Source: Planctomycetaceae bacterium (lineage in GTDB: Bacteria > Planctomycetota > Planctomycetia > Planctomycetales > Planctomycetaceae). From it: a stretch of DNA of 36,649 nucleotides. Shown here piece after piece: positions 1 to 36,649 of the stretch. The notes beneath the pieces were generated by a model. That model had not been told where the DNA came from, searched no databases, and saw only the letters and a list, made by a program, of their open reading frames with translations. The position numbers and the translations under genes were made by a program. Position 1 is the stretch's first letter; each line of letters begins with the position of its first letter. Location: positions 1 through 36,649 of the forward strand of contig JAKFVC010000219.1 of the NCBI GenBank assembly GCA_021732415.1, in the 5' to 3' direction.

Positions 1-1
1 G

Positions 2-31
2 CCCCTCTCCCCGGAGTACCAGGGCGAGGGG
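2..31. repeat. Hairpin downstream of the bL31 gene
   Basis: CCCCTC at 2-7 pairs with GAGGGG at 26-31 and CCC at 9-11 pairs with GGG at 22-24, leaving a ten-base loop. It lies just past the stop of the minus-strand bL31 gene, so it may act as its terminator. No clear U-tract follows on the minus strand, so it could equally be one of the many intergenic palindromes of this genome. Confidence 0.5.
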
Positions 32-54
32 AGATAAATTCCTTAAGGTCGGTT

Positions 55-327
55 CTAGGCTTGGGCCTTGGCGGCTTCGGCAGCGGCCAAGTCGGCGGCT
101 TCCATGGCTCGCAACTTGTCGTTGCGGTTGGCCCAGCCGTATTTCTTCTGGAATTTTTCGACGCGGCCAGCCGTGTCGACGAACTTCATCTTGCCCGTAT
201 AGAACGGGTGACAGGCCGAGCAAATTTCGACGTTAAGTTTCGCCACGGTGCTGCGGGTCTTGAAGGTGTTGCCACAGCCGCAGGTGACGGTCGTTTCGAC
301 GTAGTTGGGATGGATATCCGCTTGCAT
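55..327 (-). CDS. rpmE: Ribosomal protein bL31, zinc-binding (C+) type
   Basis: This is a 90-aa protein of the large ribosomal subunit. The N-terminus reads [14 protein letters not shown], close to the family's usual KxDIHPxY start. Four cysteines at 16, 18, 36 and 39 (CGC and CSAC) form the zinc site of the C+ form of L31, and the CHPFYTGK motif at 39-46 is typical. Family members are commonly 65-75 aa; this one carries an alanine- and charge-rich tail from about residue 72 that is likely disordered. The gene is divergent from ubiX, with about 210 bp between their starts. Identity is secure from the motifs alone. Confidence 0.97.
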
Positions 328-538
328 GATAACTTCACATACCTGCCTGAGACAGGATTTGACTAAAACTCACTGAGGTTGACATACGGGGCCTCCCCGC
401 TGTTTCCTCAGAGTGGAAACCATTACTCTAATGGAGAGCCGGCCGGTGAGCAAGCCTGCTCGCCGCCGTGAACCCGAGAACTCAAACATTGTCGGTCTCA
501 GAGTTTACGGTACTTCAACAATTGCAATCTGCTGCGTC

Positions 539-1228
539 ATGTCAACCCCTGCCATCCGGAAAGCCGTTATGCCCCCAGTCGTTGTCGGAGTGACCGGAGC
601 CAGCGGTGCGATCTACGGCGTACGCTTGCTGGAAGTCCTGATCCACAAAGGATTAGAGGTCGAACTGGCCATCAGCCCGGCCGCCACACAAGTCATTCAG
701 CAGGAACTCGAACTCCGCGTCGACTTGGCCGCATTCACGCCCGAGCAACTGATCTCGATCGGACATCTCACATGCGAGACACCCGGCGCTGGTGAGTTCC
801 GTTTCTCCAACGGCGCAAGATTGCGGTATCACCATTATCAGAACTACTTTGCGGGAATCGCCAGCGGTTCGTTTAAGACTGCCGGAATGGTGATTTGCCC
901 CTGTTCGATGGGAACCTTGTCCGCGATTGCCTGCGGACTCTCGACAAATCTGATCCAGCGTGCGGCGGATGTCCATCTGAAGGAGCGGCGGAAGCTGATC
1001 GTCGTCCCTCGTGAGACGCCACTCGGCAGTATCCAGTTGGAAAACATGAAGCGCCTGGTCGATGCCGGGGCCGTCGTATTGCCGGCGTCCCCAGGGTTTT
1101 ATCAGCGTCCGCAGGCCATCAGCGACCTTGTCGATTTCGTGGTCGCCCGGATCTGCGACCAACTCGGGGTCGAGGTGAATTTGATGCGGCGCTGGAGCGA
1201 ACCAGACAATTTGTCCGCTGACGAATGA
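539..1228 (+). CDS. ubiX: Flavin prenyltransferase UbiX
   Basis: UbiX joins dimethylallyl phosphate to reduced FMN, making the prenyl-FMN cofactor needed by UbiD-type decarboxylases; it is a soluble flavoprotein. With the chosen ATG the product is 229 aa. The Rossmann-like N-terminus VVVGVTGASGAIYGVRLLEV holds the FMN phosphate-binding GASG (20-23). Downstream lie the family signatures CPCSMGTLSAIACG, LIQRAADVHLKERR, VVPRETPLG and a C-terminal PASPGFY. The open frame extends upstream to 413, but those 42 codons do not look like UbiX. An ATG at 569 has a GGAAAG five bases upstream and is an equally plausible start. No ubiD partner is in the window. Confidence 0.95.
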   Translation: MSTPAIRKAVMPPVVVGVTGASGAIYGVRLLEVLIHKGLEVELAISPAATQVIQQELELRVDLAAFTPEQLISIGHLTCETPGAGEFRFSNGARLRYHHYQNYFAGIASGSFKTAGMVICPCSMGTLSAIACGLSTNLIQRAADVHLKERRKLIVVPRETPLGSIQLENMKRLVDAGAVVLPASPGFYQRPQAISDLVDFVVARICDQLGVEVNLMRRWSEPDNLSADE

Positions 1229-1318
1229 TTGTCCTCAAACTTCATTTGAAAACAGGCCTCGATTTTCTGCCGTGGTCGTTGACAGCCTTGGTGCGTCGAG
1301 ATAACCTTTCAACATGAC

Positions 1319-1337
1319 ATTGAGACTCAGTCTCAAT
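1319..1337. promoter_or_regulatory. Perfect 19-bp palindrome, possible Fur-type operator
   Basis: ATTGAGACT, one central C, then AGTCTCAAT: a perfect 9-1-9 inverted repeat. Its inner part TGAGACTCAGTCTCA matches the 7-1-7 geometry of Fur-family boxes, with TGAGA...TCTCA halves as in several non-enteric Fur sites. That a metalloregulator binds here is inference. It sits about 200 bp upstream of the TPR/PQQ gene pair, which has no evident link to iron. Confidence 0.45.
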
Positions 1338-1389
1338 TTAACTGCCTGCATCGTGAGATTTCGACTCGGCAGTCAACTATCGAATAGCA

Positions 1390-1408
1390 CCCGACTCGGA
1401 GAGTCGGG
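1390..1408. repeat. Short hairpin repeat CCCGACTC-GGA-GAGTCGGG (copy 1 of 3)
   Basis: An 8-bp perfect stem with a three-base loop, followed by CTACGG. Close copies lie at 14799-14824 (also followed by CTACGG) and 28171-28190. All three are intergenic, which suggests a dispersed repeat family rather than a gene-specific terminator. Confidence 0.75.
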
Positions 1409-1534
1409 CTACGGTCCATCCGCGGCTTGTCTCCCGGCGACGCGAAGCTCACCCCTTCGACGACCATCGTCCCGGGAGGCAAGCCGGAATTCTCTTAATC
1501 GTTTCAATAGTCTCGCCGAGAACCCGACAACGAG

Positions 1535-2299
1535 ATGTGTGATATGAATTGCGCTCGAGAAGTCTTCAGCACGGGATTGAGGTTGCTCAAAGGCGGGCAC
1601 ATCAATCAAGTCACAGAATTGGCAGCCGAGGCGGTCGGCGAATTTCCCGATGACGGGCCGCTGTGGGAATTGCTGGGCGTCGCCTATCAGCGAGACGGTC
1701 AGTATGCCGAGGCCCTGCACGCTCTGGAAACGGCCAGCCTGCTGAAGCCGTTGGATATTGGAGCCCGCTTTTGTTTGGCGGAAGCCTATGCGGCGACGGG
1801 GTCGCATGATCTGGCAGTGTTTGTCTATCGCATGGTTTCTGAAGATCGCCGGTCGCCGGTCTGGTTGCTGCCGAAAGTCGCGTCGCACCTGGGCGAATTG
1901 AAGGAATTCGAACATGCTCTTGACGTCTGCCAGACAATCGTCGAGCGTGATGCAGAACGTCACGAGGCGCACTTTGGAATTGGGTTCTACCTGCGACGAC
2001 TGGGCGCGAAGACCGAACGCGTAATTGCCGCTATCCAACAAGCCTTCGACCTGGCCCCCGAAACCAATTTGTACCGCGTCGTACTGGCCTCATTATTGCA
2101 GGAGATGGGACGGCACGAAGAAGCCTATGAATTGCTGCGACAGATTCCGCTGAGCTCGGTCAATTGTCCGCACTCGCTGCGGCGGATGCTGAGGGTCTTT
2201 CATACGGCGAGCGACATGCAGCGGGTGCTGGATTGTTCGCGCTGCTTGCGTCGCATTGAAAATGAACTTCCCCCGACATCATCTGAAGGGACTGAATGA
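1535..2299 (+). CDS. Tetratricopeptide-repeat protein
   Basis: A 254-aa protein with no signal peptide or membrane segment, probably cytoplasmic. At least four TPR-like helical pairs are visible: around 41-72 (PLWELLGVAYQRDGQYAEAL), 73-101 (ARFCLAEAYAATGSHDLAVF), a degenerate one near 120-155, and one near 180-210 (VLASLLQEMGRHEEAYELL). TPR arrays serve as protein-binding scaffolds; no partner can be named. The stop codon overlaps the ATG of the next gene (ATGA), so translational coupling with the PQQ-like propeller gene is likely. An in-frame ATG at 1544 is an alternative start; no strong ribosome binding site separates the two. Confidence 0.85.
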   Translation: MCDMNCAREVFSTGLRLLKGGHINQVTELAAEAVGEFPDDGPLWELLGVAYQRDGQYAEALHALETASLLKPLDIGARFCLAEAYAATGSHDLAVFVYRMVSEDRRSPVWLLPKVASHLGELKEFEHALDVCQTIVERDAERHEAHFGIGFYLRRLGAKTERVIAAIQQAFDLAPETNLYRVVLASLLQEMGRHEEAYELLRQIPLSSVNCPHSLRRMLRVFHTASDMQRVLDCSRCLRRIENELPPTSSEGTE

Positions 2300-3543
2300 T
2301 GCGTCTTGCGGTTCTCCAATATTGTTTGATCGCACTCTGTTGTGCTTGTTCATTTGCCGGTGCGGCCGAGCTTTCCTGGTCTGGATTTCGCGGCCTGGGA
2401 GACAGTCATTCGACCGAACCCAACTTGCCGTTGACCTGGAGTGACACCCAGAACGTGGCCTGGAAAAAGGACCTGCCGGGCGCTGGACAGTCCTCGCCGG
2501 TGGTCTGGAAAGATTTGATTTTTGTCACATCAGTGGGTGGCGACAACAAAGAGAAACTGCAGGTCACCTGCTTAAAGGTGGATTCTGGTGATATCGTCTG
2601 GGCGAAGGAATTTCCGAATTCCAAGCCAGAGAAAGCGACCGAGTACATCAGCCGCGCGGCCCCGACGCCAGTCGTCGATGCCGACCGGGTCTACGCGTTT
2701 TTCGAAAGCGGCGACATCCTGACGTTGAACCACAAGGGGGAAACCGTCTGGACGCGATCGCTGGCCGCAGACTACGGCCCATTCAAGGGAAATCACGGCC
2801 TGGGCAGTTCGCTCGCCCAGACCGATGACGCGATCATCGTGCTGGCTGACCACGACGGCCCCTCCTATTTGCTGTCGCTCGACAAGGCCACTGGCAAGAC
2901 GGTCTGGAAGAAGGATCGCGAGTCCCGCGTCTCATGGAGTTCTCCCATCGTGACCACCGGTCCGGAAGGCCCAGAAATTCTGGTCAGCTCGAACGGCGTC
3001 GTGCAATCTATGGCTGCCAAGACGGGTGACTTGCTGTGGGAAGTGACTGCATTGAAGGGGAACACCGTGGCCTCACCCAGCGTGACGGAACAGGGTGTAG
3101 TCGTGGGCTCGAGCCAACCCGGCGACAACCTGTTGATCCGCCGCGGTGGTAAGGGAAATGTGACCGGAACCCACATCGCCTGGCGTGCCGAGGGAGTCTC
3201 GTCGTCGTTCGGATCGCCCGTTGTCAACGGCGGCCGCGCCTTCTTCGTCAGCAAGGCCAAGGTGTTGTTTGCCGTCGACATGGAGAAGGGGACGACGTTG
3301 TGGAATCACCGTCTGCCCGATTCCACCTGGGCATCGCCGATTGCGGTGGGAGATCGCATCTATTTCTTCTGCAATGACGGAACGACGATCGTCATTAAAT
3401 CGGCCAACGAGTATGACCAACTCGCCGAGAACAAATTAACGGTCGATGATAAGATCTATGGCGTCGCGGTCACTCACGGCGGATTCGTGATTCGTAACGG
3501 CAGCCGCCTGACGTTCGTCCAAGAGAAGCCGGCGGCGAAGTGA
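2296..3543 (+). CDS. Exported PQQ-like (BamB-type) beta-propeller protein
   Basis: A 415-aa protein with a signal peptide (hydrophobic stretch LAVLQYCLIALCCACSFA, cleavage likely near AGA-AE). The mature part repeats blades of the PQQ_2 type, each built around G-W/V-W motifs such as VDSGDIVWAKEF, HKGETVWTRSL, KATGKTVWKKD, KTGDLLWEV and EKGTTLWNHRL. The family includes BamB and quinoprotein dehydrogenases, but the catalytic residues of the dehydrogenases are not evident, so an enzymatic role is unproven. The start overlaps the TPR stop by four bases, and GAAGGGA just upstream is a good ribosome binding site. Expected location is the periplasm. Confidence 0.9.
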   Translation: MMRLAVLQYCLIALCCACSFAGAAELSWSGFRGLGDSHSTEPNLPLTWSDTQNVAWKKDLPGAGQSSPVVWKDLIFVTSVGGDNKEKLQVTCLKVDSGDIVWAKEFPNSKPEKATEYISRAAPTPVVDADRVYAFFESGDILTLNHKGETVWTRSLAADYGPFKGNHGLGSSLAQTDDAIIVLADHDGPSYLLSLDKATGKTVWKKDRESRVSWSSPIVTTGPEGPEILVSSNGVVQSMAAKTGDLLWEVTALKGNTVASPSVTEQGVVVGSSQPGDNLLIRRGGKGNVTGTHIAWRAEGVSSSFGSPVVNGGRAFFVSKAKVLFAVDMEKGTTLWNHRLPDSTWASPIAVGDRIYFFCNDGTTIVIKSANEYDQLAENKLTVDDKIYGVAVTHGGFVIRNGSRLTFVQEKPAAK

Positions 3544-3704
3544 CTCAATTTGGACGGCGGTGATTCATCAGCGCTTTCTAATGCTGGACCAACTCACGAT
3601 TAAGCAACGAAGTCCATTCTCAGGTATTTCAACGTCAAATTGGAAAGCGGTGAACAATTGCCGCAGCCCAAATTTCATCGAATAACTTTCAGGGTTGAGG
3701 AACG

Positions 3705-4733
3705 ATGATGAAATGGAATCTGCTCCAAGCGTCGCTCTGCCGCGGCTTCTTCGGAGTTTTCTGTGTGGCGTTGATGTTGTCTGGCCCGAACGTCCGAGCC
3801 TTCGCCGCAGAACCGGCCACCAAATTCCCCGCACTTCCCGAGTCGATCACCAGTTTTGGTGCCGCGGTTTCGGACGGCTATTTGTATGTGTATGGGGGCA
3901 ACACGGGGAAGACTCATCAGTATTCGTCCGACTTGCAATCGAACCGTTTTCGCCGCTTGAATCTCGCAAAACCCGAGGCTTGGGAAGAACTGCCGGGTGA
4001 GGCCAAAATGCAGGGGCTCGCACTGGTTGCCGACGGAGGCAAGCTGTACCGCGTGGGAGGCTTCACTGCGAAGAATGCCGCCGGTGAGAAGAAAGATCTG
4101 TGGTCGGTGGCCGATGTGGCTCGCTTCGACCCGGCCACGAAAACCTGGGAAAAACTGCCGTCGCTTCCGGCCGCTCGATCTTCGCATGATGCCATCGTCC
4201 TGGATCATAAAATCTATGTGGCCGGTGGTTGGGCGATGCAGGGGAACAAGGGTTCGGAATGGCAGCATTCGGCGGTGGTTCTCGACTTGACTCAGCCGAC
4301 GTTGGCCTGGAAGGAACTGCCCACGCCCCCTTTTGTACGGCGTGCCGTATCGCTGGCCACGCTGGGCGGAAAAGTCTGTGTGATTGGCGGGATGTATGAA
4401 ACCGGTGGGACTTCCAGCGAAGTCGACTTCTTCGATCCCACTACCAACACGTGGCAGACGGGTACCGATCTACCAGGAGACTCGATTGAAGGCTTCGGCA
4501 ATTCGGCGTGTGAAGTCGACGGCAAGCTCTTCGTGTCGACGATTGAAGGCAACGTCCAACGGCTGGATGGCGACAAGTGGACGCTGGTCTCGAAACTGAA
4601 GCACCCGCGGTATTTTCATCGGATGCTGCCCCTGTCGAAGGACGAACTCGTGTTCCTGGGGGGCACGGCCCGCTCGGGGGAACGCACGGATGTCATCGAA
4701 ACGGTGCTAGTCAACGCGCCGCAAGCGAAGTAG
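3705..4733 (+). CDS. Exported kelch-repeat beta-propeller protein
   Basis: A 342-aa protein. The N-terminus has a hydrophobic segment (FFGVFCVALMLSG) ending in FAAEP, a likely signal peptide. Six kelch-type repeats can be read, each with a YVYGG-like turn: LYVYGGN, LYRVGGF, IYVAGGW, VCVIGGM, a weaker one near LFVSTIEG, and LVFLGGT. Partner residues such as WEELPG, WEKLPS and WQTGTD lie between blades. This makes a six-bladed propeller likely. The nearest known families are kelch galactose-oxidase-like and NanM-like proteins; no active-site residues were recognised, so the ligand is unknown. GAGGAA lies a few bases before the ATG; an in-frame ATG at 3708 is possible. Confidence 0.88.
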   Translation: MMKWNLLQASLCRGFFGVFCVALMLSGPNVRAFAAEPATKFPALPESITSFGAAVSDGYLYVYGGNTGKTHQYSSDLQSNRFRRLNLAKPEAWEELPGEAKMQGLALVADGGKLYRVGGFTAKNAAGEKKDLWSVADVARFDPATKTWEKLPSLPAARSSHDAIVLDHKIYVAGGWAMQGNKGSEWQHSAVVLDLTQPTLAWKELPTPPFVRRAVSLATLGGKVCVIGGMYETGGTSSEVDFFDPTTNTWQTGTDLPGDSIEGFGNSACEVDGKLFVSTIEGNVQRLDGDKWTLVSKLKHPRYFHRMLPLSKDELVFLGGTARSGERTDVIETVLVNAPQAK

Positions 4734-5127
4734 TGTCCGTAGGATGGCCGCCCCGGCCGTCTGAGCCCGTAACCGTCGACACGGCAAACTTCAATCGCCT
4801 CGCGATCTTCGTACAGCGCCGACTCGCCATTCGTGCAAAACATTTCCTGTAGGGTGACGTTTCTCAAAGAAGATAGAGCCTGCGTTCCGCAATGATCGCA
4901 AGGGTTGGAACTTCGCGACGTCGGTTGTTACGGGCTCTGACGGCCGGGGCGGCCATCCTACGGCGCGTTGCACACGTTGTGCGACGCGTCTCCCCCGCGC
5001 AATTGACGGTCGCACTAAGATCCGGCACACTACAGTATCAACGCATGTGTTTACCTCACACGTAAATCCGGCGAAGTGGGCGGTGGCGGATTGTTCGTAA
5101 GATTTCGTCAAAAATGGAGACGCGTCG
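4734..5127. other. Intergenic region largely filled by a long palindrome
   Basis: No gene was recognised between the kelch gene and the next propeller gene. Positions 4737-4963 form an inverted-repeat element listed separately. The last 160 bp before 5128 probably hold the promoter of the next gene, but no confident -35/-10 pair was found. Confidence 0.6.
4737..4963. repeat. Long inverted-repeat element with 37-bp arms (CGTAGGA/GAGCCCGTAAC type)
   Basis: The left arm at 4737-4773 and right arm at 4927-4963 are reverse complements with one mismatch in 37. Each arm starts CGTAGGATGG, contains an internal GGCCG...CGGCC stem, and ends GAGCCCGTAAC. The interior has weaker pairing (CGCGATC near 4801, GATCGCAAG near 4893). 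The same outer and inner arm ends recur in the element at 34405-34765. No coding sequence is inside, so it resembles a MITE or a large REP-type palindrome. Confidence 0.85.
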
Positions 5128-6441
5128 ATGCTGTGCGGTTCTCGAAATATTCTCTGCGGTGCCGTGGCCGGTGTGTGTTTGTTGCTGGGGTCTCTGGCTC
5201 ACGCGGAAAACTGGCCGCAATGGCGCGGAGCTCATCACAACGGCATCAGTGGTGAAAAGGGCGTTCCCGCCGACTGGGATGCCAAGGGGCATAATGTTCT
5301 CTGGAAGCTGGAAATGCCCGGACCGGGTGGTGCGACTCCCATCGTCTGGGAAGATCATGTCTTCGTCACCTCAGCCGCCGGTGAAGAACTGCTGCTCCTG
5401 GCCATCAAGACTGATGGCAAGCCGAAATGGAAAAAGAAGATCGGCGTCGGCAACAAGGTCGCCCGCACCGACGAAGGAAATTATGCATCGCCGTCACCCG
5501 TCACAGATGGCAAGCATGTCTGGGCGTTCGTGGGCAGCGGAGATTTTGTCTGCTACGACTTCGATGGCAACGAGAAGTGGCATCTGGATATTCAAAAGCT
5601 GTACGGTCAGTTCAAAATCCAATTTGGAATGTCGTCCACTCCGATTCTGGACGGAGACAATCTCTACCTGCAGTTGATTCACGGCGACGGCGAGGCCAAG
5701 ACGAGGGAAGCCAAAGTCGTGGCGCTCGATAAGACGACCGGCAAACAAGTCTGGCAGCAAGATCGTCCCAGCGAAGCGCATTCCGAAAACGAGCATTCGT
5801 ATGCCTCACCCACGCTGTACGACGACGGTAAAGTCAAGTTCCTGATCACTCATGGAGCCGACTACGTTGTGGCTCATGATTTGAAGGATGGTCACGAAAT
5901 CTGGCGTTCCGGCGGCATCAACCCGAAAGAGAAATACAACGCGGCACTGCGACTGGTGACGTCACCGGTGACCGCTCCGGGCCTGGTTGTTGTGCCCTCT
6001 GCCAAGAACGGCCCCGTGCTGGGAATCGATCCCAATTCGAAGGGCGACGTCACCGAGTCCACGACCGCCCGGCTGTGGACCCGAAAAGAAAATACCCCGG
6101 ACGTGTCCTCTCCGCTGGTCGTCGACGGCATCGTTTATCTGTGCCGCGAAACGGGAATCATGCTGACTCTGGATGCCAAGACGGGGGAAGAGATCTACTC
6201 GGAACGCATTCACAATCACAAGCATCGTGCGTCGCCGGTCTATGCCGATGGCAAGATCTACTGTGTCGCCCGCGACGGCGTGGTGACGATCCTGAAGGCG
6301 GGCCGGAAGTTTGAGTTGATCAAGGAAATCAAGATGGATGAGGACATTTCGGCCTCGCTGGCGATCTCGAAGGGTCGCATTTACATTCGCAGTTTCCAGA
6401 ATCTGTGGTGCATTGGCTCACAGCAAGTTGCCGGGAAATAG
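5128..6441 (+). CDS. Exported PQQ-like beta-propeller protein
   Basis: A 437-aa protein with a signal peptide (hydrophobic LCGAVAGVCLLLGSLAHA, cleavage near AHA-EN). The mature N-terminus NWPQWRG is a hallmark of this planctomycete-rich PQQ_2 propeller group. Blades are marked by KTDGKPKWKKKI, FDGNEKWHLDI, KTTGKQVWQQD, KDGHEIWRSG and AKTGEEIYSER. Like the related protein at 2296 it probably folds as a seven- or eight-bladed propeller in the periplasm. Dehydrogenase active-site residues were not identified. GGAGA about eight bases upstream supports the start. The two proteins are similar in plan but not near-identical, so this is not a recent duplication. Confidence 0.9.
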   Translation: MLCGSRNILCGAVAGVCLLLGSLAHAENWPQWRGAHHNGISGEKGVPADWDAKGHNVLWKLEMPGPGGATPIVWEDHVFVTSAAGEELLLLAIKTDGKPKWKKKIGVGNKVARTDEGNYASPSPVTDGKHVWAFVGSGDFVCYDFDGNEKWHLDIQKLYGQFKIQFGMSSTPILDGDNLYLQLIHGDGEAKTREAKVVALDKTTGKQVWQQDRPSEAHSENEHSYASPTLYDDGKVKFLITHGADYVVAHDLKDGHEIWRSGGINPKEKYNAALRLVTSPVTAPGLVVVPSAKNGPVLGIDPNSKGDVTESTTARLWTRKENTPDVSSPLVVDGIVYLCRETGIMLTLDAKTGEEIYSERIHNHKHRASPVYADGKIYCVARDGVVTILKAGRKFELIKEIKMDEDISASLAISKGRIYIRSFQNLWCIGSQQVAGK

Positions 6442-6454
6442 CCGTGAATGGTGC

Positions 6455-6530
6455 CCGTAGCCCCGTGGCGGACGCTGCTAGCGTCCGCGTGTTACCGACG
6501 CTAGCAGCGCAGCGTCGGCCACGGGAGCCG
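6455..6530. repeat. Imperfect palindrome of the CCCGTGGC-GACGCT family
   Basis: CCGTGGCGGACGCTGCTAGC on the left is mirrored by GACGCTAGCAGCG and CGTCGGCCACGGG on the right. Related sequences lie at 7087-7105, 25931-26035 and 32141-32166. It separates the propeller gene from the DUF2007 gene. Confidence 0.7.
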
Positions 6531-6560
6531 GTGACTTGCAACTCTTCCAGGAGCAGTACG

Positions 6561-7055
6561 ATGGACTGGGTGACACTCGAGAAGTTCTGGTCCGTCGAAG
6601 AAGCACAGCTTGCGTTGGGATTTCTGGAGACGGAAGAGATCCCTTGCCGGCTGGAAGGCGTGGCCATGGCCGGCAATTTCTGGCATCTTTCCAATGCCAC
6701 GGGCGGCGTCAGCTTGCTGGTCGCCCCAGAGGATGCCGAGCGAGCTGCTGCGCTGCTCACTGCTGTGCAGCACCACCCCGATACCGATGCTGCGAGCGAT
6801 CCGGAATCGAAGGCAGACGCCCGGGTGGTAGAGCCCGACTCTGCGGAAGCAGAGGACCAAGTTGATCGCAATTCCGTTCCAACGAGCGACGATTGGGACA
6901 ACGATGACGATGACGAAGATCGTCCTGGGTTATTTGATCGGCTGCGAAAGCAAAAGACGTTGATCATCGGTTCTCTGCTGTTTCCGATGTTTATCGGAGT
7001 TCTGCTCGGAGCCTTTGGCATGATCATGATGCTGGTCTTATCCATCTTTAGGTAG
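6561..7055 (+). CDS. DUF2007-domain protein with C-terminal membrane anchor
   Basis: A 164-aa protein. Residues 1-65 match the DUF2007 (putative signal-transducing, PF09413) pattern: an aromatic VTLEKFW start, an EEAQLALGFLETEEIPCRLEG helix-strand unit, and LLVAPEDAERAAALL. An acidic linker (DDWDNDDDDED) follows, then a hydrophobic segment from about 133 to 162 that should anchor the protein with the domain in the cytoplasm. Family function is not established; it is thought to be a small ligand- or protein-binding fold. AGGAG seven bases before the ATG decides this start over the longer open frame, whose first 52 codons run through a palindromic repeat. Confidence 0.85.
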   Translation: MDWVTLEKFWSVEEAQLALGFLETEEIPCRLEGVAMAGNFWHLSNATGGVSLLVAPEDAERAAALLTAVQHHPDTDAASDPESKADARVVEPDSAEAEDQVDRNSVPTSDDWDNDDDDEDRPGLFDRLRKQKTLIIGSLLFPMFIGVLLGAFGMIMMLVLSIFR

Positions 7056-7086
7056 CTTGGTGGGCATTGATTGCGGGGCCGGTTCG

Positions 7087-7105
7087 CGGACGCTGGCAGC
7101 GTCCG
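7087..7105. repeat. 19-bp palindrome CGGACGCTGGCAGCGTCCG
   Basis: A near-perfect palindrome around GGACGCTGGCAGCGTCC, of the same family as the elements at 6455, 25931 and 32141. It is 42 bp upstream of the DUF1549/DUF1553 gene and so lies within its probable leader. Confidence 0.7.
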
Positions 7106-7146
7106 CCACGGTGGGAGACGACTCAGTCCCTGAGGGGTGATTCAAG

Positions 7147-9390
7147 ATGGATTTGACACGCTGTGGTCTGCAAATCCTCCTGCTGATGAGTGCAATCGTT
7201 TCGACGGCACTCGCGGCTGATGCTCCCTCCACACCGCCCGACGATGCTATCTATGGAATCAGTCCTTCTGCAGAACAGCGTGAGCATTGGGCGTTTCAAT
7301 CACTGAAACCGGTTGCACCGCCAGCAGCGATTCCCGCGGAATGGGAACGCAATCCGATCGACGCGTTCATCTGGCAGAAGCTGGCTGCCAAGCAACTCGC
7401 TCCCTCGCCCGCTGCCGAACCACGCGTCTGGTTGCGGCGAGTCTACTTCGATCTGATCGGGCTCCCACCCACACCCGCTGAACTTGATGAGTTCTTAGCC
7501 GACCCGTCCGAGGCTGCTCGACGGCGCGTGGTCGACAAGCTGCTGGCCGATCCTGGATATGGCGTCCGCTGGGGCCGGCGGTGGCTCGATCTGGTGCGTT
7601 ACGCGGACACGAACGGGTACGAGCGTGATGGCGATAAACCCAGTGCCTGGCGGTATCGCGATTACGTGATTGATTCGCTGAATGCGGACAAGCCATTCGA
7701 TCAATTTTTGACTGAGCAGCTCGCAGGGGATGAGATTGACCAAGTCACCGCCGACAGCATGATCGCGACGTCGTTCCTGCGACTGGGGACGTGGGACGAT
7801 GAACCGGCCGATCCGGTGGTCGATCGCTACGATCAGTTGGATGACGTCGTGCGCGGCGTCTCCACCACATTTCTGGGTTTGAGTTTGAACTGTGCCCGGT
7901 GCCATAACCATAAGTTCGAGCCCCTCTCGCAGATCGATTATGCGCGGATGCTGGCCGTGTTTGCTCCGCTGCAACGTCCTCGCACTGACCGTACGGAATT
8001 TGATTTGCCAGTCGGCACTCCGGCGGACCGCAGCCGATTTCAGGCGTTGCAGTCTCGGGTCGACGAGGCCTCGAAACAGGTGAATTTGCAGCTCACCGAA
8101 CTCGAAAAGACGGTTCGCGAGCGATACCTGGCCGGGCCATTGACGGAACTTGCGGCCGATCTCCGCGACGCGTTGCGTGCTCCGGCGGACAAGCGGGACG
8201 AAGCGCAAAAGCAACTCCTGAAGAAAAACGAAAAACGCCTGAGCCAAGTCGTCACCGACGCCTATACCGCAGACGAACGCCGCCAGCGGGAAGGTTTTCA
8301 GGCGGCGTTCAAAGCAATTCGTGAGACCGCGCCGGCCGTCCCCAAGGCGTACATCTTTCAAGAGCAGGCTGGGGCCGTTCCTGCGACGCAGGTCTTCCGC
8401 CGCGGTGACCCAACAACGCCCGCCGGAGTTGTTGACCCCGGGGTGCCGGTGGTTCTCGCGGAATCACCGCTGCTGGGTGTGACGGCCCCGCATGAGTCCG
8501 CCACGTCGGGGCGTCGACTCGCATTGGCGCGGTGGATGACCGATCCCGCTAATCCGCTCGTCGCGCGAGTCATCGTCAATCGCCTCTGGCAGGGACATTT
8601 CGGTGAAGGGCTCGTCCGCACCGAGAATGACTTTGGAGTGATGGGATATCCCCCCACCCATCCCGAACTGCTCGACTGGCTGGCGAATCGCTTGATCGCG
8701 GGAAGCTGGAAACTGAAAGACCTGCATCGGCAAATCGTGCTCAGCAACGCTTATGGGCAGGCCAGCGGATGGCGAGAAGATGCCGGGAAGATTGACCAGC
8801 CCAACAATTTTCTGTGGCGATTTCCTTACCGGCGACTGGATGCCGAGCCCATTCGCGATGCCGTGCTGGCCACCAATGGGACGCTCAACCCCAAGTTGGG
8901 CGGTCCCGGGGTCTATCCCAAGATCGCCGCCGAGGTCCTCGCCAGTCAATCGCGGCCAGGAAACGGCTGGGGGAAATCAAGTCCCGAGGATGCCGCGCGG
9001 CGGTCGGCATTCATCTTCGTGAAACGCTCGCTGCTGGTTCCCTTCTTCGAGTTGCTGGACTTGCCCGACACGACGACCTCGTGCGAGCAGCGAAATGTAT
9101 CGACGATTCCTACGCAGGCTTTGACGCTGTTGAATAGCGAGTTCATGAACGAGCAGGCTCGGTTGCTGGCTGAACGGCTGCAACGCGACGCCGACAATGA
9201 TCTCGAAAAACAGGTCACACTGGCCTATCGACTGACCCTGGGACGTGTACCTCAAGTCGAAGAATTGGCCCAAAGTGTGAAGTTCGTGCAACAACGACAA
9301 GCCTCGGCCGAGAATGCCGAAAGTGCCGGAGCCCTCGCGGCATTCTGCCTGGTACTCTACAACCTGAATGAGTTCTTCTATATTGACTAA
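7147..9390 (+). CDS. DUF1549/DUF1553 (PSCyt2-PSD1) protein lacking the PSCyt1 domain
   Basis: A 747-aa exported protein with a signal peptide (ILLLMSAIVSTALAA). A DUF1549 domain (about 67-270) contains WLRRVYFDLIGLPPT, WLDLVRYADTNGYE and WRYRDYVIDSLN. It ends in a c-type heme motif CARCH at 249-253 followed by NHKFEPLSQ. A helical spacer (about 290-400) precedes DUF1553 (about 450-730), with VARVIVNRLWQGHFGEGLV, HPELLDWLA and TIPTQALTLLNSEF. Such proteins are abundant in planctomycetes and often co-occur with sulfatase or DUF1501 genes; their chemistry is unresolved. The usual N-terminal PSCyt1 cytochrome domain is absent here but present in the next gene. GAGGGG upstream supports the start. 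Confidence 0.92.
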   Translation: MDLTRCGLQILLLMSAIVSTALAADAPSTPPDDAIYGISPSAEQREHWAFQSLKPVAPPAAIPAEWERNPIDAFIWQKLAAKQLAPSPAAEPRVWLRRVYFDLIGLPPTPAELDEFLADPSEAARRRVVDKLLADPGYGVRWGRRWLDLVRYADTNGYERDGDKPSAWRYRDYVIDSLNADKPFDQFLTEQLAGDEIDQVTADSMIATSFLRLGTWDDEPADPVVDRYDQLDDVVRGVSTTFLGLSLNCARCHNHKFEPLSQIDYARMLAVFAPLQRPRTDRTEFDLPVGTPADRSRFQALQSRVDEASKQVNLQLTELEKTVRERYLAGPLTELAADLRDALRAPADKRDEAQKQLLKKNEKRLSQVVTDAYTADERRQREGFQAAFKAIRETAPAVPKAYIFQEQAGAVPATQVFRRGDPTTPAGVVDPGVPVVLAESPLLGVTAPHESATSGRRLALARWMTDPANPLVARVIVNRLWQGHFGEGLVRTENDFGVMGYPPTHPELLDWLANRLIAGSWKLKDLHRQIVLSNAYGQASGWREDAGKIDQPNNFLWRFPYRRLDAEPIRDAVLATNGTLNPKLGGPGVYPKIAAEVLASQSRPGNGWGKSSPEDAARRSAFIFVKRSLLVPFFELLDLPDTTTSCEQRNVSTIPTQALTLLNSEFMNEQARLLAERLQRDADNDLEKQVTLAYRLTLGRVPQVEELAQSVKFVQQRQASAENAESAGALAAFCLVLYNLNEFFYID

Positions 9391-9408
9391 GCTGAAGGCA
9401 CTTTTTTA

Positions 9409-9478
9409 ACCACGAATGACTCGAATCACACGAATTGGGAAGAGGGCGTAGATTCGTGTGATTCGAGTCATTCGTGGT
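9409..9478. repeat. Perfect 27-bp inverted repeat, hairpin after the DUF1553 gene
   Basis: The arms 9409-9435 and 9452-9478 are exact reverse complements (ACCACGAATGACTCGAATCA on the left start) with a 16-base loop. The left arm has internal repeats of CGAAT. It sits 18 bp after the stop and could serve as a terminator or belong to a dispersed repeat class; similar ACCACGAAT repeats are known to me from planctomycete and verrucomicrobial genomes. Confidence 0.85.
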
Positions 9479-9589
9479 AAAGAACTCCTGTAGTCGGCGT
9501 GATTTCTTGTGAAGATGAAACAAATAGTCCGGGGCCATACGGCACCCGGCTCACCTGACCAGCCTGTATTGCGTTGTCACTTAGTAGTT

Positions 9590-12500
9590 ATGAACCCCAT
9601 GATTCGCATCCAGACCCGTCCAATGTTTCAATCGATTGTCGGCAGTTGTGGTTTGCTGTTCTTTGCGGCCAGCCTGATGGCTCAAGAACCTGGAAGTAAG
9701 CCGGTCAATTTCATCCGCGATGTGCGGCCGATATTGGCTCGCAACTGCTATGAGTGCCACGGTCCAGACGAAGGGCATCGCAAGGCTGAACTGCGGCTCG
9801 ATACGTCGACCGGTGCCTTCGCCAAGACTAAGGATTCTGCTGCGTTTGTTCCCAAGAACTTGGCTGACAGCGAAGCATTCCAGCGGATCATCTCGACCGA
9901 TGACAGCCAGCGGATGCCGCCCACTAAGTCCGGGAAGACGCTGACTCCCGAACAGATCGACACTCTGAAGCGGTGGATCGAACAGGGGGCCTCGTGGAGC
10001 GAACACTGGGCATTTGAAAAGCCTGTGCGTCCCGCCTTGCCTGAGGTCAGCAATGGTCAATGGGGCCACAATGACATCGACCGGTTCGTGCTCGCGCGGC
10101 TGGATAAAGAAGGTCTCAAGCCGTCTCGGGAAGCGGACCGACGGAGTCTCGCGCGACGCGTGGCCCTCGACCTGACCGGCCTGCCCCCTGCGCCCGAACT
10201 GGTTGCGGAGTTCGTGAAGGACCAATCTCCTGATGCCTATGAAAAACTCGTCGATCGGCTGCTGCAGTCGTCCGCTTATGGGGAACGCTGGACTCGTTTG
10301 TGGCTCGATCTGGCTCGCTATGCCGATACGCGTGGTTATGAGAAAGATCGGTCGCGCACGATCTGGCGGTATCGCGATTGGTTGATCGATGCCTTCAATG
10401 CCGATATGCCGTTCGATCAGTTTACGCGCGAACAACTGGCCGGCGATCTCCTGCCGAATCCGACCTCGGATCAACTGCTGGCCACGGCCATGCATCGCAA
10501 CACAATGGTCAATGAGGAAGGTGGCACCGACGACGAGGAATTCCGCATTGCGGCCGTCAAGGACCGTGTGGATACCACGTTGCAGGTCTGGATGGGTCTG
10601 ACGATGGGCTGTGCGAAGTGCCACAGCCACAAGTACGACCCGCTGCCGCATCGTGAGTACTATCAGTTCTACGCGTTCTTCAATCAGACCGCGGACAGCG
10701 ACAAGGGAGACGAGTCCCCGACGGCACCGACTCCGACGAAGGAGCAGACGGAAAAACTGCAGCAGGTGAACGCGGAAATCGCCGCGTTGCAAAAACAGAT
10801 CGAGAAGCCGACTCCAGAAATCCAAGCAGAATTAACCGCTTGGGAAACAACGGCTCGCTCGACACAAGGCTGGTCGCGAATGAAGCCCGAGAAGATGACA
10901 GCCGCTAGCGGATCGGCGATGAAGCCGCAAGACGACGGATCGATTCTGGTGGAAGGGGCGGGGCCGGCCAAGGAACAGTATGTCCTCAATTTCCCGTATG
11001 CCGAGAAGCAACTGACCGGTCTGCGACTGGAAGTCATTCCTGACAAGTCGCTGCCCAAAGGGGGCGTGGGACGATCGCTCAACGATGGCAACTTCGTGCT
11101 GTCCGCGATTCGTCTCGCCTGGAAATCGAAGTCGGGTGAGGTGAAAGACATTCCGCTGACTAAGGCTGAGGCTGATTTCGCTCAGACCAATTACCCCGTT
11201 GAACATGCCCTGAAGAACGACGACATCAAGAAACACGGCTGGGCTGTTTCGCCCCAGTTGACGCAGCCACATACCGCTGTCTTCACCGTTGGAGAAGCAG
11301 GCACACTGGCTGACGCAGCCGAGTTAATCGTCACTCTGGACCATCAGTTCGAATTCAGTTACCCCGGCTTCAGCATCGGTCGCTTCCGGCTTTCGACGAC
11401 GACCGATGCACAGCCAAGCTTAAAAGAAGAAATCCCCGTAGCCATTCTGGCGCTCGTGCAAATTCCCGCCGACTTACGCACTCCGGATCAGAAACAACTG
11501 CTTTATCGGCACGTGGCACAACGTTCTAAGTTGACTCAACCACTGCGTGATGAGATTGCCAAGAAGCAGGGCGAACTGGCTGCCAATAAGCCAATCGAGA
11601 CTCCCATTTTCCGAGAACTACCGGCGGACAAGCAACGCGTCACGAACATTCATCTGCGAGGAAATTTCCTGACCAAAGGCGATGAGGTCACCGCCGCAGT
11701 TCCGACGGCCTTCCACAGTTTCCCCGCCGATGCTCCCCGCAATCGTCTGGGTGTCGCGCAGTGGCTGACGGATCCCAACAATCCCCTCACGGCGCGAGTC
11801 GCGGTTAATCGCTTCTGGGCCCAACTGTTCGGGATCGGCCTGGTCGAGAGTCAGGAGGACTTTGGCATTCAGGGGTTGGCCCCCAGCCATCCGGAACTTC
11901 TCGACTGGCTGGCGACGGAGTTCGTGCGCGATGGCTGGTCGATGAAGCGACTCTGCAAGTTGATCGTGATGTCGTCAACTTATCGGCAGTCATCGCGAGT
12001 GACCCCGGAATTGATGGAGCGCGACCGGTTCAATCGCTTGCTCGCCCGTGGCCCACGTTACCGCTTGGAAGCCGAGATGCTGCGTGATCAGGCCCTGGCG
12101 GTCTCTGGTTTGCTGAGTCAGAAGATGTATGGACCATCGGTCATGCCACCGCAGCCTGACGGGATCTGGCGCTCCACCTACAACTTAGATAAGTGGAAGA
12201 CCAGTCCGGGTGAAGACAAGTATCGCCGCGGTCTCTACACGTTTATCAAGCGGACATCGCCGTATCCTTCGATGATGACATTCGATGGTCCCAGTCGAGA
12301 AATCTGCACGATCCGGCGCATCAATACCAACACGCCGCTGCAAGCACTGGTCTTGCTCAACGACCCGGTTTACGTGGAAGCCGCCCAAGCCCTGGCGCGG
12401 CGGATGGCTCAGGTGGAGGGATCCATTGATACGCAACTCACGGTCGGATTCCAATCCGCTTTAATTCGTCCACCGCAGCCGCGCGAGTTAGCGGCGCTGC

Positions 12501-12676
12501 GGCAGCTTTACGAGCAGCGGCTGAAGTTCTACCAGAAGGATGCTATTGCCGCCGAACAGATGGCGGTCAATCCACTCGGTGCCGCCCCCAAGGGGGTTGA
12601 CCATTCCGTGCTGGCCGCGTTGACTGCGGTTTGCAATGTGATCTTGAATCTGGATGAATTCGTGACGCGGGGGTGA
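9590..12676 (+). CDS. PSCyt1-DUF1549-DUF1553 multidomain heme protein
   Basis: A 1028-aa exported protein. After a signal peptide (SIVGSCGLLFFAASLMAQ) comes a PSCyt1 domain with heme motif CYECH at 53-57 and the usual RKAELRLD and MPPTKSGKTLTPEQI. DUF1549 follows (about 140-370), with WLDLARYADTRGYEKD, WRYRDWLIDAFNADMPFDQF and a second heme motif CAKCH at 341-345. A middle segment (about 410-610) holds LTGLRLEVIPD and GNFVLSAIRL, a beta-rich insert common in longer members. DUF1553 is C-terminal (about 700-1010). An in-frame GTG at 9509 would add 27 residues that do not look like a signal peptide; ATGs at 9590, 9599 and 9623 are all possible, none with a clear ribosome binding site. Confidence 0.92.
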   Translation: MNPMIRIQTRPMFQSIVGSCGLLFFAASLMAQEPGSKPVNFIRDVRPILARNCYECHGPDEGHRKAELRLDTSTGAFAKTKDSAAFVPKNLADSEAFQRIISTDDSQRMPPTKSGKTLTPEQIDTLKRWIEQGASWSEHWAFEKPVRPALPEVSNGQWGHNDIDRFVLARLDKEGLKPSREADRRSLARRVALDLTGLPPAPELVAEFVKDQSPDAYEKLVDRLLQSSAYGERWTRLWLDLARYADTRGYEKDRSRTIWRYRDWLIDAFNADMPFDQFTREQLAGDLLPNPTSDQLLATAMHRNTMVNEEGGTDDEEFRIAAVKDRVDTTLQVWMGLTMGCAKCHSHKYDPLPHREYYQFYAFFNQTADSDKGDESPTAPTPTKEQTEKLQQVNAEIAALQKQIEKPTPEIQAELTAWETTARSTQGWSRMKPEKMTAASGSAMKPQDDGSILVEGAGPAKEQYVLNFPYAEKQLTGLRLEVIPDKSLPKGGVGRSLNDGNFVLSAIRLAWKSKSGEVKDIPLTKAEADFAQTNYPVEHALKNDDIKKHGWAVSPQLTQPHTAVFTVGEAGTLADAAELIVTLDHQFEFSYPGFSIGRFRLSTTTDAQPSLKEEIPVAILALVQIPADLRTPDQKQLLYRHVAQRSKLTQPLRDEIAKKQGELAANKPIETPIFRELPADKQRVTNIHLRGNFLTKGDEVTAAVPTAFHSFPADAPRNRLGVAQWLTDPNNPLTARVAVNRFWAQLFGIGLVESQEDFGIQGLAPSHPELLDWLATEFVRDGWSMKRLCKLIVMSSTYRQSSRVTPELMERDRFNRLLARGPRYRLEAEMLRDQALAVSGLLSQKMYGPSVMPPQPDGIWRSTYNLDKWKTSPGEDKYRRGLYTFIKRTSPYPSMMTFDGPSREICTIRRINTNTPLQALVLLNDPVYVEAAQALARRMAQVEGSIDTQLTVGFQSALIRPPQPRELAALRQLYEQRLKFYQKDAIAAEQMAVNPLGAAPKGVDHSVLAALTAVCNVILNLDEFVTRG

Positions 12677-12693
12677 GATTAGCACAATTGTCA

Positions 12694-12968
12694 GGCGAGC
12701 GTCCGGCGTAAGCCGGATGGTTGTTATGCGGTGACTTACCACCCTGCCGCGTCAAATAAACGTGAGACCTAGCTCAATCAATAAATCCTGTTTGGGTGCC
12801 ACTGGCCGTGCCAGTGCGTTGCCGGACAGCGTATAGACAACCCTGCACTGGCACAGCCAGTGGCACCCGATCAAAGAGATATTGATTGATTTCGTTCGCA
12901 CGTTTATTTGACGTGGAATGATAATAATTCCCGTATAACAACCATCCGGCTTACGCCGGACGCTCGCC
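12694..12968. repeat. Nested 275-bp palindrome with 34-bp outer arms
   Basis: Outer arms 12694-12727 and 12935-12968 are exact reverse complements, beginning GGCGAGCGTCCGGCGTAAGC. Inside are paired blocks 12751-12764 / 12899-12912, 12776-12783 / 12880-12887, and a core hairpin 12794-12816 / 12846-12868 (GGGTGCCACTGG start, one wobble pair) whose loop contains TTGCCGGACAG. The outer arms recur at 16218-16411 and the core recurs at 34541-34622. It fills the whole gap between the convergent DUF1553 and bestrophin genes, so it may also terminate both transcripts. Confidence 0.9.
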
Positions 12969-12980
12969 TATTCCACGGGC

Positions 12981-13952
12981 CTACAACTTCAATTGCGGCG
13001 TCGTAATGTTGGTAATGCTGTTTCTGTTCCCAATGAACGCCGCGCCTGGATTCGGGTTGGAGTCGCTCGAGGTGATGAATGCCTGGGTCACCTGGGCCGT
13101 ATCGCGAATGATTCCCACGCAAATGGCTTCCAGCGGCAGGCAGTTGTCGTCCAGGCCAAATGGGTCCTCGATTTCGACGCCGGCTTCTTCGATCCCGAAA
13201 AAGCCGAACGAGACAATCGCGACCATCAAGGGAGTCCACCAGCCCGTGCGACCACACAGCACGACCGGTAACGTAATCAGGTAGACCAGGATCAACTGCT
13301 TGATCATCGCCGCGTAGACGAACGGCAGCGGGGTCTTCTTGATCTTCTCGCAGCCTCCCTGAGCGTCCACCATGCGGGCCAGCAGATCTTCCATGTGCCG
13401 CACCTGAGTCGAATCAATCTTACCGGCCTTGTGTCGATCGGAAATCCACCGCGAAATGGCCGCCGCAATCGCTGAGGGCGGATTCCCGAATCGAATGGCG
13501 ATGGAATACAGTTCACCGGGAAGATACGAGTGCAGTTCTTCCAGATCCCGTGAGTCGCGCAACATCTGTTTCAGACTGAGCACGTACCCGCCGATCAGCA
13601 GTGCCAGATCCTGGGCGGGAGGGGCATAGATGGCTCCGCAACGAGCCAGACTGCGGGTCGAATTGATCAGCATTCCCCAATGCGACCGGCCTTCCCAGTA
13701 GCGGTTGGCGGACGAATTCATCCGAAACACGATCAAGAATCCCAGCAGCGACCCCACGACTGCGTATCCGGCCGGTTCGACCAATCCCGCCTTCGAACTG
13801 ATCCAGCCGCTTTCGACGCCAAGGTAATGGAGGTATTCGACGACCAGTGCCAGCACCACCATGATCATCACGCGGCCGACAATGACCGGCAACACCGTGC
13901 CGCGATAGCTTAAGACAACCTGCCACCAACTCGTGCGAGGATATTGAATCAC
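12981..13952 (-). CDS. Bestrophin-family (UPF0187) anion channel protein
   Basis: A 323-aa integral membrane protein. Diagnostic features are the N-terminal WWQVVLSYRGTVLPVIVGRV, the NSSANRYWEGRSHWGML block at 79-95 (eukaryotic and bacterial bestrophins have RWWEGR here), and GIEEAGVEIEDPFGLDDN at 253-270, the conserved acidic EDPFG turn. Hydrophobic spans are near 20-45, 60-77, 205-235 and 240-255. Bacterial bestrophins form pentameric channels in the inner membrane; ion selectivity cannot be read from this. Translation appears to start at GTG, with AGGA ten bases upstream. The last 25 residues (NSNPNPGAA-like) are low complexity. Confidence 0.93.
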   Translation of the reverse strand: MIQYPRTSWWQVVLSYRGTVLPVIVGRVMIMVVLALVVEYLHYLGVESGWISSKAGLVEPAGYAVVGSLLGFLIVFRMNSSANRYWEGRSHWGMLINSTRSLARCGAIYAPPAQDLALLIGGYVLSLKQMLRDSRDLEELHSYLPGELYSIAIRFGNPPSAIAAAISRWISDRHKAGKIDSTQVRHMEDLLARMVDAQGGCEKIKKTPLPFVYAAMIKQLILVYLITLPVVLCGRTGWWTPLMVAIVSFGFFGIEEAGVEIEDPFGLDDNCLPLEAICVGIIRDTAQVTQAFITSSDSNPNPGAAFIGNRNSITNITTPQLKL

Positions 13953-14351
13953 TTGGTAATCGTCCTGACATTCCTGTGACTATTGGCTGGATCAGAAAAC
14001 TCGTGGGTAGCGAGTCAGATTTTCGCAACGGTTCCGACAGAGGAACTATCGCGTGCAAGCGTTGTACCACGTCCCTGTTTTTACGCTCCGGAGGCTATGC
14101 GGTGAAGGACATTGCGACGTCGCGGGACGGCGAAACTGCCGCCGGACCGCGTTTGACGTTGTCCGTTCCATGATCTTAGCCACAGATTTCACAGAAGAGG
14201 CAGATGGAGAAATTCCTCTTTATCTGCGAAATCTGTGGATAAAATTCATCGAAATTCAGGACCCCCGCTGCGCTCATATTGGGCGTCATTGCCTTCATCA
14301 TCGGCGTCGACGATCCCGCGGCAGTTCGTGGCGGTCTTGCTCAGCGCCGAC
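13953..14351. other. Gap with an 11-bp-arm hairpin, no gene recognised
   Basis: Between the bestrophin and the ABM gene there is about 400 bp with no convincing gene. CCACAGATTTC at 14180-14190 pairs with GAAATCTGTGG at 14228-14238, and inside AAGAGG (14195) pairs with CCTCTT (14215) and GCAGAT with ATCTGC. The rest (14239-14351) shows nothing recognisable. Confidence 0.6.
14180..14238. repeat. Hairpin CCACAGATTTC...GAAATCTGTGG
   Basis: Perfect 11-bp outer arms with shorter paired blocks inside. It lies downstream of no plus-strand gene; on the minus strand it falls beyond the stop of the ABM gene (14352), so it could be a terminator or another dispersed palindrome. Confidence 0.75.
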
Positions 14352-14642
14352 TTAATTCTTGTAGATCTTATGCTGCGGACGTCCGGACAGGATTTGTTCC
14401 TTGCCCCAGTTCGTCACGTCCCGGAAGGCCTGGCTTTGGATAAAAGACGCAAATGCGCCTTCGTCGGACCATTCACTGGTGATCAGGTAGGACGCATCGT
14501 CACTGACGTCCTTCCAGAGCGTGGAGTTCGTGTGGCCCGCAGCTGCGCGGAGGGCACCTATTACGCCAGCGAATTTCTCTTCAAAGTCCTGTTGTTTGCC
14601 CGGCAAGACGTGGTAGTTCATTCCAACTGTAATCACTTGCAT
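14352..14642 (-). CDS. ABM-domain (antibiotic biosynthesis monooxygenase-like) protein
   Basis: A 96-aa cytoplasmic protein that fits a single dimeric alpha-beta ABM barrel (PF03992): ITVGMNYHVLPGKQQDFEEK at the N-terminus, an AAAGHTNSTLWKD strand, YLITSEWSDEGAFASF, and a terminal helix with SQAFRDVTNWGKE. The family includes heme-degrading IsdG-like proteins and quinol monooxygenases, but most members have no known substrate. Heme-ligand residues of IsdG are not evident. CGGAG lies just upstream of the ATG. It is divergent from the dehydrogenase gene at 15086. Confidence 0.88.
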   Translation of the reverse strand: MQVITVGMNYHVLPGKQQDFEEKFAGVIGALRAAAGHTNSTLWKDVSDDASYLITSEWSDEGAFASFIQSQAFRDVTNWGKEQILSGRPQHKIYKN

Positions 14643-15085
14643 CGACTCCGAATGAGATTTGTTGCGTCTCGGGTCGATGAGAGGGTGAGGCTCCCGCCGA
14701 ACCGCATAGTCTATTGGATATCGGTAGACCCAGCGGCTCGGCGGGGTACCCTCTGGGTCCCTCGCCCTCCCATCAACCTGAATGATGACTTCCGAATGCC
14801 CGACTCGGGAGAGTCAGGCTACGGCGGACCCCGATTTTAGCATTTGAGGCGAACGGCGATAGTTCGTTATCGCGTTGTTGTCTTTTCCCATCAAAATCAG
14901 CCCATGAGTCCTTCGACCCGGAAGATCGCAGGAAGTCTCAACGCTGAACCCGGGTTACGGGCCTGTTGTGGCGTCAATTGATTCGCACGGCTAGAATTCG
15001 GGCAGATTCATCACACTCGCCGCGCACATCGGAGTGCCAGGCCCCCAAGATTCTACACCCGTTAAGTAGCGCTAGTCTCGAAATC
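14643..15085. other. Divergent intergenic region with two palindromic repeats
   Basis: No gene was recognised. An imperfect palindrome spans about 14681-14775 (GAGGGTGAGGCTCCCGCCGA on the left, GGCTCGGCGG and CCCTCGCCCTCCC on the right), related to the element at 22818-22940. The CCCGACTC hairpin copy is at 14799-14824. The promoters of the ABM and dehydrogenase genes should lie here but were not identified with confidence. Confidence 0.6.
14799..14824. repeat. Short hairpin repeat CCCGACTC-GGGA-GAGTCAGG (copy 2 of 3)
   Basis: Same family as 1390-1408 and 28171-28190, again followed by CTACGG. One stem position is changed from G to A. Confidence 0.75.
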
Positions 15086-16210
15086 ATGAAAGCGATTGCC
15101 GTCCGGCCCGGAACTCCCCACAGCGTGCATCAGCACGAGGTCCCCGTTCCCACGCTCGAAACCCAGCCCCATCCCCATGTGTGCCAGATCCCGGCCGGCC
15201 GCTCTGTGCTGGTCAAAGTGCTGCAGATTGGTGTGGACGCCACTGACCGCGAAATCAACGAGGCCCTGTACGGCAATGCGCCTCCGGGGAACGACTACTT
15301 GATTCTGGGGCACGAAAGCTTCGGAGAAGTGGTCGAGGTCGGCAAACTGGTCACCGAATTCAAGCCCGGCGATCTGGTGTCGTGTACCGTGCGGCGGCCT
15401 GGAAAATCGCTCTTCGATCAAATCGGTCGGAATGACATCACCAGCCAGAACGAATACTACGAGCGCGGCATCAATCTCTGTCACGGGTACCTGACCGAGT
15501 ATTTTGTCGATGATGCCGAGTACATGGTGAAAGTCCCTCGCGAGTTGAAGCATTTGGGGGTGCTCGCGGAACCGGCCAGTGTGTGTGCCAAGGCGATCGA
15601 GCAGGCCTATCTGGCTCAACACCGGTTGCAGGTCTGGTCGCCCAAGCGCGCGTTCGTGCTGGGATCGGGTCAGATCGGTTTGCTGGCGACGATGATGCTG
15701 CGTCTACGCGGCCTGGACGTCTTCACGGTAGCCCGAGCCCCGGGGCCGCATCGGAAGTCGGAAATCGCCCAAGCGTACGGTGCTCACTATGTCAGCACAC
15801 AAGAAACTTCACTGCACGATCTCGCCAAGAAGGTGGGGGCTCCCGACCTGATTTTCGAAGCGACCGGCAGCAGCCGGATCGCATTCCAGGCGATGGAAGT
15901 CCTGGGACTCAACGGAGCCCTGATCTGGACCAGCGTGACCGGCGGTCAGGCCGAGATCACCGTTCCGGGCGACAAGATCAACATGAATTGGGTGCTGGGG
16001 AACAAACTGCTGGTCGCCAGCGTGAATGGCAATCGACGCCATTTCGAATTGGGGATCAAGGACCTGGCTCACGGCCAGGCCCTGTTCCCGGGGGTCACCG
16101 AGCGGATCCTGACGAACCCGGTTCAAGGGTTGGACAATTACGAGGAAATGATGCGGTTGCTGGTTTCGGATAAGAATGCGTTGAAGGTCTACGTCAACGT
16201 GAGCTCGTAA
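15086..16210 (+). CDS. Glucose 1-dehydrogenase-like MDR dehydrogenase
   Basis: A 374-aa medium-chain dehydrogenase of the archaeal glucose-dehydrogenase subgroup, expected to oxidise an aldose with NAD(P). GHE at 75-77 gives catalytic zinc ligands H76 and E77, and E162 in LAEPAS fits the third acidic position. The NAD(P) Rossmann motif GSGQIG is at 193-198. The residue that is Cys in most MDR enzymes is Asp here (D51 in GVDATDREI), and the cysteine-rich structural zinc loop is missing: residues 99-132 read SCTVRRP ... ERGINLC with only two scattered cysteines. Both traits match haloarchaeal glucose dehydrogenases as I recall them. The open frame extends to 14966, but MKAIAV at 15086 is the family's normal start. 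Confidence 0.88.
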
Positions 16211-16217
16211 CTAAAAA

Positions 16218-16411
16218 GGCGAGCGTCCGGCGTAAGCCGGATGGTTTTTAGAGACCTTCGATAACCAAACAAGTTGATCTAAGCCTTTCGTGAACCGATC
16301 CTCAGCATAATTTGGATGAACATCGTCTTAGGTCGAGTCGAACGGTTTAGATCAACTGGCACGGCATCAGCAAGTCGCCAAAAACCATCCGGCTTACGCC
16401 GGACGCTCGCC
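16218..16411. repeat. Inverted-repeat element with 32-bp arms (GGCGAGCGTCCGG type)
   Basis: Arms 16218-16249 and 16380-16411 are exact reverse complements; their first 28 bases equal the outer arms at 12694 and 12968. The interior differs: it has an AGTTGATCTAA / TTAGATCAACT pair (16272-16282 / 16347-16357). It starts seven bases after the dehydrogenase stop and ends 22 bases before the next ATG. Confidence 0.9.
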
Positions 16412-16433
16412 TTGGCGCTTGAAGGCTACATCA

Positions 16434-17327
16434 ATGGCAAACCCTCGCGAATGGCTGATCAATGGCAGCGGACAGACTCCTGAGTTGAGCTGGTCGTTTG
16501 CCACTGACGCACCATTGGCCTGGCTGGAACTGGCTCGCGAGTCGGGCGAGGTTCTCGCCGCGGACCGCTCCGGGGGGATCTATCTGCTCGATCGGAACGG
16601 CCGGGTCGTCGCCGTGACGCGTGGGCCGGTGCCGGTGCGCGGTTTGGCTTGGAGCGACAACGGCGCTGCAGGCGTGGCCCTGATTGGCGATTCAAAGCTG
16701 CACTGGTTTTCCAGGCAATTGGAGTTCCGCAGTCAGTACGATTTGCCGGATACCGCACTCGCGGTCGCTGTTGATCCCCACGGCGAATACGTCGCGGCCA
16801 GTCTGGTGTCGGGGACGAATCTCATCTTTGATGGACCTCGCAAACCAATCCATCGATTCGAATCACAGCGTCCCTTCGTCAAGCTGCATTTCTTGTCCGA
16901 GATCCCCGGTTTGATCGGCGTCGCCGACTATGGATTGCTCAGCAGCCGCACCTTCCAGGGGGGAATCCGGTGGGAGGAAAAGCTGTGGGCGAGTGCCGGT
17001 GACATCGCCGCCAGCGGAAACGGCGACATGGTCCTCGTCGCGTGTTTTGCACATGGCATCACGCGGTATGACTCGGAGGGGAGCCAGGCCGGTTCGTACC
17101 AAGTGGAGGGGACGGCTTCGCGCGTGGCTTGTAGCTACCTGCCTTATCGCGTCGCAGTGGCCACGATGGAACGGCAACTGTATTGGTTGAATGTCGATGG
17201 GCGGATGATCTGGGCCGGCAATGCCCCCGAAGACATCATCCGGGTGGCCTGCGATCCGCTGGGCAAAGGTCTGGTCGTCGGGTTTGATTCCGGGCGAATC
17301 GTCAGACTGGATTGGGACGGGGTCTAG
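16434..17327 (+). CDS. Cytoplasmic WD40/YVTN-like beta-propeller protein
   Basis: A 297-aa protein with no signal peptide. Short repeating units look like propeller blades, for example GEVLAADRSGGIYLLDRNGR, IGDSKLHWFSRQLE, VDPHGEYVAASLVSG, GDMVLVACFAHGITRYDSEG, VATMERQLYWLNVDG and GLVVGFDSGRIVRLD. No catalytic motif was seen and no named family can be assigned. Similar plain propellers are common in planctomycetes as scaffold or sensor proteins. The ATG at 16434 is preferred; an in-frame TTG at 16419 would add five residues. It converges on the kinase gene, with a palindrome between the two stops. Confidence 0.8.
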   Translation: MANPREWLINGSGQTPELSWSFATDAPLAWLELARESGEVLAADRSGGIYLLDRNGRVVAVTRGPVPVRGLAWSDNGAAGVALIGDSKLHWFSRQLEFRSQYDLPDTALAVAVDPHGEYVAASLVSGTNLIFDGPRKPIHRFESQRPFVKLHFLSEIPGLIGVADYGLLSSRTFQGGIRWEEKLWASAGDIAASGNGDMVLVACFAHGITRYDSEGSQAGSYQVEGTASRVACSYLPYRVAVATMERQLYWLNVDGRMIWAGNAPEDIIRVACDPLGKGLVVGFDSGRIVRLDWDGV

Positions 17328-17330
17328 CCC

Positions 17331-17412
17331 GTGAGCGGCCCGGCGCTAGCCGCCGGTTCTTCCAAGTGAGATGTCGCACATAAGAACCGGTGGCTAGCGC
17401 CATTCCGCTCAC
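17331..17412. repeat. Imperfect 31-bp inverted repeat between convergent genes
   Basis: GTGAGCGGCCCGGCGCTAGC at 17331 pairs with a right arm ending at 17412; three mismatches in 31. It begins three bases after one stop and ends 32 bases before the other, which fits a bidirectional terminator or a dispersed palindrome. A GGGCGCTAGCCCACGG fragment at 33314 resembles its arm. Confidence 0.8.
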
Positions 17413-17444
17413 AAACAGAGGTCCATTTACCTCGGGGATACAGC

Positions 17445-19199
17445 CTAAGCCGGTCGGTAACTGGAATAGGCATCAATCACCATCGACGACGGCGTGGCGG
17501 CTTCGCTTTGCTTGTTCCCCGGGAAATTGCTCTGGTAGAACCAGAACAGGAACGCTGACAGGCCTACCAACGCCAACGTGGCGACTCCGACGGTGGCGAC
17601 CATCCAGCGAGTTTGCTGTTGCAGCGGATCGCTGATCCACGATCGCAGCCTGGGCACGGTATCAACCACGATTTCCATGCTGCTGGGAACCTTGCGTTCC
17701 ATCGTGGCCGTTCGCGATTTTTGCGTTCGTGCTTGAGCTGCCGCGCCAGTTCCCCCCACCGGCGTGGTCTGGGCTGTACCCGCGGCTTGTTGCGCGGCTC
17801 GTTGTTTGGCTCGGCGACGACGTTCCAGTTCCTTGCGTTCGGCTTCAGTGCGTTCTGGCGCGGGCTGGACCACCGCGGGACTGGATTGCTCGCTGGTTCC
17901 GGCCGCAGCGGCCAAGTTGGCAACGGGACTCGTCGACGTCGAATAGATCGGCGGCTGATTCGATCCCGGCTCTGTGCCACGAATGGTAACGCCTCCCGGC
18001 AGGCTGGTGGCGAACGACGAGGTTGCCGCAACCGGTGCCGCTGAGTTCGCGTTCTCCGCAATTGTTTGTGCGTACATTTGCGGCTTCAACGAATCGAGCC
18101 CATAGATCGTCGCAACCAGTGAGAAATGCTGGGTCTTCCAGGCCTGCCCGCCATTCTCGACCAGCCAGCGTGCCAGGACCTCTGCCAACTCGGCAGCCGA
18201 CTGATAGCGGTCGGCTGCCTTCTTAGCCATCATCTTGTCAAGAATCGCCATCAAACTTTCCGGTGCGTCAGCTCGTTCTTCGAGAACAGGCTTGGGCGAC
18301 TTGGTCTGATGGGCAAACAACCGCTGGACTAGAGTCCCCTCGGTAAAGGGCGGGTGTCCGGTCAAAGCAAAGTAGAACGTGCAACCCAAGCTGTAGAGAT
18401 CCGCGCGGGCATCCACCTTATGGCTGTCAATGGCTTGTTCGGGTGCCAGATAGTCAGCAGTCCCGAGCACCTTTTCGTCGTGCTTGATCGTCAGTGATTC
18501 TTCATCCGTCTGATCGAACAAACGAGCCAGACCCAAGTCGAGAATCTTCACCGTCCCCTGCGCATCAATTAGCAGATTTTCCGGCTTGATGTCGCGATGG
18601 ACCAGGCCAGCCTGATGGGCATGACTGAGACCATCGGCCGCCTGGCGGATGTAGTCGACTGCTTCGACATACTTCAGCGGGCCCTTCGCCGTGACGATCT
18701 TCTCGAGGTTGCGGCCTTCCACAAACTCCATGACCAGGAAGTGGATTTCGGCACCGCCGTCGAATTGCTGATCGACGTCGTAGGCTCGCACGATATTCGG
18801 ATGGTTCAGCGACGCGACCGCTTTGGCTTCGCGGTGGAATCGTCCCAGGTACGATGTATCCTTGACTCGGTTGCCGGGGAGGACCTTAATCGCACAGCGT
18901 CGTTCCAGCAGCATGTGTTCGGCCAGATACACGGCGCTCATTTCGCCCGCCCCCAGCAGTCCGAGCAGCTTGTAGCGTCCCAGGATGAATCCCTTGTGTC
19001 GCCCCTGCAGCAGTTTTTCCGATTGCCACTCGGTAAGAGCCCCCCGTTGGACCAGGGCGTGAGCAAGGGCCGCCGCGTCGTGCTGGTCGACTCCGTTCCG
19101 ATCCAGGTCGGCGACGATGGCATCAAGTTTGACGCCATCGATCAGTCCACTCTGGCGAACACCGAGCAGGAATGAAGCGGGAGTTAATTTAATCGTCAT
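17445..19199 (-). CDS. Membrane-anchored Ser/Thr protein kinase
   Basis: A 584-aa Hanks-type kinase. A conserved 70-residue helical N-terminal region (ALTEWQSEKLLQGRHKGFIL) precedes the kinase domain, as in many planctomycete kinases. Catalytic features: glycine loop GAGEMS at 83-88, Lys105 in AIKVL, Glu124, HRDIKPEN at 201-208, DLG at 221-223 in place of DFG, and APEQ of the activation segment. A proline/alanine/threonine-rich linker leads to one transmembrane helix at about 532-554 and a short outer tail. The third glycine of the loop is Ser, and DLG is a tolerated variant; all residues needed for catalysis are present. It is the last of six same-direction genes starting at the bactofilin, which hints that cluster members may be substrates. 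Confidence 0.95.
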   Translation of the reverse strand: MTIKLTPASFLLGVRQSGLIDGVKLDAIVADLDRNGVDQHDAAALAHALVQRGALTEWQSEKLLQGRHKGFILGRYKLLGLLGAGEMSAVYLAEHMLLERRCAIKVLPGNRVKDTSYLGRFHREAKAVASLNHPNIVRAYDVDQQFDGGAEIHFLVMEFVEGRNLEKIVTAKGPLKYVEAVDYIRQAADGLSHAHQAGLVHRDIKPENLLIDAQGTVKILDLGLARLFDQTDEESLTIKHDEKVLGTADYLAPEQAIDSHKVDARADLYSLGCTFYFALTGHPPFTEGTLVQRLFAHQTKSPKPVLEERADAPESLMAILDKMMAKKAADRYQSAAELAEVLARWLVENGGQAWKTQHFSLVATIYGLDSLKPQMYAQTIAENANSAAPVAATSSFATSLPGGVTIRGTEPGSNQPPIYSTSTSPVANLAAAAGTSEQSSPAVVQPAPERTEAERKELERRRRAKQRAAQQAAGTAQTTPVGGTGAAAQARTQKSRTATMERKVPSSMEIVVDTVPRLRSWISDPLQQQTRWMVATVGVATLALVGLSAFLFWFYQSNFPGNKQSEAATPSSMVIDAYSSYRPA

Positions 19200-19300
19200 G
19201 GTGACTCATCTCACAGGTCAACTGCGAGCCGGGGGACAAAAGGATGACATACACTAAATATTTCAAAAGAGGATTTGGATCCTCTCGGAGCAAACAGCGA

Positions 19301-19723
19301 CTAGGAACCGATGGCGACGACTTCGATATCCAGAACCAGAGACTCGCCAGCCAAAGGGTGGTTGGCATCGAGACTGACTTCCTCATCATTGACTGTACGA
19401 ATCCAGACATCCAAGTCTTGTCCGGCACACTTCACCACCAGTTGATCGCCTTCTTCGACGCGGTCCATCAAAGCCAGCCGGGGTGCGTTTTGCTGGAGTC
19501 GCGGGTCGCGGTAACCAAATGCCTGATCGGGTGAAATGATCACATGTTTGCGTTCACCAATTTTTAGTCCCATCACTGCGAGGTTCAGCCCTTCGATGAC
19601 ATCCGGACTGCCAACGGTGAATTCAAACGGCTCACGATGTTCCGACGTCTCAACCATGTTGCCTTGTTTGGATCGCGTTTCGTAATGAATCCGAATCCGA
19701 TCTCCCAGACGAGCGGTTAGCAT
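19301..19723 (-). CDS. SlyD-like FKBP-type peptidyl-prolyl isomerase
   Basis: A 140-aa protein that should catalyse prolyl cis-trans isomerisation and act as a folding helper. The FKBP half has GDRIRIHYE at the N-terminus, then FEFTVGSPDVIEGLNLAVMG and KHVIISPDQAFGYRDPR. An inserted flap domain is followed by NHPLAGESLVLDIEVVAIGS, the signature end of SlyD-type FKBPs. There is no signal peptide, so it is cytoplasmic. The histidine-rich metal-binding tail of E. coli SlyD is missing. The open frame reaches 19792, but an AAAGGA ribosome binding site before 19723 supports this start. It lies 101 bp upstream of the kinase gene, same direction. Confidence 0.92.
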   Translation of the reverse strand: MLTARLGDRIRIHYETRSKQGNMVETSEHREPFEFTVGSPDVIEGLNLAVMGLKIGERKHVIISPDQAFGYRDPRLQQNAPRLALMDRVEEGDQLVVKCAGQDLDVWIRTVNDEEVSLDANHPLAGESLVLDIEVVAIGS

Positions 19724-19848
19724 TAATGTGCGTCCTTTCGAGATCGGAGAACTAGTTGATGATTCGAATAAACACGGATCAGGTTTGTGCAAAAATGTCA
19801 GTCGCTACTCTACATCCGCCCTTACGGGACGGGGCTCACCAGATCAAT

Positions 19849-22722
19849 TTAGCTGTCGGAAAACACATCCCATGCCCAACCGTCGTTGGTCGTAGGTGGA
19901 GTTTCGGGTTGTTCAACTCGCGGAGTACGATTGGGCGAACTGATGGCTCGATCAATCGCCGCCGGCTTGCCGGGCTTGATCCCTTGGACTGCGTCGCGAA
20001 CTCGTTGATCAACAGCCAGCCGCAGCCCCTGCAGTTCACGATGAGCTTCGCTGAAGTCAACAGTCTGAGCCGCGATCACCTGCATGCGATGCAATCGTTG
20101 TTCCAGTGATGCCTGAACCTGATCACTCAAGATTCTCTTGCTGATCGTGGCCGACAGGTGCTGAGCCAACGCATCAACCTCTGCCGTGAGCAATCGCCGA
20201 CACTCATCAATTTCGGACTGCCGCCTTTGCGACAGGGTTTCGCGTTCTTGTTCGTTCCGCCACACATTCAGTTCCAGAATGCGGCCGGTCGCGATGTGGT
20301 CGTGCTGAGTGGATTGCATCTCGAATGCTTGCCGCCAATCGCGTTGGTCATGGCTGAGATGCGACAGGACTTCGGTCTCCAGCGTGACGGGGTCGACCGT
20401 TGGCATCCAGAGATCGTTGAATCTCAGGTGCGGGATTTTCAGTAGTTCACCACTAATCACATGGCGCGGATCATTTTCCCGCAAGGCCAGTGTCGAGTGG
20501 GGCGAGAAGATCGCTCGCAGGTGTTCGATGGTGCGGCACAGGCAGGCAATGCCGGCCTTGGTGCGTGCCGATTCATGGGACCGGCTGTAGGCGGCCAATT
20601 CCGTAATGACGCTGTCGGTGCGGTCCAGAATCTCATCCCGCAGTAATTCGGCATCGCGACTGGCCAACGTACGTCCCTGGGCAGGCTTCGACGCACACAA
20701 CCGCAACCAGCGGCTGGCGTAGTCGATGGCCTCGCGGATCATCGCCAGCATCGCCTCGTGCGGGAAGGTGATGGCTCCGATCGCGACGGTCGCGGTCGCT
20801 TCGTTCACCGTGGATTCGAGCCGCACGCATTGAGTTAGCCGATCAATCTCCGATTTCACCCAGTTCCGCTCGGTTTCCTGTCCGGTACGAATGGGTTTCA
20901 GCAGTTTGTAGACGATGCGGAAAACCTCTTGCCATTTGCTCCACAAGCGCACGGCTTCGGGATGGCGGATCGTGGGGCTGGCGGTCAGCGTCCAATGAGC
21001 GTGCAGGAAGAGCAGCGACGTGCGAGTCGCCAGCGAATATTTTCTTATCGTTTCCGGCAGCCAGGTCTCGACAGTTTGCTGTAGCGTCTCCATCTCACCT
21101 TCCCACCGCGAGAGATCGCAATCCGGTGTGAAGAGGTCGGCGGCTTGCCCCTGCAACTGCTGGCCGTAGGTCAGGACGCGGCTGCAATAGTTATAGAGAT
21201 GGCTCAGACCGGGAGTGATGCGGAACGAACGCAAGATCGACGCCGCCGATGGGGATGAGGCCAACAAAGCGGGAATCAGGGACGCGGCCCGCAGGAAGAA
21301 GCCAGTTCCGGCATTCCATTCCGGGCTGCTCGAATTGAGGAGCTCCGGTTTGAACTGCTTCAGGTCTTCTTCGAGCAAACGAGCAATTTCTCCTTTCGAA
21401 TAGCAGAGATGTCGACTGAGGGCCAGGGCATGCATGACCCACGCCGGCAGGATGTAGGCGTCACCCTGCAGATGGCTTTCCGAACTGCGAGTCAGATGAT
21501 AGGCCAGGGCGGCTCGGTCATCCCACAAGAGCTGCAGTGTGACCTGCGACATCATCGTTCGCCGGCTGGCCGCATCGGCTTGTAAGGCTCGTCGGGCGAG
21601 AATCCCCACATTGCCGTTGGCCGGTGCGGAGGTGGGCACACTGGCGGCGCGAATCGGTTGGGACTTCGCCCAATGGTACGGGTCTTCAGAGAGCAGTTTC
21701 CGATCGAGTGAACGGGAATTTCGTCCCGCAGATTGATCGGTCGCCCCACCACCAATCGAGTCGAATATCGAATCCTGATTCGTATCCAGAACGCTGTCAT
21801 CTGAACCGACGTCATCGAGAATGTCCCAACCGACAGTCGTCAACGGAGCGACGGCGGCCGGTTCTGCTGGTGACGCGACCTCTTCCGCAGGATAGACGGT
21901 CAGTCGCTGGCTGGAGGCGTTACCAAGCGGTTCCACACTCTGAATGAATTTGACGCTGGGAATCGTCGCGTCAACTTGGCGAACCTCGTCCGGTTGCACG
22001 TCTGCGGAGCGTGACGCGAAGTCATCATGAATATTGCTCGCGTCACTTGCCGGCAGGGCATTGACCACGGCGGTAGGCACGGCGCTGGCGACATCAGCCG
22101 TTGTGCAATTCGCTTCCTCGTTAGCAACTGGTGCAACTTGATCGAGTGCAGGCAGCGATCGAATCTTGCCGCGAGCAACAGCCGTCGCGAGTGTCCGTCC
22201 CCACTTGGCGGTGACCTGTTCCTGGTACGCAGTCCAGTCATCATCCGAAAGGTCGTCAGCCGAGTTGACCAGCTTTAGCAACGCGTTGAACGGATGGCTG
22301 CCGTGAGCCAGATTGGTGAATTCCTCGTTGGCTGCGGTTGTGGAATCGAGCTGCGTCTTCAACTCGGCGGCACTCTTCTGGCAGTCGTTCAGGGCCGCGA
22401 AGGTGGGGTCGTCAGCGTGGCTCAGCGAGAGTATGCGGTCCAGCGTGGTGACTGCCCGATCGTGGGTCTCGCTGCGGGCGATTGCCGCTTGAACGTTTTC
22501 CAATGAGACTTCGGTCTCGGGGCCGACCTGGGCCGCTTCGGTGAGTTTCATCAGCCGAATGCGGAAGGCGATCAGGCCGTCGAGAAGCTCGTCGGGGGGT
22601 AATGCTCCCACGATTTTCAACTGACTGGCATGGCGTGCCAGATCTGAGCTCAGAGTCTCCTGCAATTGCCGGAGCTGATGCAATTCTGCGCGTGCTGTCG
22701 TCAATTCACAGGCAGGCTGCAT
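19849..22722 (-). CDS. Large protein of unknown function, paralogous at its N-terminus to the 202-aa neighbour
   Basis: A 957-aa protein of no family I recognise. Residues 1-190 align along their length with the 202-aa protein at 23398-24006: both start with a QLRQL helix, share GS/NS-HP, and end W-x(3-4)-EQ...GR-x-(L/V)-ATA-(V/I)-AR. A disordered Ala/Pro/Val/Asp-rich linker (about 191-370) contains GWDILDDVGSDDS at 298-310. The rest (about 380-930) is predicted helical, with coiled-coil-like Glu/Gln/Arg-rich stretches, and the final ten residues are GWAWDVFSDS, echoing the linker motif. No signal peptide or membrane segment. A strong GGGAGGA before 22722 decides the start over the longer frame to 22812. 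Confidence 0.85.
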   Translation of the reverse strand: MQPACELTTARAELHQLRQLQETLSSDLARHASQLKIVGALPPDELLDGLIAFRIRLMKLTEAAQVGPETEVSLENVQAAIARSETHDRAVTTLDRILSLSHADDPTFAALNDCQKSAAELKTQLDSTTAANEEFTNLAHGSHPFNALLKLVNSADDLSDDDWTAYQEQVTAKWGRTLATAVARGKIRSLPALDQVAPVANEEANCTTADVASAVPTAVVNALPASDASNIHDDFASRSADVQPDEVRQVDATIPSVKFIQSVEPLGNASSQRLTVYPAEEVASPAEPAAVAPLTTVGWDILDDVGSDDSVLDTNQDSIFDSIGGGATDQSAGRNSRSLDRKLLSEDPYHWAKSQPIRAASVPTSAPANGNVGILARRALQADAASRRTMMSQVTLQLLWDDRAALAYHLTRSSESHLQGDAYILPAWVMHALALSRHLCYSKGEIARLLEEDLKQFKPELLNSSSPEWNAGTGFFLRAASLIPALLASSPSAASILRSFRITPGLSHLYNYCSRVLTYGQQLQGQAADLFTPDCDLSRWEGEMETLQQTVETWLPETIRKYSLATRTSLLFLHAHWTLTASPTIRHPEAVRLWSKWQEVFRIVYKLLKPIRTGQETERNWVKSEIDRLTQCVRLESTVNEATATVAIGAITFPHEAMLAMIREAIDYASRWLRLCASKPAQGRTLASRDAELLRDEILDRTDSVITELAAYSRSHESARTKAGIACLCRTIEHLRAIFSPHSTLALRENDPRHVISGELLKIPHLRFNDLWMPTVDPVTLETEVLSHLSHDQRDWRQAFEMQSTQHDHIATGRILELNVWRNEQERETLSQRRQSEIDECRRLLTAEVDALAQHLSATISKRILSDQVQASLEQRLHRMQVIAAQTVDFSEAHRELQGLRLAVDQRVRDAVQGIKPGKPAAIDRAISSPNRTPRVEQPETPPTTNDGWAWDVFSDS

Positions 22723-22817
22723 TGTGTCGTCCTCCCGCTCACTGGTCCTGGCTGGTGCCATTCGAGTGGCGGAACGCATTAGAAACGGAGTCTGAATATT
22801 TATTGTGGCCATGTGTT

Positions 22818-22940
22818 GGGGGCGAGGCTCCCGCCGAGCCTAAAGCGACCGCAGGTCGGCGTCCGCCGGAGGCCCCGTTTGCTGCCTCCGGCGGTCGCCG
22901 AGCTAAAGCTCGTGCTAGGCTCGGCAGGAGCCTCGCCCTC
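22818..22940. repeat. Palindromic element with 23-bp arms between two unknown genes
   Basis: GGGGCGAGGCTCCCGCCGAG at 22818 pairs with the right arm ending at 22940; an inner GTCCGCCGGAGGC / GCCTCCGGCGG pair lies within. It resembles the imperfect element at 14681-14775, and a fragment (GGGAGGGCGAGGCT) occurs near 36511. It lies between the stop of the 111-aa gene and the start of the 957-aa gene. Confidence 0.8.
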
Positions 22941-22957
22941 CCATCTCATACAAGCAC

Positions 22958-23293
22958 TTACGGCAACGACGCATGCTGTTCCATCAAGCTATGAATGCTG
23001 TCGCCTTCTTCCAGATCGTGGGCCAGTTCGTCGGCACTCGAAATCACGGTCGAGTCCGAGGACGCAGGTTTAGCCATTGCCGGCGGACGTGGTGTCGAAT
23101 TCGCCGCACGTTGGCGGCTATTCGTTCCTGAGGGCATTCCAGCCCCGGGGCTTTCGGCATCCATCCGCACATTGAGTGCCTCCATCAACGATTCGTAAAC
23201 GGAACGTTGAACTTCTGGCGACTGAAACGAGTTCACAATCGCCGCCATCCCCGGGAGGTAGGACAGCATTAACTTATAGCGTGCTGCGTTCAT
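22958..23293 (-). CDS. Small protein of unknown function in the bactofilin cluster
   Basis: A 111-aa protein not recognised. The first 45 residues (ARYKLMLSYLPGMAAIVNSF, then a VYESLMEAL helix) look like a compact helical domain. A Ser/Pro/Ala-rich linker follows, and the tail ADELAHDLEEGDSIHSLMEQ is acidic and helical. This plan of short ordered ends with a flexible middle suits an adaptor between two partners, which is inference. There is no signal peptide. It lies between the two paralogous unknown genes in the same direction, with about 104 bp to the upstream one. No strong ribosome binding site, so the start is moderately certain. Confidence 0.65.
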   Translation of the reverse strand: MNAARYKLMLSYLPGMAAIVNSFQSPEVQRSVYESLMEALNVRMDAESPGAGMPSGTNSRQRAANSTPRPPAMAKPASSDSTVISSADELAHDLEEGDSIHSLMEQHASLP

Positions 23294-23397
23294 AGGGTTT
23301 GCTCTCTGTTCCGTTGCAGGACGATAATCGGGAATTGGCCCAGGGATCCCCGCTGCAGATCGCCAGATCTGCCCCGGTGGAAAGTCAAATTGTTACT

Positions 23398-24006
23398 TCA
23401 ACAGTTTGTGTCGCGAATCAGGAGTTTATGGCGAGCAATCGCTGTCGCGACTTCACGACCGAGTTGTTTCGCACACTGCTCCAGCATCTCTGTCCACTGA
23501 GCGTCCTCTAATGAGTCACTCTGTGTCGTCAAGGCCCACAAGATGGCCAGTGGATGCTGACTATTATTCAAAGCGGTCATGGTTTCATCAGACTTCGAAC
23601 TTTCGCTGAGAACCTCGTCACGAGCTGTTTCGCACGCTTGCTGTACGACCGCCACCACCAGATGCTGATCACCTTCGACGTGCGAGACTCCCTGAATGCG
23701 GCCGAGCAGTTCGAGTGCCCGGCTGCGGGACATCTTGCTGGTGAGTTCCGTCTCCAAATCGGTTAAGGTCCCCGGAGCGGCACTCGCACTCTGGTCGCCG
23801 CGTGCAGACTGATCCTGCAACCAGGATCGCATCTTGAGAAACTCGTCGCGATAGTTCTGCAAATCGGTAATGAGCTCCGCAGAAGGGCTGGTCCCTTGCG
23901 TGCGCAAGCCATTCGCCGAACGCTCCATCGAATCCCCGAGACGCGCGCTGAACTCTTTGAGCTGCCGGAGCTGGTGTTCTATTTCGTCGCAGCTATAGTC
24001 CACCAT
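23398..24006 (-). CDS. Protein of unknown function, paralogue of the N-terminal domain of the 957-aa protein
   Basis: A 202-aa, mainly helical protein with no signal peptide. It matches residues 1-190 of the product of 19849-22722 over its full length. Shared landmarks are the N-terminal HQLRQL, a leucine-rich LITDLQNYRDEFLKMRSWL helix, GRIQGVSHVEGD aligned to DRILSLSHADDP, a SQHPLAILWAL segment aligned to SHPFNALLKLV, and the end EQCAKQLGREVATAIARHKL. This places a repeated domain in two genes of one cluster. Its function is unknown. About 222 bp, including a palindrome, separate it from the bactofilin gene. Confidence 0.78.
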   Translation of the reverse strand: MVDYSCDEIEHQLRQLKEFSARLGDSMERSANGLRTQGTSPSAELITDLQNYRDEFLKMRSWLQDQSARGDQSASAAPGTLTDLETELTSKMSRSRALELLGRIQGVSHVEGDQHLVVAVVQQACETARDEVLSESSKSDETMTALNNSQHPLAILWALTTQSDSLEDAQWTEMLEQCAKQLGREVATAIARHKLLIRDTNC

Positions 24007-24079
24007 TTTGACTCCCCGGCCACAGTCACACTCATTAAGTTATACCGCTTTAACACAAGTTCTACGCCGACTGAAAGTA

Positions 24080-24176
24080 TGAGAGTGCCAGTGTGTGAGG
24101 GTATGAGAGTCGAGAATAGTCGAATTCCGGCCCTCTTACTCCGTTACTCTCACACGCTCATACTCTCCACCGCATT
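24080..24176. repeat. Imperfect palindrome of TATGAGAGT/ACTCTCATA repeats
   Basis: GTATGAGAGTGCCAGTGTGT and GGGTATGAGAGTCGAGAA on the left side mirror TTACTCTCACACGCTCATAC on the right. The left half itself holds two copies of GTATGAGAGT 23 bases apart. It lies between the bactofilin stop and the start of the 202-aa gene. Confidence 0.65.
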
Positions 24177-24228
24177 TCGAATGCGTAAACATTAAGTGAA
24201 GCCACTCTAACGACGTCACGGACTGAGA

Positions 24229-24750
24229 TTACTTGGTGCCGATTAGAGTCTTGTCGTTATCGTTGTACTTGTCGGCCTGCTTGCCATTGGTGGCCTGACC
24301 ACCGACCTTGAAGCGACCATTGAACGTGGAACCCGATTCGACGTTCAGGTTCTTAGTGATCACGTCACCGTCAATGATGCCCGAGGCCTTGATAATCAAG
24401 AGGCCGTGCGCCTGGACGGTGCCATTAACACGGCCCGAGACTTCAGCGTGATGTGCAACAATGTTGCCTTCGACGATCGCCGAGGGGCTGACCATCAACG
24501 TGGCCTTGGTGGCGACGTCACCACGCACGGTACCTTCGAGGATCAAGTCCCCTTCGGCCGTCAGATTGCCGTCGATGATCGTCCCTTTGCCAATAATGTT
24601 TTGCGACACTGCGGGCTTGGTGCGAGCTGCGGGAACCGCGGCATCCTGGGCCAGCGAGTCTTCGATATTATTGATGGTCCTGTTGAGATTGGCGAGTGGA
24701 GCCGTGATGTCCTGCGAGACGGTCTTCTTGGGTTGCTTCGTGCCAAACAT
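24229..24750 (-). CDS. Bactofilin (polymer-forming cytoskeletal protein)
   Basis: A 173-aa bactofilin (DUF583). The central region, about 50-150, is a right-handed beta-helix of short hydrophobic repeats: IIGKGTIIDGNLTAEGDLIL, VRGDVATKATLMVSPSAIVE, GNIVAHHAEVSGRVNGTV and SGIIDGDVITKNLNVESGST. Disordered ends flank it, as is usual. Bactofilins polymerise without nucleotide into filaments that scaffold cell-wall enzymes, stalks or polar complexes, usually beneath the inner membrane. The gene is the first of six in one direction, preceded by an AGAAAGG ribosome binding site. Neighbouring genes may encode client or adaptor proteins, which is inference from position. Confidence 0.94.
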   Translation of the reverse strand: MFGTKQPKKTVSQDITAPLANLNRTINNIEDSLAQDAAVPAARTKPAVSQNIIGKGTIIDGNLTAEGDLILEGTVRGDVATKATLMVSPSAIVEGNIVAHHAEVSGRVNGTVQAHGLLIIKASGIIDGDVITKNLNVESGSTFNGRFKVGGQATNGKQADKYNDNDKTLIGTK

Positions 24751-25302
24751 GCGTCATACCTTTCTTAAGGTGAATCAGGGCTCGTGATATCAGGTCAGTT
24801 TCTACACACGGGACTCGAACAATCAGGGCAAATTCGCCCCAGACAATTCCCGCGTGCCGAGCTAAGGACTAGCTCTGCCGACAAGGCTTGAGCAAGTTCT
24901 GTTCGCATCTGATCAATCTCACGCCGCGACGGCCCGCAATTCGGCGACTCGTGCAGGACGTATCGACTGTGCGGAATGTGTCAGGACGTGGCGACCGATT
25001 ACGCGGATGATCCCAGAGGAAGCGGACCTCGGGCGACTAAGAAAGTTTGTTGGGACACGACCAAGAGTGGTGTGTCGTGTGGCGAAAAAACCACATGTGG
25101 AGAGGACTGACGCATCACGGCAACATCGATTCGATGCGAGTGCATGAGCGCATTTCGGCCCGGAGGGCCCGACGTAGGTAGCCAGAGGCGGAAGCCTCTG
25201 GACCGAATCACAAAGGCAGGAAATCGCCCCGGAGGGGCCGACGAACCATCGCCGGCCCCTCCGGGGCGAAGACCATGGATTCGTCGCTGTATTGAACAAT
25301 TC
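24751..25302. other. Intergenic region upstream of the bactofilin gene
   Basis: 552 bp without a convincing gene. It holds small hairpins (GAGCTA/TAGCTC near 24859, TGTGGCG-type near 25078) and the GC-rich element at 25184-25268. The bactofilin promoter should lie here; no confident site was found. Open frames on both strands overlap the hairpins and are judged spurious. Confidence 0.6.
25184..25268. repeat. GC-rich hairpin pair after the thioredoxin-like gene
   Basis: CGCCCCGGAGGGGCCG at 25225-25240 pairs perfectly with 25253-25268; a smaller stem CAGAGGC/GCCTCTG lies at about 25184-25200. A related GGCCCGGAGGGCCCGACG sits at 25158. The larger hairpin ends 35 bp after the stop of the minus-strand thioredoxin-like gene and could terminate it. 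Confidence 0.8.
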
Positions 25303-25884
25303 CTACTTACCGAAGTAATCGGGCTCCTGACCCGGACGCCACTTGATGTTGCAACCAATACTCGGCCGTTGTTCGGCAGAGACCGACTTCCCAGCCAGGA
25401 CGGCATCGATCGCGGCTCGCAGATCTTTTCCCGTCACGGGGAGACCGTTGCTCGGACGGCTGTCATCGAATTGTCCGCGATAAACCAGTCGGCGGTCTTT
25501 ATCGAACAGATAAAAATCGGGAGTACACGCGGCGCGGTACGACTTAGCCACCTCTTGAGTCGCATCAAACAGGTACGGGAAGTTGTAGCCGGCGTCTTGT
25601 GCCTCTTCGATCATCTTGGCGGGACTGTCGGCCGGATAGGCATCCGAATCGTTCGAACTGATCGCCGCAATGGCCAGACCCTGCGGGACATAGTCTCGCC
25701 CCAGTTGAGCCAGGGCAGAGCGCAGATGTTTCACGAACGGACAGTGATTGCAGATAAACATCACGAGCAGCGCGGGGGCATCGGCGAACGTCTCTAGCGA
25801 GACCTGCTTGAGAGTCGTGTCAGACAGTGAAAACGCCGGGGCAACGGTACCCAGGGGAAGCATGGTGGAGGGAGTTTGTGCCAT
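25303..25884 (-). CDS. Thioredoxin-fold redox protein (AhpC/TSA-like)
   Basis: A 193-aa protein with a CNHCPFVKH motif at 45-53, the CxxC redox centre of this thioredoxin-like subgroup. APAFSLSDTTLKQVSLETFA before it and DYVPQGLAIAAISSNDSDAY after it fit the peroxiredoxin/TlpA-like fold. The cis-proline region reads AACTPDFYLFDKDRRLVYRG. No signal peptide, so probably cytoplasmic; it may reduce disulfides or peroxides, but the substrate is not evident. AGAAGG eight bases before the ATG supports the start. Members of this group in planctomycetes are usually annotated only as thioredoxin family. Confidence 0.92.
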   Translation of the reverse strand: MAQTPSTMLPLGTVAPAFSLSDTTLKQVSLETFADAPALLVMFICNHCPFVKHLRSALAQLGRDYVPQGLAIAAISSNDSDAYPADSPAKMIEEAQDAGYNFPYLFDATQEVAKSYRAACTPDFYLFDKDRRLVYRGQFDDSRPSNGLPVTGKDLRAAIDAVLAGKSVSAEQRPSIGCNIKWRPGQEPDYFGK

Positions 25885-25930
25885 GTGAAGTACCTTCTGG
25901 CTAATATCGAGTGGTCAATCTCAGAAGTCA

Positions 25931-26035
25931 CCCGTGGCGGACGCTGCTAGCGTCCGCGATGGTTTGTCTTAACGCATCGTCCTACATGAAATCGAAACCG
26001 ACGCTGGCAGCGTCGGCCACCGGTACGGCCACGGG
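25931..26035. repeat. Palindrome of the CCCGTGGC-GACGCT family
   Basis: CCCGTGGCGGACGCTGCTAG at 25931 is mirrored by GACGCTGGCAGCGTCGGCCA and GGCCACGGG ending at 26035. Each side also contains its own small palindrome. It sits between CoaD and the thioredoxin-like gene, both on the minus strand. Confidence 0.75.
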
Positions 26036-26042
26036 CAGGGAT

Positions 26043-26567
26043 TTACGGTGTCGTTCCCGGCCGCAGTTTTTGCAGCAGCGGGTTAATGATCGCGGATGGG
26101 ACGAAGACCTTCAACTGTTGAATGGATTCCGTGCCCCCAAGCTGCACGACTTGCTTGATCAGCGAGCTCGAAATGTGAGTGTATTTTTCGCTCGACATCA
26201 GGAAGACAGTTTCGATTTCGGGCGCGAGAGCGCGGTTGGCCAGGGTGAGTGTGAATTCATTTTCAATGTCTGACAAAGTCCGCATCCCGCGCACGAGAAC
26301 GGCGGCACTGCAATGCCGCAGGAAATCGACCGTCAGTCCGTGAAAGACTTCCACCGCGACATTGGTCAGGCCCACGATCGATTGATGAATTAACTCCATC
26401 CGTTCGTCTGGAGTGAATAAGGGCGTCTTTCCGGGGTTGGTTCCGACGCCAATCGTAACACGTTCAAACAGGCGCGAGGCTCGCTGGACAATATCCAGAT
26501 GTCCGAACGTAAAGGGGTCGAAACTGCCCGCATAGACGGCGTGATGTGGGTTGAGCGTTGCGGCCAT
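26043..26567 (-). CDS. coaD: Phosphopantetheine adenylyltransferase
   Basis: CoaD joins ATP and 4'-phosphopantetheine to give dephospho-CoA, the fourth step of coenzyme A synthesis from pantothenate, in the cytoplasm. The 174-aa protein has AVYAGSFDPFTFGHLDIVQR with the TxGH nucleotide-binding motif at 20-23, GVGTNPGKTPLFTPDER, LVRGMRTLSDIENEFTLTLA (the RGxR site) and the ISSSLIKQVVQLGG C-terminal signature. Length is close to the family norm of about 160, with a slightly extended tail. AAGGA lies nine bases before the ATG. The gene follows an exported esterase gene on the same strand, with 24 bp between them. Confidence 0.97.
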   Translation of the reverse strand: MAATLNPHHAVYAGSFDPFTFGHLDIVQRASRLFERVTIGVGTNPGKTPLFTPDERMELIHQSIVGLTNVAVEVFHGLTVDFLRHCSAAVLVRGMRTLSDIENEFTLTLANRALAPEIETVFLMSSEKYTHISSSLIKQVVQLGGTESIQQLKVFVPSAIINPLLQKLRPGTTP

Positions 26568-26591
26568 GATATTGGGTCCTTGCCGTACTCA

Positions 26592-28115
26592 TTACGGCTG
26601 GTGATGTTTCAGAAATGCGGCGACCATTTCTTTGCGAATGCGTCCGGCCAGTCCATCGGCAAACAAATTGAAATGATTCTTGCCAGGCAGGATTTCGATC
26701 ACCGCATCGCTGCCTAACTCTGTGAGTGTCGCCTTCAGCCGCCGAGTGGCACCGTCCAAATAAAAAGTATCGTCCGCTCCCATGAAGACATGTATCTTAC
26801 CCGCTAACTGCGGAGCAATCTGCGGCCAGGCCAGCAGCAGTCTCAATCGGATATCATACCGTTTCCACGTCTCGGCGACTTCCTGATTAATGGCGCCAGT
26901 ACGTCGATCCCAGATTTGCAGTGGAGCTCCATCCATTCCCCGCGGACTGAACACGGCTTCGAAGCTTTGCATCTGACCGCCGTATCCGAGAACGTGCTCC
27001 ATATCGCAAAATCGATCGGCCCAGAGAAGGATGGTTTCGCCATTGCGCCCCAGGGGCCGCCGATTCCCCGCTTCATCTCGAAACAGATTGGCGTTGGGTT
27101 GATAGAGATTGACCCGCTGAAAATCAGTGAAGTCGACCGAATCAGGGGCCGTGCTCCATGCCCCACCGAAAGATTCCGGATAGGTTGTCTGCAACCAGAG
27201 GGTACTCCAGCCTCCGGAGGAATGGCCCGTCAAGAACCGCGCCGTCGGCATCGCGACGGTGCGATAATCTTTATCCAGTTGAGGCAGAAACTCCGTGATG
27301 AACGCCTTACCCACCGGTCCGTTGTTGGCAGAATCGGCAAACACGTGATGACCACGGGCACAGGTCGGATTGAGCGTTACTCGGATGAATTCGACACCAC
27401 GTTCGTTTTGCTCCTGAACCGGCGGCGCGGACGCGACACTGTAATGATCGCCTCCGAACCCAGGCACGACCAGAATCACAGGGTAACGACGCTCGGGAGC
27501 CGATTGGTAACTGGCAGGGAGTTGCACGCCGGCCTTAAAGAGAACCTCTCGGCCATGAAATGCACTGAGCAACTCGCTGCGAACAACTAATTCTTGGCAG
27601 CGGTCGGATGTCTTAAACATCGTTTCGGGGACGATCTGATTCACCAGGAGTTCAATCCCAGGCGCATTGGCAGCAGGAGCCGCCGCGGTCTGAGCGCTGA
27701 AGCCGTTCCCGGGGCCAGTTCCCACATCGCGATCATGCGGATTCAATCGGACGACCGCCTGCACGCGGCTGTCTTTCAACTCAAGCTCCTCCAAGGGTTG
27801 AGGAAAACTGAGCAATCCTGCTGTGGCCGGCGAGATGCTCAGGGGTTCGGCGGGATTCCAGTTCTTGACGTCCAGCGCGACAAACGGTTCGGGATGAAAC
27901 CAGTCGGGGCCAGTGCGTGGTTCATCTTTATTGCGACCATTGAAGAACAAGTAGACGCGGCCGGTGAAGGGCTCTTGCCGGACGGTCGGGGCCATTCGGA
28001 CGGAAAACTTCCAGTCGGCTGCCGAGGCCACAGTGATGGTCAGCGAGGCGTAGACCGCGATGGTCCACAACAACTGCCGCGTTACAGCCAGGCGATTCAT
28101 CGGACGATGCAACAT
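26592..28115 (-). CDS. Exported alpha/beta-hydrolase of the esterase D/enterochelin-esterase group
   Basis: A 507-aa protein with a signal peptide (LLWTIAVYASLTITVASAA). An N-terminal beta-rich region of about 190 residues precedes a PF00756-type esterase domain. YPVILVVPGFGGDHY forms the oxyanion region, and the nucleophile elbow GHSSGG at 297-302 gives Ser299. An aspartate in MGADDTFYLD (448-449) and His481 in PGKNHFNLF complete a plausible triad. The substrate is unknown; planctomycete relatives are annotated as putative esterases. GGAGAAA upstream of 28115 supports this start over the internal ATG at 28100. CoaD lies 24 bp downstream, so co-transcription is possible, though no functional link is known. 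Confidence 0.9.
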   Translation of the reverse strand: MLHRPMNRLAVTRQLLWTIAVYASLTITVASAADWKFSVRMAPTVRQEPFTGRVYLFFNGRNKDEPRTGPDWFHPEPFVALDVKNWNPAEPLSISPATAGLLSFPQPLEELELKDSRVQAVVRLNPHDRDVGTGPGNGFSAQTAAAPAANAPGIELLVNQIVPETMFKTSDRCQELVVRSELLSAFHGREVLFKAGVQLPASYQSAPERRYPVILVVPGFGGDHYSVASAPPVQEQNERGVEFIRVTLNPTCARGHHVFADSANNGPVGKAFITEFLPQLDKDYRTVAMPTARFLTGHSSGGWSTLWLQTTYPESFGGAWSTAPDSVDFTDFQRVNLYQPNANLFRDEAGNRRPLGRNGETILLWADRFCDMEHVLGYGGQMQSFEAVFSPRGMDGAPLQIWDRRTGAINQEVAETWKRYDIRLRLLLAWPQIAPQLAGKIHVFMGADDTFYLDGATRRLKATLTELGSDAVIEILPGKNHFNLFADGLAGRIRKEMVAAFLKHHQP

Positions 28116-28170
28116 GTGATGGATTTCTCCGCGTGGAGTGGTTAGTCGGCGTGCTGACGTTTCGAAATCG

Positions 28171-28190
28171 CCCGACTCTGGAGAGTCAGG
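28171..28190. repeat. Short hairpin repeat CCCGACTCT-GG-AGAGTCAGG (copy 3 of 3)
   Basis: Same family as 1390-1408 and 14799-14824. It lies between the unknown gene at 28230 and the esterase gene. Confidence 0.7.
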
Positions 28191-28229
28191 CCACAGGTGC
28201 GTCAGTGTACTGGCGGCCGTTCGGTGCGT

Positions 28230-28715
28230 CTACTTTTTGAGAGTTGGGGCCAACTGGCAGTCTATTAACAGAACACGAAGGATGTGACGCACCAGTTCCG
28301 GCTCAAATTCGGCATCTTCGGGTACAGATTGCTGAGTCGTGGCGGTTCCGACTTTGAATGACCTAGCCAGATGGCCAAGTCTAACGCACATTTGCCCCAG
28401 AAAAGACGCCAACTCGGTGGAGTCCAGTTCGTAACGCAGCAGGAGGGTTTCAGTCGATGTTTCCTGGCGCGTCAGACGGGCCAACGTCGTACCTTGCGAC
28501 CGGTAAAGGCTACCATCGACAAATGCCCGGCGCAATCGATCGTCTGAGTCGAAATGGTAGACTGGATCACCCCCAAAGTAGATAGACCAGCGACCGTCTG
28601 AATGTTGGCCGGCAACGATTGGGTCAGCGAATTCGGGCAACGTAAGGGAAATTCGGGGAAAGAGAGCGACCATCTCCGCCATCAGGTCTTCGCGATCCGA
28701 ACTGTGCCTCGCCAT
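28230..28715 (-). CDS. Protein of unknown function
   Basis: A 161-aa soluble protein not recognised. It contains FPRISLTLPEFADPIVAGQH, YFGGDPVYHFDSDDRLRRAF and a charged LARLTRQETSTETLLLRYEL stretch, and ends in a hydrophobic helix LVRHILRVLLIDCQLAP. The DSDDRLRRAFVDG sequence and repeated beta segments hint at a small mixed-fold domain but no family fits. There is no signal peptide. The first in-frame start upstream is at 28763; the ATG at 28715 with CAGGA before it is preferred. Confidence that it is a real gene comes from consistent codon composition and the ribosome binding site. Confidence 0.7.
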   Translation of the reverse strand: MARHSSDREDLMAEMVALFPRISLTLPEFADPIVAGQHSDGRWSIYFGGDPVYHFDSDDRLRRAFVDGSLYRSQGTTLARLTRQETSTETLLLRYELDSTELASFLGQMCVRLGHLARSFKVGTATTQQSVPEDAEFEPELVRHILRVLLIDCQLAPTLKK

Positions 28716-28777
28716 GACGGTCCTGTTGTGTGTGTGTGCTGATTTGGTTGTCAATCGCAGCACATCTTAACACATCA

Positions 28778-28825
28778 GTCCCATTGGTCCCATCCGTCTC
28801 ATAAGTCTCATCGCTTCAATGGGAC
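28778..28825. repeat. Four 9-bp tandem units GTCYCATNN with a mirror copy
   Basis: GTCCCATTG, GTCCCATCC, GTCTCATAA and GTCTCATCG follow one another without gaps at 28778-28813. CAATGGGAC at 28817-28825 is the exact reverse complement of the first unit, so the array can fold into a hairpin. It lies about 60 bp upstream of the minus-strand gene that starts at 28715. Confidence 0.75.
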
Positions 28826-28851
28826 GTATTTATCCCGGAGGGATTACAGAG

Positions 28852-29046
28852 AGTAGCCGGTGGTTGAGGAGCGGAGCGACGACACCACCGGTCAGGACTT
28901 CATCGTGATCGCGTCCTGAAGGGATGCCAGAGGAAGAACCTTGTGGTTGCCGAAACGAGAATTCTCTGCGATCCCTTCAGGATCGATGAGAGACGGGGAC
29001 GATTTTCCGGTGGTGTCGTCGCTCCGCTCCTCAACCACCGGCTACC
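28852..29046. repeat. Long inverted repeat with perfect 40-bp arms
   Basis: Arms 28852-28891 and 29007-29046 are exact reverse complements (GTAGCCGGTGGTTGAGGAGC on the left start). Inside, CCTGAAGGGAT at 28915-28925 pairs with ATCCCTTCAGG at 28971-28981. Outside, TCCCGGAGGGATTACAGAGA and CTCTGTGACCCTTCCAGGG continue imperfect pairing. No coding sequence inside. It is another member of the large palindrome class, with arms unlike the others in the window. Confidence 0.88.
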
Positions 29047-29080
29047 CTCTGTGACCCTTCCAGGGTCAACGGCAAACCGG

Positions 29081-30088
29081 CTATTCGAACAATCGTGGCA
29101 ACGCCGTCAGGGCCCGGAACATGGTTCGGGCCGTCGTGTGCTCAACAGCCAGGCGAGGAATCTCCAACGGATTCTCAAACGGATCTGAGCGAAAGCCGAC
29201 TCCGTAGCGGAACGCCCATTGAAAGCCTTCCTGCCGCAGGCAATCCATGGTCTCGGTAGTGCAACTTGAGCTGCCACCGACCGGGTAACTGAAGGTCCGG
29301 ATCCGTTCACCGAGTTCCTGTTCGATGCGTTTGCGGCTCTCCTGGATTTCCCAACGCTGCTGATCGATAGGTAACCGGCCCAGGATGGGATGGTTCACCG
29401 TGTGCGCGCCGAACGTCATGCCGTTGGCGTGCATTTCGCGCACCATGTCCCACGTCATCCATTGATTCAGTGCCAGGCGTGTGGGACAGCGTCCGCTGCC
29501 CGTTTCTTCCGCCAGCCACTGGAGAAAATCGCCAGTTCGATCACCCGGGAGCGTTTTGAAAATCTTTAACAACCTCCGGATGGTCAATTGCGGATCCAGA
29601 TGGTCAATCAACATCGGCTGAGCCAACCAGCCTGGACCATCGAGGAAATCATTCGTCGTAGTGCGAATCATCCAGGCGATTTCATCCCACCAACTGATAT
29701 GCGGTTGATCCAGAAATCGAGTGGCCAGGAAGAACGTGGCGGGCACACCGTGCGATTTCAGAACCGGATAGGCGGCTTCGTAGTTGTCACGATAGCCATC
29801 GTCGAACGTGATCAAGACGTGCCGGCCGCGCGGATGAGCTTTCGCGTGTTCCAAATCGGAGGGACTGATGAGGTCGAATTCCTGCTTGAGATAGCTGACC
29901 TGCCAGTCGAACTCCTCGGTGGCGGCACTCCACAAGTCATGATCCCAGGGGGTACAGGCTGGATTGCCGATCCGATGGTAGTTCAAGACCATCAGGCCGC
30001 GCCACGCTCCCCAGCGTTGGAGAAACCACACGAAACCGCTCCCCACCAGCGATTGTGCCAGAATGTCTCTTTTGCTCAGCGAAATCAT
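29081..30088 (-). CDS. Polysaccharide deacetylase (NodB-fold) family protein
   Basis: A 335-aa protein of carbohydrate esterase family 4 type. TFDDGY at 94-99 carries the catalytic base and metal-binding aspartates (D96, D97). FGAHTVNHPILG supplies the two metal histidines at 229 and 233. A later FSYPVGG motif is typical of this fold. The N-terminal 25 residues (LAQSLVGSGFVWFLQRWGAW) are hydrophobic but lack a clear cleavage site. Family members remove acetyl groups from peptidoglycan, chitin or exopolysaccharide, and this form resembles those found with capsule and exopolysaccharide genes; no such genes are adjacent. An upstream TTG at 30106 is possible, but ATG 30088 is preferred. Confidence 0.92.
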   Translation of the reverse strand: MISLSKRDILAQSLVGSGFVWFLQRWGAWRGLMVLNYHRIGNPACTPWDHDLWSAATEEFDWQVSYLKQEFDLISPSDLEHAKAHPRGRHVLITFDDGYRDNYEAAYPVLKSHGVPATFFLATRFLDQPHISWWDEIAWMIRTTTNDFLDGPGWLAQPMLIDHLDPQLTIRRLLKIFKTLPGDRTGDFLQWLAEETGSGRCPTRLALNQWMTWDMVREMHANGMTFGAHTVNHPILGRLPIDQQRWEIQESRKRIEQELGERIRTFSYPVGGSSSCTTETMDCLRQEGFQWAFRYGVGFRSDPFENPLEIPRLAVEHTTARTMFRALTALPRLFE

Positions 30089-30787
30089 GGAAACTGCTCT
30101 TGTCAACTACCCGCTTGCTGGATTGAAAGACTCCAGATTTGCCGGCTTCGGTGATCGCGAAAAATCTCTCGAAACGTAGGGATCGAGTGTTCGGTTGCTG
30201 AGCGAACGTTGGCTGCCGGTGGGTGGCTCACGTTAATTGTTTGCTGCTGATTTGCAGGTTGTCGCCGGTGATCAGACGCGGATCAACTCTACATTATGTT
30301 TTTGGTGATCGCGTTTAATATGCAGCACAACGACCGATGGTTTGTGATGCAATAGAGCGACACATAGAACACTAGCCGCGCGGTTCGTTCGTGGCCGAAC
30401 GAACTGGTGCCATTCCTGATTTCCGCCTGGAAGACTGGCGCAATGTGCAGCGAGGATGGGTTGTACGGACTCCGCAATCGCCAAAAAAGGTAGAGCTGTC
30501 AACTTTGCTGCCCGCGGCAGAGCTCGACTTTTCCGAACAGCTCGCCCCCCTGGAATTATCGCGACAAACGCACTCTTTCAGACCGTCATTTCGGCTCCTT
30601 GAGCACATCTGCTGGAGATGGCCGGCGTCATTTTTTTCCTAACCCCTCCGTTGCAATCCGGCATCACTCGATTTTGTGACCTAGATTTGAAGAGAGCTGT
30701 CATCGGGCAAAGTCTTTCTACTGGCCCGAGAGAGGCCTTTTTTCAACATTGGTTTGTTCGTTTGATCTGGTTGGAGTTGCGACATCC
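30089..30787. other. Divergent intergenic region upstream of the Tad genes
   Basis: About 700 bp with no convincing gene. Short open frames exist on both strands but lack domain signals and good ribosome binding sites. A perfect hairpin GTTCGTTCG-TGGC-CGAACGAAC is at 30383-30404. This is the likely control region for cpaF, but no sigma-factor site was identified with confidence. Confidence 0.55.
30383..30404. promoter_or_regulatory. 9-bp perfect hairpin, possible operator or terminator
   Basis: GTTCGTTCG pairs with CGAACGAAC around the loop TGGC. The palindrome is compact, unlike the long dispersed elements, and lies about 400 bp before cpaF. The role is unassigned. Confidence 0.35.
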
Positions 30788-32137
30788 ATGGCCACTATCC
30801 CTTCGACGCCCCCCCGTCCTGTTCCCCCCCGTGCCGGTTCGCGCAATATCGCTGGCGGTGAGGTCGATTTTGAAACGCTCAAGACGATCATCCACTCCAA
30901 GCTGGTGGAAAAGCTCGATCTTTCGCGGCTGGGTGATCTCGAAGGAGAAACGTTACGCCGCGAAATCCGCCTGGTCGTCGAACACCTGTGCGATACCGAA
31001 AATTCACTCCTCAATCGCTCGGAACGCGAGCGACTGATTGAAGAAGTTCTCGACGAAACGTTCGGCTACGGGCCCCTGGAGATTCTGCTCAAGGAACCGG
31101 GCGTCGCCGATATTATGATCAACGGCCCCAAGAACGTGTTTATTGAAAAACACGGCCGCATCATCCGGTCGGATGTCACCTTCCGCGATAATGCTCACTT
31201 GCTGCAGATCCTGGATCGGATCGTATCGCGAGTCGGTCGCCGAGTGGACGAAACGACGCCGATGGTCGACGCCCGCCTGCCCGATGGTTCGCGTTTGAAT
31301 GCCATCATCCCGCCGCTGGCTCTGGATGGTCCGTCGATCACGATTCGTAAATTCGGTTCGAAGCCTCTCGGCCTGGAAGACTTGCTGAAGTTCGGCGCAT
31401 TCACCCCCGAAATGGTGATGTTGCTCGAAGGTGCCATCAAGGCCCGATTGAATATCATCATCAGCGGTGGTACCGGCTCGGGAAAAACCACGCTGCTCAA
31501 CACCTTGTCGAGCTTCGTCCAGTCCGATCATCGCGTCATCACGATCGAAGACGCGGCCGAATTGCAGCTCCAGCAGGAACACGTTCTGCGTCTGGAAACT
31601 CGACCGGCGAACATCGAAGGTAAGGGCCGAGTGACGGCGACTGACCTCGTCCGCAATGCCCTGCGTATGCGTCCCGACCGGATCATCATCGGCGAGTGTC
31701 GCGGACCCGAAACGATGGACATGTTGCAGGCCATGAATACCGGCCACGAAGGTTCGATGACCACGGTCCACGCGAACAATCCGCGTGACGCTGTGGCGCG
31801 TATCGAAACAATGATCACGATGGGTGGCGTGGAAATGCCGCTCAAAGCGTTGCGGCATCAGTTCTCATCAGCAGTCAACTTGATCATCCAAGCCAGCCGT
31901 CTGCAGGGTGGGCCGCGCAAGATCACTTACATTACAGAAGTCATGGGCATGGAAGGAGACACGGTCATCATGCAGGACATTTTCGTCTTCGTGAAAGACG
32001 GTGTCGATGAGACCGGCCGTTGCTTCGGCCACTTCGAAGCGACCGGCGTGCGGCCGTCGTTCCTGGATCGTTTTCAACAGGCGGGAATCCGGTTGCCATC
32101 GACGTTGTTCCAGCAGCGTGTGCTGGGACGTCAGTAA
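30788..32137 (+). CDS. cpaF: Tad/type IVc pilus assembly ATPase CpaF
   Basis: A 449-aa secretion ATPase (PF00437) that powers pilus extension and retraction at the inner membrane. The N-terminal helical region (about 25-95) is followed by the domain with [20 protein letters not shown]. The Walker A motif GGTGSGKTT is at 227-235, the Asp box is in [12 protein letters not shown], Walker B is [10 protein letters not shown] near 299-307, and the His box is [16 protein letters not shown]. Proline-rich residues precede the domain at 5-20. The ATG at 30788 suits the family start MATIPS; a frame extending to 30749 adds 13 residues. tadB and tadC follow in the same direction, with a palindrome in each gap. 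Confidence 0.96.
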
Positions 32138-32140
32138 ACG

Positions 32141-32166
32141 CCCGTGGCCGACGCTGCCAGCGTTGG
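32141..32166. repeat. CCCGTGGCCGACGCTGCCAG palindrome fragment
   Basis: One arm of the CCCGTGGC-GACGCT family with its own CGACGCTGCCAGCGTTGG stem. It starts three bases after the cpaF stop and lies in the 200-bp gap to tadB. It may be a partial element. Confidence 0.6.
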
Positions 32167-32341
32167 TGTCCTCGGGATTCGCACTAGTAATAAATTGCAG
32201 AAGAATCCGGGGGCTTACGCCACCCGGCTCGCCTAAGTCGGTTTTTATATAGAGTTTCAATATAGCGAGACAGGGAAATCGGACGTGCTATCACCCCCGC
32301 CTCCGGGGACGGACGATGGTCGCCGATAATGGAAGAATGTC

Positions 32342-33304
32342 ATGGATCCGTTAATGGTTTCGGGGGTCGCATTTCTCGCTGTCACGGCATTGGTCGTGGC
32401 TGTTGGGTACCTGGTGCGCGACTTGAAGCCCACCCGTGCCGAAGACCGCCTGCAGATCCTGACCAATACCAAGACAGGCAGCGGGGATAATCAGCAGCAG
32501 GCGTCGCTCATGCGGGACAGCATGAGTGGTATCAGCCAAAAGATCAGTTCCTACTTTGGCAGCATCGGCAGCTTGCCGTTATTGCTCGAACAGGCTGATT
32601 CGCCTGTGAAAGCCGACATGTTCTTCGCGATGACTGGCGGCCTGGCGTGTGTCGGCCTGGTCGGCGCCATCATCGTGCAGTCGCCCCCGCCGCTCTATCC
32701 GATCGCCGCCATCATGATGGGCGCCCTGCCGTTCATGTGGATCATGTGGCGTCGCAAGAAACGCTTTGATGCCTTCAGCAAACAACTGCCGGATGCGCTC
32801 GAGTTGATCGCCCGTGCTCTGCGGTCTGGTCATAGTCTGTCGTCAGGCTTGCACGTCGTGATCGACGAAATGCCCGCTCCGATCTCGACCGAATTCGGCA
32901 TGGCTTATGAACAGCAAAACCTGGGCCAGTCGATCGACCAGGCCTTGAAGAGCATGTTGAAGCGCGTTCCGAATATGGATCTCAAATTCTTCGTCACGGC
33001 GGTCGTCATTCAACGCCAGGCAGGTGGTGACCTGGCAGAGATTCTCGACAAGATCGGACATATCGTCCGCGAACGTTTCAAGATCCTGGGTGCCGTGCAG
33101 GCGTTGACGGGCGAAGGTCGTATCAGCGGTATCGTGCTGATGGCGATGCCCATTGCCATTTTCATCGCCGTCTATCAACTCAATCCCGACTATATGATGA
33201 CGTTGTTCCGCGACCCGATGGGCAAGAAGATGCTCGCCGTGGCCGCTGGATTGCAGGTCCTGGGAGCAGTCGTCATTAAGAAGATTATTGCAATCAAGGT
33301 GTAA
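32342..33304 (+). CDS. tadB: Tad secretion inner-membrane protein TadB
   Basis: A 320-aa T2SSF-domain (PF00482) platform protein for the pilus system. An N-terminal membrane helix (about 5-25, VSGVAFLAVTALVVAVGYLV) is followed by a pair at about 93-140 (LACVGLVGAIIVQS and IAAIMMGALPFMWIMW), the cytoplasmic domain with FSKQLPDALELIARALRSGH and FFVTAVVIQRQAGGDLAEIL, and two C-terminal helices at about 270-315. The QLPDALEL...LRSGHSLSSGL and GGDLAEILDKI motifs are characteristic. It should bind CpaF on the cytoplasmic side and partner with TadC. GGAAG shortly before the ATG supports the start. Confidence 0.94.
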   Translation: MDPLMVSGVAFLAVTALVVAVGYLVRDLKPTRAEDRLQILTNTKTGSGDNQQQASLMRDSMSGISQKISSYFGSIGSLPLLLEQADSPVKADMFFAMTGGLACVGLVGAIIVQSPPPLYPIAAIMMGALPFMWIMWRRKKRFDAFSKQLPDALELIARALRSGHSLSSGLHVVIDEMPAPISTEFGMAYEQQNLGQSIDQALKSMLKRVPNMDLKFFVTAVVIQRQAGGDLAEILDKIGHIVRERFKILGAVQALTGEGRISGIVLMAMPIAIFIAVYQLNPDYMMTLFRDPMGKKMLAVAAGLQVLGAVVIKKIIAIKV

Positions 33305-33361
33305 TCAGCCGCTGGGCGCTAGCCCACGGTTCGGAGTTATCAGATAGGTTGAGTACGAGGC

Positions 33362-33422
33362 CGTAGGATAGGCATCCTGCCTGTCACTGGAAAACACGGA
33401 CAGGCAGGATGCCTATCCTACG
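33362..33422. repeat. Perfect 24-bp inverted repeat between tadB and tadC
   Basis: CGTAGGATAGGCATCCTGCC at 33362 pairs with the right arm ending at 33422; arms of 24 bp are exact. The first seven bases CGTAGGA equal those of the elements at 4738 and 34408. It lies between two genes expected to be co-transcribed. Confidence 0.85.
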
Positions 33423-33451
33423 AAAGAACGGACGCTAAGGTTTGAAACACG

Positions 33452-34384
33452 ATGATGGACTTAACCAGCTTACTCCCCTATGCGTCATTCGGTGTGATCT
33501 CCTTCACCGCGTGGGCAGTCATCAGCTTTTTCAACGGCAAGCAGTCGCGCGCCAATGAGCGCCTGGATGAATTGCGCGATCCGGGTCGCCGCGGGCGTGA
33601 GGACAGCACGGCGGCCAATATGGGGCGGATGCTGGAAAAGGCGGCTCCCGCCTTGTCCCAGGCCTTGCAGCCGAAGTCGGAACTGGAAGCCAGTGAACTG
33701 AAGATCCGTCTCGCCAACGCCGGGTTCCAGTCGCCGAACGCGTCGTCCATGTATCTCGCCATTAAGTTTTGCATGCTGATCGTTGGAGCATTGATCGGCG
33801 GCGGGTATGGACTGACGATGTATGGCTTCAAACAAAACGGTCTGGCGGCCATCGTCATCGGTGGCGGCATCGCGTTTTATTTGCCCGAACTGGTCCTGCT
33901 CCTCTGCAAGAAATCTCGCCAGGACAAGATCTTTATGAGCCTGCCAGACGCGCTCGACCTGCTGGTTGTGTGCGTGGAGGCTGGTCTTGGTCTGGATGCC
34001 GGCATGCGTCGCGTCTCGGAAGAATTGATGGATTCGGCTCCCGAGCTGTGTTCGGAATTCGACAAGTGCAACTTTCAATTGCAAATCGGCCGCCCTCGCC
34101 GCGAAGTGCTGCACGAACTGGGTGTGCGAACTGGCGTTGACGACCTGAAGGCGCTGGCCGCCATTCTCATTCAAGCGGATCGATTCGGTTCCAGCGTCGC
34201 CCAGGCCCTGCGCGTGCAATCCGACAGTATGCGTGTCCGACGCCGTCAGCTGGCCGAAGAACGAGCCCAGCAGACCGCGGTAAAAATGATCTTCCCGCTG
34301 GTGTTGTTCATCTTCCCCGGCATCTTCGTGGTGCTGGTCGGCCCCGCGGCGATCAACATGTATCGGCAATTGCTGGACAAGTAG
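33452..34384 (+). CDS. tadC: Tad secretion inner-membrane protein TadC
   Basis: A 310-aa T2SSF-domain protein, the partner of TadB in the Tad pilus platform. It has an N-terminal helix (TSLLPYASFGVISFTAWAVI), a pair at about 105-150, the cytoplasmic part with MSLPDALDLLVVCVEAGLGL and LKALAAILIQADRFGSSVAQ, and a C-terminal helix MIFPLVLFIFPGIFVVLVGP. The LPDALDLLVVCVEAGLGLD sequence is typical of TadC as distinct from TadB. No pilin, CpaB, secretin or prepilin peptidase gene lies in the window, so those must be elsewhere. MMD suggests a possible alternative start at 33455. Confidence 0.94.
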   Translation: MMDLTSLLPYASFGVISFTAWAVISFFNGKQSRANERLDELRDPGRRGREDSTAANMGRMLEKAAPALSQALQPKSELEASELKIRLANAGFQSPNASSMYLAIKFCMLIVGALIGGGYGLTMYGFKQNGLAAIVIGGGIAFYLPELVLLLCKKSRQDKIFMSLPDALDLLVVCVEAGLGLDAGMRRVSEELMDSAPELCSEFDKCNFQLQIGRPRREVLHELGVRTGVDDLKALAAILIQADRFGSSVAQALRVQSDSMRVRRRQLAEERAQQTAVKMIFPLVLFIFPGIFVVLVGPAAINMYRQLLDK

Positions 34385-34849
34385 GCGCGCAGCGTGGGAT
34401 GGCGCAGCGTAGGACGGGTCTCCGGGCCCCTCCGAGCCCGTAACTACCGACTCGACAGGCCGCGCATCCCTCGCGAGCTTCGCGCAGCGCACGGCTCATA
34501 TTCCATACCGACGTTCGCACGCTTCAATAGAGCCAATGCTCCGTGTGCCACTGGCTGTGCCAGTGCTTTGCCGGACAGGGAATCGATAGACTACGGGCAC
34601 TGGCACAGCCAGTGGCACACGGACTATTGAGTTTATTGAAGCAAATCACGCTTGGTTGAACAAAGCAACTCGTGCGCTGCGCGAAGCTCCCGAAGGATGG
34701 AACTATTTGAAGTCGTATGTTACGGGCTCGGACGGGCCTGGAGACCCGTCCTACGATACGCTGGGTGGAATTCTGCACGGCAACTGCTTAACCTCACACG
34801 ATCCTAAGCAGAAACCCGCCATCCTTAAACTCCGGAGCGTCTGCCCCGC
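34385..34849. other. Intergenic region filled by a ~360-bp nested palindrome
   Basis: No gene was recognised between tadC and the FabZ-like gene. Positions 34405-34765 form the nested element listed separately; the remaining 84 bp probably include the promoter of the downstream gene. Confidence 0.6.
34405..34765. repeat. Long nested palindrome with shared arms and core
   Basis: The outer left arm starts CAGCGTAGGACGGG and ends GAGCCCGTAAC at 34434-34444; the right arm runs from GTTACGGGCTC at 34719 to about 34764, with a three-base insertion and two changes. Next, GCGAGCTTCGCGCAGCGCAC at about 34473 pairs with GTGCGCTGCGCGAAGCTCC at 34672. The core hairpin has perfect 25-bp arms 34541-34565 / 34598-34622 with TTGCCGGACAG in the loop. 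The core matches that at 12794-12868 and the outer arms match those at 4737-4963. Confidence 0.9.
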
Positions 34850-35290
34850 ATGACTGCCTTGACGATTGATCAAATCCGCGACGCCATTCCTCACCGCGAT
34901 CCGTTTTTATGGATCGATGAAGTCCTGGAGGTGACCGACAAGAAGATCGTGGCCCGCAAGGTGTTGTCCCTGGACCTGGACGTCTTTCGCGGACACTACC
35001 CGCATTTCCCCGTACTGCCGGGAGTCTTACAGTGCGAAGCCTGCTTTCAAGCGGGGGCGATTCTCGTCTCGCGACTGCAGTCGGTCGGCACGGGACAGGT
35101 GCCCGTCGTCACGCGGATCAACAACGTCAAATTCCGGCACATGCTGCGGCCGGGTGATGTGCTCGACATTGAAGTGGAGCTCACGGAAGTTTTGCAGAAC
35201 ACCTATTTTATGACGGGCAAAGTTTCCTCGGCCGGCAAGGTAGCCGCGCGCTTGGAGTTTGCCTGCACAGCCGCCACAATGGAAGCCTGA
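34850..35290 (+). CDS. fabZ: FabZ-type 3-hydroxyacyl-ACP dehydratase
   Basis: A 146-aa hotdog-fold protein that should remove water from 3-hydroxyacyl-ACP in fatty-acid synthesis, or act on a related beta-hydroxyacyl chain. IPHRDPFLWIDEVLEV matches the FabZ N-terminus (PHRxPFL). Catalytic His49 lies in GHYPHFPVLPGVLQCEA and Glu63 follows, with FQAGAIL in place of the common MAQAAG. VVTRINNVKFRHMLRPGDVL is the conserved downstream block. Spacing and length fit the family. Planctomycetes often carry several FabZ-like copies, so this may not be the main housekeeping one. It lies 465 bp after tadC and is not obviously part of that operon. Confidence 0.9.
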   Translation: MTALTIDQIRDAIPHRDPFLWIDEVLEVTDKKIVARKVLSLDLDVFRGHYPHFPVLPGVLQCEACFQAGAILVSRLQSVGTGQVPVVTRINNVKFRHMLRPGDVLDIEVELTEVLQNTYFMTGKVSSAGKVAARLEFACTAATMEA

Positions 35291-35339
35291 ATTTGATGTC
35301 GCCACATGCGCCAGAATGTGGGCGGGACATCCCAGATTC

Positions 35340-35359
35340 CCACGCTCTGGCGAGCGTGG
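35340..35359. repeat. Hairpin CCACGCTC-TGGC-GAGCGTGG
   Basis: A perfect 8-bp stem with a TGGC loop, 50 bp after the fabZ stop and 73 bp before the next gene. An outer partial pairing of GCGGGACAT with sequence near 35385 is weaker. It may terminate the fabZ transcript. Confidence 0.6.
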
Positions 35360-35431
35360 CTGCAACATCCTGTACGACATCTCCCCGCCAGTGACTGGCA
35401 GGGTTTGAGTTTCCTCTGAAAGGACTGCCGC

Positions 35432-36493
35432 ATGTGCCGATTCTCCCTCTGTGCCTGGTTATGTCTGGTGAGCATCGCGACTGCGGCTGAGCCCACGCCG
35501 CCGGCCGCCCCTGTCGAGTTGTCGAAACATGAAGGCGAATTCCTCGCCAATGCCCGCCAGGTGACTTCGGGTCTGCCACGGGCAGGTGAAGGTTATTTCT
35601 CGCCCGATGGCGAATGGATCATTTATCAGGCGTATCCGGTCGGCTATCCCTTCTACCAGATCTACCTGCAGAAGCTCGATGAACGAACTCCGCGGCTGAT
35701 CAGCACGGGGCGCGGGCGGACGACCTGCAGCTATTTTTCTCCCGATGGAAAGACGCTGCTGTTCGCTTCCAGCCACACCGATCCCGATATCGAGACAACG
35801 GAACTCAAAGCCCGCGAAGAAGCTGCCAAAGGTGGCCGCCGACGCTACATGTGGGATTTCGATCCGCACATGGATCTCTACACGATTAACCTCAACGGGA
35901 CGGGGCTCAAACGCCTGACTGACTCCCCAGGCTACGATGCTGAAGGCAGTTACTCGGCAGATGGGAAGCAGATCGTGTTCACGTCATCGCGAGATGGTGA
36001 CCCCGATCTCTTCATCATGAACGCCGACGGCAGCGGAGTCCGGCAACTCACCAACACCAAAGGCTATGACGGTGGGCCGTTCTTTTCTCCCGATCAGAAA
36101 TGGGTGATCTTCCGTAGCGATCGCGACAAAGAGCACATGCTGCAACTGTTCGCGATTTCCGTGGATGGCAAGACTGAAGTGCAGTTGACGAAGAACCTGG
36201 ATCAAGTCAACTGGTGCCCCTATTTCCACCCCAGTGGCAAGTATCTGATCTGGTCGGGTGCGGATTACTCCAAGGGACCCGCGACCGCCAAGTTTCATCT
36301 GTTTACGATGGAGCTGACCTATCCCGAAGGCAAAATCGCCGGTGGCAAGATTACGCAGATCACCGACAGCGATGTCAGCGACGTCCTGCCCGTCTTCAGT
36401 CCGGATGGCAAGAAGCTGTTGTGGACCGCGACCCGTTCGGCCGACAAGAGCAGCCAACTGTGGCTGGCCGATTGGCTGCGCGAGTCGAAGTAG
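35432..36493 (+). CDS. Exported TolB-like PD40 beta-propeller protein
   Basis: A 353-aa protein with a signal peptide (FSLCAWLCLVSIATAA, cleavage before EP). At least six PD40 (WD40-like) repeats are visible: YFSPDGEWIIYQA, YFSPDGKTLLFAS, SYSADGKQIVFTSSRDGDPD, FFSPDQKWVIFRSDRD, YFHPSGKYLIWSG and VFSPDGKKLLWTATR. DLFIMNADGSGVRQLTN is the typical TolB-like linker. The fold is a six-bladed propeller in the periplasm. TolB itself works with Pal at the outer membrane, but no tol or pal gene is adjacent, so only the fold is assigned. GAAAGGA about seven bases upstream is a good ribosome binding site. Confidence 0.92.
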   Translation: MCRFSLCAWLCLVSIATAAEPTPPAAPVELSKHEGEFLANARQVTSGLPRAGEGYFSPDGEWIIYQAYPVGYPFYQIYLQKLDERTPRLISTGRGRTTCSYFSPDGKTLLFASSHTDPDIETTELKAREEAAKGGRRRYMWDFDPHMDLYTINLNGTGLKRLTDSPGYDAEGSYSADGKQIVFTSSRDGDPDLFIMNADGSGVRQLTNTKGYDGGPFFSPDQKWVIFRSDRDKEHMLQLFAISVDGKTEVQLTKNLDQVNWCPYFHPSGKYLIWSGADYSKGPATAKFHLFTMELTYPEGKIAGGKITQITDSDVSDVLPVFSPDGKKLLWTATRSADKSSQLWLADWLRESK

Positions 36494-36649
36494 TGGCTGC
36501 TAGAATGGATGGGAGGGCGAGGCTGGGGTGATGCCTCTCGAATTACTATTTTCATGCGACTTTTGTAGCGCTGAGCCCGTAAGCGATTTTGCGTTTGCTA
36601 AAAAGAGTGGAACCGAGATGTTCTCGGCACCAGTTCATAACAGATTGTG

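Follow-up and report, generated by a model that had tools for sequence, protein, structure and literature searches.

A conserved gene run in Planctomycetaceae places a bactofilin with a membrane-anchored Ser/Thr kinase and proteins of unrecognised family

In the window analysed here, a 36,649-nucleotide stretch of contig JAKFVC010000219.1 from a Planctomycetaceae bacterium (GCA_021732415.1), six genes on the minus strand run from 24750 to 17445 in the order bactofilin, 202-aa protein, 111-aa protein (p111), 957-aa protein, SlyD-like FKBP and membrane-anchored Ser/Thr kinase. The functional link between the cluster genes is well supported, and from it we infer a mechanism and a cellular role: we consider it rather likely that the run constitutes one functional system, in which the membrane kinase and p111 control a helical/TPR scaffold and the bactofilin is one of the outputs. 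The positions and strand of all six genes, as given in an earlier first-pass annotation of this DNA, were verified. The features are as follows:

24229 to 24750, minus strand: bactofilin, 173 aa (PF04519, E 2.9e-25)
24727 to 24750, minus strand: N-terminus of the bactofilin, MFGTKQPK, similar to MFSKQAKS, by which BacA of Caulobacter is targeted to the membrane
23398 to 24006, minus strand: 202-aa protein, a stand-alone twin domain, predicted to be all-helical (sequence match and model)
22958 to 23293, minus strand: p111, adaptor-like, 111 aa (alignment of 27)
23171 to 23293, minus strand: p111 N-terminal conserved core YLPGMAxVVNSFxSPxVQ...LMxAL (alignment)
22988 to 23020, minus strand: p111 C-terminal motif HDLEEGDSIHS, with a variable linker between motif and core
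22820 to 22938, no strand: palindromic repeat, dispersed in the genome, between the p111 and 957-aa genes (nested inverted repeats)
19849 to 22722, minus strand: 957-aa protein with twin domain, linker and helical C-terminal region (or 987 aa if translation begins at 22812, an ATG further upstream)
22162 to 22680, minus strand: copy of the twin domain in the large protein (the 202-aa protein aligns with residues 45-217, counted in the 987-aa frame)
19942 to 21630, minus strand: 957-aa protein, conserved C-terminal part, mostly helical by prediction (alignment; model pLDDT below 50 over most of it)
19724 to 19848, minus strand: expected site of a TPR gene, none in the window (TPR proteins of relatives have 568-1263 aa where not cut off)
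19301 to 19723, minus strand: SlyD-like FKBP, 140 aa, or 163 aa from an upstream start (FKBP_C, E 5e-16)
17445 to 19199, minus strand: Ser/Thr kinase, 584 aa, with HRDIKPEN and DLG (Pkinase, E 2.2e-49)
18984 to 19199, minus strand: kinase N-terminal segment, about 72 residues before the kinase domain, similar on visual inspection across the 25 cluster kinases
17544 to 17600, minus strand: predicted transmembrane segment of the kinase, from hydropathy only (19-residue maximum of 2.20 at residue 534)

The bactofilin scores 88.8 bits against PF04519 (curated cut-off 27.9), matches Bactofilin A in the PDB (2n3d, E 2.4e-14; also 6ria) and, as judged by a genome search, is the sole PF04519 match of its own 9.87-Mb assembly. 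Its N-terminus reads MFGTKQPKK and resembles, without being identical to, the membrane-targeting peptide reported for Caulobacter BacA, MFSKQAKS (PMC12448750), the lysine spacing being off by one (lysines 5 and 8 in the window protein, 4 and 7 in BacA). An MF start is shared by 20 of the 21 cluster bactofilins and MFxxK by 18 (L068 and L076 have another spacing, and L087 has no MF in its ORF), the MF start being our choice and in several loci an internal start within the longest ORF. This peptide probably tethers the bactofilin to the membrane. In a tree flagged with warnings for long branches and letter make-up, a 100/100 branch sets the 21 cluster bactofilins apart, as one clade, from 50 others. 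The kinase has the Pkinase domain and the HRD and DxG motifs of Hanks-type Ser/Thr kinases; the motifs are intact in 25 of 25 cluster kinases, and 23 have a clear hydrophobic segment (L024 lacks it and that of L078 is weak). The FKBP aligns over residues 7-138, near its full length, with SlpA/SlyD-type structures, and falls below the NCBIfam cut-offs (64 of 125 and 59 of 174 bits).

The first-pass annotation had described the 202-, 111- and 957-aa proteins as belonging to no recognised family, and indeed none has a Pfam match above cut-off; for p111 the same holds for NCBIfam and PADLOC. It had also proposed that the 202-aa protein and the N-terminus of the 957-aa protein share a domain, which we call the twin domain: this is borne out by an alignment of 189 positions with 30% identity (E 3e-18, a value that holds for the single comparison of the two proteins). 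The large gene has a longest ORF of 987 aa; the 957-aa start, an ATG at 22722 with GGGAGG immediately upstream, looks better by eye. We counted 22 genomes with the 957 family out of 24 candidates, having dropped G061 (a 54-residue match) and G121 (twin domain only). In 18 of the 22, the twin profile picks up both copies, one copy being missing, cut off or unreadable in the other four; in G184, the 957-aa relative has only 534 aa and no twin domain. A single clade of large twin domains is not rejected (p-AU 0.18) and the best tree requires three changes, so that a single ancient duplication behind the pair, as far as the sequences go, is not proven. In other contexts, twin domains are attached to TPR-like parts, HEAT-WD40 parts or a P-loop-like region, as expected of a scaffold module, and they occur in other families without p111. 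Outside the family, a 957-like region is present in G051, whose 1868-aa protein has twin, 957-like and P-loop-like parts; we considered this protein as a 957-aa/TPR fusion and rejected the idea, as it has no match to TPR profiles.

The model of the 202-aa protein, built from four alignment rows, has eight helices (pLDDT 81.4, pTM 0.71). Fold searches with it gave no clear relative in Foldseek (best E 0.099, weak) or VIA (best Z 7.4 over 93 residues at rmsd 3.0, tied with a match of 171 residues at rmsd 8.4), and the 14-3-3 and talin rows look like helical-bundle background and were set aside. Sequence profiles of the twin domain, the 957-aa protein and p111 gave weak rows only against solved structures; the best, chlamydial inclusion membrane protein IncA (E 0.0037), was taken as helical background together with coiled-coil designs. 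The whole 957-aa model (pLDDT 41.8, pTM 0.27) was kept out of the fold searches.

The alignment of p111 covers 27 of the 30 genomes that encode it (L085, L089 and L087 were left out). L13, P14, A17, N21, F23 and Q29 of the core and G97, I100 and H101 of the tail are invariant in all 27 rows. Outside the alignment, the tail has diverged in G105, which keeps SSIH and not the Gly, and is lost in G142, and G132 has an in-frame stop. The tail Ser is replaced by Asn in two of the 27 rows (L024 and L088), which argues against an obligate phosphosite there. p111 and the kinase lie in a common run in 24 of the 30 genomes, and contig ends interrupt three of the other six.

Gene order and co-occurrence carry the link between these proteins, which the first-pass annotation had drawn from the order in the window. 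The order bactofilin-twin-p111-957-[TPR]-FKBP-kinase, whole or partial, recurs in 13 genera by hand count, and one genus has a minimal form, bactofilin-p111-TPR-kinase, without the 202- and 957-aa proteins and the FKBP. In the relatives, neighbouring genes abut or overlap, as twin and p111 do by 4 bases in L021 (overlaps were read from longest ORFs, and larger ones may be start artefacts). Of the order's 170 genomes, 30 encode p111, and these all belong to one family; outside Planctomycetaceae, neither p111 nor the full cluster was found. Strong bactofilins (above 80 bits; weaker matches are excluded from the count) are present in 22 of the 170 genomes and lie inside the p111 cluster in 21 of these; 22 of the 30 p111 genomes have one, as against none of the 140 p111-negative genomes, eight of which have weak matches only (30 bits or less). 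This co-occurrence is significant by genome (Fisher p 2e-21) and by genus (2e-8). Ten genomes in all have only such weak matches (G001, G059, G069, G116, G117, G120, G147, G150, G151 and G152), those of G059 and G151 lying slightly above the family cut-off. In a phylum sample of 274 genomes, the only match from the same class and another family was marginal (G457, E 5.2e-6). Wherever the bactofilin gene is adjacent, it is the first of the run (21 of 21 cases).

A predominance of the unnamed genes without bactofilin or kinase, set beforehand as the outcome that would speak against the link, is not what the 22 957-family genomes reveal: 14 have a strong bactofilin, inside the run in 13, and 18 have the kinase inside the run, the rest being two contig ends, one split cluster (G019) and one in which the cluster genes are scattered (G105). 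The neighbourhood comparison that the first-pass annotation had suggested recovered the gene order, and it added a point beyond that annotation: the window lacks a partner that 18 of the 22 genomes have, a TPR gene following the 957-aa gene. This gene is absent from the window and from its genus mate, and a search of the window's own genome found other TPR proteins, with partial matches only, and no recognisable ortholog. All six of the relatives' TPR proteins that we scanned have strong TPR repeats; as to an NTPase domain, the only match was AAA_22 in L024 (E 0.0013, below cut-off).

The idea of a regulated scaffold, also put forward earlier, stands in part. An unbroken cluster without a bactofilin is present in five genomes of 95-100% completeness (G028, G034, G110, G120 and G184), the sole match in G120 being of 22 bits and distant from the cluster; this speaks against a simple bactofilin scaffold and indicates a one-way dependence, of the bactofilin on the cluster, with the bactofilin itself dispensable. 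As for regulation, a plausible mechanism would have the membrane-anchored kinase act with p111 as adaptor or substrate, surrounded by a cytoplasmic scaffold of the small and large twin-domain proteins, likely paired via the twin domain, plus the TPR protein in most relatives. The FKBP might assist the folding or regulation of the scaffold proteins, and the kinase/p111 unit could decide when or where the bactofilin filament assembles. Physical contacts, phosphorylation of p111 or the bactofilin and a role in cell shape, stalk or bud we likewise infer. A bolder version, which we put forward tentatively, is a family-specific, kinase-governed bactofilin cytoskeleton, in which p111 is a dedicated adaptor or substrate with its two ends clamping kinase and scaffold, filaments exist in the class only as the output of the switch, and twin domains are a new heterotypic assembly module combined with helical, TPR and HEAT-WD40 solenoids across planctomycetes.

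The same five clusters, in all of which p111 keeps both conserved ends, also fit a different account: that kinase, p111, twin and TPR proteins make up a signalling machine that serves mainly something other than the cytoskeleton, an optional bactofilin merely localising it at the membrane. So do the twin domains without p111 in other families and the kinase tree, on which bactofilin presence takes six changes, at least three forced by well-supported branches (G020, whose contig begins inside the 957 gene, being scored as bactofilin-less because the genome search found none). Yet strong bactofilins are confined to p111 genomes within the order and head the run wherever adjacent, and G112 retains the bactofilin with p111 and kinase alone; we regard this account as a serious but rather unlikely one.

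That the genes share only transcription or a genomic neighbourhood, with no common function, would suit the wide gaps of the window (two of the five exceed those of most relatives, and a repeat sits in one) and its promoter-like and terminator-like sites, which do not exceed those in shuffles. However, the order is kept across the 13 genera though the proteins are mostly 20-60% identical to those of the window, the scanned flanking genes vary between clusters, and strong bactofilins co-occur with p111 alone. The order persists even where the FKBP gene is turned round in place, as it is in five clusters, which also means that one transcript is not always shared. Mere hitch-hiking thus seems very improbable to us. 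We give still less credence to a role in anti-phage defence, with the kinase as sensor, for which the patchy distribution (30 of 170) and the kinase's matches to PADLOC kinase models (PD-T4-6, E 6e-103) could be cited: a generic Hanks-type kinase would presumably match these, the PADLOC matches comprise kinase models plus a TPR model for one relative's TPR protein, and the 202-, 111- and 957-aa proteins and the bactofilin have none at E 0.001.

Palindromes had been noted in two gaps. The one at 22812-22958 holds nested inverted repeats, whereas 23990-24240 has a 15-nt direct repeat only, with no inverted repeat at the settings used. The former repeat, of about 125 bp, is found at 40 scored genome places including this one (from 400 first-look candidates); being dispersed, it is not part of the cluster. 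Rfam at gathering scores gave no match in 15000-28500.

Returning to the reading of a kinase- and p111-controlled system, the titles and abstract openings of the open-access literature searched describe no such cluster. One close parallel is the pair of BacA and the M23 peptidase LmdC of Hyphomonas neptunium and others, reported as adjacent genes in 226 species (PMC10945521). Both are conserved pairings of a bactofilin gene with a membrane-bound partner, but here the bactofilin is accompanied by a kinase, p111, twin proteins and, in relatives, a TPR protein, and none of the nine genes at 16419-26567 encodes an M23 peptidase by Pfam. With Caulobacter BacA, the window protein shares the bactofilin domain and an N-terminal peptide of MF plus lysines; it differs in the lysine spacing and in genomic partners, and the stalk role belongs to BacA, whereas the window protein is known by sequence. 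The kinase resembles PASTA-type PknB/Stk1 in its membrane-anchored Hanks-type domain, but scores 312 bits against the PASTA family cut-off of 450 (NCBIfam), lacks a PASTA domain (Pfam) and has its own N-terminal segment and a short C-terminal tail.

One well-studied kind of bactofilin system involves cell-wall peptidases, and a bactofilin linked to a signalling kinase and two unnamed families would represent a different kind of cytoskeleton control. To our knowledge, shape control of budding planctomycete bacteria is poorly understood; the three-gene form (bactofilin, p111 and kinase) renders the kinase-bactofilin link directly testable. Bactofilins of other planctomycete classes, though of the same phylum, fall on the opposite side of the tree, and at 21 of the 29 loci inspected two of them are neighbours. 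The ten neighbouring proteins scanned there include no M23 peptidase and one protein kinase, encoded in divergent orientation beside the single bactofilin of L113.

Six genes run on one strand of the window, as the first-pass annotation had proposed:

24750 to 17445, minus strand: cluster of six genes (bactofilin, small twin, p111, large twin, FKBP and Ser/Thr kinase), from the open reading frames read in the window

Pfam assigns three of the six products, namely the bactofilin, the FKBP and the Ser/Thr kinase, and the alignment of the FKBP to SlpA/SlyD structures covers most of its length. Neither Pfam nor NCBIfam placed the 202-aa small twin, the 111-aa p111 or the 957-aa large twin in a family above cut-off, and PADLOC gave no match to them. 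The domain that the small twin was said to share with the N-terminal part of the large one (the twin domain) was upheld, with an E value of 3e-18. The genome assembly (9.87 Mb, 98% complete) encodes one bactofilin, and its nearest named relative is a Planctomicrobium piriforme MAG (order Planctomycetales, family Planctomycetaceae). Beside the kinase lie convergent genes for beta-propeller-like and dehydrogenase-like proteins (16419-17327 and 14966-16210), both kept in the genus mate G002 (96% and 90% identity); for the neighbours on the bactofilin side no match was seen in G002. A nested palindromic repeat of ~125 bp at 22820-22938 resembles a small mobile or REP-type element and is dispersed in the genome, with 40 places scored, the window copy included, among 400 first-look candidates.

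The functional link between these genes, which had rested on gene order in one genome, became much stronger once many genomes were compared. A profile of the 957-aa protein matched 24 of the 170 Planctomycetales genomes; we count 22 as carrying the 957 family, having dropped G061 (a 54-residue match) and G121 (twin domain only). The same profile yielded six matches, G061 included, in a 392-genome phylum sample, all within Planctomycetaceae. To this family also belong all genomes with p111: 30 of 170 in the order, 5 of 292 in a phylum sample and, by a 27-row profile, 8 of 223 in a class sample. As read in the fetched loci, the order bactofilin-twin-p111-957-(TPR)-FKBP-kinase recurs in the complete runs of relatives, and the bactofilin shares one run with the twin/957 pair in 13 of the 30 p111 genomes. 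Seven more, all of a single genus, carry a minimal form, bactofilin-p111-TPR-kinase, from which twin, 957 and FKBP are absent; the contig of L086 ends inside the TPR gene, and in L087 p111 has an in-frame stop. G112 has just bactofilin-p111-kinase. The cluster is unbroken and without bactofilin in five genomes (G028, G034, G110, G120 and G184; 95-100% complete), the 957-aa relative of G184 being 534 aa long and devoid of the twin domain. In three of the other four p111 genomes the cluster genes are scattered over contigs (G105), split (G019) or cut by a contig end, with no twin or bactofilin ahead of p111 (G001); in the fourth, G142, a truncated p111 has no adjoining partner. Outside these 30, G020 carries 957-TPR-FKBP-kinase on a contig beginning within the 957 gene. 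Five clusters (L071, L072, L073, L074 and L078) have the FKBP gene inverted in place, with TPR on one side of it and the kinase on the other; the gene is also present in L022, where an overlap rule masked it in one gene listing.

The TPR gene directly follows the 957 gene in 18 of the 22 957-family genomes and encodes 568-1263 aa where not cut off. No TPR gene lies between the 957 and FKBP genes of the window (56 bases apart) or of G002 (79 bases), and a search of the rest of the window's genome turned up no recognisable ortholog; G105 also lacks it after 957, and in G001 this place is not readable. At the start of the longer TPR proteins lies a region resembling an NTPase (AAA_22, E 0.0013, under the cut-off). 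Among 18 TPR proteins compared, long and short, 16 have a conserved C-terminal tail of HVL type (such as SHVLDDLF), one of the other two being cut off. HRD and DLG are intact in all 25 cluster kinases, which by eye also have in common an N-terminal segment of ~70 residues; a hydrophobic segment near the C-terminus is clear in 23, weak in L078 and absent from L024.

In the 27-row alignment p111 is conserved in its N-terminal core and in its tail, where G97, I100 and H101 are unvarying, and the linker between the two is variable. The alignment leaves out G105 (whose diverged tail keeps SSIH but not the Gly), G142 (which has lost the tail) and G132 (with an in-frame stop). Both ends are kept in the five bactofilin-less clusters, and the core and SIH are also present in G112, where p111 has just the bactofilin and kinase genes beside it. 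In 24 of the 30 p111 genomes the kinase gene stands in one run with p111, and contig ends interrupt three of the remaining six (G001, G102 and G135). From this we infer that the core contact is most likely that between p111 and the kinase. Judged from the alignment, an obligate phosphosite at the tail serine is unlikely, as Asn replaces it in two rows. The tail-less p111 of G142 (L089, 3616-3969), with no bactofilin, TPR or kinase gene adjoining, looks like a remnant; the next two genes match, in size and order alone, the KDO-transferase and SecA genes flanking the minimal cluster L082.

Is the bactofilin tied to the cluster? Among the 170 order genomes, PF04519 matched 32 with E up to 0.001, 24 over cut-off and 22 above 80 bits. 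All but one of these strong bactofilins lie inside a p111 cluster (21 of 22); the exception is at the edge of a contig in G105, whose p111 is on a different contig. The 140 p111-negative order genomes gave no strong bactofilin in this search and eight weak matches of at most 30 bits, two of them (G059 and G151) just over cut-off. For this association Fisher p is 2.3e-21 by genome and 1.9e-8 by genus (10/14 vs 0/44), both ignoring the tree, the latter figure being safer because genomes are related. This co-occurrence, together with the bactofilin-less clusters, means that the bactofilin depends on the cluster, and that the cluster can do without it. On the kinase tree, bactofilin presence takes six changes, at least three of them forced. 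Across the phylum, 76 of 274 genomes have a bactofilin over cut-off, and among the matches listed from these genomes, whose class make-up is not given, those outside Planctomycetaceae belong to other classes, except the marginal G457. A 100/100 branch separates the 21 cluster bactofilins from the 50 other rows of the tree, which come from 29 loci. Two adjoining bactofilins are common in these loci of other planctomycete classes (L105-L134; 21 of the 29), the second being more divergent. One locus of another class, L113 (1384-3289, G258), has a single bactofilin with a divergently oriented protein kinase gene as neighbour, a possible second bactofilin-kinase link.

Of the regulated scaffold put forward in the first-pass annotation, the gene link is what the genome comparison upholds. 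The membrane kinase and p111 would control a twin/TPR scaffold, with the bactofilin as its putative membrane-bound output; the steps seen directly are genomic, and the contacts, phosphorylation and role in cell shape are ones we infer.

The 202-aa protein is predicted to form eight helices (pLDDT 81.4, pTM 0.71, four alignment rows), and Foldseek and VIA gave no clear fold relative for this model. Small and large twin copies stand mostly apart on the tree (3 changes vs 13.8 with shuffled labels, 0/500 as low), and constraining the large copies to one clade was not rejected (p 0.18). The domain occurs in 18 of 223 genomes of the class sample, some from other families, where it is fused to TPR-like repeats, sometimes with an adjoining small twin. 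Such fusions suggest a module for assembling solenoid scaffolds. In G121 (L079, 6039-11170), a gene for a 215-aa twin protein is followed by an overlapping one whose 1495-aa product combines the twin domain with HEAT repeats and a WD40-type propeller; here the module belongs to a different scaffold. A 1868-aa protein of G051 (L160, 4480-10086) has two further regions besides its twin domain, one 957-like and one P-loop-like (AAA_22, under cut-off). In another family, two loci (L153 in G633 and L154 in G627) have genes for a TPR-twin protein and a small twin ahead of one for a CAP-domain (PF00188) protein.
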